This document shows, one piece after another, positions 1 to 64,000 of a stretch of 64,000 bases of DNA; the stretch's first letter is position 1; each line of letters starts with the position of its first letter. The stretch is from NCBI RefSeq assembly GCF_900104795.1, contig NZ_FNTG01000002.1, forward strand, positions 1 to 64,000. The letters run 5' to 3'. This DNA comes from Burkholderia sp. WP9. Lineage in GTDB: Bacteria; Pseudomonadota; Gammaproteobacteria; Burkholderiales; Burkholderiaceae. The notes beneath the pieces were generated by a model. The model was not told where the DNA came from, did no database searches, and was given only the letters and a program-made list of their open reading frames with translations. A program made the translations under genes and the position numbers.

Positions 1-780
1 TGACAACGCGTCTACATATGCACCGTATGTCTCCATCGTATTGCTGTCGGGCGGTGTGTCACCCGGGGTCGTAGTGACTGGCGAAATGCGGATGCCGACG
101 CGGTCTGCGCCCCAAACATCGATAACGGCTTTGACGACATCGAGTGGGAAACGCAATCGATTCTCTACCGAACCACCATACCTGCCCGAACGATGATTCG
201 TGCTGTCACGAATGAATTGTTCGAGTAGGTAATTATTGGCCGAATGCACTTCGACACCATCGAAGCCGGCAAGCTTCGCGTTTTCCGCAGCACGGCGATA
301 TTCCTCGACAATCAACGGGATTTCGTCCGTCGCGAGCGCACGAGGCGTGACAAAATCTTTCATGCCATCGTGGACGCGGATCTGTCCGGCCGGTTTGATC
401 GCCGATGGTGCGACAGGCAGCGCACCGGCATGCATATCGGGGTGTGACATCCGTCCCGTGTGCCAGAGCTGCAGGAAGATCCTGCCCTCTCGGCGATGCA
501 CCGCCTCGGTCACGTGTTTCCACGCCTTAATGTGTTCGCTAGTCCAGATCCCCGGCGTGCGTGGGTAGCCACGCGCTTGTGCCGAGATATTGGTCGCCTC
601 TGTGATGATTAGACCTGCATCAGCGCGCTGCGAATAGTAATCGGCGGCATAGTCAGGCGGCACGCCGGCATCGTCCGAGCGACTGCGCGTCATCGGTGCC
701 ATCACAACGCGGTTCTTCAGGAGCAAGCCGCCGATTGTAGCCGCTTGCAAAACAGGACTGGATTTGAGATTAGACATCAT
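1..780 (-). CDS. Alkene reductase of the old yellow enzyme family, C-terminus beyond window
   Basis: FMN-dependent NAD(P)H oxidoreductase of the NemA/OYE type, which reduces activated C=C bonds and nitro compounds. The 259 residues visible start MMSNLKSSPV and contain the family landmarks RVVMAPMTRSRS near residue 25, LQLWHTGRMSHP near 105 and HSANNYLLEQFI followed by RYGGSVENR near 185-205. The reading frame is open to base 1, so roughly the last 100 residues of a typical 360-residue enzyme are missing. AAGGA precedes two consecutive ATG codons, so the start could be 780 or 777. It lies 51 bp downstream of the aldehyde dehydrogenase on the same strand and is probably co-transcribed. The substrate is not deducible. 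Confidence 0.9.
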   Translation of the reverse strand, partial: MMSNLKSSPVLQAATIGGLLLKNRVVMAPMTRSRSDDAGVPPDYAADYYSQRADAGLIITEATNISAQARGYPRTPGIWTSEHIKAWKHVTEAVHRREGRIFLQLWHTGRMSHPDMHAGALPVAPSAIKPAGQIRVHDGMKDFVTPRALATDEIPLIVEEYRRAAENAKLAGFDGVEVHSANNYLLEQFIRDSTNHRSGRYGGSVENRLRFPLDVVKAVIDVWGADRVGIRISPVTTTPGDTPPDSNTMETYGAYVDALS

Positions 781-831
781 GGCTATTCCTTCGAGAATTA
801 GTCGTTTGTTTTTCGATGTGATGGTTGTGGA

Positions 832-2247
832 TCAGGCCACGACCTTGGCCCAGACCGCCTGGGCGTTGGTGAACTCGCGTAAGCCGAAATGCGACAGTTC
901 GCGCCCGTAGCCACTCTTTTTTACCCCACCGACCGGAATGCGAGCATTCGAGGCGGGATAGCCGTTGATGAATACGCCACCAGTCTCCAGGCGACGTGCG
1001 ATGCGTTGTGCTTGTGCGATGTCGTTGGTCCAGAGACTGCCGCCCAGTCCGTAATCGCTGGTATTGGCAAGCTCAATCGCGTGTTCTGCGTTGTCTGCCA
1101 CCGTGATCGCTGCCACCGGCCCGAATGTTTCCTCGTCGAATGCCGCCATGCCCGGGGTGACGTCAGCTAGCACCGTTGGTTCGTAGAAGTTGCCGGTGCC
1201 CTCAATTTTCTTGCCACCGAGCAGCAGGGTCGCGCCGGCCGCAATGGTACGTTCGATCTGCTGGTGTAGTTCGTCGCGCAAGTCGTGGCGCGCCATCGGC
1301 CCGATCGTGCTCTCAGGATCAAGCGGGTCCCCCGCCTTTACTTGCTTTGCGGCAGCAACGAACTTGCGAGTAAATTCTTCGGCGATGGGCTTTTCAAGAA
1401 TAAACCGCTTGGCGGCCAGACAGACCTGCCCGGCGTTCTGGAATCGCGCTTTAATGCCCGCTTCCACTGCCAGATCGATATTCGCATCGGACAGGACAAC
1501 GAAGGCGTCAGCGCCGCCCAACTCCAGCAGGCTCTTCTTGAGTGCTTTTCCTGCTGTGGCAGCCACCGCCGAGCCCGCGCGCATACTTCCTGTCAGCGTG
1601 ACCGCCGCGATCCGATCATCCTCGATCGTGCGGGCTACTGTCTCGTTGTCGGTATTCAGATTGGCGAAAAGTCCTTTTGGAAAGCCGGCAGCTTCATACG
1701 CCTCCTGCAGGGCATAAGCAGAACCCATAACGTTGGGCGCATGCTTCAGTAAAAAGCCGTTACCCGACAACATGATCGGACCAGAGGCGCGTACCACCTG
1801 CCACAAAGGGAAGTTCCATGGCATGACGGCCAGAACCGTGCCGATGGGCAGATACGAAACATGGACCTCGTCATCGCTATCGACTGAGACCGGTTCGTCT
1901 GCGATGATCGCAGGGCCATTTTCTGCGATCCACTCGATGGTGGCGGCGCATTTTTCGACCTCTGCGTGCGCTGCGCCGATGGTCTTGCCCATCTCGGCGG
2001 TGATGAGAGCGGCCAGGCTATCTGATCTTTCCCGCAAGATCGCCGACAGGCGATGATAGGCAGCGACGCGTTCTCGCATCGGCGTCGCCCGCCACAGGCG
2101 GAAAGCTGCAGCACTATCAACAAGCAGGCGCTCCACTTCGTTGGCAGACTGGAATGTATAGGTTGCGATCAGTTCGTTGGTCGCAGGGTTACGCGAGGTC
2201 GCGACGTTGACCGCGTTAGTGTTTGGCTGAGCGTTGTGATTCGACAT
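832..2247 (-). CDS. NAD(P)-dependent succinate-semialdehyde dehydrogenase (Sad/YneI type)
   Basis: Cytosolic aldehyde dehydrogenase of 471 residues that oxidises a semialdehyde, by family probably succinate semialdehyde, to the acid. Visible motifs are the cofactor-binding MPWNFPLWQV, the catalytic Glu in LELGGADAFVV and the catalytic Cys in NAGQVCLAAKRF. The C-terminus ends GVKKSGYGRELSHFG. Sequence character and length match E. coli YneI/Sad better than GabD. The frame extends upstream to 2313, but the ATG at 2247 has a strong AAGGAGG ribosome-binding site and the extra 22 residues look non-coding. It is first in a likely two-gene unit with the OYE reductase. Substrate specificity is family inference. 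Confidence 0.92.
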   Translation of the reverse strand: MSNHNAQPNTNAVNVATSRNPATNELIATYTFQSANEVERLLVDSAAAFRLWRATPMRERVAAYHRLSAILRERSDSLAALITAEMGKTIGAAHAEVEKCAATIEWIAENGPAIIADEPVSVDSDDEVHVSYLPIGTVLAVMPWNFPLWQVVRASGPIMLSGNGFLLKHAPNVMGSAYALQEAYEAAGFPKGLFANLNTDNETVARTIEDDRIAAVTLTGSMRAGSAVAATAGKALKKSLLELGGADAFVVLSDANIDLAVEAGIKARFQNAGQVCLAAKRFILEKPIAEEFTRKFVAAAKQVKAGDPLDPESTIGPMARHDLRDELHQQIERTIAAGATLLLGGKKIEGTGNFYEPTVLADVTPGMAAFDEETFGPVAAITVADNAEHAIELANTSDYGLGGSLWTNDIAQAQRIARRLETGGVFINGYPASNARIPVGGVKKSGYGRELSHFGLREFTNAQAVWAKVVA

Positions 2248-2307
2248 CGTTATTGCCTCCTTGACAGATGAAATCAGCGAATGAGGTGCTGCTCTGATGG
2301 TCAGTTT

Positions 2308-2470
2308 AGGCAAAGCGATCTGAGTGAAGAAGGCGTCTCGTAATCCTATGACTGCGGGTCATAGGCAGCATGGTGTGAGATATACGTCACCAGGGAAAGG
2401 TCGGGCCGACCCTTGGCGTCATTGCGACATACGTGAGATCGATACGCGTGATGCCCACATGGGCAGAAAT
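2308..2470 (-). pseudogene. Decayed copy of the 3' end of the XRE/MmyB-type regulator gene
   Basis: This stretch is a clear direct repeat of the 3' end of the intact regulator gene at 3152-3961, about 810 bp away. On the minus strand it encodes LVTYISHHAAYDPQS and a stop at 2346, against LVTYIPRHTAYDTQS in the intact gene. Upstream, GITRIDLTYVAMTP matches GHIDFTYVALTP but in a different frame, because one base is missing in between. Similarity continues past the stop codon into non-coding sequence to about 2308. It is therefore a frameshifted remnant of a second paralogue or of a tandem duplication. The boundaries are approximate. Confidence 0.75.
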
Positions 2471-2662
2471 GCGGGTCGGGCGCGGACCATCCAGTTCCGA
2501 TCAAGATAAGCCGCTAGGTGCCGCTATCGAATGGCAAAGAAATTGAGCAAACGCATTTTGATTTTTTATCTAGCGGTAGCTCGGCGTACGAAAAAAAAGC
2601 CAGCCGTAGCTGGGCGGGATCCACCGGCAAATATGCCGTAGGAGGAGGTACTAAAACAAGAT

Positions 2663-2697
2663 GGCTGGCTTGCTATCGATCAAGACAGCAACCAGCC
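2663..2697 (-). terminator. Probable intrinsic terminator of the DUF4148 gene
   Basis: On the minus strand GGCTGGTTGCT (2697 to 2687) pairs with AGCAAGCCAGCC (2674 to 2663), leaving one bulged base, and is followed by ATCTTGTTTT. It lies 33 bp past the stop codon of the DUF4148 gene. The T-run is weak, so confidence is moderate. Confidence 0.5.
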
Positions 2698-2730
2698 TTA
2701 GGCCGCATTTTGCCGATGCTCCAGATCAGC

Positions 2731-3048
2731 TTAGTGACCCGAATTGATCGACTTCGTAGCGATATTGGCGGTTGGCTTAAGCGAGGCGCCTGATGAGGAT
2801 GATCCGCCCGAGACTCCACCGTAACCCGAAGCGGCGTTATTTTTCGCGGTGACACGTGCTTCGGCGGCTTGAATCTGCACCGGATAAGTTGCTTGGTCGC
2901 CAGCACCCGGCTGGTAGCCCGCCTGTTCAAGTTGAGCCAAATCAGCACGCACTTGCGCACGGCTAACAGGTGCCTCTGACTGGGCGAACGACGATACAGC
3001 CGGAATAGCAAAAGCAGCGGCGACGACGAGTGATTGAATGAGTTTCAT
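2731..3048 (-). CDS. DUF4148 domain-containing secreted protein
   Basis: Small 105-residue protein with a clear Sec signal peptide: Lys2, a hydrophobic core LVVAAAFAIPAV, and probable cleavage after SSFA near residue 22. The mature part carries the DUF4148 signature: VSRAQVRADLAQLEQAGYQP, then a Tyr-Pro and an IQAAEARV segment. A Gly/Ser-rich low-complexity tail follows. Families of this kind are numerous in Burkholderiales and are presumed periplasmic; no biochemical function is established. GGAGG sits just upstream of the ATG. It is a single-gene unit with its own terminator-like hairpin. Confidence 0.88.
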   Translation of the reverse strand: MKLIQSLVVAAAFAIPAVSSFAQSEAPVSRAQVRADLAQLEQAGYQPGAGDQATYPVQIQAAEARVTAKNNAASGYGGVSGGSSSSGASLKPTANIATKSINSGH

Positions 3049-3151
3049 GATACTTACCTCCAGACTTGGGTTTTGTTCGCAAACACCCGTTTGCGATTTA
3101 GTGATGCCAGTCTAGACAAAGCGATTCGAGTGAAGAAGGCGTCTTGTAATC

Positions 3152-3961
3152 CTATGACTGCGTGTCATAGGCAGTATGGCGCGGGATATACGTCACCAGC
3201 GAAAGGTCGGGCCGACCCTCCGGCGTCAACGCAACATACGTGAAATCGATATGTCCGGAAGTCGGATGCCGCAGACGTTTGCTGCCCTCATCAAAACCTT
3301 TCACGTCCGTGTCCTGCCACCAGTCACGGAACTCAGCGCTCTGTTGCGAGAGTTCATTAATCAGATCGTCGAACGGAACTTTGTCCTGCGCATGCGCGCG
3401 CGAGGCGCGGAACGTGGAGATCATGCCGCGCGCCATCTGCTCCCAATCGAGGATCAGCGTGCGATAGGGGCGATAGAGAAACAGCAGGCGTAACGTATTG
3501 CGCTCGTGCGGCTGCAGCGAGCCGTAATCGACGAAAAGGTCCGCAATCGCATCATTCCAGGCGAGTATGTCTAATCGCGTGTTGCGCACGTAGGCAGGGA
3601 TGGGGTTGATCGCGCGAACCAGCCTATCCAGACCTTCGGTAACTCCGCCGGTGGTCACGACGGCCGGTTCCTCACGGGCCGAAAGCGCAAAGAGATGAGA
3701 GGATTCGACCCGATCGAGTTTGAGAATCTTCGAGATGCGCCGCAGTGCGTCTGCGGAGGGCTGGATGTCGCGTCCCTGTTCGAGCCAGGTGTACCAACTG
3801 ACGCTGACGCCTGCGAGCACGGCGACTTCTTCGCGCCGCAAGCCCGGTGTGCGCCGCGGGCCCTCAGGCAGACCAAATTCCTTAGGCTGCAGACGCGCCC
3901 GTCGACTGGAGAGGAAGGTACCTAGCTCACGGCGTTGTTCGGGAGAGGTTTTCTTGACCAT
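3152..3961 (-). CDS. XRE-family regulator with MmyB-like ligand-binding domain
   Basis: DNA-binding regulator of 269 residues. Residues about 12-85 hold the helix-turn-helix (GLRREEVAVLAGVSVSWYTWLEQGRDIQPS), and about 105-265 form the MmyB-like (MLTR) ligand-binding domain with NPIPAYVRNTRLDILAWNDA and a C-terminal VTYIPRHTAYDTQS. Such regulators often control a neighbouring oxidoreductase or SDR gene. The start MVKKTSPEQRRELG at 3961 is preferred over an upstream ATG because family members begin about a dozen residues before the helix-turn-helix. It lies downstream of the GST on the same strand, 222 bp away. Its 3' end has a decayed duplicate at 2308-2470. Confidence 0.88.
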   Translation of the reverse strand: MVKKTSPEQRRELGTFLSSRRARLQPKEFGLPEGPRRTPGLRREEVAVLAGVSVSWYTWLEQGRDIQPSADALRRISKILKLDRVESSHLFALSAREEPAVVTTGGVTEGLDRLVRAINPIPAYVRNTRLDILAWNDAIADLFVDYGSLQPHERNTLRLLFLYRPYRTLILDWEQMARGMISTFRASRAHAQDKVPFDDLINELSQQSAEFRDWWQDTDVKGFDEGSKRLRHPTSGHIDFTYVALTPEGRPDLSLVTYIPRHTAYDTQS

Positions 3962-4183
3962 ATCGCGCAATGTTCCTATGCCGAAAATATTGGGCCGAAC
4001 AAGCGCCGACATTCGTAATGTCATTGAGCACAGCAATGGATAGTGCGCCTGCGATGGTTGGGGCGGCCAGTACCGCCGCCTGTGTAAGCTGCTGAGTATA
4101 AAGTGCCCAACGCGTCGTGAGGTATGACGTCGCCGGATCGCGCGGGCTCATTTTCCTGAGCGTCGCGCGATGCCCAGCCCATT

Positions 4184-4882
4184 TTATGCCCGATTATCCA
4201 GCTCCGGTATGCCGCTGTTACCGTCGGCATAGGCGGCCTTGAAGCTCGGCCGTTGTTGCCAACGCTGCCAGTAGGCATCCAAAAATTCAAAACGCTCGTC
4301 GAGCGGAGTGGCGTTCACCGGGAACTTCGAGAACGCGATTGCGGTCGCCAGCGTTATGTCAGAGAAGGTCGGTTCATCACCGCCCAGCAGCCACTGCCGT
4401 CCGTCCGACAGATGCTTGTTGACCAGCGCGGCATGGGCCAATGCTTCCTTGCGGCAGTGCTCACCCCATGCCTCGTTCTTCGTCAGTTCAAGCTTGAAAC
4501 CGAGACCCGTATGCAAAACGTGGAAGGCCGTGACAATCCGATACAGGATGTGAACCCAGATGCGGTTGTCCCACATATTGTCCAAGCCCTGCTCCAAGGG
4601 CGTGTCGCCCATAATCTTTCGACCGGGATAGGACTGGTCGAGATATCTGACAACGGCGGCAGTCTCGGAAAGGAAGCTACCGTCAGCAAGTTCAAGCGTC
4701 GGCGTTTCGCCCCATGGATTCATTTTCAAGTGACGCCAGCCACGCTGTTCGCCGACCGGCGTCATGTCATAGATGGTTTCGTCAAACTGATCTGCGATCC
4801 CCTTTTCATGCATGAACAGACGCAGGCGCTGTGGGTTGGGGAAGGCCGAGGGCGAGGTGAAGACGTGCAGTTTGGTAGTCAT
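4184..4882 (-). CDS. Glutathione S-transferase family protein
   Basis: Cytosolic GST-fold protein of 232 residues. The N-terminal thioredoxin-like domain (about 1-88) includes MNPWGETPTLELADGSFLSETAAVVRYLD, holding the cis-Pro and the Ser/Glu-Thr glutathione-binding elements. The helical C-terminal domain (about 95-225) includes WLLGGDEPTFSDITLATAI, the conserved N-capping box with Asp. Likely roles are glutathione conjugation or detoxification; the substrate is unknown. It is transcribed divergently from a LysR gene across 164 bp, the usual arrangement for regulator and target. Confidence 0.9.
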   Translation of the reverse strand: MTTKLHVFTSPSAFPNPQRLRLFMHEKGIADQFDETIYDMTPVGEQRGWRHLKMNPWGETPTLELADGSFLSETAAVVRYLDQSYPGRKIMGDTPLEQGLDNMWDNRIWVHILYRIVTAFHVLHTGLGFKLELTKNEAWGEHCRKEALAHAALVNKHLSDGRQWLLGGDEPTFSDITLATAIAFSKFPVNATPLDERFEFLDAYWQRWQQRPSFKAAYADGNSGIPELDNRA

Positions 4883-5046
4883 TTGCGTCGTTCCTGAATG
4901 TAAGTTGAAGATGGCGCCAACCCGTATGCGTATAGGAGCTGGTCACAATTCCTTGTCTGCGCGAGCAGTGAATGCACTTTATTACCTTGCTGTCCATACA
5001 TAAATGGTGTAAACATCAATTCATCTATTACATTTTGGAACAAACA

Positions 5047-5958
5047 ATGGCCGCCATCGAATCGATCCAGCTCGGCAGCATCGAGCAATTTTGTAAAGCC
5101 GCGGAGTTGGGAAGTTTCACAGGCGCGGCCGAGGTTTTTGGCGTAACCCCGGCAGCGGTCAGTCGATCGATCAGTCGGCTCGAACAGCGCCTTGGTGTGC
5201 GCCTGTTTTCGCGGACAACGCGCAGCGTCAAGGTCACAAATGAAGGGGAGCTTTATTGGAAGGAGTGTCAGATAGCGCTCGATCAAATCGCCGAGGCCGA
5301 GCGCGCGATCACCGGCGCACAGACAGTGCCGAGTGGGCTGCTGCGCATCAGCGTCAGTGCCGCTTACGGGACATATCGCTTACTGCCTTTGATGCCCAGG
5401 TTCACCGAGGCCTATCCACAGATCGACATCGAGATAAGTATCTCCGACAAGATCATTGATTTTGTTGAAGAGGGGTTTGATCTTGCTATCCGATTAGGCA
5501 TCCAGCGTGATTCGCGACTGGTGGCATATAAGCTGGAGGATGCGTCTTTAGGCGTTTTCAGTACACCAGATTACTTACGTAGAAGAGGCACGCCGCTATC
5601 GCTCAATGACCTTGAGAAGCATAACTGCATTCAATACGTGTCCCCTAATACTGGGCGACCGATGCAGTGGTTGTTTACTGATGAAAAAGGGGCCGAGATT
5701 GAACAACCGATAAAGAGCCGAATGCGGGTACTCAATGATGCGCTAGGGTGCGTCGCCTGGGTCAATGCGAGCGGCGGCCTTTACCAGACCTACCGTTTCG
5801 CCGCGGCAGAAGCTTTAAAGCGTGGCGATCTCGTGGAGGTTCTTCAGAAATATGGTGGACGCTCCCGCCCGTTCTCCATCCTCTATCCACAGAATCGCCA
5901 CTTATCAGCGAAAGTGCGTGCGTTTGTCGACTTTCTACGGTCAGCCGTAAGCGCGTAG
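5047..5958 (+). CDS. LysR-family regulator divergent from the GST gene
   Basis: LysR-type regulator of 303 residues. The N-terminal winged helix-turn-helix is at about 8-65 (FCKAAELGSFTGAAEVFGVTPAAVSRSISRLEQRLGVRLFSRTTRSV), followed by a substrate-binding domain from about 95. Its style matches the CrgA/DmlR subgroup, with FVEEGFDLAIRLG. ATG 5047 (MAAIESIQLGS) is chosen because the upstream extension to 4972 is AT-rich and not LysR-like. It probably controls the divergent GST gene. The effector is unknown. Confidence 0.9.
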   Translation: MAAIESIQLGSIEQFCKAAELGSFTGAAEVFGVTPAAVSRSISRLEQRLGVRLFSRTTRSVKVTNEGELYWKECQIALDQIAEAERAITGAQTVPSGLLRISVSAAYGTYRLLPLMPRFTEAYPQIDIEISISDKIIDFVEEGFDLAIRLGIQRDSRLVAYKLEDASLGVFSTPDYLRRRGTPLSLNDLEKHNCIQYVSPNTGRPMQWLFTDEKGAEIEQPIKSRMRVLNDALGCVAWVNASGGLYQTYRFAAAEALKRGDLVEVLQKYGGRSRPFSILYPQNRHLSAKVRAFVDFLRSAVSA

Positions 5959-6386
5959 TCAGCGGAGCAAGCACAGTCCTTTCAGGATCTTCCAAAATTT
6001 ATCGTTCCGTGGACGCGACGGGTATGACTCGCCAGTATCAGCTACGCGTGATAGTCCGCTTTTAGCGGCGGAGCCGACTCACGGACCTCAATGTGAGCAC
6101 CTAAACGGACGTCCGCAGATGGCCGACCCCGGTTTGACACGGACCGCCACAACGCGCCGTCGTCGATCAGGCCGCATTCGACCCAAGTCGACCCACTGCG
6201 GTCAGATGACATTCTCCAAACCGGTCACTCGGCCGAGTTCATATTCTGCGAACCGAAGCGCCAACAAGCGGCCATTGGCGATTCCACCCTATCGGCCAAG
6301 AACGGACCTCTCGCAGTGGTTGCAAATCTTTGACAATTCATAGGCTGACGACGTAGGCGAATCGCGCCAACCGTGGCCGGCTTGCC
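5959..6386. other. Gene-free stretch between LysR and GNAT genes
   Basis: About 430 bp without a credible gene. From about 6100 to 6300 it has the GGCCGAC, GGCCATT and CGAACC-rich texture of the degenerate intergenic repeats seen more clearly near 26.4, 29.7 and 34.6 kb. I found no convincing hairpin terminator. Confidence 0.5.
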
Positions 6387-6824
6387 TTAAGGCACCAGAA
6401 CTTTCTTCATTGAAGGTGCGGGGTGTAACACATAGTTCTCTCGCTCATAGAACGGAACGGCGTCGGGTCGCGCGTCGAGAAATATCGCGGTCATACCACG
6501 AGCACGGGCGTCGGATTCGGCATATTCCATCAAGGATCGGCCAACACCGCTCCCTCGGCCCGTCGTATCTACCACGAGGTCATCGATATGAAGGTGTGCC
6601 CCGCGCGCCAACGTGCGGACGGGTCTCATGCCCATCACTCCGATAATCTTCCCATCGTGAAATGCTGCCACAAGCTCGTAGCCCGAATACGATTGCAGGC
6701 GGGTCCGCTCTAGGAATTCGCGTTCTTCGAGGGACCGAAGTTGAGCGATGACAGGGTATGCCTGCATCCATTCCGGCGGCGACAGCCTTCTCATTTCTAA
6801 CCTGCTGCAGCGATATTCAGTCAT
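6387..6824 (-). CDS. GNAT-family N-acetyltransferase
   Basis: Acetyltransferase of 145 residues that would transfer an acetyl group from acetyl-CoA to an amine. The acetyl-CoA pyrophosphate-binding loop is GRGSGVGRSLME (about 88-99), preceded by the beta-strand HIDDLVVD and followed by GMTAIFLDARPDAVPFYERENY, the usual C-terminal half of the fold. The acceptor is unknown. The gene stands alone, 126 bp from the 3' end of the first group II intron. Confidence 0.85.
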   Translation of the reverse strand: MTEYRCSRLEMRRLSPPEWMQAYPVIAQLRSLEEREFLERTRLQSYSGYELVAAFHDGKIIGVMGMRPVRTLARGAHLHIDDLVVDTTGRGSGVGRSLMEYAESDARARGMTAIFLDARPDAVPFYERENYVLHPAPSMKKVLVP

Positions 6825-6950
6825 GAGTCAAGTCGATCCATATTAGAAAAATCCAGATTTTTGCACGGAACCGCGAAGCGAGGTCTCTCGATAGGTTGGG
6901 CATTCGAAGGTCCGCTTCCGAGAAAAATGACCGGCGGCTCAGGGTCGAGG

Positions 6951-8858
6951 ATTGCGGTAGGGATGCCCATTACTGAGCACCCCCCGCACAGATCCCGGCG
7001 TGCCCAATTCGGGCACCGGGCTCCTACCTCGGGTGTTTGACGGCGAAGCGCCGATCAGGCCACGGATGAAGGATTCGAGGGGGCGGAAGCCAGGCATTGG
7101 CGATTCGTCTCATTCGCTCCCACGTCATGGCGTCCTTCTGACTGCGCCGCCGGAGCGTGCGCCGCCATAGATCGGTGACGTGATGTCGGAATGCGACGAG
7201 TGCCCGCGAGTTGGTAGGCACCGCGTGATACGCGAAGTATCCGCGAACCACCTGCCTGAGCCATTGCCCTTGCACTGGAATCGGTTCGTGCATGCGCTTC
7301 CGGAGCGCCTCCTTGATCTGCCTGAGTCTCGCCCGCATGCGATCCCCTCGGGTCTTCCGCTGTAACTGGAAAGCCCCGCGACGAGATCTGCCGCAGATAA
7401 AGATGAAACCCAGAAAGGTGAAGGTCTCCGGTCGGCCAAGACCCCGTCTCTGGCGGTTGACCGCTGCATAGCGGCCGAACTCCAGCAGTCTCGTCTTGTC
7501 CGGATGTAGCTCAAGCGAGAACTCTTCCAGCCTCGATCGCATCGCGTCCCAGAAGCGCCGCGCGTCAGCTTCGTGCTCGAAGCCGACAACGATGTCATCC
7601 GCATACCGCAGGATGATCACGTTGCCCGTTGCTTCCCGCCGTCGCCACCGGTTGGCCCAGAGATCGAAGACATAGTGCAGGTACACGTTCGCGAACAGCG
7701 GTGAAGCCACTGATCCCTGTGGTGTACCGGTCTCACTGACGCTCAGCTCTCCGTCTTCCAGAACACCCGCCTTGAGCCACTTGCGCACAAGGCGGATGAT
7801 GCGCTGGTCGCCGATCCGGTGCTCAATGAAACGGACTAGCCAACTCTGGCTAACCGAGTCGAAGAAGCTCCGAAGGTCCGCGTCCAGAATCCAGTTCACC
7901 GGGGTGTGGGTGATGGCCGTCGCTAACGCATCCAGCGCATCATGTTGACTACGCCCGGGCCGAAACCCGTACGAGAAACCAAGAAAGTCTTCCTCGTATA
8001 TCGCGTTCAGCACTTCCACCACCGCACGCTGGACGATCTTGTCTTCCAGCGCGGCAATCCCCAGCGGGCGCTGTTTGCCGTCCGGCTTCGGTATGTACTG
8101 TCGCCGAACAGGCAGTGCCCGGTACGCTCCGCTCTGTACCTGCGAGAACAGGCGCTGGAGATTCTCTTCCAGTCCTGCCTCGTAGTACCGCCACGTCAGG
8201 CCATCCACTCCGGGAGCCGCACTGCGTTTGAGCGCAAAGAATGCCATCCGAAGTCGGTCGACTGTGACGTGGTGTAGAAGCGCGGTGAACCGCTCCTTCT
8301 TCCGCTGTCTTGCAGCCTGCCGTACACGTTCCAGCCGCTGTGGCACGCTTGCCCGGTTCTGCGCCCGGTGCGTGTGTGGCTGACCCGTGTTCCCCTTGGT
8401 CCCCGCCCTTGGCTCCACCCACTCCGCAGCTGGTTCCCCAGCCTTGTTCGCAGGCTTCATCGCTACTACGGCGGAGTCTGACTTCTCCCGTCCGTTCATC
8501 ATCGGCTACGGCTCCTCGCCTTCCCGATGCGGACCTGTCCATCCTGCGACAGGCCAGACTGGAGATCTCCCGGTTCCCTAACAAGGAGCGTGCGCACATG
8601 CCAGGTTCTACGACCACGCCGGGTCATCCGGGCGCTCGCGATTGCGCGCTCAGACGTTTTGCCTTCCGCTACACAGACAGCGTCGGCACCCGGAATCAGT
8701 TTTCTATCGTGGCTCAATGGCTGGCCTGCACGTACCCCTGCCGACGCTTCGCCGACATCCTCGCGGATGCCTGCGCACGGCTCGGGGCCGATGTGGTTCG
8801 CTATTCCTTCATCGCAGTGGACTTGCACCACTTACTCCTTGCCGGTCTCCCGGCGCAC
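6951..8858 (-). mobile_element. Group II intron, copy 1 (minus strand)
   Basis: Complete 1908-bp group II intron. The 5' end is GTGCGCCGGGAGACCGG at 8858 and the 3' end is CCCTACCGCAAT at 6951, giving the expected GTGYG start and AY end. Domain IV carries the reverse transcriptase ORF. Domain V (about 6991-7023) has the GAGC catalytic triad region and a CCGG-TGCC stem, and domain VI offers a bulged A about 8 nt from the end. It has the same length as the opposite-strand copy at 8991-10898, and every reading frame I compared is identical, so both probably arose recently. The 5' exon ends CGCGTTTTCACACGG and the 3' exon starts CCT, as in copy 2. Confidence 0.9.
7024..8502 (-). CDS. ltrA: Group II intron reverse transcriptase/maturase, copy 1
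   Basis: Intron-encoded protein of 492 residues that splices its host intron and reverse-transcribes it during retrohoming. The order is: basic N-terminus; reverse transcriptase from about residue 85 (KPDGKQRPLGIAALEDKIVQRAV, then YGFRPGRSQHDAL, then LDADLRSFFDSV); the catalytic RYADD box at about 299-303; and a maturase X domain in the last 130 residues. It ends KHPR without an HNH endonuclease domain, so it is endonuclease-minus. The sequence is identical to the product at 9347-10825. Two consecutive ATG codons begin the frame. It is not a retron or DGR reverse transcriptase, because intron RNA domains surround it. Confidence 0.95.
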   Translation of the reverse strand: MMNGREKSDSAVVAMKPANKAGEPAAEWVEPRAGTKGNTGQPHTHRAQNRASVPQRLERVRQAARQRKKERFTALLHHVTVDRLRMAFFALKRSAAPGVDGLTWRYYEAGLEENLQRLFSQVQSGAYRALPVRRQYIPKPDGKQRPLGIAALEDKIVQRAVVEVLNAIYEEDFLGFSYGFRPGRSQHDALDALATAITHTPVNWILDADLRSFFDSVSQSWLVRFIEHRIGDQRIIRLVRKWLKAGVLEDGELSVSETGTPQGSVASPLFANVYLHYVFDLWANRWRRREATGNVIILRYADDIVVGFEHEADARRFWDAMRSRLEEFSLELHPDKTRLLEFGRYAAVNRQRRGLGRPETFTFLGFIFICGRSRRGAFQLQRKTRGDRMRARLRQIKEALRKRMHEPIPVQGQWLRQVVRGYFAYHAVPTNSRALVAFRHHVTDLWRRTLRRRSQKDAMTWERMRRIANAWLPPPRILHPWPDRRFAVKHPR

Positions 8859-8990
8859 CCGTGTGAAAACGCGAAAGTGCAAGGTTTTCGGGTGTCGCTT
8901 TACCCTTCCCGAGTGACTACCAAGCCAATACAGCGCGATCTGAAGAGTCGATTTTTCAGGGTGGCGCATTGAGCGCGCGTTTTCACACGG
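8859..8990. repeat. 132-bp spacer with 15-bp inverted termini between the two introns
   Basis: The spacer begins CCGTGTGAAAACGCG (8859-8873) and ends CGCGTTTTCACACGG (8976-8990), a perfect 15-bp inverted repeat. If both introns are removed, the flanking AGG (6948-6950) and CCT (10899-10901) extend it to an 18-bp perfect terminal repeat, AGGCCGTGTGAAAACGCG, around a 138-bp unit. That looks like a MITE or an internally deleted insertion sequence whose two ends each received an intron. Part of the identity is expected anyway, because both introns need the same exon-binding sequence. I do not recognise the IS family. Confidence 0.65.
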
Positions 8991-10898
8991 GTGCGCCGGG
9001 AGACCGGCAAGGAGTAAGTGGTGCAAGTCCACTGCGATGAAGGAATAGCGAACCACATCGGCCCCGAGCCGTGCGCAGGCATCCGCGAGGATGTCGGCGA
9101 AGCGTCGGCAGGGGTACGTGCAGGCCAGCCATTGAGCCACGATAGAAAACTGATTCCGGGTGCCGACGCTGTCTGTGTAGCGGAAGGCAAAACGTCTGAG
9201 CGCGCAATCGCGAGCGCCCGGATGACCCGGCGTGGTCGTAGAACCTGGCATGTGCGCACGCTCCTTGTTAGGGAACCGGGAGATCTCCAGTCTGGCCTGT
9301 CGCAGGATGGACAGGTCCGCATCGGGAAGGCGAGGAGCCGTAGCCGATGATGAACGGACGGGAGAAGTCAGACTCCGCCGTAGTAGCGATGAAGCCTGCG
9401 AACAAGGCTGGGGAACCAGCTGCGGAGTGGGTGGAGCCAAGGGCGGGGACCAAGGGGAACACGGGTCAGCCACACACGCACCGGGCGCAGAACCGGGCAA
9501 GCGTGCCACAGCGGCTGGAACGTGTACGGCAGGCTGCAAGACAGCGGAAGAAGGAGCGGTTCACCGCGCTTCTACACCACGTCACAGTCGACCGACTTCG
9601 GATGGCATTCTTTGCGCTCAAACGCAGTGCGGCTCCCGGAGTGGATGGCCTGACGTGGCGGTACTACGAGGCAGGACTGGAAGAGAATCTCCAGCGCCTG
9701 TTCTCGCAGGTACAGAGCGGAGCGTACCGGGCACTGCCTGTTCGGCGACAGTACATACCGAAGCCGGACGGCAAACAGCGCCCGCTGGGGATTGCCGCGC
9801 TGGAAGACAAGATCGTCCAGCGTGCGGTGGTGGAAGTGCTGAACGCGATATACGAGGAAGACTTTCTTGGTTTCTCGTACGGGTTTCGGCCCGGGCGTAG
9901 TCAACATGATGCGCTGGATGCGTTAGCGACGGCCATCACCCACACCCCGGTGAACTGGATTCTGGACGCGGACCTTCGGAGCTTCTTCGACTCGGTTAGC
10001 CAGAGTTGGCTAGTCCGTTTCATTGAGCACCGGATCGGCGACCAGCGCATCATCCGCCTTGTGCGCAAGTGGCTCAAGGCGGGTGTTCTGGAAGACGGAG
10101 AGCTGAGCGTCAGTGAGACCGGTACACCACAGGGATCAGTGGCTTCACCGCTGTTCGCGAACGTGTACCTGCACTATGTCTTCGATCTCTGGGCCAACCG
10201 GTGGCGACGGCGGGAAGCAACGGGCAACGTGATCATCCTGCGGTATGCGGATGACATCGTTGTCGGCTTCGAGCACGAAGCTGACGCGCGGCGCTTCTGG
10301 GACGCGATGCGATCGAGGCTGGAAGAGTTCTCGCTTGAGCTACATCCGGACAAGACGAGACTGCTGGAGTTCGGCCGCTATGCAGCGGTCAACCGCCAGA
10401 GACGGGGTCTTGGCCGACCGGAGACCTTCACCTTTCTGGGTTTCATCTTTATCTGCGGCAGATCTCGTCGCGGGGCTTTCCAGTTACAGCGGAAGACCCG
10501 AGGGGATCGCATGCGGGCGAGACTCAGGCAGATCAAGGAGGCGCTCCGGAAGCGCATGCACGAACCGATTCCAGTGCAAGGGCAATGGCTCAGGCAGGTG
10601 GTTCGCGGATACTTCGCGTATCACGCGGTGCCTACCAACTCGCGGGCACTCGTCGCATTCCGACATCACGTCACCGATCTATGGCGGCGCACGCTCCGGC
10701 GGCGCAGTCAGAAGGACGCCATGACGTGGGAGCGAATGAGACGAATCGCCAATGCCTGGCTTCCGCCCCCTCGAATCCTTCATCCGTGGCCTGATCGGCG
10801 CTTCGCCGTCAAACACCCGAGGTAGGAGCCCGGTGCCCGAATTGGGCACGCCGGGATCTGTGCGGGGGGTGCTCAGTAATGGGCATCCCTACCGCAAT
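8991..10898 (+). mobile_element. Group II intron, copy 2 (plus strand)
   Basis: Complete 1908-bp intron, GTGCGCC at 8991 to CTACCGCAAT at 10898, the mirror of copy 1 (each position p corresponds to 17849 minus p). Domain V is at about 10826-10858 (GAGCCCGGTGCCCG arm), and domain VI closes on the 3' end. AAAACGT at 9189-9195 can pair with GCGTTTT in the upstream exon and is a candidate EBS2; I cannot fix EBS1. The 3' exon is CCT, followed almost directly by the left inverted repeat of the IS110 element. Confidence 0.9.
9347..10825 (+). CDS. ltrA: Group II intron reverse transcriptase/maturase, copy 2
   Basis: The 492-residue product is identical to that of copy 1, with RYADD at about 299-303, a C-terminal maturase domain and no endonuclease domain. 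The overlapping open frames in the other phases are also identical between copies, so the nucleotide sequence is probably 100% conserved. It starts at ATGATGAACGG inside intron domain IV and ends just before domain V. Confidence 0.95.
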   Translation: MMNGREKSDSAVVAMKPANKAGEPAAEWVEPRAGTKGNTGQPHTHRAQNRASVPQRLERVRQAARQRKKERFTALLHHVTVDRLRMAFFALKRSAAPGVDGLTWRYYEAGLEENLQRLFSQVQSGAYRALPVRRQYIPKPDGKQRPLGIAALEDKIVQRAVVEVLNAIYEEDFLGFSYGFRPGRSQHDALDALATAITHTPVNWILDADLRSFFDSVSQSWLVRFIEHRIGDQRIIRLVRKWLKAGVLEDGELSVSETGTPQGSVASPLFANVYLHYVFDLWANRWRRREATGNVIILRYADDIVVGFEHEADARRFWDAMRSRLEEFSLELHPDKTRLLEFGRYAAVNRQRRGLGRPETFTFLGFIFICGRSRRGAFQLQRKTRGDRMRARLRQIKEALRKRMHEPIPVQGQWLRQVVRGYFAYHAVPTNSRALVAFRHHVTDLWRRTLRRRSQKDAMTWERMRRIANAWLPPPRILHPWPDRRFAVKHPR

Positions 10899-10917
10899 CC
10901 TTATATGGACACCGCCC

Positions 10918-11171
10918 GGTTTGCCAGATTGATCTTGATGTGATCTTAAAACGAGGTACCGGCTGCAGTCTTATATCCGGCCTGTGATGCAAGCCGAAGC
11001 CTGCGGGCCCTGATGGATTTCGCCGGGAACGTCCTCGTCTCGGTCACGCACTTTTAAGCGCAAGGCCGTGTTCAGGTTTGCGTTCCTGCGGTCCGACCTG
11101 TTTCGCCATCACATGTGAATCAACCTCAGCAACCTATCGGTACTCCCGTCTTTGCCTTGATGTTGGCCCGG
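10918..11171 (-). ncRNA. Candidate bridge/seek RNA region of the IS110-family element
   Basis: This is the 254-bp non-coding part between the transposase stop codon and the inverted repeat. In IS1111-type elements this position encodes the guide RNA that pairs with donor and target DNA. The RNA is inferred from position and family only; I have not folded it or identified the guide loops. Confidence 0.3.
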
Positions 11172-12194
11172 CTAGGCGGGTTTAATGCTTACATGATGTT
11201 TGTCGTACGTGCTTCCGTGCGCGAGAATAGCCCACACCGTGCGCGCCATCTTGTTGGCTAGGGCCACTGCCACCACATTGCCTGGTCGTCGCTCCTGGAT
11301 TGCCTTCTGCCAATCTCCCGGTACCTTGGTATGACACATGACGGAGCGCGCACCGTGGATCAGCAGCGTGCGCAGATAAGGATCACCCCGCTTCGATATC
11401 CCTCCCAGCCAGACCTTGCCACCGGTACCGCTTTGCCGGGGTACCAACCCGATGAACGACGCAAACTCACGACCTGACCTGAATGTCGATGCATCCCCAA
11501 TGGTGGCGACCAGTGCAGTTGCACTGAGCTTGCCAATCCCCGGGATTGCGGCGATAGCCTGGCATGCCGCCTCCTGTTTGTGCCACACGCTTATCTTGTT
11601 CTCCAGCTGATCAATATCCTGTTCGATGCTGTCGATCCGTTTCAACTGGTCCTGCAGACTGCTGATCATGGTTCCCGGCAGGGTGTCCTCGAGCTCCGCC
11701 ATGCGCGTCCGGATCTCGTTGAGTCCGGCGACGCGCCCGGCGCGGAACGACACACCGAACTCATACAGAAGGCCTCGTAACTGGTTCACCTGCATGGTCC
11801 GGAACTTGATCAGCAGCGAGCGCATTCGGTGTAAACCAAGCATCGCTTGCTGGTCTTCAGTCTTTGGAGCTACCGTTCGCATCTCCGGTTGCTGAACCGC
11901 CGTCCAGATTGCGCGCACATCAGCCGCGTCGGTCTTGTTCGTCTGAACGAACGGTCGGATGAACTTCGGATGTAACAGCACCACCTCGTGTCCAAGCGCT
12001 TTGATCTTGCGGGCCCACCAGTGGGCACTACCGCATGCTTCAAGCGCCACACGGCCCGCCGACCGCTGCGCTAGAAAGACTAATAGCTCATCGCGTCGGA
12101 AGCGCCGATTGGTTATCTCGCCGGATTGCGCATCGACCCAGTACATCTGGAAAACCAGCTTTGCAACATCCAGTCCGTATGTCGTAGCATTCAT
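11172..12194 (-). CDS. IS110-family transposase (DEDD recombinase)
   Basis: Intact 340-residue transposase. The N-terminal RuvC-like DEDD domain shows TYGLDVAKLVFQ (first Asp near residue 9), VALEACGSAHWWA (Glu) and KTDAADVRAIW (Asp pair). A coiled-coil middle leads to the C-terminal Tnp domain with IPGIGKLSATALVATIG and the serine-containing PRQSGTGGK. It recombines the element in an RNA-guided manner together with its non-coding RNA. Start 12194 (MNATTYGLDVAK) is preferred because the longer frame to 12245 adds 17 unrelated residues. Confidence 0.93.
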   Translation of the reverse strand: MNATTYGLDVAKLVFQMYWVDAQSGEITNRRFRRDELLVFLAQRSAGRVALEACGSAHWWARKIKALGHEVVLLHPKFIRPFVQTNKTDAADVRAIWTAVQQPEMRTVAPKTEDQQAMLGLHRMRSLLIKFRTMQVNQLRGLLYEFGVSFRAGRVAGLNEIRTRMAELEDTLPGTMISSLQDQLKRIDSIEQDIDQLENKISVWHKQEAACQAIAAIPGIGKLSATALVATIGDASTFRSGREFASFIGLVPRQSGTGGKVWLGGISKRGDPYLRTLLIHGARSVMCHTKVPGDWQKAIQERRPGNVVAVALANKMARTVWAILAHGSTYDKHHVSIKPA

Positions 12195-12621
12195 TTGGGC
12201 CCTCCGTTCCTCAAGTGGACGTGTCGAACTTCCACTCTGGCACATTGATGCCGATCGGTTCTGGAGGGCTCGTCACTCCTGTCGCGCTCGACGTCCCCGA
12301 AGGGAGGGCGGTGTCCATTCCATCTCGGTCGGGCTGAGACCATCCGCGCTTCAGGCTCATCGCCGCAAAGCGGTCATTGGTATTTCGCCTCCCGAAAGCG
12401 GCCGGTCGTCAACGCGCACTTCCGACCCGTTGCAGACAATTCGCTCGATTGCCCGAAGGGCTGATTTGCCGTTTGAACCGGTCGCTCGCGATGGGCGCTC
12501 GAATAGCTATTGATAGCCGGTAGGTGCTTGTCACCAATTTCACTATACTGGCTCGGATGCAACGGTATCGCCCGTTCCGCCTCTCGCCTACCAAATTGCT
12601 AACGATCCACGAAGACTGATC

Positions 12622-14832
12622 ATGCCGGAAACCCTCCATATCTCTGATCGCCCCGCAGAAACGGACGCCTTTGGGCGCAATCACTTCGCAAGATCGCTTG
12701 CGCGGTCCATCGTGTCCGTCGGAGCGGACGACGGTCTAGTGATTGGGATCGAGGGAAGCTGGGGTACAGGCAAGAGTACGGTGATCGGATTCATCAAAAA
12801 GCATCTAATAGATCCGAATAGTGACCACTCAAAGACCGTTATCGTCGAATTCAATCCATGGATGGTGAGCAACACAGGCGCGATGGTCGATGCGCTGGTC
12901 ACCCAGATCGCTGCGGCACTTAACGTGACGCTAGGCGCACAGGAAGAAAAACTAAAAGTGGGTGAGAAACTTCTGAGCTATATCGGACTGATCAAGCACC
13001 TCAAGTATCTGAAGTACGTGCCGGGAGTCAGCTTTGCAGGGCATATAGCCCAAGACGCGGCAGAAGCTGCGGAGGCAATTGCCGGAGGCGTAGAAGGTGC
13101 TCAGAAAGCGCTCGAAGATGTCGAAAAAATGCTTCCTCAGCTAGATCTAACCAGGAAAAAGGCCGAAGCAGTGGAAGCGCTTCGAAAGCTCAATCGCAAC
13201 ATCGTGGTGATCGTGGATGATCTCGACCGATTGCCAGAGGACGAAATTCAACTCGTCGTGCAAACGATAAAGGCAGTCGCAGATTTTCCTCGAACTACCT
13301 ATCTCCTAGCATATGACCGCGAGATCGTTGCGGCCGCTTTGGGAGGCGGCAACGTTGCCAGAGGGCAATCATATCTAGAAAAAATCGTCCAAGTCGCATA
13401 TCCAATACCGCCCTTGTTTCGATATCAACTTCGTGGATTCCTCGATACGAAGTTGCAGGAGCTTTTCACGGGCATCCATATCGAACTGCGCGACTACGAA
13501 TCAGCCATCTATCAATCGGGGATGCAAGTCGTTACATATATCGCACGTCACCCTCGGGACATCGTTCGGCTCTTGAACCGCCTTCTGCTAAGTCTTCCAG
13601 CAACGCGCGGCGAAGTAAACGCAGTTGATGTGATCGTCTTCGAGGCAATCTCCCAGCGCTTTCCAAGCATTCGCGACAGCGTACATCGTCACCCTACGGA
13701 TTTCATAGGGCAATCATTTAGAGGCGATTCTGGAGTCGAAGACGCCGCAGCTGGAGTGACTGACTGGGGCACATGGACCGATTCCCTAAAACAGCAACAC
13801 GAGCATCCGTGGGAGAAGCATCTGCCAATAGATGAGTCCGAGCGTGACGTTGCAAGAAGGGCATGCGCTTTTCTATTCGCGGTGACCCCCGACAAGCAAA
13901 GGAAAGTGCCCGAAGATGAGCTTCGCATGGTTGATCCGGACCGGCTCGCACGCTTCTTTCGAATGGCCTCACTGGACAGCGTTCCAGAAGCCGCCAGCAT
14001 CCATCAATATTTAGAGAACGCCGACTTCCTTGAGGAAGCGCTGACGACCTGCAACTACACCGACCTCGCGTTTTTACTTGAATGGATCTTCAATTACACG
14101 CCTTCATGCCACTCCCTCGCTGCATACGGCAGCATTGAGAAGCTTGTCGATGCAGCATCGAAAGTTCTAGCGGGAGGCGAGCTCACAGACGGGTTAGCAG
14201 AGCTGTTTGGCAAGGTGATTTTGCGACTCGTGAGACGAGCGCCCGACGAAGAGCGCTCCAAGTGTCTCAGCCAGATAGCCAGCAATGGTCCCTTGTCAAT
14301 CGCTGAGATCGTTTTGCTCGAAGCAGCCGCAGAACAAGGGAAGTGGATCATACGTCCGGAAATGTTATTGCCGCGAGAGCAACAATTGATCCCAGACAGT
14401 CAGGCGGTTGATAGCGCTATAGTGGTATGGTCAGATCGCGTGCGAAAAAGTGCGTCGGATGGGGATTTGATCAACGAGACGCGAGTACATTCGATCCTAT
14501 ATCGCTTTGCACAATTGAATTTCGCATACGACGAAACCTACAAGATCGTAAGTGGCATTTGCTCGACTGATGATGGGCTCAGGAAGTTTCTCTCAGTTCA
14601 CGTTGAAGATAGTTTGTTCAATAGCCTTGAAAGCTTCAGTTTGATTGCAGATGCGAACTATCTAGCAGGACGCATACGCGGTTCAGGTATGAGCGACGAG
14701 TATGCATGGCTAGCAAACCTCATCAGCAGTGGAGATTATCCGCGCGCGATCGACGAACAAGCTAACCGATTGAAGGGGCTAAATCGCGCACAGCTAGAAC
14801 AAACAAGAGTGCGATCACGTATTCCCACTTGA
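12622..14832 (+). CDS. KAP-family P-loop NTPase
   Basis: 736-residue STAND-like NTPase of the KAP family (PF07693 type). The Walker A motif is GSWGTGKST at about 45-53. The Walker B motif is VIVDDLDRLPEDEI at about 197-210, followed by the sensor-like TYLLAYDREIVAAALGG. No transmembrane insertion is obvious, so it is probably soluble or peripheral, unlike many bacterial KAP proteins. Its base composition is visibly lower in GC than its neighbours, and the only adjacent gene is the IS110 transposase, which suggests horizontal acquisition. Several KAP proteins take part in phage exclusion or defence (PifA is the classical case), but no partner effector gene is present, so the role is inference. 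No RBS decides the start; ATG 12622 fits the family. Confidence 0.85.
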   Translation: MPETLHISDRPAETDAFGRNHFARSLARSIVSVGADDGLVIGIEGSWGTGKSTVIGFIKKHLIDPNSDHSKTVIVEFNPWMVSNTGAMVDALVTQIAAALNVTLGAQEEKLKVGEKLLSYIGLIKHLKYLKYVPGVSFAGHIAQDAAEAAEAIAGGVEGAQKALEDVEKMLPQLDLTRKKAEAVEALRKLNRNIVVIVDDLDRLPEDEIQLVVQTIKAVADFPRTTYLLAYDREIVAAALGGGNVARGQSYLEKIVQVAYPIPPLFRYQLRGFLDTKLQELFTGIHIELRDYESAIYQSGMQVVTYIARHPRDIVRLLNRLLLSLPATRGEVNAVDVIVFEAISQRFPSIRDSVHRHPTDFIGQSFRGDSGVEDAAAGVTDWGTWTDSLKQQHEHPWEKHLPIDESERDVARRACAFLFAVTPDKQRKVPEDELRMVDPDRLARFFRMASLDSVPEAASIHQYLENADFLEEALTTCNYTDLAFLLEWIFNYTPSCHSLAAYGSIEKLVDAASKVLAGGELTDGLAELFGKVILRLVRRAPDEERSKCLSQIASNGPLSIAEIVLLEAAAEQGKWIIRPEMLLPREQQLIPDSQAVDSAIVVWSDRVRKSASDGDLINETRVHSILYRFAQLNFAYDETYKIVSGICSTDDGLRKFLSVHVEDSLFNSLESFSLIADANYLAGRIRGSGMSDEYAWLANLISSGDYPRAIDEQANRLKGLNRAQLEQTRVRSRIPT

Positions 14833-15486
14833 GGGATAAGCAATTCCCTACAAGCGGGGTAGACGCACGACGAAAACGTTCGACCTGCTTTCAAATGACT
14901 GAACCCGGTGAACAAGCGGACGATCGCTGACGAGCTACGGAGGGCCGCTGCTGGCCGGGTTGAGGCGATGCCACCGGCAATTTGCTCGCTGGAAACCGGC
15001 CGTTGAGCAGGGGCGGACGAGACCTTAGCGATTCAAATTGAATGGCGACCTCGAACGGCGGCTCATGGCCGGTTGTATCCGTTCGGCGAGGACGCCACAA
15101 AGCGGCCGTTGGCGTCGAGCGAACCTGCGAATGGCTGCTCACCGTGGCGGTTGCTGAACGAGTACAGTCGGCCATGAAGAGACAGCTGTTCGGCGCCACC
15201 GAATGGCCGGTCATGGCGCCATGGCAGCCATTTAAAGCATCGATGGTCCGTGTCTCTATCGCCGTGCCCCCCCGCTGTCCCCTGGCGAATCCCAAGTAGA
15301 TCGAAGTCAGGTATCTGAGTCAGTATTTTCGAGGCTACTTCGAGCAGCAGCCAGCACGGCCTCAGACAGCGTCGACAGCAGGGGAGAATCGACCTCTGCA
15401 ATTGCTACGAGTCGTGATGCGCCTGCGATCCTCACCTGTCAACTTGTCATCGGGATATCCTTTCCAATCCTGAGTCCAGCGCGCGT
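14833..15486. other. Gene-free 650 bp of degenerate repeat-like sequence
   Basis: No credible gene on either strand. The stretch is full of short motifs such as GGCCGGT, GCGGCCGTTG and CGAACCTGCGAATGGC, resembling the degenerate intergenic repeats elsewhere in the window. It separates the KAP gene from the 3' end of the acyl-CoA cluster. Confidence 0.5.
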
Positions 15487-16323
15487 TCAATCCAGCGGCA
15501 CCGTAAGCCGGTCGATTACGGCCCGCGTCTCGGGCCGCACGCCACGCCACCACGCGAAGGCCTCTGCTGCCTGCTCGACCAGCATGCCGACTCCGTCCGC
15601 GACGTGCTGGACACCCGCATTGCGCGCGAGTCGCAAGAAGGGCGTCAGGCGCTTTCCGTAGGCCAGATCATAAGCCGCGCCCGTTGGACTGAACACGCTC
15701 GGTGGAACGGGCGGCAGATCGCCGGTGAGACTGGCCGAAGTCGCGTTGACCACCAGATCGAACTGTCCCATGGCCTCGAGATCGCCGTAGCCACAGGCGA
15801 GTAGTGGGCCGCCGGCGACGACCTGCGCGACCAGCGCCTTGCCCTTCGCCAGGTCCCGGTTCGCGACGACCAGTTCCGCAGGCTGCGCGGCGAGGAAGGG
15901 CAGCAATGCGCCACGCACCGCGCCGCCTGCGCCGAGGATCAGCACGCGCTTGCCGCTCATCGGCAGTTTCAGATTGACCTTGATATCGCGCAACAGGCCT
16001 ACGCCGTCGAAGTTCTCGGCGATGATCCGGCCGTCCCTGAAGCTCAGCGCGTTGGCTGCGCCCGCCAGTTCCGCCCGTTCGCTTTGCTCGTCGGCCATGG
16101 CGAAGGCCTTCAGCTTGAACGGCGCGGTCACGTTCATGCCTTTGCCGCCCGCCGCAATGAACGCACGCACAGTTGCTGCGAATGCGTCCTGCGGCTCCAG
16201 TGGACCTTCGATGGCCGTATAGGCCATGTCCTGCTGCGTCTCCTGTGCAAAGAGACCGTGGATCAGCGGTGATTTCGTGTGTCCGATCGGGTTGCCGATC
16301 ACTGCGTACTGGTCGCTCATCAT
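15487..16323 (-). CDS. Shikimate dehydrogenase-like (AroE-family) oxidoreductase
   Basis: 278-residue NAD(P)-dependent dehydrogenase of the AroE/YdiB fold. The N-terminal substrate domain has VIGNPIGHTKSPLIH (about 8-22) and GMNVTAPFK with the catalytic Lys (about 70). The Rossmann domain has VLILGAGGAVRG (about 135) and NRDLAKGKAL. It is the last gene of a CaiB/MaoC/KPR-like cluster, so it more likely acts on a shikimate-like or hydroxy-acid catabolite than in chorismate biosynthesis. Its start overlaps the stop codon of the CoA-transferase gene (ATGATGAGC), so translational coupling is likely. A longer frame to 16899 is only the antisense-like reading of the upstream gene. Confidence 0.85.
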   Translation of the reverse strand: MMSDQYAVIGNPIGHTKSPLIHGLFAQETQQDMAYTAIEGPLEPQDAFAATVRAFIAAGGKGMNVTAPFKLKAFAMADEQSERAELAGAANALSFRDGRIIAENFDGVGLLRDIKVNLKLPMSGKRVLILGAGGAVRGALLPFLAAQPAELVVANRDLAKGKALVAQVVAGGPLLACGYGDLEAMGQFDLVVNATSASLTGDLPPVPPSVFSPTGAAYDLAYGKRLTPFLRLARNAGVQHVADGVGMLVEQAAEAFAWWRGVRPETRAVIDRLTVPLD

Positions 16324-17540
16324 GGCCTCACTTTTGAATACAACACGCCGTCGGCTTGCATCGCGTCGATTTCGGCGGCGTCGAAGCCCAGCGCTTGCGC
16401 CACTTCCGCGTTGTGCTGACCGAGGTCTGGCGCGACCTCGCGGATCGTCGTGTCGCAGTCGGAGAAACGAAAGGGCAGGTTCGGCATGCGCAATTTGCCG
16501 TAGCGCGGATGCTCCTGCTCGACCACCATGCCGCGCGCGACGATCTGCGGATCGGCAAGCACTTCGTCGATGCGCTGCACCTTGGCGCACGGCACGTCGA
16601 CGCCATCCAGCATCTCGAGCACCTGCGCAACGGGTTGGCTGGCCACCCAGGGCTTTACGACGGACAGAATGTCCACGCGGTTCGCATTGCGGCCTGCGAG
16701 CGTGTGAAAGCGAGTGTCGGCGCCGAAGCCGGGCGGGCCGCCCTGTGCTTCGACGAGCGCTGCGAAGCGCTTCCACGCATCGTCCACCTGCGCGGCGATG
16801 ACGAGGTCGCCGTCGGCGGCACGGAATACGCCGTACAGCGTCGACGTGGGCATGTCGTGACCCGTCTGCTCCGGAAGGATGCCCTGCATCGTGTAGCACT
16901 GCACCGCGTACTCGTGCATCGACAGCAGCGTGTCGTACAGCGCCATGTCGATATGCTGTCCGCGGCCGCTCTTCACGCGACCAAGCAGCGCGGCGTTGAT
17001 CGCCGCCACCGCGTGAATGCCCGTGTACATGTCGCCGAGCGAAATGCGCATCAGCGGCGGCGGTTCGCCGGGCGTGCCGATCATCTGCATGATCCCGCTC
17101 TTTGCTTCGGCAATCAGACCGAAGCCGGCGCGATGCGCATCGGGTCCCGTATGGCCATAAGCCGAGATCGAGCAGTAGACCAGTTTCGGATTGCGCGCGG
17201 ACAGTTCGTCATAACCCAGCCCGAGTTTGTTCAGCGCGCCCGGCCGGTAGTTCTCGACGAACACATCCGCCGAGTCGCACAGCCGTTGCATGAACTCTTT
17301 CCCGCGCGGGTCGCGCATATTGACGCAGACGCCGCGCTTGCCCATGTTGAGTTGCAGGAAGTAGCCACTCTGTTCGTCATCCAGCACCGTGGCATGCTGA
17401 CGTCCCGCATCGCCGCTGCCGGGACGCTCGACCTTGATGACCTCGGCGCCCAGCGCCGCGAGACAGCGCCCGACATACGGACCGGCCAGAAAATGGCTGT
17501 AATCGACAACGCGAATACCTTCAAGAGGACGTGCCTGCAT
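16320..17540 (-). CDS. CaiB/BaiF family (type III) CoA-transferase
   Basis: 406-residue type III CoA-transferase, which moves CoA between carboxylic acids through an aspartyl-CoA anhydride. Visible landmarks are the N-terminal LEGIRVVDYSHFLAGPYVGRCLAALGAEVIKVE, GVCVNMRDPRGKEF, ENYRPGAL, and RISLGDMYTGIHA, which holds the catalytic Asp near residue 166. Length and architecture are complete. It shares bases with the MaoC stop upstream and the AroE-like start downstream, so it is part of a tight operon. The acid substrate is unknown; with MaoC and dehydrogenases nearby it probably activates an organic acid for beta-oxidation-like breakdown. Confidence 0.92.
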   Translation of the reverse strand: MQARPLEGIRVVDYSHFLAGPYVGRCLAALGAEVIKVERPGSGDAGRQHATVLDDEQSGYFLQLNMGKRGVCVNMRDPRGKEFMQRLCDSADVFVENYRPGALNKLGLGYDELSARNPKLVYCSISAYGHTGPDAHRAGFGLIAEAKSGIMQMIGTPGEPPPLMRISLGDMYTGIHAVAAINAALLGRVKSGRGQHIDMALYDTLLSMHEYAVQCYTMQGILPEQTGHDMPTSTLYGVFRAADGDLVIAAQVDDAWKRFAALVEAQGGPPGFGADTRFHTLAGRNANRVDILSVVKPWVASQPVAQVLEMLDGVDVPCAKVQRIDEVLADPQIVARGMVVEQEHPRYGKLRMPNLPFRFSDCDTTIREVAPDLGQHNAEVAQALGFDAAEIDAMQADGVLYSKVRP

Positions 17541-17998
17541 CAGAATGCTCCCGGGCGGCGCGGCACCATCAGACGATGCTCGCCATGCTGGACGACCTTG
17601 CCTTCCTGATTGACCAACTCGGATGGGAGCACCACGATCCCCCAGCCAGGGCGACTCTTGCTCGCGCGCATTGTGCCGATGCGGAACTTGACGTGCAGCA
17701 CGTCGTTGACCTTGATGGGCAGATTGAAGTCCCATGTCCAGCCGAGCGACATACCCGGCAGGAAACGGTAATCGCTTTGCGTTTTGAGGCCATCGGCGAT
17801 AGACAGGCCAAACAGACCGTGAGCGACGATCGAACCGAAGTGGCTCGCATTCGCGTAATCCTCGTCGACATGGACGGGCGTGTGGTCGCCTGTGAGGTCG
17901 GCGTAGGCCAGGATGCGTTGTTTGGTAACGGTATAAGTCGGGCTCACGCACTGATCGCCTTCGCGGGCGTCGTCCCAGTATTTTTCAATGATCGTCAT
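17540..17998 (-). CDS. MaoC-family (hot-dog) enoyl-CoA hydratase
   Basis: 152-residue single hot-dog domain. The hydratase signature ADLTGDHTPVHVDEDYA (about 32-48) carries the catalytic Asp and His, and IVAHGLFGLSIADGL follows. It would hydrate an enoyl-CoA to a 3-hydroxyacyl-CoA. ATG 17998 (MTIIEKYW) is used; upstream residues are not MaoC-like. The stop codon overlaps the ATG of the CaiB gene, and the VOC gene ends 2 bp upstream of the start. Confidence 0.9.
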   Translation of the reverse strand: MTIIEKYWDDAREGDQCVSPTYTVTKQRILAYADLTGDHTPVHVDEDYANASHFGSIVAHGLFGLSIADGLKTQSDYRFLPGMSLGWTWDFNLPIKVNDVLHVKFRIGTMRASKSRPGWGIVVLPSELVNQEGKVVQHGEHRLMVPRRPGAF

Positions 17999-17999
17999 G

Positions 18000-18392
18000 T
18001 CACGCCTCTGAACGTGGGTTGATCGCCAGTGCCTGCGCGACACATGTGGCAGGCCTCGCCTGAATCAGTTCGACGGCGAGGCCGTCGGGCAGGCGCAACC
18101 AGTTGCGTCCTTGCGGCATTTCGCTGACGCCGTATGTTTGCGCCGCGGCAAGCGCGGCCTCCATGTCCTCGCACATCACGCCGAGGTGGCCGAGGCGGCC
18201 TTCGGGTGCGTCGTGCTGCGGGTTATGGATGAATTGCAGGCCGCCGAGCGTCCAGTACTGACGGGGTTCCTCTACCGTGCCGTCGACCTCGCGCATCGTC
18301 ATGCCGAGCACGTCTTCGAAAAAGCGGATGTGCCAGTGGATGTCTTTCACCCAGATAGCGACATGTTCCAGATAGGCTTTGCTGCCGTTCAT
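18000..18392 (-). CDS. VOC-family (glyoxalase/dioxygenase fold) protein
   Basis: 130-residue paired beta-alpha-beta-beta-beta protein: LEHVAIWVKDIHWHIRFFEDVLGM (metal-ligand His and first module), then LGHLGVMCEDMEAALAAAQTYG and LRLPDGLAVELIQ (Glu ligand in the second module). This is the pattern of glyoxalase I, methylmalonyl-CoA epimerase and extradiol dioxygenases. In an acyl-CoA cluster an epimerase or isomerase role is plausible but unproven. It lies between the KPR-like and MaoC genes in the same operon. Confidence 0.85.
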   Translation of the reverse strand: MNGSKAYLEHVAIWVKDIHWHIRFFEDVLGMTMREVDGTVEEPRQYWTLGGLQFIHNPQHDAPEGRLGHLGVMCEDMEAALAAAQTYGVSEMPQGRNWLRLPDGLAVELIQARPATCVAQALAINPRSEA

Positions 18393-18452
18393 CAGGTTGT
18401 CTCCGTTGTCGACCCGAGCTGGTGCGAAGCACTTGCCCGGATCTCATGCCAG

Positions 18453-19391
18453 TTATTGCGCTTTTCGGTCGGTCATCGCGCGTTCGATGCCCTTGATGCA
18501 TGCCACCAGCGTCGCGTTGACGGGCGTCGGCACACCGTGCCGTTGTCCCCACCGCACGACCGCGCCGTTGATAAAGTCGATTTCGGTGATGGAGCCTTTT
18601 TCGAGGCTCTGCAGCATCGAAGTCTTGAAGCCAGCGGAAAGGCCTTCGCCGGCGAGGGTCCACGGGCGTTCAGGATCGGTGGAGGAAAGCGTCACGCCGG
18701 CGGCCTGGGCGACTGCGATCGCTTCGGCGATGGCTGCCAGGGCGGCTGTTTTAAGTAGCGGCTCGTCGTAGAGCTGGCCGTAGGTCAGGCCGGTGGTGCC
18801 CGTCAGCGCGCCCGTTGCGACATTGACCAGCAACTTGTCCCACATCGTGCCGACGATGTCGTCGCTGACCGTGGTGGCCAGTCCGGCCGCGTTGAAGGTT
18901 GCGGCGATCGCCATCACGCGGGATGTGATGCGGCCGTCGAGTTCGCCGATGTAAGTCGCCTTGCCGGCGACGCCGGACTCGATGTGCCCCGGATTGCGCA
19001 GCACGCCGCCGACGTAAGTCTTGCCCGCCAGCACGCGCTCACGACCCACGATGTCGGCGAGCACATCTTCGTGTCCAAGGCCGTTTTGCAGCGACAGCAC
19101 CACGGTTTCGGGTCCGATCAGTTCCGGAGCGCCACGCATCGCCGCATCGGTATGAAAGGACTTGACCAGCACGACGACCAGATCGACGGCACCTACCTCG
19201 GCGGCCCGCGTCGTAGCCTTGGCATTCACGAGTCGCGAGCCGTTCGCATCGTCGACGAGCAGTCCGTCGCGCCGTATTGCGTCTACATGCGCCGCCGAGC
19301 GGTTCAGCAACCAGACCTCGTTGCCGCCTTCGGTTAGCGCCGCGCCGATGGCGCAGCCCAGCGCACCAGCACCCAGAATCGCAATCTTCAC
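18453..19391 (-). CDS. Ketopantoate reductase (PanE/ApbA) family dehydrogenase
   Basis: 312-residue NADP-dependent dehydrogenase. The N-terminal Rossmann motif is VKIAILGAGALGCAIGAAL, followed by LLNRSAAHVDAIRRDGL and VVVLVKSFHTDAA. The helical C-terminal domain has WDKLLVNVATGALTG (conserved Lys and Asn) and GSITEIDFINGAVVRWGQ. GTG at 19391 is chosen as start: AAGGAG lies just upstream, whereas the longer frame to 19436 adds 15 unrelated residues. It is first in the five-gene cluster and faces a LysR gene across 95 bp. Its context argues for a catabolic 2-keto or 2-hydroxy acid reaction, not pantothenate synthesis. Confidence 0.87.
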   Translation of the reverse strand: MKIAILGAGALGCAIGAALTEGGNEVWLLNRSAAHVDAIRRDGLLVDDANGSRLVNAKATTRAAEVGAVDLVVVLVKSFHTDAAMRGAPELIGPETVVLSLQNGLGHEDVLADIVGRERVLAGKTYVGGVLRNPGHIESGVAGKATYIGELDGRITSRVMAIAATFNAAGLATTVSDDIVGTMWDKLLVNVATGALTGTTGLTYGQLYDEPLLKTAALAAIAEAIAVAQAAGVTLSSTDPERPWTLAGEGLSAGFKTSMLQSLEKGSITEIDFINGAVVRWGQRHGVPTPVNATLVACIKGIERAMTDRKAQ

Positions 19392-19486
19392 TATCGTCTC
19401 CTTGACCTGGAGATCAAGATACGATCGGGTACGCATGCTGGCAATGCAATGGATACAATGCGGTCATTGCGCCAGACAATATCGCC

Positions 19487-20392
19487 ATGAACCCGGCAGA
19501 ACTACCCGATCTGAAACTGCTGCAGCTTTTCGATCTTCTCTACGACGTTCGCAGCGTCACGCGCGTCGCGGAGCAGCTTGGACAAAGCCAGCCGACTGTC
19601 AGCATCTGGCTCGGCCGTTTGCGGGAGCATCTGCAAGACCCGCTCTTCATACGAACGCCAGGCGGCATGGCGCCGACACCGCAAGCCGATGCGTTGATCG
19701 GACCGTGCCGGGAGATTCTCGAATCGCTGCGGCGCTTTGCGGCGTGGGAAATAGCCTTCGATCCCACCACCGCCAGGCGGCGTTTCCGCATCTGCATGAC
19801 CGACGCGAGCCACATCACGCTGCTGCCACGCATGCTGGCGCACGTGCGAGCGCAGGCGCCGGGAATCCGTCTCGAAGCCGCGAGGATCGACGGCAATACC
19901 GAACGCGCGCTGGAATCGGGCGAGGCCGACCTGGCAATCGGTCACGTGCCCCGGCTCGGCGGCGGCATCTACCAGCAGCAGCTATACATGCAGGATTGGG
20001 TGTGTTTGATGAACCGGCATCATCCGCGCATGCGCGGCAAGCTTGGGCTCAAGCAGTACCGCACGGAGGGCCATGTCGCCATCGCGGCAGGCACGGGGGC
20101 GCAATTGCTGGAGCAGGCGCTGGTGCGCGAGCACATCGAACGGGACGTCGTGCTCGAGCTGCCGGGTTTTCTCGGGCTAGGGGCCATCATCAAAAGCACC
20201 GATCTGATCGCCACGTTGCCGCGGCATATCGGCGAGACGCTGGCGAAGGTCAACGACCTGTCGGTGCATCCGTGTCCGATACCGGTGGAGGGGTTTGCAG
20301 TGCGGCAGCATTGGCACGCCCGCTATCACCACGAAGCGGGGAATCGGTGGCTGCGCGGTGTGGTGGCTCAATTGTTCAGTAGTCTGCGGTGA
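19487..20392 (+). CDS. LysR-family regulator divergent from the acyl-CoA cluster
   Basis: 301-residue LysR regulator of the NodD/PcpR-like subgroup: LLQLFDLLYDVRSVTRVAEQLGQSQPTVSIWLGRLREHLQDPLFIRTPGGMAPTP, then a substrate-binding domain with RRFRICMTDASHITLLPRML. The 95-bp divergent region to the KPR-like gene contains CAATG-CGGT-CATTG at 19456-19469, a small symmetric candidate site. It most likely controls the five genes on the other strand; the inducer is unknown. Confidence 0.92.
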   Translation: MNPAELPDLKLLQLFDLLYDVRSVTRVAEQLGQSQPTVSIWLGRLREHLQDPLFIRTPGGMAPTPQADALIGPCREILESLRRFAAWEIAFDPTTARRRFRICMTDASHITLLPRMLAHVRAQAPGIRLEAARIDGNTERALESGEADLAIGHVPRLGGGIYQQQLYMQDWVCLMNRHHPRMRGKLGLKQYRTEGHVAIAAGTGAQLLEQALVREHIERDVVLELPGFLGLGAIIKSTDLIATLPRHIGETLAKVNDLSVHPCPIPVEGFAVRQHWHARYHHEAGNRWLRGVVAQLFSSLR

Positions 20393-20835
20393 CGTTGCGC
20401 GTCGGCTGTGGTTGTCATGCTGTGCCGGGGGGGCCTACTTATTGCCGTTTGTGGGACTGGTTTCTCGCTGACGTCGTCTGCAACGGGAGCTGCCCGTGCG
20501 GGAGTTTCCAGCCGCGCCCCAGCGTCCGACTGGCGATCGTCGCTTCTAGCGCCGGAAGCGGCCGTCAGTTGACATGGCATTGAACGACCACTCCGGGTCG
20601 CCTGGCGTCGATCGAGATCAACGGAGGGCGAGCCGCCGATGCGTTTTGCAAGAGTCAGTGCACGGCCTCAAGCAGCCCTTCGTTGAACTCGGACGAACGA
20701 CTGCTTCGGATCAGACATCAGCTCCTAATCCAATAGGGCTAAAGAAAATTCCATTCAATCGAAAACCAGCTTTATTGCCATTCCGAACATGGGACTGGGT
20801 CAGACAACTTTCAGCTTAGAACCTTGACGCGGCTA
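20393..20835. other. Gene-free stretch between LysR and dsdA
   Basis: About 440 bp with no credible gene. It holds degenerate CGGCCGT-type motifs and a short, more AT-rich segment at about 20720-20780. No clear terminator was seen for either converging gene. Confidence 0.45.
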
Positions 20836-22197
20836 TTAGGCTGCAACCAGTGCCCGCCGCCCCGTCTCGAGATATGAGCCCATCTCTGCATCCGGCACCA
20901 TGCCGCCGCCCGTTGCCCAGATGATGTGCGTCGCATTGTGCATGGCCGATTCGTCGATATTCATGCGTCCGCGATAGCCCTGCCGCTCGTTCGACACGCG
21001 CGCGAAACCCGGAGCGCCCGCGAGAGCCGACGGCTCCAGCCGGATGTTCTGCGTCTCGGCCATCAGCGCGAGCAGCGCGTACAGTTCGTCGTCACCGACG
21101 GTGTAATAGCCGTCGATCATCCGCTGCATCGCGCGGCCCACGAAACCGGACGGACGCCCTACTGCGAGTCCGTCGGCAGCCGTCACGTTGTCGATGCCGA
21201 AGTCCTGAACCGCAAGCCGTTCGTGCAATCCGGTCATCACGCCCATCAACATGCAAGGCGAATGGGTTGGTTCCGCAAACACGCAATGCACCGCATCGCC
21301 GAACGCGAGTTTCAAACCGAACGCAACACCGCCAGGGCCGCCGCCGACACCACACGGTAAATACACGAACAGCGGCTGCGCAGCATCCACTCGCACATTC
21401 GCCGCATCGAGTTGCCGCTTCAGGCGCTCGCCCGCAACCGCATAGCCGAGGAAGAGCGTCGTCGAGTTTTCATCGTCGACGAAGTGACACATCGGATCGT
21501 TCGACGCGAGACGCCGTCCGCTTTCGATCGCTTCGCCATAATCGCCCGTATACTCCACGACCGTCACGCCATGTGCGCGCAAGCGGTCTTTCTTCCATTG
21601 GCGCGCATCGGCGGACATGTGCACGGTCGTGGTGAAGCCGAGGGTCGCGCTCGCGATGCCGATCGACATACCCAGATTGCCCGTCGAGCCCACCGCGATG
21701 CGGTGCTCGCGAAACAGCGCACGGCATGTGTCGCCCGCAAGCACACGGTAATCGTCGCTTTCCTTCAGCAAACCGTGACGCATCGCGAGTTGTTCCGCGT
21801 GAAAGAGCACTTCATAGATGCCGCCGCGCGCCTTGATCGAACCGGAAATCGGCAGATGGCTGTCCTGTTTAAGCAGCAGACGGCGCGGCGCTTCGACGCC
21901 GTAGCGCTGGCTCGACGCTTGTGCGAACGCGGACACTTCAGTCAACGGCGACTCGATGATGCCGCCCGTTTCGCGCACATCGGCGAAGGCTTGCGCGAGC
22001 AGCGGCGCGAAACGTTGCAGACGCGCGCTGGCATCGGCGATATGCGACCCATCGAGTGGAATATCGTGAAGTGCGTCGGCCATCGGCGCGACCGCCGGAT
22101 TGAACCACTCGACGGGTTCGAGCGCCATGAGCTCACGCAGCAGCGGGAAGTCTCGCAGCCACGTATCGAGCGGCTTGCCGTAAATAGAATCGATCAT
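20836..22197 (-). CDS. dsdA: D-serine dehydratase (D-serine ammonia-lyase)
   Basis: 453-residue PLP enzyme converting D-serine to pyruvate and ammonia. The PLP Lys is in [12 protein letters not shown] (about residue 122). [18 protein letters not shown] and [22 protein letters not shown] are the phosphate- and cofactor-binding stretches typical of DsdA. Its N-terminus parallels E. coli DsdA around the WFNP motif. ATG 22197 lies 8 bp after the amidase stop; an upstream ATG at 22227 would overlap the amidase and is less likely. It is last in an MFS-LysR-amidase-dsdA run, so it may consume a D-amino acid released from an amide. Confidence 0.93.
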
Positions 22198-22204
22198 GTT
22201 CGGG

Positions 22205-23734
22205 TCAGACTGCGGAAGCGGAAGCATTGGGAGACGAGACGGCGTCGAGTATGGGCGGATGCGTGACGATGGACTTCAGGTCCACATCCGTTGTGCGCAG
22301 CTTCGCGGCATCGGGAATCGGTCGGCGCGTTTCATCGGATGAAGCAAAGAGCGTCTCGAACGCGCGCGCCGCATCGAGCAGCGCGAGATCGCCACGGAAC
22401 GTGCCGATCATCTGCAAGCCGAACGGCATGCCGCGATGATCAACACCGCACGGCAACGACAACGCCGGATTCGTCGCGAGCGTGACCACATACGTGAGAG
22501 ACAGCCAGCGATAATAGTTCTCCAGCTCGACCCCATTCACCGATTTCAGATACGGCTGCGTCCACGGGAACGGCGAGACAGGCGTTGTCGGCGAAAGAAT
22601 CACGTCGTAACGGTCGAACAGCGTCTGGAAGCGGCGGAACAAGCGCGTCTGGGCGCTGTGCGCACGCACGCAATCGGCAAGACCCAGGCCGATACCCATT
22701 TCATAGTTCGCGCGCGGATTCGGGCCGAGCAGATCGGGGTTGGTCTCATACGCTTTTTGCAGCCCCGCGACGAAAGCCTCCGCACGCAACACGTCGAAGC
22801 AGCGATGCGCGCCCTCGAAGTCCACTTCGATCGGTTCGCATACGGCCACCTCGCGACGCAGGAACTCGATCTTGCGGCTGAATACAGCGCGAATATCCTC
22901 TTCGACTTCACACACGCCGAAATCTTCCGTGTAACCGATGCGAAGCTTCGATACATCTGTGAGCGCGCGGCCATCCATCGTCGGATTCATCGCGAACGGA
23001 TAGCCGAGCGGATCGCTGCCCGACTGACCAACCGTCGCCGCCAGTTGCAGCCACGTGTCTTCGACGGTGCGCCCCATCGGCCCAACCACGGCAATCGGCG
23101 TCCAACCAAGCGGCTTCCGGTCGCTCGGCACGAGTCCCGGCGAGGTACGCAACCCGACCACGCCGCATTTCGCCGCGGGAATGCGCAGCGAGCCGCCCGT
23201 GTCGGAGCCGCTGGCCAGCGGCACCATGTCCAGCGCCAGCGCAGCCGCCGAGCCCCCCGACGAACCACCCGCGTTCAGACGGGGATCGAATGGATTACCC
23301 GTCGCGCCCCATACAGCATTGAAGCTGTTCGCACCCGCGCCCATTTCCGGCACGTTGGTCTTGCCGACGACAATCGCACCCGCCGCGCGCAGCCGGCGCA
23401 CCAGCGTATTGTCGTGCGCGGGCACGTTCGCGCGATAGAGCGGCGAGCCATACGTGGTCAGAAGACCTTCCGTTTCTTCGAGATCCTTGATGCCGATCGG
23501 CAATCCGTGCAGGGAACCCGCTGGATTGCCGCGTGCAAGTGCGATATCGGCGGCACGGGCTTCGATGCGCGCGCGTTCGAAGCTCGTCGCCGTGATGGCA
23601 TTGACATACGGATTGAGCGTCTCGATTCGCGCAATGCAAGCTTCGAGCAATTCGACGGCGGAGATTTCGCGCGCCTGCAATAGCGCACGCAGTGCGACAG
23701 CACTATGACTCGTGAGTTCATAACGGTCGTTCAT
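22205..23734 (-). CDS. Amidase signature (AS) family amidase
   Basis: 509-residue AS-family amidohydrolase. The Ser-cisSer-Lys triad is visible: [10 protein letters not shown] (Lys, about 80), the Gly/Ser-rich loop [16 protein letters not shown] with one Ser (about 155), and [12 protein letters not shown] (nucleophile Ser, about 180). It hydrolyses an amide to a carboxylate and ammonia. ATG 23734 ([12 protein letters not shown]) follows AAAGGA. It is directly upstream of dsdA (8-bp gap) and downstream of a LysR gene on the same strand. The substrate is unknown, though the context suggests a D-seryl or similar amide. Confidence 0.92.
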
Positions 23735-23823
23735 CGGGCAGTCCTTTAAGCGGCAAGGCAAGAGTCCGCTCAATGTAGACGACGCGAAAATCGACCGCTA
23801 GTGATGTTTATCGAACGGTGAGT

Positions 23824-24750
23824 TCACTTTTGCTCAACGCGCGCGGGCGGCGCAAGTTCGCCACTGAGCCGATCGACAAATGATTGCAGCAAAGGCGGCA
23901 ACGCACGCCGCGCGAGGGTTTGAATTTCGATGGCGCGTTCGCCGGTAGCAAGCTCCGGCACGGGCAACGCAACGAGTTCTCCAGAGGCCAGCCGCGGGCG
24001 TACGAACAGTTCGCCGCTGAACGTCACGGCGTCGCTCGCGAGCGTGAAACCGAGCAGCGTTTCGAGCGTGGCGCTGCGCAGCACGCTCTTGCACGCGACA
24101 CCTTCGCGGCTGCAATAGATATCAATCAGCTTGTGCAGTGTTGAATGCACGCCCGGCAATGCGAGCGGATACTCGAGCAACTCACGAAACGAAACCTGCG
24201 CAGCCCGCGCCAGCGGATGAGATGACGCGACGATCGCGAATACGGGCGACGGTGCGGAAAACGCAACCTGAATGTCCTTCGCCGGCCCGAAGCTGAACGT
24301 GAGGCCGATATCACATTCGGCTTCCCGTACGCGCTGCGTGACGTTGGCTGCCGTATCGACGGCGACTTCGAACGATGCGGGCGCAACCTCGCGACGGAAG
24401 TCCGCCATCGCACGCGGCAGAAAGTTGACTGCGAAACCTTCCGTGCAGGCAATGCGGATCGTGCGTCCGGCTTCGCCGCGAAGCGCGTCGATTTCCAGCG
24501 AAATCTGTTCGGCGTCGAGTTGCGAACGGCGCGCATAGGCGGCCAGCATTTCGCCCGCCTTGCTCGGCACCATGCCGCGCGATTGCCGCACGAAAAGCTG
24601 TGCGCCGAGTTCGCCTTCGAGCCGCGCGATCTGGCGGCTCACGGCGGAGGGCACAACGTTCAGCCGGGTCGCGGCATCGGCTATGGAACCGGTGTTGACG
24701 ACTTCGAGGAAGTAACGGACGGCGGTTTCCTGAAGAATGCGGGCGCTCAT
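23824..24750 (-). CDS. LysR-family regulator in the amidase-dsdA cluster
   Basis: 308-residue LysR protein: helix-turn-helix VRYFLEVVNTGSIADAATRLNVVPSAVSRQIARLEGELGAQLFVRQSRGM, then a substrate-binding domain starting RTIRIACTEGFAVNFLPRAM. This is the CbbR/Cbl-like subgroup seen with amino-acid and nitrogen uptake genes. It lies between the MFS and amidase genes on the same strand, so it may be co-transcribed with them and autoregulated. Confidence 0.9.
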   Translation of the reverse strand: MSARILQETAVRYFLEVVNTGSIADAATRLNVVPSAVSRQIARLEGELGAQLFVRQSRGMVPSKAGEMLAAYARRSQLDAEQISLEIDALRGEAGRTIRIACTEGFAVNFLPRAMADFRREVAPASFEVAVDTAANVTQRVREAECDIGLTFSFGPAKDIQVAFSAPSPVFAIVASSHPLARAAQVSFRELLEYPLALPGVHSTLHKLIDIYCSREGVACKSVLRSATLETLLGFTLASDAVTFSGELFVRPRLASGELVALPVPELATGERAIEIQTLARRALPPLLQSFVDRLSGELAPPARVEQK

Positions 24751-24809
24751 GACGGATCAACGGGAGGACGTGGCCCGCAATCATAGCGCCTGTTTGGCCG
24801 GCAAAGCGA

Positions 24810-26045
24810 TCAGGCCTCCTCGGCGGCGCCAAGGCGTGCATCGGCCTCGGGGGACAGTCGGATCGTTAGACTGGTGATGAACGCAAACGCCGTCGCCACG
24901 ATCAGGAAGCCGAATACCGCGTTGTAGTTGCCGGTGAGCGAGACCAGCAGGCCAATGACTGCTGGCGCGACGAATCCCGCGACCTGTCCGCCGAAATTGA
25001 CCATGCCCGCACCCGTGCCAATGAGCTTTTGCGGCAGAAATTTGGCCGGCAGCGCGAAGACACCTGCGAACACGAACGACTTGAAGAAGTAGACAATCGA
25101 CTGATACGCGATCACGCCCATCACCGTTTCCGCCGTGTACATTTCGTAGAGAAAGAAGCCGGAGATCGCGCAGCAAACGGCCATCAGCCACTTCTCGCGG
25201 CCATCGAACCAGCGCGTGAGAATCCAGCCGCCCAGCGCCGTCGATATGCTCGCCGCTACGAACGGCAGCGGCGTGAGCATGCCGACTGCCTTGAGGTCGA
25301 GATGACGCTCGGTCAGGAGATACGCAGGCATCCACGCATCGAGTCCCTTGTTGACGATGCCCATGCCGAACCATGTGAGCAGAATCTTCCACATGAGCGG
25401 CATCTTGAGGAGCGCGCGCGTTGCCGCGCCGTCGATGCGTGCGGAACGGCCAGCCGAATCGCGTTTCTGATGCGTGTCCTTCACCACGAACAGATAGAAG
25501 AGCGCGAACACGAGGCCCGCGCCGCCTGCGACGACGAACGCATGACGCCAGCCGATATAGAGAATGAGCGGCGCAATCGCAAGCGGCGCGATGAAACTGC
25601 CGACATAGTTCGACGACATCAGGAACGCCGACATTTTCGGGCGATCGGCCCGCGCACACGATTCCGTCACGCCCTTCACTGCGGCGCCGGGATAACCGCC
25701 TTCACCGAGACCGAAGATAAAGCGGATCGCGATCAGCGAAGCAAGCGACCACGCGAGACCCGTCATCAACGTGAACACCGACCAGAACGCGACGGATATG
25801 ACGATGACCTTTTTGCTCCCCCAGCGATCTGCGATCCATCCGCCGGGAATCTGCATGGCCGCGTAGCTGACATAGAACGTGCTCATGACAACGCCCAGCG
25901 CTGCCGAGCCGACGTGAAACTCCTTGCCGATAGCAACGAGCGACAGTGCAATCGCCGAGCGGTCGATGTACGAGATGCAATAACCAAGGTAGAGCAGCGC
26001 GAATACCGCAAGGCTGGCACGCCTGCTTTTATTGGGGTCGATCAT
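24810..26045 (-). CDS. MFS transporter, ACS (anion:cation symporter) type
   Basis: 411-residue, 12-helix major facilitator. It has the MFS signature after helix 2 (GGWIADRWGSKKV) and the ACS-like GLGEGGYPGAAVKG in helix 4. LFYLFVVKDTH precedes the central hydrophilic loop (about 190-215). Such proteins import organic anions or small amides by proton symport. ATG 26045 (MIDPNKSRR) is used; an ATG three codons upstream is equally possible, and longer frames to 26189 are not membrane-protein-like. It begins the amidase-dsdA run and probably imports its substrate. Confidence 0.88.
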   Translation of the reverse strand: MIDPNKSRRASLAVFALLYLGYCISYIDRSAIALSLVAIGKEFHVGSAALGVVMSTFYVSYAAMQIPGGWIADRWGSKKVIVISVAFWSVFTLMTGLAWSLASLIAIRFIFGLGEGGYPGAAVKGVTESCARADRPKMSAFLMSSNYVGSFIAPLAIAPLILYIGWRHAFVVAGGAGLVFALFYLFVVKDTHQKRDSAGRSARIDGAATRALLKMPLMWKILLTWFGMGIVNKGLDAWMPAYLLTERHLDLKAVGMLTPLPFVAASISTALGGWILTRWFDGREKWLMAVCCAISGFFLYEMYTAETVMGVIAYQSIVYFFKSFVFAGVFALPAKFLPQKLIGTGAGMVNFGGQVAGFVAPAVIGLLVSLTGNYNAVFGFLIVATAFAFITSLTIRLSPEADARLGAAEEA

Positions 26046-26787
26046 GCTGGGCATCTGCTGAAAGAGAGAAGATCGGGTCCGCACCGGCAGTGCCGTGCAG
26101 TCCCACCGCGACTGGTCGAATTGATCGTAAGTAGCCACAAGTGAGCCGACAAGTGACATATTCAGATCGCTCCGTTCGCGAAAACTCACCTGAGAAGCGG
26201 GCCGCGAGTGGTCTGGGCGTAGTTTTTCCTTTTTAGATAAAAGTCACAGGGGCGCGCTGGCGGCCACCTCTGCGTCGGTATCATCGACGAGCCGGCTAAT
26301 GGCGAGCAGTTCGCGTCGTACTCTGGCAGACGCCCAAAATCTGAACGACGCGCCGAGCCAATTCAGACATTCTTGGGCGCCAGCGCGGCACGGGGGACGC
26401 CGGTTGCCCGTTCAACGGCCGGTTTTCGGTCGAAAACCGTCGTTTGGGTTGGCCCCACCGGGCGGACGAGAAGGGTCGGCCTATGCCTTTCGCATATCTG
26501 CCGCGGTCAGCGATCCTGCTTGGTTTGCGTCGGCCCGGGTTCGGCCACAAGCGGCTGGTCACGTATACCGTTGATCGGACATTCAGGCGTCGGCTCTGGC
26601 CTCCGTAACCGGCCATTCGACTATCAAAGACGAACGCTTCGTCACTGGCCCGTTCGCTAGTGCGGTGGGTATGCCGCTCAAAAAGGATCAAGAGGCCAAC
26701 GCCGTTGACACGGCATCGCAGTGTTCGTCGGTAGCTCAGTGCGGAGTGCTGGAGTAGCTTCAGACATGACTGATCCTCCTCGCCGTA
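26046..26787. repeat. Gene-free 740 bp with copy 1 of a degenerate intergenic repeat
   Basis: No credible gene. From about 26400 to 26640 it carries the block ATGCCTTTCGCATATCTGC followed by TTTGC, GGCCCGGGTTCGGCCACAA and GTAACCGGCCATTCGA, which recurs in diverged form near 34.6-34.8 kb and 29.7-29.9 kb. The upstream part (26046-26190) should hold the promoter of the MFS gene; I cannot place its boxes. Confidence 0.6.
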
Positions 26788-27633
26788 TCATGCTTCTGTC
26801 TCGTAAAGCAGACCGTAGCTCTGGCCTGTTCGCTTTATTCGCGCGAAGCCGAGTTCCCCCAAGTGCATACCGGCGATCAACAGTCCCTCCGAACTGACCA
26901 GGTCCAGAAGCCGTGATCGTGTGGCGACTGCCAGGGAAGGGTCTTGATCGAATGCAATCGATACGTCTGGCCGTTCAATCTGGATGTGAGGAAAATGAAC
27001 AATATCTCCCCAGACAAGCAGGCTCTGATCGCGGGATTCAAGCAGATATCCGGAGTGTCCATCTGTGTGTCCCGGTAGTGGCATCGCTCTGATACCGGGG
27101 AGCACTTCCCCTTCATCGAAAGTACGGAGCTTGTTGCGGTAGCCGTCGAACACTTGACGCGCTATCAGGAAGTTGCCGCGGGCACGCTCGCTGGCGCGGC
27201 TTAGATTCCCGTCATCCTGCCAAAATTCGACCTCTCGATGATGAGCAACAAGCTCCGCGTTCGGAAAGGTAATTTGTCCGGCCGCGTCCACTAGCCCTCC
27301 GACATGGTCGGGATGAGCGTGCGTGAGCAGGATTGTGTCGATCTCGGATAGTTCGACGCCAGCAAGCGATAAATTGGTTCTCAGGCGACCTCCCCATTGC
27401 TTGATGCCTCCAGCCCCACCGTCGATGAGAATTGTGCGACCCGCTCCGCGTACAACGTAGCAGTTGATATGCACGGCGGCAGGCTCCTTCTGGCCTGCAT
27501 CACTTTGTATTCTGGAGGCTTCGGACGGGGCGATATTCGAGAGGAACTCCAGGCTAGCGGTGAGGTAGCCGTCGCTGATCGCGGTGATCGTGAAATCCCC
27601 GGCTCGCTGACTTGGAAACGTGATGGTGGACAC
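26788..27633 (-). CDS. Metallo-beta-lactamase fold hydrolase
   Basis: 281-residue MBL hydrolase. The dinuclear metal motif is THAHPDHVGG (His105-x-His-x-Asp-His110), followed by PLPGHTDGHSGY (His), VWGDIVHFP (Asp) and a C-terminal His in IAGMHLGELGF. The layout resembles lactone- and ester-cleaving MBL proteins (AHL-lactonase-like) more than beta-lactamases. It has no signal peptide. It is third in an operon with a tautomerase and an EthD-like protein, so hydrolysis of a lactone or enol-lactone in a ring-cleavage-type pathway is a reasonable inference. Confidence 0.88.
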   Translation of the reverse strand: MSTITFPSQRAGDFTITAISDGYLTASLEFLSNIAPSEASRIQSDAGQKEPAAVHINCYVVRGAGRTILIDGGAGGIKQWGGRLRTNLSLAGVELSEIDTILLTHAHPDHVGGLVDAAGQITFPNAELVAHHREVEFWQDDGNLSRASERARGNFLIARQVFDGYRNKLRTFDEGEVLPGIRAMPLPGHTDGHSGYLLESRDQSLLVWGDIVHFPHIQIERPDVSIAFDQDPSLAVATRSRLLDLVSSEGLLIAGMHLGELGFARIKRTGQSYGLLYETEA

Positions 27634-27654
27634 AACTCTTCTCCAGAAGACTTC

Positions 27655-27981
27655 CTAATTGCGGGCGTGAATGTTCGACGCGGCATAACCAAAACAACGG
27701 ATGCGCGCCGTGAGACCCGTGCAGCGCGCAATGGCGTCGTCCAGGGCTTCCATGAACTGGTTCATTACCGAAGGCGTGCGAAACGTCTCAAGGCGATATT
27801 GGACTTCCGCGAAGACGGGATGTCCGTGCCCATGGCGAACGTCGACATAGATGACATGAACGTTTTCGAGCGCTGCTTCAAGGACACTCGTACAGAGTTC
27901 GACGCAGTCGCGGGAAAGCTCGGCAAGCCTCTCATCAGACGGCATTTGCCCCGTAGAAATATAGAAAGTGACATTGGGCAT
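27655..27981 (-). CDS. Tautomerase (4-oxalocrotonate tautomerase-like) family protein
   Basis: 108-residue member with the tautomerase start MPNVTFYISTGQMP: after Met removal, Pro1 would be the catalytic base. A second beta-alpha-beta half is seen in VHVIYVDVRHGHGHPVFAEVQYRL. It is longer than classical 62-residue 4-OT, in the size range of CHMI-type and malonate semialdehyde decarboxylase-type members. It lies 21 bp upstream of the MBL gene and 7 bp downstream of the EthD-like gene. Confidence 0.75.
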   Translation of the reverse strand: MPNVTFYISTGQMPSDERLAELSRDCVELCTSVLEAALENVHVIYVDVRHGHGHPVFAEVQYRLETFRTPSVMNQFMEALDDAIARCTGLTARIRCFGYAASNIHARN

Positions 27982-27988
27982 CGCGGAC

Positions 27989-28534
27989 CTATTTTTCCTG
28001 TCCGGTCGAAACGGTGCGGGGGCGTGTCAGTTGTCCCGTCATCGGCGAATAGAGGTGGACACCTTCGGGCATGCTCCCGACAAGCTGAGTGTTTCGCCGA
28101 GGCAGTTTTGCGAGCCAACGGTGTTCCGGAAATTTCTCCAACGCAACTGCTCGCATGGCCAACGGTGTGAGACCCATCTGGATCAGCGGTTCGGGGCCGT
28201 TTGCACAAAGCACGAGGAGTTCGTCTGCATTTACCGCTGGCGCAAGGCCGATATCGCTGTAGAGATTTCGGTGCCAGTCGGTAATGTGTTGCTGCCACCT
28301 TGCGAAATTGCCGCCGCCTTTCTGGCGATATTCCTCTCCCGTTAATACATCGAGACCGTCGATCGTGTGGACGGCAAGGTAGACCGGGCAACCATCGCTT
28401 AACGACTTGAAGCGCTGTGACGTGTGAAAGCCGGTCACCGAGATGAGGGCGGGCAGTTTCTCAAGGCTGTAGAAGTCGTTCCATTCGGCTTCGCTGCTTG
28501 GATCGGCGAAGCTGCATTCCACGGTGTAGATCAT
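27989..28534 (-). CDS. Protein with dimeric alpha/beta-barrel (EthD-like) character, function unknown
   Basis: 181 residues, no signal peptide. MIYTVECSFADPSSEAEWNDFYSLEKLPALISVTGFHTSQRF resembles the start of EthD-like or ABM-like dimeric alpha/beta barrels, in which a short chain binds a hydrophobic intermediate. The second half (about 95-181) is less familiar. It is first in a three-gene operon with the tautomerase and the MBL hydrolase and faces a LysR gene. A role in the same degradation pathway is inferred from context only. Confidence 0.6.
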   Translation of the reverse strand: MIYTVECSFADPSSEAEWNDFYSLEKLPALISVTGFHTSQRFKSLSDGCPVYLAVHTIDGLDVLTGEEYRQKGGGNFARWQQHITDWHRNLYSDIGLAPAVNADELLVLCANGPEPLIQMGLTPLAMRAVALEKFPEHRWLAKLPRRNTQLVGSMPEGVHLYSPMTGQLTRPRTVSTGQEK

Positions 28535-28584
28535 CAGATTATCCCTCGTGGCGCGTAAGCAGATTGCTGCAAACGATCCGTGTT

Positions 28585-28602
28585 CATTGCGATAACGTAA
28601 TG
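28585..28602. promoter_or_regulatory. Candidate LysR operator
   Basis: CATTGCGATAACGTAATG is an 18-bp imperfect palindrome (14 of 18 positions symmetric) inside the 166-bp divergent region between the EthD-like operon and the LysR gene at 28701. Its ATT-N10-AAT form is compatible with a LysR box. This is a sequence observation plus positional inference. Confidence 0.4.
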
Positions 28603-28700
28603 CTAATCTGAGACTTTCGGCGTATATAACGATATAAAGTCAGCCTTCGGTGACATTTGCTCAAGCTGGCGTCCAACGCATATCAATCGGGGAGACCCCA

Positions 28701-29594
28701 ATGCGACGTAAGATCCCAAGCAATTCCGCGCTCCAGGCTTTTGAGGCCGCCGCTCGACACGGCAGCTTCGCCCGCGCGGCCGAAGAACTGGCGCTGACCG
28801 AGGGCGCCGTTAGTCGTCAGATCGGTCGCCTGGAGGCATTTTTGGGTGTTGCGCTGTTCGAGCGCGTTGGAAATCGGGTGCGGCTTGCTCCGAACGGCAC
28901 GCGATACGCGGTGCAGGTTCGCGAGATTCTGGATCGGCTGGAGCGGGACAGCCTATATCTGATGGGGCAGCCTATCGAAGGCGCGAGCATTGATATCGCC
29001 GCAATTCCGACCTTCGCCACCCGTTGGCTTATCCCCCGCCTGAAACGGTTTCAAAATATGCATCCGACCATCACCGTGCATATCGCCGAACGAATGGAAC
29101 CGTTCATTCTTTCCGGAAGCGGTTTCGACGCAGCGATCCATTTCGAGCATCCGGCATGGGCGGGTATGCATCTGCATCGACTGCTGGAAGAGGTGCTTGT
29201 ACCGGTCTGTAGTCCGGCGCTCCTCGCAGACGCAGGCGCGAAGCCGGCGTTAGACGAATTGCCGCGCCTTCACAGGCGGCAAAATCCGGACGCGTGGCAG
29301 CTTTATGCACACGAGGCCGGCATCGCGCTGACCAATTCGGCGGTTGGGGCACGTTACGATCTCCATTCCATGCTGATCGAGGCGGCGGTAGCTGGTCTGG
29401 GCGTCGCGTTGGTGCCGCGTCTTTACATCGGGGCAGAGCTCGAACAAGGGCGCCTGGTTGCGCCCTGGCCGGACCGCGAAGCGATTACCAAAAACTTCTG
29501 CCTTGTTCTTCCTGAACCGCTCGAGTTGAGTGCACGGCCACTACAGGCATTTGCGAAATGGATTCTTGACGAAGCCCGGGGCGCAGCGCCTTAA
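28701..29594 (+). CDS. LysR-family regulator, GcvA-like
   Basis: 297-residue LysR protein of the GcvA/AmpR subgroup: MRRKIPSNSALQAFEAAARHGSFARAAEELALTEGAVSRQIGRLEAFLGVALFERVGNRV, then IDIAAIPTFATRWLIPRLKRFQNMHP. ATG 28701 follows GGGGAG; the longer frame to 28650 adds 17 residues of non-LysR character. It probably controls the divergent EthD-like/tautomerase/MBL operon. Confidence 0.92.
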   Translation: MRRKIPSNSALQAFEAAARHGSFARAAEELALTEGAVSRQIGRLEAFLGVALFERVGNRVRLAPNGTRYAVQVREILDRLERDSLYLMGQPIEGASIDIAAIPTFATRWLIPRLKRFQNMHPTITVHIAERMEPFILSGSGFDAAIHFEHPAWAGMHLHRLLEEVLVPVCSPALLADAGAKPALDELPRLHRRQNPDAWQLYAHEAGIALTNSAVGARYDLHSMLIEAAVAGLGVALVPRLYIGAELEQGRLVAPWPDREAITKNFCLVLPEPLELSARPLQAFAKWILDEARGAAP

Positions 29595-29639
29595 AGCCGC
29601 ACCCGACACGCATCACAAAATAGCGATCCGGCAGGGTTG

Positions 29640-29895
29640 CCATCCCTAGGCGGTCGCTTCGCTTCGAATGAACTGTCGCCAGTCGACGAACGGCCGTTGG
29701 AGCTTTGACAGCCGCCATAGTTGTGACGCGGGGTCGACGCGCCGTAACGGGTCGCGTGCTGCCGATCGCAACCGTTCTGGATTCGGAAGTCCACGCGGTT
29801 TGCATGAGGCACGGTTCGGCCAGCACTGGACGTTCGTAACCTGATCATGGCAGACCGCAACCCATACGTAACCGGCCATTCGATATGGCCTCGCC
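29640..29895. repeat. Copy 3 of the degenerate intergenic repeat
   Basis: The 318-bp gap between two LysR genes has no gene. It shares TTTGCATG...CACGGTTCGGCCA...GACGTTCG and GTAACCGGCCATTCGATAT with the blocks near 26.5 and 34.7 kb. It is the most diverged of the three. Confidence 0.5.
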
Positions 29896-29912
29896 AGTCC
29901 GCCGCGACAGCA

Positions 29913-30845
29913 TTAGCGCGTCCCGGCGCGCTCGTGATTGCCTGTCAGTTCCACCACGAAGTCAAGAAAAGCGCGGGTCTTTGCCGGCACGTGGTGCCGG
30001 GACGCGTAGTAGACGTATAACGGATACCGTTCGTCTACCCATTCGGGAAAGAGATTGATCAATCGGCCATCAGCAATCAGAGGCTCGGCACCGAGCCGCA
30101 ACATCTGCGCAATTCCTGAACCGGCGAGACATGCGTTGAGCAGGGCACCCGGATCATTGACCGTGAGTCGTCCCTGAGTGTCGACCACAATGCGCCTTCG
30201 CTTGCGATGAAATTCCCACTGGAACGGCTTGCCTGTCTCCGGGTTGCGAAATTCAAGGCATCTGTGGCTTCGACCTTGCAGGTCCTCGGGCTTTGCCGGC
30301 CGTCCCCAGCGAGCAACGTACGAGGGCGCAGCGACCGTCACGATGCGGGTGTCGAGCAGTTTTCTCGCGATCAGGGTAGACGCTTTCGGTTCGCCGAATC
30401 GCACGGCGAGGTCGAAGCCGTCCATGACGAGGTCGCCAAGACTGTCTCGCGCGATGAACTCGATTTCGAGTTCGGGGTGTGCGTCCATGAACGCATCGAG
30501 TTGTTGCCCGAGGATGGTCCGGTAGACGACAGGATCCAGATTGATTCTCAGCTTTCCACGCACAGCGGACGCGCCGCCTGCCGCAGCGGCCGCTGCTTCC
30601 TCAAGTCCGGCGAGATGGGGCATGACCTGCTCGTAAAAGCGGCGGCCCTCTTCAGTCAGGGAGACGGAGCGCGTTGTTCGGCTGAAGAGCCGGATGTTCA
30701 ACCTTTTTTCCAGCCGCGCAATTGCCCGACTGACGCCGGGCGGCGTCATTCCTATTACCTCCGAAGCGGCCACAAACGTTCCCGCATCCACTACGGCGGC
30801 GAACACGCTAATGCTGCCGGAAAGCTTCTCGCTACTGGATCTCAT
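29913..30845 (-). CDS. LysR-family regulator divergent from the serine hydrolase operon
   Basis: 310-residue LysR protein of the CrgA/DmlR-like group: LSGSISVFAAVVDAGTFVAASEVIGMTPPGVSRAIARLEKRLNIRLFSRTTRSVSLTEEGRRFYEQV, with VMDGFDLAVRFGE in the effector domain. ATG 30845 (MRSSSEKL) is chosen because the frame to 30962 adds 39 residues unlike LysR and crosses the divergent promoter. It probably regulates the serine hydrolase, NmrA-like and aldo-keto reductase genes. Confidence 0.9.
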   Translation of the reverse strand: MRSSSEKLSGSISVFAAVVDAGTFVAASEVIGMTPPGVSRAIARLEKRLNIRLFSRTTRSVSLTEEGRRFYEQVMPHLAGLEEAAAAAAGGASAVRGKLRINLDPVVYRTILGQQLDAFMDAHPELEIEFIARDSLGDLVMDGFDLAVRFGEPKASTLIARKLLDTRIVTVAAPSYVARWGRPAKPEDLQGRSHRCLEFRNPETGKPFQWEFHRKRRRIVVDTQGRLTVNDPGALLNACLAGSGIAQMLRLGAEPLIADGRLINLFPEWVDERYPLYVYYASRHHVPAKTRAFLDFVVELTGNHERAGTR

Positions 30846-30944
30846 GGTTGCTCGGGTTAAGACGTGTTGAAAGCGCGACCGACCACCTGAATGCGAACGC
30901 TGCGCCGCGCAGCAGTGCTGGACCTGTCCATGGATCATGCCAAA

Positions 30945-30965
30945 TAGGTGACGCATTGTCACTTA
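30945..30965. promoter_or_regulatory. Candidate LysR operator before the serine hydrolase operon
   Basis: TAGGTGAC-GCATT-GTCACTTA is a 21-bp palindrome with 7 of 8 arm positions matching, located in the 347-bp divergent region between the LysR gene and the serine hydrolase. Size and position suit a LysR binding site; binding is inference. Confidence 0.45.
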
Positions 30966-31059
30966 TCTGATGACATCCATATCATTTTGTTTCGTTTGGT
31001 GCTTGTCCAGAATACGTCTCACCGAGACATCCGGTCTCGCCAATCGAAAGGAAATCGCC

Positions 31060-31158
31060 ATGCACAGCCCATTTTCATCGTTGCTCTGGCGACCGCTGGA
31101 CGCATCAACTGGAACCGATCGCGGCGCGCGTTGCTCGCCCCCCACCGAAGCACTGTGA
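31060..31158 (+). CDS. Possible small ORF (32 aa) ahead of the serine hydrolase
   Basis: An ATG preceded by AAAGGAA opens a 32-codon frame encoding MHSPFSSLLWRPLDASTGTD and a short tail, ending TGA 34 bp before the serine hydrolase start. The good RBS is the only support. It could be a leader peptide or the remnant of a deleted gene; no family is recognised. Confidence 0.25.
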   Translation: MHSPFSSLLWRPLDASTGTDRGARCSPPTEAL

Positions 31159-31192
31159 TGCCGCGATTCATTCATTCGGAAAGGAACGGAAA

Positions 31193-32506
31193 ATGGCAGT
31201 TCAAACGGATCGTCGTCGCCTCCTGAAGGGAGCGTCGAGCCTGCTGGCTCTTGCGACACTTGGTGGCGTTGCAAGCCGCGACGCGCGGGCAGTACCGCAG
31301 CGTGCGAGTGGCGACGCCGCGCTGGCCGATCACCCGGCCCACAGTTCGATCGATCAATGCCTGCAACGGGCGGTGGACGACGGCACGGTGGTTGGTGTTG
31401 TCGCCATGGGCGCAACGGACCGCGGACTGGTTTACGAGGGAGCGTGTGGCCGGGCGAATGCTCGCACCGGCGAGGCTATTAGTCCTGACACAGTCTTCTG
31501 GCTCCTGTCGATGACAAAAGCGATTACCGCAACCGCGTGCATGCAGCTCATCGAACAGGGCAGACTGCGGCTGGATCAACCTGCGGGCGAGATCCTGCCG
31601 CAGTTGAAGTCGCCTCAAATCCTCGATGGATTCGACGTCTCGGGGCAGTCGAAGCTGCGTCCTGCGCGCAATGCGATTACGGTGCGTCATCTGCTCACGC
31701 ATACCTCCGGCTTTACCTACAGCATCTGGAGCGACAAGCTCAGTCGGTACGAGACGGTAACGGGCATGCCGGACATCGGCTATTCGATGAACGGTGCATT
31801 CGCGGCGCCGCTCGAGTTCGAGCCGGGCGAGCGCTGGGAGTACGGCATCAGCATGGACTGGGTCGGCAAACTGGTCGAGGCCGTGACCGATCAGTCGCTG
31901 GAAGTCTACTTCCGCGAGCACATCTTCGATCCACTGGGCATGCGCAACACGGGCTTTCTCATCGGTAGCAAGCAGAAGCAGCGCGTCGCGACCATGCACA
32001 GGCGTCAGGCGGACGGCTCACTTGCGCCCGAGCCGTTCGAGATCAACCAGCGCCCCGAATTTTTCATGGGCGGAGGCGGACTCTTCAGCACACCGCGCGA
32101 TTACATGGCGTTTCTGCAGATGCTGTTGAACGGCGGCACGTATGGCGGCGAACGCGTGCTGCGCGCCGACACCGTCGCGACGATGTTCCGCAATCACATT
32201 GGCGATCTGCAGGTCGCGGAAATGAGGACCGCGCAGCCGTCGTGGTCGAACAGCTTCGATCAGTTTCCGGGGACCGCGCACAAGTGGGGGCTGTCGTTCG
32301 ACATCAATACAGAGCAAGGACCCCACGGACGAAGCGCTGGCAGCGTGAGCTGGGCCGGGTTGTTGAACACCTACTTTTGGGTCGATCCGGTGAATCGGGT
32401 CGCCGGATCCCTCTTTACGCAGATGCTGCCCTTCTACGATGCGCGCGTCGTGAACCTATACGGACAGTTCGAGCAGGCCTTTTACGACGGTTTGGGTCGC
32501 GCCTGA
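31193..32506 (+). CDS. Serine hydrolase, class C beta-lactamase/family VIII esterase type, Tat-like signal
   Basis: 437-residue exported hydrolase. The N-terminus TDRRRLLKGASSLLALATLGGVASRDARA has the twin-arginine pattern and an Ala-x-Ala cleavage site near residue 33. The catalytic SxxK is LSMTKAITA (about 105-108), the Tyr motif is WEYGISMDW (Tyr-Gly-Ile in place of Tyr-x-Asn), and HKWGLSFD lies near residue 365. Tyr without the Asn favours an esterase over a true beta-lactamase. It is first of three genes on this strand, followed by NmrA-like and aldo-keto reductase genes. Confidence 0.88.
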   Translation: MAVQTDRRRLLKGASSLLALATLGGVASRDARAVPQRASGDAALADHPAHSSIDQCLQRAVDDGTVVGVVAMGATDRGLVYEGACGRANARTGEAISPDTVFWLLSMTKAITATACMQLIEQGRLRLDQPAGEILPQLKSPQILDGFDVSGQSKLRPARNAITVRHLLTHTSGFTYSIWSDKLSRYETVTGMPDIGYSMNGAFAAPLEFEPGERWEYGISMDWVGKLVEAVTDQSLEVYFREHIFDPLGMRNTGFLIGSKQKQRVATMHRRQADGSLAPEPFEINQRPEFFMGGGGLFSTPRDYMAFLQMLLNGGTYGGERVLRADTVATMFRNHIGDLQVAEMRTAQPSWSNSFDQFPGTAHKWGLSFDINTEQGPHGRSAGSVSWAGLLNTYFWVDPVNRVAGSLFTQMLPFYDARVVNLYGQFEQAFYDGLGRA

Positions 32507-32569
32507 GCGATTGACCGTCGGCACATCCACGCTGCGTCACCCGATATATCCACACATGGAGAACGAGCA

Positions 32570-33436
32570 ATGTATGCAATCACAGGAATCACCGGCAAGG
32601 TGGGCGGCGCACTGGCCCGCGAACTGCTGGCTACTGGTCAGCCGGTGCGCGCAGTCGTACGCGATGCGACGCGGGCAGAGGCGTGGGCAGAGCGAGGTTG
32701 CGAGATCGCGACGGCTTTCATGGAAGACCCTTCGTCGCTCGCCGCCGCGTTCGAAGGCGCGACAGGCGCTTTCATCCTGCCGCCTTCGGAGTTCGATCCG
32801 GAGCCCGGGTTTCCTGAAGCGCGCACAGTGATTGAGGCTGTGTCCGCCGCACTCCTGAGCGCGCGGCCGGACAAGGTCGTTTGCCTCTCGACGATCGGCG
32901 CACAGGCCGACGAGGTCAACCTGCTCACTCAACGCACGCTGATGGAGCAGGCGCTGCGCGAGATGCCGATGCCTGTGACCTTCCTGCGGCCTGCCTGGTT
33001 CATGGAGAACGCCGCGTGGGATGTTGCGTCTGCAAGCGACGATGGCGTCATTGCCAGTTACCTGCAGCCGCTCGACAAGCCGGTGCCGATGGTCGCCACC
33101 GCGGACGTAGGCCGCGTTGCTGCTGAACTGCTTCAGCAGACGTGGCGCGGTGTGCGCATCGTCGAGCTTGAGGGCCCACGCCGGGTGAGTCCTAACGATC
33201 TCGCAGTCGCTTTCGCCGGCGTGTTGCGTCGTCAGGTGCGTGCGGAAGTTGTCGAAAGGCAGACGTGGGAAGCGCTGTTCCGCAAGCAGGGCATGAAGCA
33301 TCCTCTACCTCGCATGCGCATGCTGGACGGCTTCAACGAAGACTGGATCGATTTCGAAAGCAGCTCTGACGAAATCTTGCGCGGCCACGTCGAACTGGAG
33401 ACCGTTCTGCGCGAGCTTGTGTTGCGTCGAATCTGA
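32570..33436 (+). CDS. NmrA-like NAD(P)-binding oxidoreductase
   Basis: 288-residue atypical SDR. It starts MYAITGITGKVGGALARELLATGQPVRAVVRD, containing the GxxGxxG dinucleotide motif. It lacks a clear YxxxK pair and has FLRPAWFMENAAW and VATADVGRVAAELL, as in the QorB/NmrA group of quinone reductases or redox sensors. It begins 63 bp after the serine hydrolase stop and is probably co-transcribed. Confidence 0.88.
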   Translation: MYAITGITGKVGGALARELLATGQPVRAVVRDATRAEAWAERGCEIATAFMEDPSSLAAAFEGATGAFILPPSEFDPEPGFPEARTVIEAVSAALLSARPDKVVCLSTIGAQADEVNLLTQRTLMEQALREMPMPVTFLRPAWFMENAAWDVASASDDGVIASYLQPLDKPVPMVATADVGRVAAELLQQTWRGVRIVELEGPRRVSPNDLAVAFAGVLRRQVRAEVVERQTWEALFRKQGMKHPLPRMRMLDGFNEDWIDFESSSDEILRGHVELETVLRELVLRRI

Positions 33437-33517
33437 CCAGAGCCGAGGGCGCGACGCGTGGACTCCAGGTTTTACTCTACCGATGCATCAGATTTTCGTT
33501 CAAACAAGGAATACACG

Positions 33518-34537
33518 ATGGAATACAGCACACTTGGCAGAACCGGGCTACGCGTCTCACGGCTGAGCCTGGGCGCAATGACGTTCGGTGCTGGCTCGGG
33601 CATCTGGGGCAATATTGCCGGCTTGAATAGCGATCAGGCCGCCCGGCTCGTCGCGATGGCCGTGGAACGTGGAGTCAACCTGATAGACACGGCGGACGCC
33701 TATTCGCAAGGTCGCTCAGAAGAGGTCGTGGGCCATGTGCTGAAAGCGCAGGGGCTGGACGAAGATCGAATGCTCGTCGCGACGAAGGTTCGGCTACGTA
33801 CCGGCACCGGCCAGAACGAAGTGGGATTGGGCCGCTCACACATCATGCGCTCGGTCGAGACAAGCCTGAAGAGACTCGGTCGCGATCACATCGACCTGTT
33901 CCAGTTGCATGACCGTGACGCGCTTCTTCCGCTCGACGAGACGCTTCGTGTGCTGGACGACCTCGTCACGCAGGGCAAAATCCGCCATATTGGCGTGTGC
34001 AATTTCAGTGCAGCCGATCTCGAGCGGGCCGTCGGGATAACGTCCCGTACTGATCGGGCTCATGTCGTGAGCAATCAGGTGCACTATTCGCTGACGAGCC
34101 GCGATATCGAACTCGAGATCATGCCGGTTGCAGCCACAAACAGAATGGGCCTTCTGGTCTGGAGTCCGCTCGCAGGTGGCTACTTGAGCGGCAAGTACTC
34201 GCAGAATGGCGAAGCTGCCGGGCGGCGTGCGAAGCTCGACTTTCCGCCGGTTGATACAGTCAGGGCGGAGCCGATCCTCGCAGTATTGCGTGAAGTCGCC
34301 GACGAACTGGCGGCCACGCCGGCTCAAGTCTCATTGGGTTGGTTGCTTGCGCGCGAGCAGATCACTTCTGTCATTATCGGAGCCCGCTCGTGCGAGCAAC
34401 TCGCAGCTAACCTCGATGCACAGAATCTCGCACTAACCTCCGAACAGTGCGCGCGGCTCGATAAAGTATCTGAACCGTCAGTTCCCTTCCCCTACTGGAT
34501 GCAACGCTTCCATGACCGGGATCGCGTCTGCGGATGA
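33518..34537 (+). CDS. Aldo/keto reductase
   Basis: 339-residue NADPH-dependent reductase with a TIM barrel. The catalytic tetrad is visible: NLIDTADAYSQG (Asp and Tyr, about 53 and 58), ATKVRLR (Lys, about 87) and LFQLHDRD (His, about 128). GRTGLRVSRLSLGAMTFG is the typical start. ATG 33518 follows CAAGGA; an ATG 20 codons upstream lacks homology. It is the third gene of the LysR-controlled set. The substrate is unknown. Confidence 0.92.
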   Translation: MEYSTLGRTGLRVSRLSLGAMTFGAGSGIWGNIAGLNSDQAARLVAMAVERGVNLIDTADAYSQGRSEEVVGHVLKAQGLDEDRMLVATKVRLRTGTGQNEVGLGRSHIMRSVETSLKRLGRDHIDLFQLHDRDALLPLDETLRVLDDLVTQGKIRHIGVCNFSAADLERAVGITSRTDRAHVVSNQVHYSLTSRDIELEIMPVAATNRMGLLVWSPLAGGYLSGKYSQNGEAAGRRAKLDFPPVDTVRAEPILAVLREVADELAATPAQVSLGWLLAREQITSVIIGARSCEQLAANLDAQNLALTSEQCARLDKVSEPSVPFPYWMQRFHDRDRVCG

Positions 34538-34589
34538 GGGGCCAGCGTCGGGAATCCTGCCTGCGCGAGGCGGTTGAATGGGGAATGCC

Positions 34590-34790
34590 TGTGGCCATGT
34601 GCGGCAGCTCATCCTCGAATAGCCGCCGTTCGAATTCTGCGGCTGGCCGACCGGAATGGGTCGGTGCATGCCTTTCGCATATCTGCTGCGATCAGCGAGC
34701 CTGCGACGTTTGCATGGCCCGGGTTCGGCCACAAAGCGACGTTCGCCTGGGGCGTCGCTTCGGAGGCCAGGTGGCCGATTTACTGGATCA
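34590..34790. repeat. Copy 2 of the degenerate intergenic repeat
   Basis: This non-coding segment shares ATGCCTTTCGCATATCTGC, then TTTGCATGGCCCGGGTTCGG and CCACAAAGCGACGTTCGCC, with the segment near 26.5 kb in the same order and spacing, with scattered substitutions. It looks like an intergenic repeat family and not a gene remnant. Confidence 0.6.
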
Positions 34791-35351
34791 GCGGTCATCC
34801 GGTGATACAGGGCCTCGGTCATAGCATTGAGTTATCTTGCCGTTAATCCGCCTCCTTTGAGCCCACTACTTGACCGATTTCTATCCTTCTCATCAGTACT
34901 CCAATAATGGTGCGTTTCGTGTCGATTTGCCGTTTTCATACGTTTATCCGCGCTCAGGCACGTGCGGCGGGCGCCTGGCGCGCAGGGAGTTGCACCGTAG
35001 CTTGAAGTGCCTGCGATTCTAGACTGTACCCAGACCCGGAACTCCGGGGAAGGTTGCCGGCTCACCGAGGCTCATGTCTGCGTCGGTATATACCGACCGA
35101 TTCCCAATGCCGTAACCAGCGTCAACAGATAGCTTGACGCAAACATCGTTCTAACAATCGTCCCCGGCTGGAATGCCGCGCCTCGCTCCGAGCGCAGAGC
35201 ATCGAGAGAGGGTTGGCCGTGATTCGCGAAGAATCCGCCACACCTTGGTCCAAGTTCCTGATCTAGCGATATGAGTTCGTGTACGCATTGCTTCGCGAGA
35301 TGGCATACACGGTAGTGATATGACCAGGCGAAGGCCATGCACCTGCGGATG
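34791..35351. promoter_or_regulatory. Gene-free 560 bp holding a perfect 16-bp operator-like palindrome
   Basis: No gene is convincing here. GTCGGTATATACCGAC at 35082-35097 is a perfect palindrome with the look of a TetR-family operator, yet no TetR gene or start codon lies beside it in this window. The flanking sequence may be the remnant of a lost regulator and target pair. Short open frames on the minus strand at 35072-35342 match nothing I recognise. Confidence 0.4.
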
Positions 35352-36323
35352 TCACTTTTGGTCGCACTGACAATAGCGGCATTGCTGGATCTCCGATTGT
35401 TCCTGTTCCGTAAGCAGACGCTGGGTTTGTCCGTTGTGCCAGCACTCGTGGCTTATCCACTCACGAAAGCGCTGATAGCTCTCGATGTTGCTGCGCCAGT
35501 TCGGCGCGCATAGGTAGTAGCCGAGCGGGCTTTCGAAGCGCTGCGTGAAGGGCTCGATCAGCTGTCCGCCGGCCAGGACGTCCCCCAGCAGGCAGGAGGG
35601 CACCAGCGCCACGCCTAGCCCGGACACAGCGGCCTGGATGATCAGTGTGAAGAGATTGAAACTTGGGCCGATACGTGCTCCCTTGTCCTCGCCTGCGTAT
35701 GCGATGAACCAGTCCTCCCAGGCCGACGGAATTTCATTGTGTTGCAGCAACGTGCAGGTTCTCAGGTCCGCGAATGACTCGATGGCAACCCGGTCCCGGT
35801 AACCGGGCGAGCAGACGACGCTGGTTTCATTGCCGATCAGGTAGGTGGCCTCCGCAATCGCCCAATCCCCGTAGCCGTATTGAATCGACGCGTCGTGATC
35901 CGGGCCGCTTTCCATGTTGTCGATGGTGTGATAGCGCACGAAGTTGATCGAAACGTCCGCATTGAGTGCTCTGAATGTCTCCAGCCTGCAAAGCAGCCAG
36001 TTCGCTGCGAAGGTGGGCGCCACGGACAGATTGAGCAGATGGGTGTGCCTGGCTGTCGACATCACCTGCGTGGTGGCGCGTTCCAGCGCTTCCACTGCGG
36101 GCTTCGCCTCCCTCAGATAGTTCTCACCAATCTGGGTCAGCGCGAGGCCGTTTCTCGCCCGGATGAACAGCGAATGCCCAAGGTAATTCTCGAGCTCTGC
36201 GATATGTCGGCTGATTGCGCTTTGAGTCACAAACAGCTCTTTGGCCGCCTTCGAGAAAGACAGACACCGCGCCGACACCAGGAAGGCATTCAATTCAGAG
36301 ATGGTAGGGCAGCGTCTTCGCAT
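35352..36323 (-). CDS. LysR-family regulator, GcvA-like, separated from its probable target by an IS
   Basis: 323-residue LysR protein: TISELNAFLVSARCLSFSKAAKELFVTQSAISRHIAELENYLGHSLFIRARNGLALT, then LNLSVAPTFAANWLLCRLETF and a Cys/Gln-rich C-terminal tail. Its start lies 74 bp from the TTTTT target duplication of the IS21-type element. Without that insertion it would face the amidohydrolase gene now at 42645 across about 140 bp, a standard LysR arrangement. Confidence 0.9.
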   Translation of the reverse strand: MRRRCPTISELNAFLVSARCLSFSKAAKELFVTQSAISRHIAELENYLGHSLFIRARNGLALTQIGENYLREAKPAVEALERATTQVMSTARHTHLLNLSVAPTFAANWLLCRLETFRALNADVSINFVRYHTIDNMESGPDHDASIQYGYGDWAIAEATYLIGNETSVVCSPGYRDRVAIESFADLRTCTLLQHNEIPSAWEDWFIAYAGEDKGARIGPSFNLFTLIIQAAVSGLGVALVPSCLLGDVLAGGQLIEPFTQRFESPLGYYLCAPNWRSNIESYQRFREWISHECWHNGQTQRLLTEQEQSEIQQCRYCQCDQK

Positions 36324-36401
36324 GGCTCGTATGAGTAGTGGTCATAGGGGTAGAAGTATTTGGCGGAGATCCGAGGCACAAACATGCAGCCCCCCGTTTT
36401 T

Positions 36402-36535
36402 TGTGAATTTCCGGCATATAGGCGCCATTTCGTTTTCGGCGTAATGGCGCCACCGGATTTCCGGCGTAATGGAGCCACGGCGTTTTCGGCGTAAAGGCGC
36501 CAGTAGTTTTGCGGCGTAATGGCGCCACCCAGATG
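36402..36535 (+). repeat. Left-end array of five IS21 transposase-binding-type repeats
   Basis: Five tandem units about 25-27 bp apart share the core TTTCGGCGTAATGGCGCCA, with small changes: ATATAGGCGCC in the first unit, GGAGCC in the third and AAAGGCGCC in the fourth. IS21-family elements carry such multiple terminal repeats for IstA binding. They are not a CRISPR array: no unique spacers of constant length and no cas genes. Confidence 0.75.
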
Positions 36536-36770
36536 ACGAGCAGCGAGGGTTCGAACTTCATTGATCGGCTAGACTCCCGGCCTTTTGCCGGGAGAGGCCG
36601 TGGCCAATCGGAGGTTCGTTAGGCACGGGCGGAAATTAGGTTCAGAGGCGACACGGTGAGTGCCCTTGTACGCGGACTGTATCGTAGAGAGCCGCGATGC
36701 GACCTTTGTTGAAGCGCACCTAATTTCGGTGTACTCCTACCGATGCATACGTTGGTTCATGGAGGACATC

Positions 36771-38042
36771 ATGACTGTCAGCAAATTGGCGGCGGACTCA
36801 TCGCGCTGTGGCATAGCTATCGGGAGCCCCGTAGACGCCATCGTCTCCAAATACGTTGATCACTTGCTTGCCCTGCGATATGCGGACGATACGATTCAAC
36901 ACTATCTGGCCTCCTTGCGTCACTTTACGCATCGGCTGAACAAGAACAAGCGGTTGACCCTTGCCGATATCGATGATGCTCTCGTGACGGAGTTTGTCGA
37001 TGTTCATTTGCCGCATTGCAGATGTCCGCGACCGTGTATGCGCCATGTCAACACGGTACGCGCGGCTCTCCGCCATCTTCTGGCCGTTCTCAAGGAGGAA
37101 GGGTTGTGCAGCACCGTACGACCTCAGTTGCATACGCCGGTCGACATCGAACTAGAACTGTACAGGCATTATCTGGTGGATAGTTGCGGTTACGCGCAGA
37201 CCACTTGCCGTAACCGCCTTTGGCGGATTCGCCGCTTCCTCGACTCTGTCTTCGGTCAGGGTCAGGGGTCCGTGTCTGCCGGTCACCTGACTTCAATGGA
37301 TATTGAGGACTTCACCGCACGCTGTTTCAAAGGCCGGAGTCACGGGACACGTCGTAGCTACTGCGTTGATCTCGCAAGTTATCTGCGCTTTCGTGGCTTG
37401 AACGGAGATGACACTCGTGCTCTCTTCGCTGCGATCCCGAAGATGGCGCCACCAATGCCGGCGCCTCTGCCGATTGCGATGACCGAGAGGGAACTGGATC
37501 TCTTTTTCGCAGCGTTCGATTTGACCAAACCGATTGGCATGCGCGATTTCGCAATTGCACGGTTTTTGACCGATTTGGCGCTACGTCGCATGGAAGTCGT
37601 GCGACTGCAGTTGGAATCATTCGATTGGCAGAATGGAACGGTGACGCTGACTCATAACAAGGGCGGACGAGAACGCAAGCTACCGCTGCCGGTACAAACG
37701 GCCCACGCACTTGTCCGCTATTTACAATACGGACGGCCCGATACGAGTAATCGTGCCGTCTTTGTCCGGCAAATCGCGCCGTACGACATGCCGATTGACG
37801 CCGTTGCCATCAATCACCTCATCAGAGGCGCCTTTGTACGTGCAGGCCTCGACGAGCGATTTCATGGCGTCCACGTGTTGCGACGCACGGCAGCAACCCG
37901 CCTCATTCAAGGTGGGGCATCGCTAAAAGAAGTTGCCGATGTACTGGGGCACAGACATCTCAACACGACGACGCTTTACACCAGGGTTGATCTTGATCGT
38001 CTGCGCAAGGTAGCGCAACCATGGCCGGAGCATCGATCATGA
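36771..38042 (+). CDS. ritA: Tyrosine recombinase RitA of the trio
   Basis: 423-residue tyrosine recombinase. An N-terminal SAM-like core-binding region (about 20-110) includes YVDHLLALRYADDTIQHYLASLRHF. It is followed by a second SAM-like segment unusual for XerC-size enzymes, then the catalytic domain: Arg in TDLALRRMEVVRL, HVLRRTAATRL, LGHRHLNTTTLYTRVD with His and the nucleophilic Tyr. A Cys-rich HCRCPRPC sits near residue 83. GGAGG lies 5 bp before ATG 36771, which decides the start. Its stop overlaps the ritB start (ATGA). Confidence 0.88.
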   Translation: MTVSKLAADSSRCGIAIGSPVDAIVSKYVDHLLALRYADDTIQHYLASLRHFTHRLNKNKRLTLADIDDALVTEFVDVHLPHCRCPRPCMRHVNTVRAALRHLLAVLKEEGLCSTVRPQLHTPVDIELELYRHYLVDSCGYAQTTCRNRLWRIRRFLDSVFGQGQGSVSAGHLTSMDIEDFTARCFKGRSHGTRRSYCVDLASYLRFRGLNGDDTRALFAAIPKMAPPMPAPLPIAMTERELDLFFAAFDLTKPIGMRDFAIARFLTDLALRRMEVVRLQLESFDWQNGTVTLTHNKGGRERKLPLPVQTAHALVRYLQYGRPDTSNRAVFVRQIAPYDMPIDAVAINHLIRGAFVRAGLDERFHGVHVLRRTAATRLIQGGASLKEVADVLGHRHLNTTTLYTRVDLDRLRKVAQPWPEHRS

Positions 38043-38989
38043 ATGCGCCCCGACTTTGGACCGAGCGCATCGAAGACTACCTTGCGTATCGGCGCAACGC
38101 TGGATTTAATGTCGTGGGCGACGCGCCCAGACTGCGGCAATTCGGGCGGTTCGCTGATCGGCAGACGCCCCCGCAGTCACACCTTGTCGTCGAACTCGCC
38201 GTGGCATGGGCTCAATCGACGAAACGAAGTCAATACTTTACTTGGGCTCGGCGTCTTGAGCTGCTGCGGGGTTTTGCGCGGTACTGGCAGCGTTTCGATC
38301 CAGTGACCGAGGTGCCGCCAGGAAGGTTGCTCGGCAGAGCCTATCGCCGATTGACGCCACATATTTTCACTCAACAGGAAGTATCGATGCTGATGGCAGC
38401 TACCGCCGGCCTGCAGCCTCGGGATGGCCTGCGTCCTGCGACCTGCAAGACCATGATCGGGCTGCTCGCAGCAAGTGGACTACGCCCGATAGAGGCCACA
38501 CGCCTGACACGTAATGACGTCGATCTTGATCAGGGACTGCTGTTGGTCCAGGAAGCAAAAGGGCATCGAAGCCGCTTGATTCCATTGCATCCGAGCACCA
38601 CAGAGGCACTACGCACGTATGCTCAACAGCGTGATCGCCTCGTGCGCCAGCCAGGCAGCGACCGTTTTTTTCTGCTCGACAAAGGTAAGGCAGCCGGCGT
38701 ACCAACGCTCCAGTGCGCGTTGGAAACCCTATGCCGTCGACTCGGGTGGTTGCCACGAGGCGATTATGCGCATCATCGCTGTTATGACTTCAGACATAGT
38801 TTTGTCGCCAACAGTCTGTTGCGCGCCGACCGCCACGGGATCGATGCTGACCACGCAATCCTCGCGCTCTCGACTTATCTCGGCCACGCTTCAGTTGCCC
38901 ACACTTACTGGTACTGTACGGCGGTGCCGGAACTGATGGCAATCGTTGGAGAGCGCTTTCATCAGTATGCCAAAGGAGAATCGACATGA
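38039..38989 (+). CDS. ritB: Tyrosine recombinase RitB of the trio
   Basis: 316-residue tyrosine recombinase: N-terminal core-binding domain, then LLAASGLRPIEATRLTRNDVD (first catalytic Arg), YDFRHSFVANSLL (the second motif, where the usual His-x-x-Arg His is Tyr) and YLGHASVAHTYWYCTAVPEL (His, with the nucleophile Tyr in YWY). The altered second motif is worth noting. ATG 38039 overlaps the ritA stop by 4 bp, and its TGA overlaps the ritC ATG by 4 bp, so the three are translationally coupled. Confidence 0.87.
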   Translation: MNAPRLWTERIEDYLAYRRNAGFNVVGDAPRLRQFGRFADRQTPPQSHLVVELAVAWAQSTKRSQYFTWARRLELLRGFARYWQRFDPVTEVPPGRLLGRAYRRLTPHIFTQQEVSMLMAATAGLQPRDGLRPATCKTMIGLLAASGLRPIEATRLTRNDVDLDQGLLLVQEAKGHRSRLIPLHPSTTEALRTYAQQRDRLVRQPGSDRFFLLDKGKAAGVPTLQCALETLCRRLGWLPRGDYAHHRCYDFRHSFVANSLLRADRHGIDADHAILALSTYLGHASVAHTYWYCTAVPELMAIVGERFHQYAKGEST

Positions 38990-39996
38990 GCCTTGTCACC
39001 AGCCAGCCACAGGAGTTTGCCTCGCTCCTCCAGCGGTTCTTCGTCGAGCGGCTAATGCAGCAGCAGAATGCGAGTGCAAGAACGGTCGAATCATACCGTG
39101 ACACCTTCCGTATGCTATTGACCTACGCTCAGCAAGTGTTGCATAAGCCGCCCGAGAAGTTAACTCTCGACGAGCTCGACGTCACATTGATCACTGCCTT
39201 TCTGGACCACCTCGAAACTGCACGATCCAATAGCATTCGCAGTCGCAATGCCCGGCTTTCCGCAATACGGACCTTCTACCACTATGTCACGATGCGATGT
39301 CCGCAAGCACTGCACCTGGCTCAACAAATTCTCTCGATCCCAACGAAACGTTTCGAGAGACCGCTTCTCGGATTTCTCTCACGTGAGGAAGTTCACGCCT
39401 TGTTGGGTGCGCCCGATCCGGATACGTGGTTCGGGCAGCGCGACCGTCTATTGCTCGCACTGCTGTACAACACTGGAGCCCGAGTGTCGGAGCTGACAGG
39501 AATGCGGGTAGCCGATGTAACGCTCGCTGCGACGCCGTGGGTACGCCTGCATGGCAAGGGGCGGAAGCAGCGTGCCGTACCCCTATGGCGTGAAACTGCG
39601 GCAGCGATACGCACCTGGATACGTAACCAGCGTTTACAACCGGAACAGCCGCTGCTGCCAAGTCGCCATGGCGGACCAATGACGCGCGCAAACGTGGCTG
39701 AACGATTTTCGCTGGCACTGACGGCAGCAGCGAAGACCTGTCCATCGCTTCTGAAGCGCCATATTACCCCGCATTCCATGAGGCACACGGTTGCCACGCA
39801 TCTCTTGCAGGCCGGTGTAGGTATCACCGAGGTTGCGCTCTGGCTCGGACATGAAAGCCCCCTGACGACGCACGGCTATGTCGAGGCAGATCAGGCAATG
39901 AAGCGCCGAGCACTTGCGGCGGTGAAAGCGCCCAGAGTCAAGGTGCCTTTTTATCGCCCACCCGATTCACTGCTCAAATTTCTGGAAAGCCTTTGA
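38986..39996 (+). CDS. ritC: Tyrosine recombinase RitC of the trio
   Basis: 336-residue XerC/D-like recombinase with the full catalytic set: LYNTGARVSELTGMRV (Arg), LHGKGRKQRAVPLW (Lys beta-hairpin), HSMRHTVATHLLQAG (His-x-x-Arg) and LGHESPLTTHGYVEAD (His, Tyr). The N-terminal phage-integrase SAM-like domain is at about 8-90. It is the most canonical of the three, and the frame ends 118 bp before the right inverted end of the RIT. Confidence 0.9.
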   Translation: MSLVTSQPQEFASLLQRFFVERLMQQQNASARTVESYRDTFRMLLTYAQQVLHKPPEKLTLDELDVTLITAFLDHLETARSNSIRSRNARLSAIRTFYHYVTMRCPQALHLAQQILSIPTKRFERPLLGFLSREEVHALLGAPDPDTWFGQRDRLLLALLYNTGARVSELTGMRVADVTLAATPWVRLHGKGRKQRAVPLWRETAAAIRTWIRNQRLQPEQPLLPSRHGGPMTRANVAERFSLALTAAAKTCPSLLKRHITPHSMRHTVATHLLQAGVGITEVALWLGHESPLTTHGYVEADQAMKRRALAAVKAPRVKVPFYRPPDSLLKFLESL

Positions 39997-40016
39997 GTTT
40001 ATTAGGTGAAGCATTC

Positions 40017-40083
40017 GAGCGAGTGACCTCGCTCCCAAGTTCCCTTCCCGGGCCAGACGATAGCCTCACAACCCCGGGAAGGG
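40017..40083. repeat. Two hairpins at the right end of the RIT element
   Basis: GAGCGAG-TGAC-CTCGCTC (40017-40034) is followed by CCCTTCCCGGG (40042-40052), which pairs perfectly with CCCGGGAAGGG (40073-40083). Both lie between the ritC stop and the right inverted end. They could terminate ritABC transcription or be structural parts of the recombination end; neither is followed by a T-run. Confidence 0.6.
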
Positions 40084-40138
40084 CCTCCCCAATCCGCTGC
40101 CTCATATTCAACCGAACCTAATTTTCTGACTTACCTAA

Positions 40139-40170
40139 CGAACCTTAGGTGAAGCTTCACCTAAGGTTCG
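40139..40170. repeat. Perfect 32-bp palindrome ahead of istA
   Basis: CGAACCTTAGGTGAAG at 40139-40154 is followed directly by its exact reverse complement at 40155-40170, with no loop. The palindrome overlaps the last 5 bp of the RIT right end and lies 2 bp before the istA ATG at 40173. TTAGGTGAAG also occurs at 40001-40010. It may be a recombinase site, a RIT insertion target or an istA operator. Confidence 0.85.
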
Positions 40171-40172
40171 AG

Positions 40173-41696
40173 ATGTACCAATACCGACAGATCCTGGTGC
40201 GCATGCGCCGAGGCGACTCTGACCGGGATATCGCACGATCGAAGACCATGGGGCGCAAGAAGATTGCGCAGGTGCGGGAGATTGCCGCCAGGAACGGATG
40301 GTTGGCGCGTGAAGCGGTTTTGCCCGACGAACACGTAATGGCCGCTTTCCTGGATCGCAAAGAGGCGCCGCTACCATCGAGCTGCGTCTCAACGTTGGAA
40401 CCGTGGCGGGAGCAGATCGCCAAGTGGCGGGCAACCGGAGTTCAATGCACGACGATCCACTCCACGCTCGTTCGCAACCACGGATACGGCGGCAGCTATT
40501 CGTCGGTCTATCGTTTCCTTCTGCATATAGATGCATCGCACACGCCCGACGTGCCGCTGCGCCTGGAATTCAAGCCGGCCGAAGCGGCCCAGGTTGATTT
40601 CGGCGCTGGTCCGATGATGACCGACGCGCTCACCGGCGAGATCCACAAGACATGGTTCTTCGTCATGACCCTGGCCTGGTCGCGCCACCAATATGTTGAG
40701 TTTGTCCGAGACCAGACGGTAGCAACCTGGCTGGGATGTCACCGGCGCGCGTTCGAGGCATTTGGTGGTGTGCCGGCTCGGGTCATCATCGACAATTGCA
40801 AGTGTGCGATCACGCGCGCGTGCTATTACGAGCCCGAGGTGCAACGCGCGTACGGCGAGTGCGCAGAAGGATACGGTTTCAAGATTGATGCTTGTCCGCC
40901 AAGGGATCCGCAAAAAAAGGGAATCGTGGAATCGGGCGTCAAATTTGTGAAGCGAGGCTTCTTGCCCTTACGCGAGTTTCGTGGCGTGGCTGACGCCAAT
41001 CGCCAGGTACACGCGTGGGTGATGAACGAAGCCGGCAACCGCATTCACGGTACGACTCGCGACATGCCGCTCAAGCGCTTCGCGGAAGTTGAACGAAGCC
41101 TGCTGATCAGCTTGCCGGACGTGCTGCCGGAGCTTGCCGTGTGGGCGAAGGCCAAGGTGCACCGCGACGCTCATGTCCAGTTCGAGCAGAGTTTTTACTC
41201 GGTCCCGTATAGGCTGGTCGGCCAGGAACTGTGGCTCAAGGCGACCGACACCATGGTGACGCTGTATCGCGGGCAGGAATCGGTCGCAGCCCACGCCCGC
41301 CTTACTCGCGCAGGCGGCCGTCGCACGGTAGACGATCATCTGCCATCCGCTGCCCAGGCGTGGCAACTGCAGGACACCCAGTGGTGTTTGGCAGCTGCTG
41401 AGCAGATCGGGCCTGCCTGCTATGCCCTGGTTCAGGCGCTCTTCGGCGACAAAGTCTTAATCAAGATGCGCTCGGTGCAAGGCGTTTTGCGGCTCAAACA
41501 GAAATACGGAGCAGTCCGCCTTGAAGCTGCCTGCTCGCGCGCCAACCACTACGGCACGCCGCACTACACGGCCGTTAAAACCATTCTGCAAAAGGGATTG
41601 GATCAGCTGACGCTGTTAAACGCCTTTGATGCGCTGGCGAGCACCTACACCGAAGGCGGCCGTTTCTGCCGCAACACACAAACCATTCTCCAATAA
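40173..41696 (+). CDS. istA: IS21-family transposase IstA
   Basis: 507-residue DDE transposase. The N-terminal helix-turn-helix is ILVRMRRGDSDRDIARSKTMGRKKIAQVREIA. The integrase core shows AAQVDFGAGP (Asp142), RVIIDNCKCA (Asp207) and DPQKKGIVESGVKFVKRGFL (Glu253), followed by a beta-barrel C-terminal domain. ATG 40173 (MYQYRQIL) is preferred over GTG 40149, which lies inside the perfect palindrome. It works with IstB, which begins 8 bp after its stop. Confidence 0.93.
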   Translation: MYQYRQILVRMRRGDSDRDIARSKTMGRKKIAQVREIAARNGWLAREAVLPDEHVMAAFLDRKEAPLPSSCVSTLEPWREQIAKWRATGVQCTTIHSTLVRNHGYGGSYSSVYRFLLHIDASHTPDVPLRLEFKPAEAAQVDFGAGPMMTDALTGEIHKTWFFVMTLAWSRHQYVEFVRDQTVATWLGCHRRAFEAFGGVPARVIIDNCKCAITRACYYEPEVQRAYGECAEGYGFKIDACPPRDPQKKGIVESGVKFVKRGFLPLREFRGVADANRQVHAWVMNEAGNRIHGTTRDMPLKRFAEVERSLLISLPDVLPELAVWAKAKVHRDAHVQFEQSFYSVPYRLVGQELWLKATDTMVTLYRGQESVAAHARLTRAGGRRTVDDHLPSAAQAWQLQDTQWCLAAAEQIGPACYALVQALFGDKVLIKMRSVQGVLRLKQKYGAVRLEAACSRANHYGTPHYTAVKTILQKGLDQLTLLNAFDALASTYTEGGRFCRNTQTILQ

Positions 41697-41704
41697 GGCC
41701 GGCC

Positions 41705-42493
41705 ATGCATCCCATTCCTGAATTGACTCCACTGCTTAAGCAGTTGCGCTTGTCCGGCATCCTCGATTCGCTGGAAGCGCGAAACCGCGAGGCCATCGAT
41801 CGCAAGCTTGCCTTCACCGAATTCCTTTCGCTGCTCATTCACGACGAAGTAGCCCGGCGCGATAACAAGAAGCTCAGCCTGCGCATGCGACGCGCCAACT
41901 TCCGTAGCCAGAAGACGCTCGAAGGATTCGACTTCGACCGGCTACCAGGGCTGAATCGATCCGCTATCCATGATCTCGCCACGTGCCGATTTATTGACGA
42001 GAAGGTGGCGGTCCTGATTGCCGGGCCTTGCGGAACGGGGAAAAGCCATCTTGCGCAAGCCCTCGGACACGCTGCAGCTCGGCAAGGACACGATGTGCTG
42101 TTCTCAACACAAAGCCAATTATTAGCAAGCCTGCGCAGCGCGGCAGCCGTGGGCACTTACGACCGTCGTTTCCAGTATCTCGCCAAGCTTCCACTTCTGA
42201 TCATTGACGACTTTGGTCTTAAGCCACTGCGTTCGCCAGACGATGAAGACTTCCACGACCTGATCGCCGAGCGTTATGAGCGCGCAGCAACGATTTTAAC
42301 GTCGAATTTGGACTTCCCAGAATGGGGGGAAGCATTCCCAGGTAACAAGATGATCGGCGCTGCAACCCTCGACCGCTTGCGTCATGGCGCTCACAAAATC
42401 GTCCTCGACGGCGAGAGCTATCGCGGACTCAAACCGGGCGTCGAAACACTCAGAACCGAGCTTGCAAAAGGAGGCAAAATCAAGCAACCTTGA
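41705..42493 (+). CDS. istB: IS21 helper ATPase IstB
   Basis: 262-residue AAA+ ATPase of the IstB/DnaC family: Walker A GPCGTGKSHLAQALGHAA (about 105), Walker B LLIIDDFGLKPL (about 167), then the sensor-type ATILTSNLDFPEWGEAF. It remodels target DNA and stimulates IstA. The N-terminal helical region LTPLLKQLRLSGILDSLEARN is typical. It ends 84 bp before the right end of the IS. Confidence 0.94.
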   Translation: MHPIPELTPLLKQLRLSGILDSLEARNREAIDRKLAFTEFLSLLIHDEVARRDNKKLSLRMRRANFRSQKTLEGFDFDRLPGLNRSAIHDLATCRFIDEKVAVLIAGPCGTGKSHLAQALGHAAARQGHDVLFSTQSQLLASLRSAAAVGTYDRRFQYLAKLPLLIIDDFGLKPLRSPDDEDFHDLIAERYERAATILTSNLDFPEWGEAFPGNKMIGAATLDRLRHGAHKIVLDGESYRGLKPGVETLRTELAKGGKIKQP

Positions 42494-42524
42494 TCCCCGT
42501 TCGAGCCCTCGAATTGCCCGTTTC

Positions 42525-42577
42525 CAGTGGCGTCATTACGGCGAAAATGCCCGGCGCCATTACGCCGAAAGGTGACA
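42525..42577 (-). repeat. Right-end repeats of the IS21-type element
   Basis: On the minus strand, TTTCGGCGTAATGGCGCC followed by TTTTCGCCGTAATGACGCC gives two further units of the left-end repeat in inverted orientation. The element ends at 42577, followed by TTTTT. Confidence 0.75.
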
Positions 42578-42644
42578 TTTTTGTCTTCGTTACAGTCAGC
42601 GACATGAAGACAGCAAAGTTCGCGTCCTGCGGCTCAGAAACATA

Positions 42645-43880
42645 ATGCGACCCACCCTTATTCGAAACGCCCACATTCTTGATACGCGAAAGCTTGAATT
42701 GCATTTTACTCATGGCGTGCTGATCCGCAACGGCGCTATCGAGAAAATCGGCAGCGCCGATCTGACTTGCGATGACGCATTGGAAATCGACGCCCGGGGC
42801 ATGACTCTGATGCCGGGCCTGATCGACTGTCACGTGCATGTGATGGCGTCGTCCTTCAATCTGGGTGTGGTTGCCCGCATGCCTAACGCGCTGGCGCTAC
42901 TGCGCGCCCTGCCGATCATGAAGGGCATGCTGGATCGCGGCTTTACTTCGGTGCGCGACGCCGGCGGCGCCGACTGGGCGCTGGCCGAGGCAGTCAAAAC
43001 TCGGCAAGTGACCGGGCCGCGCCTGTTCTGTGCCGGCAAGGCATTGTCCCAGACCGGCGGTCACGGCGACTTCCGCGGCCGCAATGACATTATCGAGGAC
43101 CCCTGCGCGTGCGCCTACAAGATCGGCAACATCGCTCGCGTGGTCGATGGCGTCGATGCCTGCCGTCTTGCAGTACGTGAGGAAATCCTGAAGGGCGCGA
43201 CGCAGATCAAGGTCATGGCGTCGGGTGGCGTGGCCTCGCCGAACGATCCGATCATCAACATGGGTTTCTCCGAAGCCGAGTTGCGCGCCATCGTAGAAGA
43301 AGCCAGCAACGCCAACACTTATGTGATGGCCCACGCTTATACGCCCAAGGCGATCACTCGCGCGATCCACTGCGGCGTGCGGACCATCGAGCACGGAAAC
43401 CTGGTGGACGAACCCGCCGCCCGGTTAATGAAGGAAAAAGGCGCCTTCATGGTACCCACGCTTATTACGTACGAAGGTCTGGCCAACGACGGCGCCAGAT
43501 ATGGCCTGCCGCCCGAATCGGTTCGCAAAATCGCGGATGTGCGCACCAATGGCCTGGAGGCGCTGAAGGTGCTTGACCGTGCGGGCGTCAAGATTGGTTT
43601 TGGCTCCGATCTGCTGGGCGAAACGCACCACATGCAGTCAGAAGAACTGCTGCTTCGCGCAAAGGTGCTCGGCAATGCCAAAACAATTCAACAGGCCACG
43701 CTGATCGGTGCCGAAATCCTGAATCACACCGGCTTGCTGGGCGAGATCGTTGAGCAAGCCTATGCCGACCTGCTGCTGATCGACGGCAATCCCCTCGACG
43801 ACATCGGGTTGCTGACCCAGCCTGATACATCTATCAAGCTGGTCATGCAAGACGGCGTGATCCACAAAAATATCCTTTAA
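42645..43880 (+). CDS. Metal-dependent amidohydrolase (imidazolonepropionase/Xaa-Pro dipeptidase-like)
   Basis: 411-residue amidohydrolase-superfamily enzyme with a TIM barrel. The metal motif His-x-His is LIDCHVHVMAS (His63, His65). A probable metal-bridging Lys is in ATQIKVMASGGVASP. Further His ligands lie in VMAHAYTPKAI and TIEHGNLVDE, and the catalytic Asp is in IGFGSDLLGETHH. Related enzymes hydrolyse prolyl dipeptides, ochratoxin-like amides or cyclic ureides. It has no signal peptide. It begins 62 bp from the IS21 target duplication, so its native promoter may be broken or replaced by the IS end. Confidence 0.9.
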   Translation: MRPTLIRNAHILDTRKLELHFTHGVLIRNGAIEKIGSADLTCDDALEIDARGMTLMPGLIDCHVHVMASSFNLGVVARMPNALALLRALPIMKGMLDRGFTSVRDAGGADWALAEAVKTRQVTGPRLFCAGKALSQTGGHGDFRGRNDIIEDPCACAYKIGNIARVVDGVDACRLAVREEILKGATQIKVMASGGVASPNDPIINMGFSEAELRAIVEEASNANTYVMAHAYTPKAITRAIHCGVRTIEHGNLVDEPAARLMKEKGAFMVPTLITYEGLANDGARYGLPPESVRKIADVRTNGLEALKVLDRAGVKIGFGSDLLGETHHMQSEELLLRAKVLGNAKTIQQATLIGAEILNHTGLLGEIVEQAYADLLLIDGNPLDDIGLLTQPDTSIKLVMQDGVIHKNIL

Positions 43881-43914
43881 CCGCCCGCTAATCGATCGTC
43901 CCTCGGAAACGTCT

Positions 43915-45276
43915 ATGTACACCGTATCGGAACGCCTGGAACGGCTGCCGTTCAGTCGCTTTCACTTCAAGCTTCTCATCATCGGCGGCCTGGGGCTGGC
44001 CTTTGAAGCATTGGATGCCGGCATCATTGCCTTCATCCTGCCGTCCCTGCGCGTGAAGTGGGGATTGACCGGCGCCCAGACAGGCTGGATCGCCAGCAGT
44101 ACGTATGTTGGCTTCATGGCGGGCGCACTGCTGTCGGGGCTGGTCGGCGACCGCTTCGGCCGTAAGGTCGTGATGATGTGGGCGCTGCTGTTGTTTTGCG
44201 TCGCCACTTTCGCCAACGCGTTTGCGACGAACTTCCACGAGTTCTACATTCTGCGGATGATCGCCGGTGTGGGCATGGGGGCAGAGGGCGCGATCATCGC
44301 ACCGTATCTGGCCGAGTTTGTCAGCAGCCGATATCGCGGCCGCTTCACCGGGGCGCTCGCCGGGTTCTTCTCTTTCGGCTTCGTGTTGTCCGCGCTGCTG
44401 GGCTATCTGGTTGTGCCGACGGGCCCCGATGGCTGGCGCTATCTGATGATCCTCGCGGCGCTGCCGGTGGTGTTACTGCTGTGGATGCGTCGCGCGCTGT
44501 TCGAATCTCCGCGCTGGCTCGAACAGGTGGGCCGACACGATGAAGCGGCACGCGCATGCGATGCGATCGAGGCGCAAGTGACACTCGCCACCGGCCAACC
44601 CCTGCCAGCAGTGCAACGGTTGCCGCACGATACGGCGACGGCAGGTGCCATTGAGCGGAGCAGTTTCTTCGGCCGGCTGGCTGTACTGTTCAAGCCGCAG
44701 TACCTGACGACGACCATCGTAGTCTGGGTCTTCTGGATCGCGGTCATTTTCTGTTACTACGCTTTCCTGGTGTGGATTCCCAGCTTGCTGGTGAGCAAGG
44801 GTTTCACCATTACCAAGAGTTTCTCATTCACGATCCTGATCTATCTCGCGCAGGTTCCCGGTTACTATTCCGCCGCGTATCTGAATGACAGGATCGGCCG
44901 CAAATATACAATTCTGGCCTACATGCTGGTGTCGTGCCTGGCCGCTCTGGGACTGGCCTTTGCTGTCGGCGACACGCAGATCATCCTTTACAGCCTGGTG
45001 CTGTCCTTCGGCATGAACGGCGTCGTCGCCGGTCAATACACCTACACGGCCGAGGTCTACCCCACTCACATCCGCGCCACCGGCATGGGCACGGCTTCGG
45101 CGCTCGCACGGATTGGCTCAATCGCGTCGCCCACCATCGTCGGCGCGGCTTACCCGTTACTTGGCTTCGCCGGTGTGTTCGTGCTGATTACCGCGGTGCT
45201 CATCGTCGGCGGTTTGGGCATTCTGCTGTTCGGCAAAAACACGCAAGGCGCCATTTTGGAGGGTATTACCGAATGA
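43915..45276 (+). CDS. MFS transporter, AAHS/sugar-porter-like
   Basis: 453-residue, 12-helix major facilitator. SGLVGDRFGRKVVMMW after helix 2 and LNDRIGRKYTILAYM after helix 8 are the paired MFS loops. GMGAEGAIIAPYLAEFVSSRYRGRFTG in helices 4-5 and YTAEVYPTHIRATGMG in helix 11 resemble aromatic-acid and nicotinate porters. It starts 34 bp after the amidohydrolase, so it probably imports that enzyme's substrate. Confidence 0.92.
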   Translation: MYTVSERLERLPFSRFHFKLLIIGGLGLAFEALDAGIIAFILPSLRVKWGLTGAQTGWIASSTYVGFMAGALLSGLVGDRFGRKVVMMWALLLFCVATFANAFATNFHEFYILRMIAGVGMGAEGAIIAPYLAEFVSSRYRGRFTGALAGFFSFGFVLSALLGYLVVPTGPDGWRYLMILAALPVVLLLWMRRALFESPRWLEQVGRHDEAARACDAIEAQVTLATGQPLPAVQRLPHDTATAGAIERSSFFGRLAVLFKPQYLTTTIVVWVFWIAVIFCYYAFLVWIPSLLVSKGFTITKSFSFTILIYLAQVPGYYSAAYLNDRIGRKYTILAYMLVSCLAALGLAFAVGDTQIILYSLVLSFGMNGVVAGQYTYTAEVYPTHIRATGMGTASALARIGSIASPTIVGAAYPLLGFAGVFVLITAVLIVGGLGILLFGKNTQGAILEGITE

Positions 45277-45818
45277 CACGAGAGCAGACACTGACGCATC
45301 TGTCACAGGCCGCACATGCGCTAGGGAGGGCCAAGGATGCCGCGACCCAGTGGTCAGGCATCTCGCACCTGGCCAGATCAGTGTATGGCTACGGGCTGCT
45401 GACAGGACTGGTGTACCTGAAGGAGCAGCGCCTGATGCGGCGCATCTTCTCGACCGACGACACCATCAGTGCACCGGGAGGCTATAAGACTACCGGCAAG
45501 GGGCCCTGGTCGGCTCGCGTGCTGGACCAGGGACTGCCTTACATCGGCAGCGACGAGGCCGACATTCGCTGCGTGTTTTCCGAGGCCGAGTTGCTGATCG
45601 AGCGCGGTTTGCACTCGGTGCTCAACGTCCCCATCTGGTGCGCTGGCAACGTGATCGGATCGCTGAATCTCCTGCACCACAGGCACGCATACGATCATGT
45701 AGACGAGCAATTGATCCATCTGGTATCGGGCATTTGCGCACCGCTGTTTCTGCTGGAGAAAACGAGGGAACAGGATACCGCAGCGTCTGTGGACCCGTCT
45801 GGGTTGGAAAGCGTCTAG
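45273..45818 (+). CDS. GAF domain-containing small protein
   Basis: 181-residue protein dominated by one GAF-like domain (about 25-165): LLTGLVYLKEQRLMRRIF, an ISAPGGYKTTGKGPWSARVLDQGLPYIG segment and ELLIERGLHSVLNVPIWCAGNVIGSLNLLHHRHAYDHVDEQLI. No output domain (HTH, GGDEF, kinase) is attached. ATG 45273 overlaps the MFS stop (ATGA) and follows GGAGG, so it belongs to the amidohydrolase-MFS operon. It could sense the substrate or bind it; the function is unproven. Confidence 0.82.
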   Translation: MTREQTLTHLSQAAHALGRAKDAATQWSGISHLARSVYGYGLLTGLVYLKEQRLMRRIFSTDDTISAPGGYKTTGKGPWSARVLDQGLPYIGSDEADIRCVFSEAELLIERGLHSVLNVPIWCAGNVIGSLNLLHHRHAYDHVDEQLIHLVSGICAPLFLLEKTREQDTAASVDPSGLESV

Positions 45819-45982
45819 ATCGCACGAATTGCGCTCAGGCGCAAATAGGAAAGCAAGTTGAGACATTTACTTGGGACACCGTATCGAATGCGATGAACCG
45901 CATTCCATACGGCAGGCGCAGCGTAACTCTCGCTTGCTCGAGGAAACATAAACGCAGTTCCTGAGATAGAACGGAGGAGCAA

Positions 45983-47533
45983 ATGGGTTCAATCATCACA
46001 CGACAGCTGAGTTGTCTGAAGACGCTTAAAAGTACGAAGACTATGGGTCCGATTGTGGGATCTGTCGCATTGCTGCTATCGGCCTGCGACGGCAGCGGAG
46101 TTTCAAGCGCTCCAGGGCAGTCGGCTGCCGTCAACCCTGCCACTCAGTGCGCCGCTTTTTTAGGAGAGACCATTGGACCAGCAACGGTGCAGGGCGCCTC
46201 ATTCGTTCCAGCGACATCGGCTGCCCCCGAATACTGCCAAGTGACCGCAGCAGAAAGTGGACGACCCACATTCCAGATGGTGGCGCTTTTGCCCGTCAAT
46301 TGGAACGGCGGGGTCGTGCAAAGTGGCGGCGGCGGATTGGACGGCCCTGTGCCAACATCGCTGTCTTGGGACAGTGGCAAACCCCTAAACGACGGCTTGG
46401 CCTTCATTGCCTCAAACGGCGGGCATGACATGCCAGATCCCGCAAATTCAGGCGCTGCGCTTGCGAACAACCCCGAAGGGATGCTGGATTATTCGTACCG
46501 CTCAATTGGAACAACGTTCGATTTTGGTAAAGCCGCTATTTCACAATTCTATGGTAAGCCGCTCGAAAAGAGCTATTTCGATGGGTGTTCGAAGGGGGGA
46601 ACGGAAGCGATGATGGCGGCATCGCATTATCCGGATAACTACGATGGAATCGTCGCGCAGGCACCTGTGCCTCACCTGAATGGGTGGATTACCAAGGTCG
46701 CGAGCTACGGAGCTCTGGTGCCGCTTACCAATGACAAATGGCAGGCGGTCTACGACGCATATGTTGCACAGTGCGACGCCTTGGATGGAATCGTGGATGG
46801 AATTGTCAGTAACCCGGGTGCGTGCAAATTCGATGCAACGAAACTCACCTTCCTCTCGCCGGATGAGATCAAAACCGTTCAAAGTGTGACGTCAGATCTG
46901 ACGTTGGCAGACGGTGCGGTCGTGTATAACAAATTTGGTTGGGGCTCTCAGGCCAGCTTTTACGGGACATTATCACTTTTTTCCGCAATGGAGTATCTGG
47001 GTGTTCAGTGGATGTCGTATCCCATTCTCAACAGTCCAAACTACAATCCAGCCAGCTTCAATACCGACGTTGGCTATGGCCAGATTGTTGCGGCCAACCA
47101 GCCATACTCCGTTGATGTCGACCCATCTGCGGTAGCAGCTTTTCTGAAGAAGGGTAAAAAACTGCTTGTTTTTCAGGGGGGGGACGACGGCGCGCTGTCT
47201 ATCGAAGACAACATCAATTTCCAGAAAACTGTCGTAGCGGCCGCAGGCGCCTCCGCTAGCAATACCCAGATGTACATACTGCCCGGTGTCGGTCACTGCG
47301 GGTATCAGTATTCAACGCTAAAGGGGGCGAATTCCATTGGTGCTCTTTCGGCTATGCGGAGTTGGGTCGAGCAGGGGCAGCAACCCAATGGGCTAGTTGC
47401 GACGCGTCTCGGGAGCGATGGATCAGTACAGATGACCAGACCCTTGTGTGTTCAAGGAGCATATCCAAAATACAAAGGCAGCGGAGACGTATCGAAGGCG
47501 GACAGTTTTAGCTGCGTTGCAGATGGTACGTAA
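45983..47533 (+). CDS. Tannase/feruloyl esterase family lipoprotein
   Basis: 516-residue exported esterase. The N-terminus ends in a lipobox, ALLLSAC, with the lipidated Cys near residue 35. The tannase-family triad is readable: Ser203 in DGCSKGGTEAM, Asp402 in FQGGDDGALSI and His438 in PGVGHCGYQY. ASNGGHDMP is the family's second landmark, and paired Cys flank the triad. It would cleave phenolic or aromatic esters outside the cytoplasm. It stands alone, 164 bp after the GAF gene; GGAGGAG precedes the ATG. Confidence 0.92.
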   Translation: MGSIITRQLSCLKTLKSTKTMGPIVGSVALLLSACDGSGVSSAPGQSAAVNPATQCAAFLGETIGPATVQGASFVPATSAAPEYCQVTAAESGRPTFQMVALLPVNWNGGVVQSGGGGLDGPVPTSLSWDSGKPLNDGLAFIASNGGHDMPDPANSGAALANNPEGMLDYSYRSIGTTFDFGKAAISQFYGKPLEKSYFDGCSKGGTEAMMAASHYPDNYDGIVAQAPVPHLNGWITKVASYGALVPLTNDKWQAVYDAYVAQCDALDGIVDGIVSNPGACKFDATKLTFLSPDEIKTVQSVTSDLTLADGAVVYNKFGWGSQASFYGTLSLFSAMEYLGVQWMSYPILNSPNYNPASFNTDVGYGQIVAANQPYSVDVDPSAVAAFLKKGKKLLVFQGGDDGALSIEDNINFQKTVVAAAGASASNTQMYILPGVGHCGYQYSTLKGANSIGALSAMRSWVEQGQQPNGLVATRLGSDGSVQMTRPLCVQGAYPKYKGSGDVSKADSFSCVADGT

Positions 47534-47815
47534 TTGCTGTACCGCCGTGGGTAGACGGAACACGCCAAACGAACTGACCGTAGGCGCCAGTCTCCTCCCA
47601 TCAGGCCGCCGTGTTTGAGAAGGTCCACGATTGCGTGCGCACCCCACAACCTGCGGACGCAATCAATGAATCGCTTTACCTGACCGCTTTCCTTGGGACG
47701 AGCATTGCCGCGCAAGCTTTAAAAGTATTCCGCCCGGTGCTCTGGTTGAGGGGAAAGCGTTGGAGGCGTGCCAGCCCTTATCAGTAACTCCAATATTTGA
47801 AACGACGTGGATCAC

Positions 47816-48794
47816 ATGGCAAGCACTACCCTAGGCGTCAAGGTAAACGAAGGCCTGCGCGCGAGATTGAAGATAGCGGCCGCGCAACTCGACCGGACGC
47901 CACACTGGCTTATCAAGCAAGCGATCTTCACGTATCTAGACAGCGTCGAGGAAGCAAGTCCGCCGCCAGAGAAGCTCGACACGAATGGCTCAGACGCATT
48001 GACAGTCGATCCGACACCCGAGTCATCGGTGAGTCAGCCTGTACATCCGTTTCTGGAGCTGGCCCAGAATGTTCAACCGCAATCGGTGCTGCGCGCCGCG
48101 ATCACGGCGGCGTACCGTCGTCCGGAACCGGAATGCCTGCCGTTCCTGCTCGGTCAGGCGCGCTTGCCGGCCAACCTCGCGGGCGACGTGCAGGCCATGG
48201 CCGGCAAGCTCGTCGAAACGCTGCGCAGCAAGAGTAAGGGCGGTGGCGTCGAAGGTCTGATCCACGAGTTCTCGCTGTCGAGCCAGGAAGGCGTGGCGCT
48301 GATGTGTCTCGCTGAAGCGCTGCTGCGCATTCCCGATCGCGCCACGCGCGACGCGCTGATCCGCGACAAGATCAGCAAGGGCGACTGGAAATCGCACATG
48401 GGCCAGGCGCCGTCGATGTTCGTCAACGCCGCCACCTGGGGCTTGATGATCACCGGCAAGCTGGTGACGACCAATAGCGAGACGAGCCTCTCGTCGGCGC
48501 TCACGCGTCTGATCGGCAAGGGCGGCGAACCGCTGATCCGCAAGGGCGTGGACATGGCGATGCGCCTGATGGGCGAGCAGTTCGTCACGGGCGAGAACAT
48601 CTCCGAGGCGCTCGCCAACAGCCGCAAATACGAAGCACGCGGCTTCCGCTACTCGTACGACATGCTCGGCGAAGCGGCCACCACCGAAGCCGACGCGCAG
48701 CGATACTACGCGTCGTACGAACAGGCGATCCACGCGATCGGCAAGGCCGCCGGCGGCCGTGGCATCTACGAAGGCCCGGGTATCTCGATCAAGC
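47816..48794 (+). pseudogene. putA: putA 5' fragment (proline dehydrogenase/P5C dehydrogenase), truncated
   Basis: About 326 codons of PutA. The N-terminal ribbon-helix-helix operator-binding domain is TTLGVKVNEGLRARLKIAAAQLDRTPHWLIKQAIFTYLDSVE. The arm region follows, and then the beginning of the PRODH barrel (KYEARGFRYSYDMLGEAA, GRGIYEGPGISIK). Right after GISIK the expected proline dehydrogenase sequence stops and the frame continues as QSCCDREW, because hemagglutinin DNA is joined at about 48794. More than 900 residues, including both active sites, are missing. The retained part could still make a DNA-binding PutA N-terminus. An intact putA may exist elsewhere. Confidence 0.88.
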
Positions 48795-51700
48795 AATCTT
48801 GCTGTGACCGCGAATGGTAACGCTGGCGGCGGTGACGTAACGCTCGGCGGCACGGCTACGGCGCTCGGCACGCTGGTGCTGCAGGCGGCACGCGATGTCG
48901 GCGTGGGCGGTGCGATCAACGCAGGCGGCACGACGACGATCGATGCCGCGCGCAATATCACGCTCGCCGACGTTAACTCGGCAGGCGATCTGACGCTCAC
49001 TGCGACCAGCGGCAACGCGAGTGCGGCGAATGTCACGACGCAAGGCAATCTGAATGCGAACGTGGGGCAGGCACTCACGTTCTCCGGCGCGACGACGGTG
49101 GGCGGCAACGCGCAACTGACGTCGGGCAGCGGCATGACGCTGACTGGCGGCATCGGTGCACAGAACACGGGCACGTTGACGGCTGGCGGTTCGATCAGCG
49201 CGGCGTCCGTTGCATTCGGCCAGCAGGCGACGTTGAACGCGGGCGGCAGCATCGGCGTGACCGGTGGTGTCGCAACCAATGGCGCGTTGAACGCGACGGT
49301 GGGCAATGATCTCTCGATGGGTTCCGCGCAAGCCGGCGGCGCAATCTCGCTGCAGGCACAAGGACACAACGGCGCAGGCGACGTGAAAGTGAGTGGCGCG
49401 CTTGCGTCCGGTGCGGCGGTCAATGTGACAGCAGCGCGCGATGCGACGATTGCCGGTGATGCTTCGGCGACCGGCAAGCTCACTGTGACGGCGGGCCGTA
49501 ACCTGACGGCAAGCGGTACTGTCGGTGCGAATTCCGATGTGACGCTGACTGCGACGGGCGGCAATCTTGGCGTCGGCGGTACGGTGACGAGTCAGGGAAA
49601 TTTGAAGACCACGTCCGGTGGCGCGCTGGTGCTCGATGGTGAACTCGTTAACGGCGACACGACGCTGAACTCGGGTGGCACCACGACGTTGGCGGGCTCG
49701 TTCCTCGGCCTCGGTCTCGCGACGATCAACGCGGGCGGTTCGGTGAACGGTGGCGGCTCGCTGACGTTCGGCAAGGACATCACGATCGGCGCGGGCAACG
49801 GCATCACGCTCGGCGGGATTCAGGGTGCGGGACTGTTTACGGCGACTTCAGTCGGCGATATGTCGTTTGGCGCGACGACGGCGGTGGGTAATGTCACGGC
49901 CAGGTCCACGAGTGGCAGTGTGAGTTTTGGTGGTGAACTGCAATCCGGCGGCAACGTGACGATCCAGGCCGCGCGCAACGCGACGGTGGCCGGCGCGGTG
50001 TCGTCGATGGGCACGGTGAATATCACGGGGACGCAGGGCAACGTGACCGTGGCCGGCGTATCGTCGAACGGCGATGCGACGATGAGCGCCGGGCAGATGC
50101 TCACGCTGGGCGGCACGAGCACGGTGGCGGGGCAGTTCACGTTGAGCGGCGGCAATGTCACGTTGACTGGCTCGCAAGGTGGCTCGAAGAACGTCTCGGT
50201 GACCGCGCAAGGAACGCTCGACGCGAGTCAGGCGTCGATGGTATCGACGGGGAACATGCAGTTCAGCGGTACAAATGTGACGCTGGGGACGGCGATTGTC
50301 GGTGGAGAGTTGACGGCATCGGCTTCGAATCAGCTATCGTTGGTGGGATCGGCGGTGGATGCGGTTGGGACCGCTACGCTGACCTCCGGGAATGGGTTTT
50401 ATAACGCCAGTAATGTGTTGGCGGGCGGCAACCTGTTCGTGTCGGCGCCGAACGTGACGAACGCGTCGGGCGGAAAGCTCGCGTCAACCAGCACGACGAC
50501 TATCAACGCGTCGAACTTCACGAACGCAGGTCTGGTAAATGGTGCGACGACTAACATCAATGTGGCGGCCGGACTGAGCGACGTGGGCGGTGCGCTGATG
50601 GGGGTCAATGCGCTAAGCGTCAATACGGACTCGTTGAATAATCAGAACGGCCTCATATTTTCGGGCAATGCCGGGACTACGAGTGGGCCCGCAGCCGGCA
50701 ATCTGTCGCTGACCGTTAATGGCGGCGACGGAGCGTTCTACAACGCGGGTGGCCAGGTGCTCGCAATACAGAACGCCTCGGTGTCTGCAGCCAATATGTC
50801 GTTCGACGGGTCGATGCAGGGCACTATCAGCGCTGGGAACACGCTTTCGCTGACTGTCGGTTCAATGGCGATTTCGAGCAACTGGAACCTCACTGCTGGG
50901 AACGTAAGTATCAATGCGCTTCAGAGCTTCTCGAACTCGGCCGTGATGAATTCGACCGGCTCGTTGAGTATTTCGAGCAACGGCACGATTAACAACAGCG
51001 GACAGCTTATCAGCGGCGGCGACCTGGGACTTAACGGCAACCTGTCTAATGGCGCTGGTGCCGTGGCGCACGCCGGCAATAACCTCAATCTGACCGGAAG
51101 CGTGACGAATCGCGGCACGCTTGAAAGCTTGGGAGATTTGAATTTCACTGGCGGTGGCAACTATGACAATCAGTACGGCACGACCCATGCGAACGGCAAT
51201 CTCTCACTGAATACAGGCGCGACTGTTTACAACACGGTCGGGACGATTTCCGCCGGCGGCAATATCAGCATGAACGCGGGCGCGGTGATCAATGACGCCC
51301 TGCAGGGCGCGACACAGACATCAACACAACTGGTTGGCGCCTCGGCAAACCCGGACCTCGTGAATCAGATCGTCGTCGGGATGCTTACTGGCTGGACTTG
51401 TCACAATAGCCAGGGTGATTGCTATCTGAGCCAGTCTTCGTCGACGGCGACGATCTCTACACTGCTGCCGAACCTGAGTGGTGGATACGTCGACGTTCGA
51501 AGCGGTGGAAGCACGTGCTACGGTGACGCTAGTGCCTGTCAGTATCTGGAAGTTGGCAACTCTGAATCCGGACAACATCAGTACATTGCCCTGCCGGGGA
51601 TCGACCGGACTACTACGGCGCCCGGCTCGGTGTCACCTGGCGTGATCGCCGCTGGCGGCAGCGTGAATATCACGGCAGGCACGCTGTCGAATGCCGGCAG

Positions 51701-53273
51701 CACGATCTCCGCAGGACTCGACGTCAATTTGAACCTGCAGTCGCTCAACAACGCACCGGTAAGCAATGCCACCGCGACGATTGTAGATACGGTCGACAAG
51801 GCCCAGCTCGATGCGTTCATGGCGCAGATGAATGCGCTGGGTCTCGTAGGAATTTATGGGACGGTGAGTGTCGGCATTTCTGGACCGGTGGTGCCGGAGT
51901 CGACGGTCTCGTTCAATCCGGGCGCTAACGTGCCTCCGAGCTCGACCAGCACGACCACGACGTTTGGATCGCAAGGGCAGATCGTAGCCGGCCGGAACAT
52001 GACCTTGTCGGGTGGAAATCTCGTTAACGGTGGATTGCTCTACGCCGGCAACAATTTCAACGCCAGCGGGGCACAATCGTTTAGCAACCAGGGGCAATAC
52101 AATTCGGTCACGACGACGCAGCCCAGCAATGCCATGCAGGGTGGCAATCCCAACACAACCACGTTCTCATATGCACAGCAGAGTGCCACAGTGTTCGCAG
52201 GCAATGACCTTGTCATTGCCGCTGGGCAGATCAACAACACGTATGGCAGTCTCCTTGCAGGCCACAACATCGTCATTGGTGGGGTAGGCACCACAGCGGG
52301 TTCGACTACTCCGGCCGGCAGCCTGAATAACACTTCAGGCAACATCGTCGCGGGCAACGACATCACGCTCAATGTATCGGGTGCAATTACAAATAGTCTG
52401 CCACCGCCCGTACCCGTTCATCAGAATTACGGCACAACGGAGCAGTACAGTGGCTGCATGACGGCCGGTGGATACAAGGAAAGCTACTGCGAAGGCTATG
52501 TCGACCAGCAAACAGGAAACTCGTCGGTCATCAGCGCCGGAAACAACCTGCAGATCAACGCAGGTAGCCTGACCAACATCGGTAGCCTGATCGCGGCCGG
52601 CACGAGCGCGTCGATCAACGTTGCAGGCCCAGTCGTGAACGAGGCCCAGACACTGAACGCCTACTGGCACTCGCACTGGGTGCAGGAAACAGGCGACTTC
52701 AGTCCGGACAAGCGTCACGACGTCTGGGCTTGCGGCTCTGTAGCCGAATGCACGGCGCTGTACGGGAAGGCGTATTCGAGCGCCGGGGGAACGATAGATC
52801 CGCCGACGCCGGTGGGTAACATCGCCGCGACGATCCAGGCCCCGAATCTGTCGATTACGGCGAACGGGGAGATTCAGAACGTCGGTAACGTGATCGGGAC
52901 GTCCGTCTCATTGACCGGGCAGAAGCTCATCAACGGCATCACCACGGCGAACACCTACACACCGCGTGTGAATGCGCCGTCTCAGGTTATTTCATTAAGC
53001 ATGGTAAATCTGCCCGGGCTGAAGCTGTCGACGCCAAGCTCGGTAGGAGTGCCTCTGCCGACACCGGTGGCTGGCAAGGCATCATACGTTACCGGCTCGC
53101 TGGACGGTTCGGCGCTGGGTTCGGTGGGGCCGCAAAACCTGCTAAAAAATCTGCCGCCGAGCCTGCAACCGTCCTCGACGCTGTTCTATTACGACCCGCA
53201 GGCGGAAGATCTGATGCTGCAGCAAGCCGCGCTGCAGCAGACCGGGCAGGCGAGCTTTGTGAGCGGGCTGACG
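48795..53273 (+). pseudogene. Filamentous hemagglutinin/CdiA-type adhesin, internal fragment lacking both ends
   Basis: About 1490 codons of uninterrupted beta-helix repeat protein: recurring units of the type AGGNVTLxG, LTATSGN and NVTITAARNA, then hemagglutinin-repeat-like blocks. Near the end comes DGSALGSVGPQNLLKNLP and FYYDPQAEDLMLQQAAL, a signature of Burkholderia CdiA/FHA proteins before their C-terminal half. The signal peptide, TPS secretion domain and C-terminal part are absent. The left boundary joins putA codons and the right boundary joins an IS110 fragment. The frame could be read from an ATG at 48759 that lies in putA sequence in another phase, which is not a credible start. 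Confidence 0.88.
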
Positions 53274-53724
53274 GCAGGATCACGCCGAACTCGTAGAGCA
53301 GACCGCGCATCTGGTTGACCTGCATGACGCGGAACCGTACCAGTTGCTGCCGCATCCGGTGAAGCGCGAGCATCGCCTGCTGATCTTCGGTCTTGACGGC
53401 CACGAACCGCATGCCCGGACGCTGCGCAGCTTCCCAGATTGCCGCCGCGTCCGCGGCATCGTTCTTGTTCGACTTGACGAATGGCCGCACGAACTGCGCT
53501 GCAATGAGCCGCACATCGTGGCCAAGCCGAGCCAGTTGCCTTGCCCAATGATGAGCGCTGCCACAGGCTTCCATCACGACACGGGATACAGGCCGGTTGG
53601 CAAAGAACGGTAGTAGCTGCGCGCGTTTGAGAGCCTTGTTGTGGATTGCGCCGGTGTCAGAATCAACGAAATGGACCTGGAAGACGCGCGTCGCCAGATC
53701 GATGGCAATGATCGTGGGTTCCAT
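53274..53724 (-). pseudogene. IS110-family transposase, 5' fragment
   Basis: About 150 codons of an IS110 transposase beginning MEPTIIAIDLATRVFQVHFVD (Asp of the DEDD set), with VVMEACGSAHHWARQL and KNDAADAAAIWEAAQ, and ending after GLLYEFGV, where hemagglutinin sequence begins on the other strand. The C-terminal half is gone. Upstream of the ATG the IS end persists to about 53831: CCATTCCATCT there matches the end of the intact IS110 element near 12315-12325, so both belong to related IS1111-type elements. Confidence 0.88.
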
Positions 53725-53831
53725 CAGATTCTCCTTGACGGCAGGACTGCCGGACCTGCAATGTCGCACGTTCTGGAAGCGAGACCGCGGCGCCGGACAG
53801 ACCGTTAAGGCGGGAGGCGACCATTCCATCT

Positions 53832-54217
53832 AATGAGCCAGAACCGGACATTACTAAAAAGCCCTGACATACAAATGGGTGATAATTTATATTATGTAAA
53901 CTTATCAATTACCCGTTGACTGTTCACTTCGGCCCGGCACTCGATCGGCCATATGGGCTTCGTCCGGCGAGCCAGTCACCTCCAAGAAAGCTGCGCCGTT
54001 CTACCACCACATCAGCGCGATATCCCGTGAAGCCCGTCGTCAGCAAATCGCCCTCGCCGCATCAACGAGAGCTCGTGAAAGTGGACGATTCCATGCGAGC
54101 TCGCGACCTGAAGCCGTCACAGCCGCCGGTTAACCGGGGCCGGTCAGGAGATCGGACCGCCCCGTAGATTCGCCGTGGGTGAGATGCGAATGACCCTGGC
54201 GCGTGACGTCATCGTGA
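53832..54217. other. Gene-free stretch between the IS110 remnant and the amide operon
   Basis: About 390 bp. It opens with an AT-rich patch (about 53878-53910, GATAATTTATATTATG) that is unlike the rest of the window, then becomes GC-rich degenerate sequence. No gene and no convincing terminator for the amidase gene was found. Confidence 0.45.
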
Positions 54218-55762
54218 TCAACGCTCGTCGCGTTGCCGATCCGAGCGCGGAGTGAGGGCCGTATAAGCATACGCAAACCCTAACAACGCCCCCTCATCCC
54301 ATTGCCGCCCCACAAAAATCAACCCAAATGGCGCACCCGACGCATAAAACCCCGCAGGCACCGCAATCCCCGGCAAGCCCGCAATATTGATCTCGCCTAC
54401 CGTCGTCTCCTGAATGACATCCTGACCGTGAAGCGGAGGCAGTTCACCTCGCATCTGCGGAAACACCAGTGCATCGAGCTGTTGCGCATCCATCACCGCA
54501 TTGAAAATCCGCAGATAGCGCGCCTTCACTTCGACAAACTCAGGCATCTCCGGCGGCACCGATGGATCAGCCAGCGCGGCCGTGAAATCCGCGAGACTAT
54601 GCAGATATCGCAGGATCCCCTGCGCCCCAAAAGCATCGTCATCTTTCGTCGCCGCAGCGAATTCCGCGAAGGTCTTGAGCGACGCATGCTTGCCGAGCCG
54701 CTGAAGATACTTTTCCAGATCGTACGGAATCGACTCCAGACCGCGCGCATCGAAATGCGCCAGCGGCGGAGTCGGCTTCCTCAGTTCGGCGAACCCCGAG
54801 CCCGCGAACGGATCGTCGACAAGAATCGCACCCAGACCGACAAGTTCGTCCTTCACCCGCTCATACAGCGCGCCAGCTTCATCGGACAAAGGCTGATTGC
54901 GCCAGCCCGGGCCATACAGGCCGATGCGCTTGCCGTTCAGCGCTTTCGGGTCCAGCGCCGCGGTATAACCGCCTTCCGGTTGCCGGCCGACGCTCGCGAG
55001 TGTCTTCGGGTCTTCGCTCGAATAGCCCGCGAGCACGTCGAGGCACAGCGCGGCATCCCACACGTTTCGTGCAATGGGTCCCACCACATCGCGATTACCC
55101 GACAGCGGTACCACGCCCGCATTCGGCACCAACCCGATAGTCGGTTTGATTCCGACGAGGTTCTGCGCCGATGCGGGGTTCTGAATCGATCCGCCGGTCT
55201 CTTCCGCCAGGCCGAGTACGGCCATGCACGACGCCACCGCCGATGCCGTGCCCGCACTGCTGCCGCCCGGCACCCGATCGGGCATCACGACATTGATCGT
55301 GGGGCCCGCCCAGCTATCGTTCGCATGCGAGCCGGTGTGGCTCAGGATCGGCACGTTCGTTTTGCCGAGCAGAATCGCACCCGCGCGGCGCATCCGTGCG
55401 ACGACCGGCGCATCACGCTCTGGCATCAGGTCGACGCCGCCTCTCTTGCTGTACAACTTCGCCCATCCCGCGGTAGTCGGAAAGCCGACCATGTCCATAG
55501 GATCCTTGATGACGACCGGCACGCCGGCAAGCGGACCCAGCGGTTCGCCGGCAGCGCGCCGTTCGTCGATCCGGCGCGCGTCGTCGATAGCCGCCGGGTT
55601 CAGGAAAATCACTGCGTTGTACTTGCCGTTGTCGCGCTCGATTCTGTCGAAACAGGCGCGCGCCAGCTGCTCGGCCGTGAATGTGCCCGCCTTGAAACCC
55701 GCCTGCACGGCCTCGACCGTCAGGGCGTCCAGATCGATATCCATCGCACTGCCTCGTTCCAT
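54218..55762 (-). CDS. Amidase signature family amidase, last gene of the amide operon
   Basis: 514-residue AS-family amidohydrolase: GVPVVIKDPMDM (Lys, about 80), PDRVPGGSSAGTASAVAS (Gly/Ser loop with the cis-Ser, about 160) and EETGGSIQNPAS (nucleophile Ser, about 185). The C-terminal part has NIAGLPGIAVPAGF. ATG 55762 has AGGAG at good spacing; ATG 55744 (MDIDLDALT) has GAGG and is equally possible. It follows the SDR gene by 28 bp and is the last member of a ten-gene run, supplying a second amide-cleaving activity besides FmdA. Confidence 0.9.
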   Translation of the reverse strand: MERGSAMDIDLDALTVEAVQAGFKAGTFTAEQLARACFDRIERDNGKYNAVIFLNPAAIDDARRIDERRAAGEPLGPLAGVPVVIKDPMDMVGFPTTAGWAKLYSKRGGVDLMPERDAPVVARMRRAGAILLGKTNVPILSHTGSHANDSWAGPTINVVMPDRVPGGSSAGTASAVASCMAVLGLAEETGGSIQNPASAQNLVGIKPTIGLVPNAGVVPLSGNRDVVGPIARNVWDAALCLDVLAGYSSEDPKTLASVGRQPEGGYTAALDPKALNGKRIGLYGPGWRNQPLSDEAGALYERVKDELVGLGAILVDDPFAGSGFAELRKPTPPLAHFDARGLESIPYDLEKYLQRLGKHASLKTFAEFAAATKDDDAFGAQGILRYLHSLADFTAALADPSVPPEMPEFVEVKARYLRIFNAVMDAQQLDALVFPQMRGELPPLHGQDVIQETTVGEINIAGLPGIAVPAGFYASGAPFGLIFVGRQWDEGALLGFAYAYTALTPRSDRQRDER

Positions 55763-55790
55763 TCCATGCTCCTGTTGATTTGACCGCGTG

Positions 55791-56555
55791 TCAGAGCTGC
55801 ACGCCGCGCGTGAGTGCTCCATCGACGACGAAGTTCGTCCCGCTCACAAAGCTCGCCACCGGACTCGCGATGAACGCCACCGCGTTAGCGATTTCCTGCG
55901 GGCGCCCCATGCGCCCAGTCGGATTCAATGCGAGTGCGCGTTCGAATAGCGCCGCGTCGTTATGCTCGATCCAGTCCCACACGCCGCCCTCGAAATACAC
56001 ATTCCCGGGCGAAACCGTGTTCGCGCGAATGCCCTTCGACGCGAGCTGGTTCGCGAGCCCCTGCATGTAATGAACGAGCGCGGCCTTGAACACACCATAA
56101 GGACCCGCGGCGAAATCGATCTCGCGTCCCGAGACGCTCGATATAGCGACGATCGACGCGGCCCGGCTCGCTTCGAGATACGGCATCGCCGCATCGACGA
56201 GATTGACGGTGCCGAGCAGATCGGTTTCGAATTCCTTGCGCCACGATTCAATGTCGTTGCCGATTGCGAGCGCGCTCACATTCGCCACGACGATGTCGAG
56301 GCCGCCCCACTCCGAGCCGATACGCTCGACCCACGCTTTCAGCGCGGCACCATCCGATACATCGACTGCCGCGCCCGATGCGCGCGCGCCGCTCAGTTCG
56401 GCGAGCGCGCTAACGGTCGCCTCGACGGCAGCCTGATCGCGTGCGCAAATGGCGACCTCGGCACCTTCTGCTGCGAGCGTGCGTGCAATGGCGAGCCCTA
56501 TGCCCTTGGTGCCGCCGGTCACGATCGCCTTCAAACCCTTCAGTTGCAGATCCAT
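55791..56555 (-). CDS. SDR-family oxidoreductase
   Basis: 254-residue classical short-chain dehydrogenase: TGGTKGIGLAIA (cofactor, about 14-25), VANVSALAIG in place of NNAG, Ser in VAISSVSGREI, and the YGVFK catalytic Tyr-x-x-x-Lys (about 155-159), then GIRANTVSPGNVYFEGG. GGAGC lies before ATG 56555. It sits between the AmiR-like and amidase genes in the same direction. Its substrate is not evident; it may process the acid or alcohol released from an amide. Confidence 0.9.
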   Translation of the reverse strand: MDLQLKGLKAIVTGGTKGIGLAIARTLAAEGAEVAICARDQAAVEATVSALAELSGARASGAAVDVSDGAALKAWVERIGSEWGGLDIVVANVSALAIGNDIESWRKEFETDLLGTVNLVDAAMPYLEASRAASIVAISSVSGREIDFAAGPYGVFKAALVHYMQGLANQLASKGIRANTVSPGNVYFEGGVWDWIEHNDAALFERALALNPTGRMGRPQEIANAVAFIASPVASFVSGTNFVVDGALTRGVQL

Positions 56556-56613
56556 GTTCGAAGCTCCTGTGCAGGTGTTTGCGTGTCCGTTAATCGATCG
56601 AGCGACAGCGCGC

Positions 56614-57264
56614 TCACTCTTTATCGCGCCCCTCGTCTGACGTCATGCCGCGAGAAATCTGCAGCACTTCGCCTGCCTGAATGACGGAGTGACAGATGTC
56701 GTCGATAGTTATGCGCTTCTCCATCGCCTGCGCGCGCAGCATGTCGTACGCTTCGCGTTCGCTCACGCGATGCATGGTCATCAGAATTTTTTTCGCTTCC
56801 TGCAAATGCCGGCTGTCGAGCAGCTTCTGTTCCAACTTGGCGATACGCTGCGCGTGCTGGCGCGAACGCTTTGCGTGATATAGCGCCATCACCACCGTGG
56901 ACAGCAATCCCGAAGCGCGCACCGGTGTCGTTACGATGCCATCCGCGCCGAGCTTGATCGCCTGATCGATGAAGGTCGGATTCTCGTAGGCCACCACACA
57001 GATCACGGGCGGCGCATCCGGTCCCGACCATTCGCCCTTCGGCGCGCGCTCGTCAGGCCGCAATGCACGGAACACGAGGTCGACGCGCTCCGGCAGCGTG
57101 TCCACGGGCGGCCAGCATCGCTCGACCTGAAAGCCCATGCGCCGAAGGTGGTTCGTGAGCGTCACCCCGTCGTCGTCGTCGGGATGAAAAACGACCACGC
57201 GCGCATTGCGCTCGAGGATCGAACTCGTGAGGCTGCGTTGGCCTCTGTCCGGGCGCGCGCTCAC
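56614..57264 (-). CDS. amiR: AmiR-like ANTAR-domain antiterminator
   Basis: 216-residue regulator: a degenerate receiver-like domain (VVVFHPDDDDGVTLTNHLRRMGFQVERCWPP), a coiled-coil linker (RQHAQRIAKLEQKLLDSRHLQEAKKILM) and a C-terminal ANTAR RNA-binding domain (about 150-200, RVSEREAYDMLRAQAMEKR). AmiR proteins prevent termination in the leader of amide operons and are held inactive by AmiC. The start is GTG at 57264, 1 bp after the amiC stop, so the two are probably translationally coupled. It matches Pseudomonas AmiR in length and layout. Confidence 0.87.
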   Translation of the reverse strand: MSARPDRGQRSLTSSILERNARVVVFHPDDDDGVTLTNHLRRMGFQVERCWPPVDTLPERVDLVFRALRPDERAPKGEWSGPDAPPVICVVAYENPTFIDQAIKLGADGIVTTPVRASGLLSTVVMALYHAKRSRQHAQRIAKLEQKLLDSRHLQEAKKILMTMHRVSEREAYDMLRAQAMEKRITIDDICHSVIQAGEVLQISRGMTSDEGRDKE

Positions 57265-57265
57265 G

Positions 57266-58420
57266 TCAGTAGTCCCGCGTGCTCAATTTCGTGACCCAGT
57301 CCCCGAGCGTCTGACGCGTCATGTAGGGATCCGGGCCGACGGCGAACTTCGATTCGCGCAGGATAGTGAACTGGCCATCGGCATTGACGCGGCCAATGCG
57401 CGGATAAAGAGCCATGTGATGATTGACCGGATCGATGCGCACCCGGCCTTGCGGCGCGGTGAACTCCGAGCCGAGCAGATGCGGCATGATGGTGCCGAGC
57501 TCATCCGAGCCGGCACGCGCGAACGCTTCCGCGAACATATGCATCTGATAGTAGGCGGCTTCCCAGTTCATGTCGGTTGGCGTGTGCGCGCCGAAGCGCG
57601 CCTGATGATGTCGCACGGCGCGATGATTCTCCGGCGTATCGATGCTCTGAAAATAAGGCGCAGCCGTGAAATGCCCTGTCGCGATGCCGCGTTCCATTGC
57701 GTGAATCTCGGTCTCGGAGGTGTTGAGGCTGCCGATCGGCATGCTGGCCGGATCGAGGTCCGCGCGCGCATAAGCCTCGTAGAGATAAGGCACCGTCTCT
57801 CCGATCACCGTGCAGAAGATCCAGTCCGGCGACTTCCGCCCGATATCCGCGACCACCTGGTCGAACTGGTCGCGCGTGGCATCGAGCGACAGATAGCGCT
57901 CGCCGAGGATCGCGCCTTCGGGATGCTGCAGCAGCAATTCCTGCATCGTCCGGTTGCATTCGTACGGATAGACATAGCTCGAACCGACAAAGTACACGCG
58001 CGCGCCGAACGTCTCCGTCATGAAGTCGGCGAGTTGCACACCGTTCTGGTTGGGCGACGCGCCGCTGTAGATGATGTTGTCCGAATACTCGAAACCTTCG
58101 TACATCTGCGCGTAGATCAGCAGCCGGTTGTGCTTCTCGACGACGGGCAGCATCGCCTTGCGGCTGGTCGACGTATAGCCGCCGAAAATGGTATTGACGC
58201 CGTCCTTCACGATAAGCCGCTCCGCCAGTTCCCGAAACGCGGCCGGATCGGAGCCGGGATCGTAGTGAAGCGCGACGAGTTCGCGTCCGCCTATGCCGCC
58301 GCGCGCGTTGATCTCCTCGACGGCGAGGCACGCGCCGCGCCATTGAGACTGTTCGAGCAACGCGGTCGAGCCGGTCGTCGAGCTAAGCAGGCCCACACGG
58401 ATGGGATCGGATAATGCCAT
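57266..58420 (-). CDS. amiC: AmiC-like amide sensor (periplasmic-binding-protein fold, cytoplasmic)
   Basis: 384 residues, close to the 385 of Pseudomonas AmiC. The two-lobed binding-protein fold starts IRVGLLSSTTGSTALLEQSQWRGACLAVEEINARGGIGGR without a signal peptide, so it acts in the cytoplasm as ligand sensor and not as a transport receptor. MYEGFEYSDNIIYSGASPNQN is a strong AmiC-type landmark. ATG 58420 (MALSDPIRV) is chosen over an upstream frame of 11 extra residues. It lies between fmdA and amiR, which completes an AmiC-AmiR switch inside the operon it should control. Confidence 0.87.
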   Translation of the reverse strand: MALSDPIRVGLLSSTTGSTALLEQSQWRGACLAVEEINARGGIGGRELVALHYDPGSDPAAFRELAERLIVKDGVNTIFGGYTSTSRKAMLPVVEKHNRLLIYAQMYEGFEYSDNIIYSGASPNQNGVQLADFMTETFGARVYFVGSSYVYPYECNRTMQELLLQHPEGAILGERYLSLDATRDQFDQVVADIGRKSPDWIFCTVIGETVPYLYEAYARADLDPASMPIGSLNTSETEIHAMERGIATGHFTAAPYFQSIDTPENHRAVRHHQARFGAHTPTDMNWEAAYYQMHMFAEAFARAGSDELGTIMPHLLGSEFTAPQGRVRIDPVNHHMALYPRIGRVNADGQFTILRESKFAVGPDPYMTRQTLGDWVTKLSTRDY

Positions 58421-58500
58421 TTCTTGACGTGCTCTCGGATGCGCGCGGCGCATAAGCTCCGCGCTTTGGTCGTCTTACTTCGATTCTTCCGGTTGATACG

Positions 58501-59487
58501 TTACTTCAGGTAGTGCTTGGCGACCATCGCGCCGACCGTATATTTTGGGTCGACAAAATTACCGAGACGTACCTTGCCGACCTGGCTCAGCATCATGTAC
58601 GCATCCCACTTGTCAAAGCCATACTCCGCCGCCATCCACAGCACGAGTTCGCGATAGGCGATGCGCGTTGCGTCCTCCAGCGGCCGCGCGCTGCCGATGC
58701 TCATCAGCGCGTCCTCGTTTTCCAGGCGCGGCCAGTCGATCTGCCACTTCTTGATGAGATCGACGCGCACGGTCGTCGTGCTCTGATACTCGACGGCCGT
58801 GCCGCACACTTCGCCGTCGCCCTGACAGGCGTGCGCGTCGCCGATGAATAGCCGCCCGCCCGGAGAGCGCACCGGCAGATACGTGATGCTGCCCGGCCCC
58901 ATGTCAGGCACGTCCATATTGCCACCGTGATTGTCGGGCGTGAGCGAATTGATCGAATCGATTTCGGGAGAAAGACTCAGCGTGCCGATATGCGGTTTGT
59001 ACGGCAGCGTATTGCGTTTGCTCCAGTACACGTTCTCTTCGTCGATCTTTATCTTACGTACGATTTCCGGCAACGGCTCGTTGAGCAGCGCCGTGTAATC
59101 CGTGCCGGTCAGCGCGCCGAAGTTCGGGATCATGCAGCAGAAGCCGTGCGGATCGTCGCCGCGCGGCGCCATCTTCTCGATATATACCGCGACCACGTCG
59201 CCCTTCTCCGCGCCTTCGATCATGATCGGCCCATTCTGCGGATTGAGAAAAGGCACCTGTAGCACCTGCGAGGGCTTGTCGGTCTCTTCCCTGATCTTGC
59301 CTTCGAAGGCGTCGCGCGTTTCCACCACCACGCGATCCCCCGGCTTGACGTGCAGAACAGGCTGCGAATAAGGGCCGATCGTGTAGTGATAGGTCTTTTG
59401 CATCTCCTCGGTGAGATGATGCTCCACCGGCTCGCGATCGGCGCCGACACCGCGCTTCATCATGATCGAGTCTTCAAGCCATTTCAT
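58501..59487 (-). CDS. fmdA: Acetamidase/formamidase (FmdA family)
   Basis: 328-residue FmdA-family amidohydrolase releasing ammonia from formamide, acetamide or similar short amides. Landmarks are VLHVKPGDRVVVETRDAFEG, PHGFCCMIPNFGALTG, the metal-site region IGDAHACQGDGEVCGTAVE and LSQVGKVRLGNFVDPKYTVGA at the C-terminus. It begins 13 bp after the UrtE-type ATPase gene. It is the primary amide-degrading enzyme of the operon by position and family. Confidence 0.92.
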   Translation of the reverse strand: MKWLEDSIMMKRGVGADREPVEHHLTEEMQKTYHYTIGPYSQPVLHVKPGDRVVVETRDAFEGKIREETDKPSQVLQVPFLNPQNGPIMIEGAEKGDVVAVYIEKMAPRGDDPHGFCCMIPNFGALTGTDYTALLNEPLPEIVRKIKIDEENVYWSKRNTLPYKPHIGTLSLSPEIDSINSLTPDNHGGNMDVPDMGPGSITYLPVRSPGGRLFIGDAHACQGDGEVCGTAVEYQSTTTVRVDLIKKWQIDWPRLENEDALMSIGSARPLEDATRIAYRELVLWMAAEYGFDKWDAYMMLSQVGKVRLGNFVDPKYTVGAMVAKHYLK

Positions 59488-59500
59488 GTTCCGCTCTCCG

Positions 59501-60208
59501 TCACAGTGCCAGATACTGGCGAATCAATTGTTCGTCGCCGAGTTGTTCGGGGCTCAATGTCTCGACGATACGGCCCTTGTCCATCACACAGCAGCGATTC
59601 GCGATACGCTCGACCATGCCCATATCCTGTTCGACCAGCACCACGCCGATACCCGTGTCGTGCGCGATATGCTGCAGCGTGTCGCCGATCAGATCGACGA
59701 TGGAAGGTTGAATGCCTTCGGACGGCTCGTCGAGCAACAGCACCTTCGGCGCGCTGATCAGGGCGCGGGCAATCGCCAGCTGCTGCTGTTCGCCCCCGCT
59801 CATGGTTCCCGCCTTCTGCGTATAGCGTTTCTTCAAAATCGGAAAATAGCCGACGACTTTCTCTTTCATGCCCGCGGCGCGCGCCCGATTCGCCTGCGCG
59901 CCGACCTGCAGATTCTCGGCAACGGTCAGCGCGCCGAATATCTCGCGCCCTTGCGGCACATAGCCCATACCGCTCTGCGCCCGGGCATACGGCTTGTCGT
60001 GGCCGATCGCATTGCCTTCGAGTCTGATTTCGCCGGCATCGAGCCTGACAAGACCAATCAGCGCGCGCATCAACGTCGTCTTGCCGACCCCGTTGCGCCC
60101 GATGAGGGCCAGCACCTCGCCTCGCCCGACGCCGAACGACACGCCGTTGAGCACACGTCCGCCGCCATATCCCGCTTCGACGTTCGACACCTCCAGCAAC
60201 GCGCTCAT
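59501..60208 (-). CDS. urtE: ABC transporter ATP-binding protein, UrtE/LivF type
   Basis: 235-residue ATPase: Walker A LIGRNGVGKTTLM (about 36-48), Q-loop GYVPQGREIFGALTV, signature MSGGEQQQLAIARAL (about 138), Walker B VLLLDEPSEG and H-loop LVEQD. PSEGIQPSIV and the length are typical of UrtE. It partners UrtD in importing short-chain amides or urea. Its ATG overlaps the urtD stop by 3 bp. Confidence 0.93.
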   Translation of the reverse strand: MSALLEVSNVEAGYGGGRVLNGVSFGVGRGEVLALIGRNGVGKTTLMRALIGLVRLDAGEIRLEGNAIGHDKPYARAQSGMGYVPQGREIFGALTVAENLQVGAQANRARAAGMKEKVVGYFPILKKRYTQKAGTMSGGEQQQLAIARALISAPKVLLLDEPSEGIQPSIVDLIGDTLQHIAHDTGIGVVLVEQDMGMVERIANRCCVMDKGRIVETLSPEQLGDEQLIRQYLAL

Positions 60209-60915
60209 TTCTTCTTCCCCAGATAGACTTCCGCGACGTCGTCGCGCGCGAGGATCTCGTCGAGTGGCCCGTCGGCGAGCAGACTGCCGCCGTGCAGCAC
60301 CGTGACGCGCGAGGCGATCTGCTTGACAAACGTCATGTCGTGCTCGACCACCATCATCGTGAGGCCGCCTGCCGACAGCCGCTTGATGAGTTCGCCGGTT
60401 GCATGCGTCTCTTCCACCGACATGCCCGCCACCGGCTCATCGAGAAACAGCAGCTTCGGCCGCAACGACACGGCCATCGCGATTTCGAGCCATTGCTTCT
60501 TGCCGTGCGACAGGTTGCGCGCGAGCATGTGCTCTTCGTTCTCCAGCATGAAGCGCCGCAGCAGTTCGTCGAGACTCTCGGGCCGGTCGTCCTTCGCGCG
60601 ATGCAGCGACAGTTGCAAATGCTGACGCACGCTCAGATCGGGAAACACGCCGGGAATCTGGAACTTGATACTCATGCCCATCCGGATGCGCTCGTGTGGA
60701 AGCACATGGCTCATGTCCTTACCGAGAAACATCACGCTGCCTTCGGAAGGACGATGCTCGCCCGTGATGAGCTTGAAGAACGTGCTCTTGCCCGCGCCGT
60801 TCGGCCCGATCACGCAGCGAATCTCGTTCGCCTCGATACGGAAGTCGATGCCATTGATCACATGCGCGCCGCCAAAATGCTTCTTGAGCCCGCGCGTTTC
60901 GAGCAGCGTGGTCAT
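60205..60915 (-). CDS. urtD: ABC transporter ATP-binding protein, UrtD/LivG type
   Basis: 236-residue ATPase: Walker A VIGPNGAGKSTFF, Q-loop region IKFQIPGVFPDLSV, the atypical signature LSHGKKQWLEIAMAV in place of LSGGQ, as found in UrtD, then Walker B LLFLDEPVAGM and H-loop VVEHDM. A longer frame reaching 62562 is only a shadow of the permease genes and is rejected. The start overlaps the urtC stop (ATGA). Confidence 0.93.
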   Translation of the reverse strand: MTTLLETRGLKKHFGGAHVINGIDFRIEANEIRCVIGPNGAGKSTFFKLITGEHRPSEGSVMFLGKDMSHVLPHERIRMGMSIKFQIPGVFPDLSVRQHLQLSLHRAKDDRPESLDELLRRFMLENEEHMLARNLSHGKKQWLEIAMAVSLRPKLLFLDEPVAGMSVEETHATGELIKRLSAGGLTMMVVEHDMTFVKQIASRVTVLHGGSLLADGPLDEILARDDVAEVYLGKKK

Positions 60916-61982
60916 GATTTGCCCTCCTCTCGCTTCAGACATGCGCCGGCGTGGCGCGAAGCGCCGCCCGTGCGGCTCGACAGACGCCCCAGATGCCGCG
61001 CGACAAACGGCAGCAGACCTTCTGGCGCGGCCAGCACGACGATCAGCAGAATCGCACCGAGCAGGATCAGCGCGTACTGGCTGCCATATACCGCGAGATT
61101 CTGCGAGAGCCACACGAGCAAGGCGGTGCCGATGATCGTTCCTCCAATGCTCTTTCTTCCCGACGTTGCGACCCAGATCACCGGCATCGCGGCAGCGGTG
61201 AGGCCCATTGTCGACGGCGTGATGTAGGAACCCCAGATCGTGTACAACGCACCCGACAATCCGCCCAGCGCGCAACCGAGCACGAACACCATCAGTTGAT
61301 GACGGCGGATATCGACGCCGAGCATCTCCGCGCGCTGCGGATTCTCCCGGATAGCGATGAGGGTCAAACCGAAGGTGCCGTCGAGCAGCCTGCGCATGAT
61401 CGCGTAGACCGCGATCAGCAGAAGCAGCACGAGGTAGTAGAAGCTCACGTTCTCCAGCGTGAGCGGGCCGCCCGGCCACGGAATGGTCAATTGCGGCATG
61501 CCGCCCATGCCGTTGTAGCCGTTCAGCCGCGCCTCGCCGATCGCCCATTGCGGCCCTGCTGTCTGCGACATGAAGGTTTCGAGCACGAGCGTCACCGACA
61601 ACGTGACGATGCCGATGAACACGCCCTTGATGCGCCCATAGAAAATCATGTAGCCGATCAACGCAGCGACGACGATGCTCACCACGATGCCCGCGCCGAG
61701 CCCGAGCCACGACTCGAACCACGTGTCGCCATAGTTGAGCGTGAAGATACCGTAGGTGTAGCCCGACAACCCAAAGAACGCGGTCTGCCCGAACGACAGG
61801 ATGCCGCCGTAGCCCCACATCGCGGCGAGCCCGAGCGCGCTGAACGCCCACAGCAGACAGTAGGCGAGATTGCCGCTGGTGTTCGCATCGACCACGAGCG
61901 GCAGACATAGCGCCACGAGCCACGGCACCGTATGCAACGCGCGCGTTGCGGCGCTGGTCGAAGGCCCTTTCATTTGCGTCAC
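60912..61982 (-). CDS. urtC: Branched-chain-type ABC permease, UrtC/LivM type
   Basis: 356-residue inner-membrane permease with about ten hydrophobic segments. The family motif is WGYGGILSFGQTAFFGLSGY near residue 56, and the EAA-like region is GLTLIAIRENPQRAEMLGVDIRRHQLMVFVLG (about 225-255). GTG at 61982 is chosen as start: GGAGG lies 5 bp upstream, while the ATG three codons later is too far from it. The C-terminal tail is hydrophilic and basic. Confidence 0.92.
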   Translation of the reverse strand: MTQMKGPSTSAATRALHTVPWLVALCLPLVVDANTSGNLAYCLLWAFSALGLAAMWGYGGILSFGQTAFFGLSGYTYGIFTLNYGDTWFESWLGLGAGIVVSIVVAALIGYMIFYGRIKGVFIGIVTLSVTLVLETFMSQTAGPQWAIGEARLNGYNGMGGMPQLTIPWPGGPLTLENVSFYYLVLLLLIAVYAIMRRLLDGTFGLTLIAIRENPQRAEMLGVDIRRHQLMVFVLGCALGGLSGALYTIWGSYITPSTMGLTAAAMPVIWVATSGRKSIGGTIIGTALLVWLSQNLAVYGSQYALILLGAILLIVVLAAPEGLLPFVARHLGRLSSRTGGASRHAGACLKREEGKS

Positions 61983-61991
61983 GTCTGCCTC

Positions 61992-62861
61992 CTAGCGCAA
62001 GCGGGTGAAGAGATTGCCGAGCCCTTGCGGCATCAGCCGGATCACGACGATAACGGTCACCAGCAGACCGATTTGTCCGAACAGCTGCCCGTAGGACGCC
62101 GTCAGCGCGGTCTGGATGATCGCGAGCACGCCGGCCGCCGGTGTGGTGCCCGCGATCACGTTGGCACCACCAACCACTACCGACACGAAGGCCTGCACGA
62201 TGAAATTGCTGCCCATGGTCGGCACCGCCGTCATGGTCGGCGCGTAGAGCGCGCCGGTGAGGCCCGCAAGGCCCGCGCCCAGCGCGAAGGTCAGCGTATA
62301 GAGCCGGTCGGTGCGCAGACCGAGGCATTGCGCGATATTCGCGTTCTGGATCGTGGCGCGCGCGCAGACGCCGTAATTGGTTTTGAAGAACAGCAGGTAG
62401 AGGCCGAACAGGATGGCGAGCGCGATACCGGGCAGCACGGCACGATACGTCGAGAACGAATACTCGCCAAGCGAAAACGAGCCGAACGGCGTGCCGATCC
62501 CTTCGATCGACGGACCTGCGACCAGCAGCATGGTCTGCTGCACGATCAGGCTGATTGCCCATGTTGCCACGACGGAGTCGAACAGACGGTCATAGAGATG
62601 GCGAATCACCAGCCGTTCGATGATGACGCCCGCGAGCGCCGCCGTAAGCGCGCCGGACAGCATCGCGAGCGGCAGCGGCGCACCGTGCTTCGCCGAGATG
62701 ATGGTCACGTACGCGCCGCACATGATGAACTCGCCATGCGCGAGATTGATGACCCCCATCATGCCGAAAATTACCGCGAGTCCGAGCGCCGCGAGCACCA
62801 GATAGGCGAAGTTGTCGCCGAACTGATAGATGAGCGAATAGAGAACCGACAAAGTGGCCAT
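61992..62861 (-). CDS. urtB: Branched-chain-type ABC permease, UrtB/LivH type
   Basis: 289-residue inner-membrane permease with about eight hydrophobic helices. GMMGVINLAHGEFIMCGAYV (about 33-52) is the LivH/UrtB signature, and ARATIQNANIAQCLGLRTDRLYTLTFALGAGLAGLTGAL is the cytoplasmic coupling loop. It lies 9 bp upstream of urtC and 66 bp downstream of urtA. Confidence 0.93.
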   Translation of the reverse strand: MATLSVLYSLIYQFGDNFAYLVLAALGLAVIFGMMGVINLAHGEFIMCGAYVTIISAKHGAPLPLAMLSGALTAALAGVIIERLVIRHLYDRLFDSVVATWAISLIVQQTMLLVAGPSIEGIGTPFGSFSLGEYSFSTYRAVLPGIALAILFGLYLLFFKTNYGVCARATIQNANIAQCLGLRTDRLYTLTFALGAGLAGLTGALYAPTMTAVPTMGSNFIVQAFVSVVVGGANVIAGTTPAAGVLAIIQTALTASYGQLFGQIGLLVTVIVVIRLMPQGLGNLFTRLR

Positions 62862-62927
62862 ACGTGCTCCACGTTCAGGAGGCCGGTGCGCGCGAGCATG
62901 CTGCTTTTCCCGCGCGCCGGCTTCGGA

Positions 62928-64000
62928 TCAGGACTTCTTGGGCAGGTTCGACGGCGTGTATTGACGATGATCCGGCCGGTTCGGCAGATCGCAGCCGACC
63001 TTGCCGAGCCAGTAGGGCTGCACGTCTTCCCAGACCTTCGGAATCTCGACCGAGTGGTCCTCTTTCACGTGCACCAGATAAATCGTGTGACTCGCGTGAT
63101 GGCTCTTCGGATCGATGCAGACCTTGCCTTGCGCGCCGGTCGTGCAGATGTCGCCGCTTTCGAGCGCTTTGCGTACCGCGTCCTGATTCGTCGACTTCGC
63201 CTTTTCGACCGCGGCCTTGTAGAGGTAGAGGGCGTCGTAGGCGTTTGCTGCTTCCTGGTTGATGTACGGCTCATTCGGAAACTTCGCGTGGAAGCGCTTC
63301 TTGAAGTCGTTGCTGGCGGGCGAATCGACCTCTTCGACGTAGTTCGCCGTCACGTACATGTCCTTCAGCGCAGGCGGTTTGAAGCGCTTGTGCTCATAGG
63401 CCTGACCGACGTTCACCGAACTCGCCATCGGCAGATTCAGATGCGCCGACGCCTGCTGCTCGTAGTACGAAGACTGATTCGCGCCGACCAGCAGTGTGAC
63501 CACGAAGTCGGGCTTCGCCTTCTGGATGTTCTGAATGGTCTGGCCGAACTGCGATACCGACAGAGGAATGAACTCCTCGCCGACCATCGTGCCGCCGTTT
63601 TCCTTGACGATGTTGCGTACCCACTCCGCCGAAATCTGCCCGAAGTTGTAGTCGGCCGCGATGGTGTATACCTTCTTGCCGTACTTCTGCATCATCCACG
63701 GAATGAGCGTCGAAAATTGTTGCTCGGGCACCGCGCCGGTAACGAAGGTGTTCGAATCGCAGACGCCGCCTTCGTACTGATTGTCGTACCAGTAGAGCTG
63801 ATGCGCGCGGTCCATGATCGGGCGGATCGCCTCGCGCGATGCGCTGGAGAACGCGCCGAAAATTACATCCGGCTTGTCGGTCTGCACGAGCCGTCGGGCC
63901 AGTTCCTGAAACTTGGTGTTGTCCGACTGTGTGTCGTAAGCGATCAGCTTCACCGGGCGGCCGAGAATGCCGCCCTTCGCGTTGATCTCGTCGACGGCGA
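62928..64000 (-). CDS. urtA: Urea/short-chain amide ABC transporter binding protein (UrtA type), N-terminus beyond window
   Basis: The C-terminal 357 codons of a periplasmic binding protein; the frame is open to base 64000, beginning AVDEINAKGGILGRPVKLIAYDTQSDN. About 50-70 residues including the signal peptide are missing. IMDRAHQLYWYDNQYEGGVCDSNTFVTGAVPEQQFSTLIPW is the UrtA/FmdD-like ligand-pocket region, and the end is PYWLGKVGCDLPNRPDHRQY. It delivers the substrate to UrtBCDE. With FmdA and AmiC in the same operon the ligand is more likely a short amide than urea; this is inference. Confidence 0.9.
   Translation of the reverse strand, partial: AVDEINAKGGILGRPVKLIAYDTQSDNTKFQELARRLVQTDKPDVIFGAFSSASREAIRPIMDRAHQLYWYDNQYEGGVCDSNTFVTGAVPEQQFSTLIPWMMQKYGKKVYTIAADYNFGQISAEWVRNIVKENGGTMVGEEFIPLSVSQFGQTIQNIQKAKPDFVVTLLVGANQSSYYEQQASAHLNLPMASSVNVGQAYEHKRFKPPALKDMYVTANYVEEVDSPASNDFKKRFHAKFPNEPYINQEAANAYDALYLYKAAVEKAKSTNQDAVRKALESGDICTTGAQGKVCIDPKSHHASHTIYLVHVKEDHSVEIPKVWEDVQPYWLGKVGCDLPNRPDHRQYTPSNLPKKS

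Follow-up and report, generated by a model that had tools for sequence, protein, structure and literature searches.

A recombinase-in-trio (RIT) element of Burkholderia sp. WP9 probably sits in the likely 5' codons of istA in an IS21-family element, at a site shared with relatives in three other IS21 lineages. Movement of the pair as one unit is likely, and the tyrosine recombinases of the RIT are predicted to insert its core and to flip it. The locus lies in the window, a 64,000-nucleotide stretch of contig NZ_FNTG01000002.1 (Table 1). An earlier note had proposed from the letters of the window that a RIT is nested in an IS21 element, a view borne out by the IS21 ends, the profile scores of istA and istB, the recombinase trio and an empty-site comparison. 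A second whole copy, a flipped copy and the occupation of the same spot in three other IS21 types suggest that the trio is a specialised hitchhiker, inserted and flipped by its own recombinases. On these comparisons, the RIT is best read as a site-specific, likely invertible element that rides on IS21.

Table 1. Features of the composite element in the window
Feature	Position	Strand	Remarks
Composite of 6176 bp: IS21-family element with its RIT	36402..42577	+	identical copy at G000:C1:1361816-1367991
5-bp target repeat TTTTT, left copy	36397..36401	.
5-bp target repeat TTTTT, right copy	42578..42582	.
IS21 left end, repeat units with 25-bp period	36402..36531	+	repeat family at 36407-36531
IS21 right terminal inverted repeat	42544..42577	-
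Predicted native istA start	36590..36618	+	GGGAGAGG ribosome site, GTG 36600; codons severed from remaining istA by the RIT
7-bp target repeat AGGTTCG, left copy (left attachment site)	36612..36618	+	6-bp spacer GGTTCG 36613-36618
7-bp target repeat AGGTTCG, right copy (right attachment site)	40164..40170	+
RIT terminal inverted repeat, ritA side	36612..36643	+
RIT terminal inverted repeat, ritC side	40114..40145	-
ritA, tyrosine recombinase	36660..38042	+	longest ORF; further in-frame ATGs 36759 and 36771
ritB, tyrosine recombinase	38021..38989	+	longest ORF; if begun at ATG 38039, overlaps the ritA stop as ATGA
ritC, tyrosine recombinase	38986..39996	+
GC-rich hairpin 3' of ritC	40042..40083	+	terminator-like, no T run; coordinates by eye
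Inner core site CCTAA-CGAACC-TTAGG (site I)	40134..40149	.	inverted relative to the left site
Tail, perfect 32-bp palindrome	40139..40170	.	on the istA side regardless of core orientation
istA	40173..41696	+	507 aa open from ATG 40173; 515 aa if begun at GTG 40149, within the tail
istB	41705..42493	+

Architecture of the RIT element

The element consists of three adjacent tyrosine recombinase genes that overlap through ATGA-type overlaps, and each product carries PF00589. RitA has a SAM-like domain at 64-148 (whole-protein E 4.4e-8, with no single stretch significant) followed by a XerD-type match at 168-452; passages of PMC8138268 assign two sequential N-terminal core-binding domains to RitA, with which this layout would be compatible, and an extra C-terminal helix to RitC. 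The insert of 3552 bp, the 32-nt ends and the 32-bp palindrome agree with RIT elements as portrayed in a passage of PMC3414803, namely ~3.5 kb units with a terminal inverted repeat and an overlapping palindrome. Like other RITs, the element is present at different loci. The two ends, read by eye as 12 + 9 + 11 bp, are inverted and have the 9-bp internal spacing given by the earlier note, but their length is 32 nt instead of 30, at 81% complementarity. Comparison of six subfamily cores predicts, in every one, a hairpin similar to that after ritC.

Insertion site in istA

Comparison with a RIT-free IS21 relative (L012; 2624 bp, 97.4% identical to the two flanks in the window) revealed a precise insertion of 3552 bp, composed of the unique segment 36619-40163 and a 7-bp duplication of AGGTTCG. 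The empty junction is therefore 36618|40171, and not a rejoining of 36613 to 40144 as first suggested. The right boundary of the RIT falls at 40163/40170, beyond the palindrome, which is itself part of the insert. Instead of lying between the IS21 left-end repeats and istA, where the trio had been placed before, the target corresponds to the 5' codons of istA, with a start codon predicted from the N-terminus conserved among uninterrupted relatives. In the empty relative, the RefSeq start of istA is codon 8, and the upstream start is therefore a putative one.

Copies of the composite element

Both IstA (NF033546, score 255.6 versus a cut-off of 160) and IstB (NF038214, 257.8 versus 200) exceed the curated NCBIfam cut-offs, the terminal repeats begin and finish at 36402 and 42577, and short target duplications (TTTTT, GATGA and ACAGC) accompany the copies, which places the outer element in the IS21 family. 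As a homopolymer, TTTTT by itself is a weak target repeat; the two other copies show GATGA and ACAGC. The second 6176-bp composite of the genome, on C1, is identical and bounded by GATGA, and its flanks diverge from those in the window directly outside the 5-bp repeats (20-25 bases compared). This second locus with a 5-bp repeat of its own supports the earlier proposal that the composite may move as one unit.

The third copy, on C3, is bounded by ACAGC and holds the 3534-bp RIT core inverted at 100% identity, with the inversion falling within the common 12-bp end AGGTTCGTTAGG; its istA is split by another insertion.

Orientation of tail and core across RIT elements

Twenty-seven other RIT loci were analyzed: 21 fetched from plasmid records, of which 261 have a RitC relative (40 of them listed), plus L018 and L022-L026. 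The ends could be resolved in 17, that is, in all but L018, L022, L025, L066, L067, L069, L070, L083, L088 and L091. Among these 17, a script found a palindrome (arm of 8 or more) at one end in 11 and an imperfect one was read by eye in L068, L086 and L090, with no palindrome in L024 (cut), L075 and L084. Nine of the 17 entered the tail rule; left out were L024, L026, L077, L085 and L089, whose target genes were not recognised, L086, with foreign DNA on one flank, L075, with an intron at each end, and L084, which has an IS66-type flank at another codon and no visible tail.

The tail lies on the downstream side of the target in 14 of 14 usable RIT loci, with targets in IS21, IS66-type elements and one other gene, and the core in the same loci is forward in seven and reverse in seven. 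L071 and L076, with cores 92.5% alike, have the same linker and opposite cores; L073 and L074 (98.9%) have the same core and reverse-complement linkers. The best explanation for such uncoupled orientations would be that inverted sites of one and the same element recombine with each other.

The strongest competing account accepts a genuine RIT insertion but takes the flipped C3 copy as the product of a second, independent event, in which a RIT entered another IS21 copy the opposite way round. A circle with a palindromic junction could integrate in either orientation, and the C3 copy has four differences in 2646 bp of its IS21 part versus none in the 3534-bp core (Fisher p 0.034), a weak test because the IS21 parts are also 99.8-100% identical. 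The two pairs with uncoupled core and linker cannot stem from one such circle integrating once, and we regard a second insertion as possible but rather unlikely.

Possible consequences for istA and istB

RIT insertion would remove the native istA start and leave AAGG and an in-frame ATG at codon 8, so that translation could still yield IstA, slightly shortened, and the IS21 could still carry the RIT. In the mRNA, folding of the 32-bp palindrome across AAGG could damp IstA, the predicted hairpin having -28.4 kcal/mol versus a shuffle mean of -12.6 (z -5.2; 1 of 200 shuffles equally good). The outer element had been described as retaining both ends, intact istA and istB and a TTTTT duplication; the ends, the repeats and the open downstream frames stand, but the putative native start of istA has been removed.

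Six loci have istA on the other side of the RIT. It is open at full length in three (window, C1 and L020) and split by another element in C3 and L028, whereas in L027 istA and istB survive as pieces and the restart frame is 24 aa long. L020, the C. calidae composite, combines a 507-aa istA with istB and CATGG repeats, and its restart has AAGA, not AAGG. The likely loss of the native start and the broken istA in three of six composites could mean that the RIT inactivates istA and leaves the composite inert, with the second copy a segmental duplication. Given the 507-aa open istA in the window and C. calidae composites, and the different flanks of the C1 and window copies, we consider this improbable.

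Proposed mechanism

We propose a core site of the form arm-N6-arm (CCTAA-GGTTCG-TTAGG). A circular form would join both ends via a 20-bp palindromic linker, with two core sites, inverted relative to each other, on either side of it. On entering the asymmetric istA site, such a circle would leave its linker next to istA, and the core would be flipped when the left site recombined with the inner, inverted one. A circle-like 21-mer sought in 82 fetched loci matched in 14, all own-genome copies, and at site I only. Perfect inverted repeats at the ends might also allow inversion by ordinary homologous recombination, with the recombinases uninvolved, but the identical stretch of 12 bp (32 bp at 81%) is short for RecA and the exchange falls in the segment holding the 6-bp spacer, which makes this route quite improbable.

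The RIT subfamily in other IS21 lineages

Among the matches listed, all nine subfamily loci found, in seven genomes, have the junction in the 5' part of istA; istA is present on the other side in six, and three (L019, L021 and L036) are rearranged or truncated. Over the aligned parts of the window, L027, L028 and L020, the RIT cores are 87.3-94.1% alike and the IS21s 66.8-79.3%, which argues for separate insertions. The IS21 of L028 is 96.7% identical to an uninterrupted IS21 (L039).

The earlier note had asked whether related IS21s always carry the trio and whether a homologue lacks it precisely. They do not, for the istA start is uninterrupted in 24 fetched loci (including three copies from two related strains), and L012 is such a homologue; a trio fixed in one compound IS21 and inherited vertically with istAB, though compatible with two identical composites in the source genome, is thus refuted by the empty sites, as well as disfavoured by RITs far more alike than the IS21s holding them, and retains hardly any probability.

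In L019 and L029, one RIT end adjoins a group II intron-like end, not a tail. L021 carries a leader at each end; the idea that it is a special product was rejected, recombination between two RIT copies being simpler. Short fragments resembling the window RIT occur in G091 (214 bp, 86%) and G139 (74 bp, 93%), and L064 shows 66% resemblance; a search of viral contigs found no relative. The exact tail pattern, too strict for counting site occupancy, is present in 2 of 398 family genomes, one being the source genome itself.

Discussion

The RIT elements of Cupriavidus metallidurans CH34, in the passages of PMC2864759 and PMC3414803 devoted to them, are similar in their three overlapping recombinase genes, size of ~3.5 kb and inverted ends with an overlapping palindrome, and in their insertion in transposase genes (IS66 tnpA, Tn6049-like). 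These passages describe two strains that share nearly identical Tn::RIT composites at a single genomic location, and they report no case of a RIT moving together with an intact host transposon; nor do they give a 6-bp spacer anatomy, target-relative tail rule, flip or IS21 istA target. Among the matches listed from the open-access literature, none reports a RIT targeting IS21 istA, and the RIT passage of PMC2864759, a match for RIT elements and IS21, makes no link between them.

According to passages of PMC10214605, strand-biased circularizing integrative elements (SE), GInt and Tn554 also combine several tyrosine recombinases with imperfect inverted arms around a 6-bp spacer. The SE rule given there, with the target spacer at attL and the donor spacer at attR, is compatible with the unequal attL and attR spacers of L020, L027, L068, L071 and L072. 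Four conserved genes, some of which do not encode recombinases, characterise SE and GInt, along with a single joint site and a strand-biased circle without an empty site (same passages), whereas the window RIT has three genes, all PF00589, and its two sites are inverted and come with a palindromic linker.

The outer element resembles the IS21 family in its ends, 5-bp repeats, istA and istB, but differs from an ordinary IS21 in the foreign site-specific element within the likely first istA codons. In invertible DNA switched by tyrosine recombinases, a segment flips between short inverted core sites. The RIT would be similar in this respect, but its flipping segment is a mobile element that encodes the recombinases.

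RIT mobility is described as not experimentally demonstrated in a passage of PMC3414803, and features of RIT movement are marked as not tested in one of PMC10214605. The window locus supplies the exact target, the exact empty site and both orientations in one genome, and how three recombinases move one element is now testable with small plasmids; the tail rule concerns anatomy and lends itself to checks in other RITs. Beyond the earlier note, the site proves common to relatives and located in istA codons, and the core is also flipped elsewhere. We give an even chance to the broader idea that RITs live as hyperparasites that target transposases and possess a double-headed attachment site, whose palindromic linker between inverted core sites would permit entry in either orientation into a conserved transposase codon motif and continued flipping in place; this IS21 branch would offer a transposase-sparing spot, so that the RIT also travels on its victim. 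The window locus is also a case of a site-specific element that has settled in the transposase gene of a transposon and left its frame open.

Architecture and probable mobility of the composite element

The window carries an IS21-family element whose interior holds a trio of overlapping tyrosine recombinase genes (ritA, ritB and ritC) between inverted ends. Both terminal repeats, the TTTTT duplication, istA and istB described in the earlier note are all present, and profile search scores for istA and istB lie above the curated cut-offs. The same note had assigned the trio to the recombinase-in-trio (RIT) elements, and the number and overlaps of the genes, the size, the ends and the palindrome do fit such an element; the domain layout of RitA is compatible with the RIT pattern, without being conclusive.

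An empty counterpart, which the earlier note had proposed to search for, exists on Paraburkholderia fungorum plasmid NZ_CP099646 (L012), where the same IS21 element lacks the trio and aligns to the joined flanks of the insert in the window over 2624 bp each with 97.4% identity. The insert is thus 3552 bp long, counting the 7-bp AGGTTCG repeat. The proposed search for the composite at other loci was also productive. The complete 6176 bp recurs on contig C1 of the WP9 genome, 100% identical and bounded by GATGA repeats, and contig C3 carries a third copy with ACAGC repeats, in which the 3534-bp RIT core is inverted yet 100% identical to that of the window, the IS21 portions match at 99.8-100% and ~7.3 kb interrupt istA. 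The different 5-bp repeats of the three copies point to three IS21 transpositions. For the identical window and C1 copies, movement of the whole composite would be the best explanation.

Coordinates and loci of the composite, related RIT elements and neighbouring insertions
Feature	Position or locus	Basis or remark
IS21-family element with RIT inside	36402-42577	terminal repeats, TTTTT duplication
Perfect palindrome, 32 bp	40139-40170	beyond ritC-side inverted end, within insert
Complete second copy of composite	C1:1361816-1367991	
Subfamily loci, WP9 genome	window, C1, C3	three
Subfamily locus	G101 (L027/L078)	
Subfamily locus	G070 (L028/L079)	
Subfamily locus	G426 (L020)	Caballeronia calidae
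Subfamily locus	G430 (L021)	C. arationis
Subfamily locus	G113 (L019/L029)	Paraburkholderia sp. CNPSo 3274
Subfamily locus	G095 (L036)	~1 kb of core remains
IS66-type target, ALG/RKN motif split by RIT	L023, L068, L071, L072, L073, L074, L076, L087	translation; neighbouring annotation for some
One further target gene	L090	by eye only
istA-cutting insert, C3	L010 6311-13632	
istA-cutting insert, Caballeronia sp. SBC2	L013 2968-6290	
istA-cutting insert, G070	L079 7721-11041	
Group II intron end adjoining RIT end	L019 up to 3638	
Group II intron end adjoining RIT end	L075 837-2253 and 5600-7016	
Different rit trio, Cupriavidus necator pENH92	L018 5108-8261	follows istA cut

Target specificity of the RIT subfamily

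Scans of the WP9 genome, 144 genus genomes, a sample of 398 family genomes and GTDB contigs revealed at least nine loci with a RIT at least 82% identical to that of the window, a lower bound because the genus- and family-genome scans scored two candidates per genome (the genus-genome scan did not pick up the C3 copy), and one that excludes two short fragments, in G091 and G139. The istA 5' junction is present in all nine, and istA continues on the opposite RIT side in six. L036 has a truncated RIT with no istA on the other side, L019 has group II intron-like sequence at one RIT end instead of istA, and in L021 istA leaders flank both RIT ends (1677 and 5207) and the tail is absent, as expected if two RIT copies in opposite orientation had recombined.

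Among the four IS21 lineages that have both sides, identity is 66.8-79.3% (L027 aligns over only 334-476 bp), compared to 87.3-94.1% among their RIT cores, a pattern that favours repeated insertion at one site over co-inheritance. In C. calidae the composite has CATGG repeats, a 507-residue istA and istB; that of G070 has CGTGG repeats and an istA split by a second element; in G101, istA and istB are reduced to pieces. A motif scan detected an uninterrupted start of istA at 24 loci, where the codons spell N-R-R-F-E (18 loci), R-R-R-F-E (three) or R-K-F-E (three); it also picked up two occupied loci of the WP9 genome. Because such a motif was required, this tally does not measure the share of relatives without it. 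One locus (L034), contiguous in the genus-genome scan, was missed by the motif scan.

A palindromic tail on the downstream side

We inspected 27 RIT loci of other families, resolved the ends in 17 and scored the nine with both flanks from one recognisable gene. In each of the nine, a tail of ~20 bp of additional sequence, palindromic or nearly so, separates one end of the RIT from the target's downstream half; the tails of L068 and L090 are imperfect and were recognised by eye. Adding the IS21 cases (window, C3, L027, L028 and L020; C1 excluded as a duplicate), 14 of 14 loci have the tail downstream, with the core forward in seven and reverse in seven; the loci are partly related (L071/L072 cores identical, L073/L074 98.9% alike), and no p-value is given.

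RIT elements within transposase genes and with a palindrome at one end have been described in passages of PMC3414803 and PMC2864759, and in the comparison table of PMC10214605 features of RIT movement are entered as untested. Neither these passages nor the matches listed in an open-access literature search mention the istA site in IS21, a tail rule, an inverted copy or movement of such a composite.

Probable inversion of the core

A RIT circle would hold two inverted core sites around a palindromic linker, and its integration would couple the orientations of core and linker. The cores of L071 and L076 are 92.5% alike and opposite in orientation, with the same linker; those of L073 and L074 are 98.9% identical and share one orientation, with 20-bp linkers that are exact reverse complements. 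Core and linker are thus uncoupled in both pairs, which, provided that the linker moves together with the element, calls for one more inversion in each pair; the simplest would turn the core around by exchange of the left site with the inner core site (site I). The inverted core of C3 might instead represent a second RIT insertion rather than a flip in place, in line with the four differences that its IS21 part shows when the core shows none (p 0.034).

The 6-bp spacer differs between L073 and L074 (GAGGAA and GAGAAA) jointly at all three site copies, which suggests exchange between the inner site and the target side. Spacers of the attachment sites attL and attR are unequal in L020, L027, L068, L071 and L072, which is compatible with the rule for strand-biased circularizing integrative elements in PMC10214605. 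In L071 and L072, however, site I reads CCGAAA against CCGTAA at attR, and the rule is at most a candidate for these RIT elements.

Other insertions in istA and at RIT ends

A second element cuts the istA frame at or beside the same conserved DPQKKG/IVES codons in C3 and SBC2 (junctions compared) and in G070 (from the tblastn split). The SBC2 insert of 3.3 kb carries a gene for a large serine recombinase (domains PF00239 and PF07508); that of C3 contains IS5-like and IS66-like open reading frames, recognised by eye. In pENH92 the istA start site is empty, istA is cut near these same DPQKKGIVESGVK codons, and the rit trio adjoins further recombinase genes. L075, with ltrA annotated, shares its end sequence with L019; it has the intron end at both RIT ends, within inverted flanks also carrying an integrase, and an IS91 gene on the one side for which enough sequence was covered. 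Such introns may use the palindrome of the RIT as a target.

Predicted effect on istA expression

The native start of istA, we infer, lies upstream of the later ATG that RefSeq gives for L012. RIT insertion cuts off this likely native GTG and GGGAGAGG. In the window the tail gives AAGG six bases ahead of an ATG; the same position has AAGG with TTG in L027, AAGG with GTG in L028 and AAGA with TTG in L020. The restart frame is open for 507 residues in the window and L020 and for 24 in L027, and split in L028 and C3; an in-frame stop codon precedes the restart, by eye. A GC-rich hairpin without a T run lies 3' of ritC in all six cores compared, and the tail palindrome would form an RNA fold covering the restart AAGG. 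Judged from sequence, IstA could possibly be made from codon 8.
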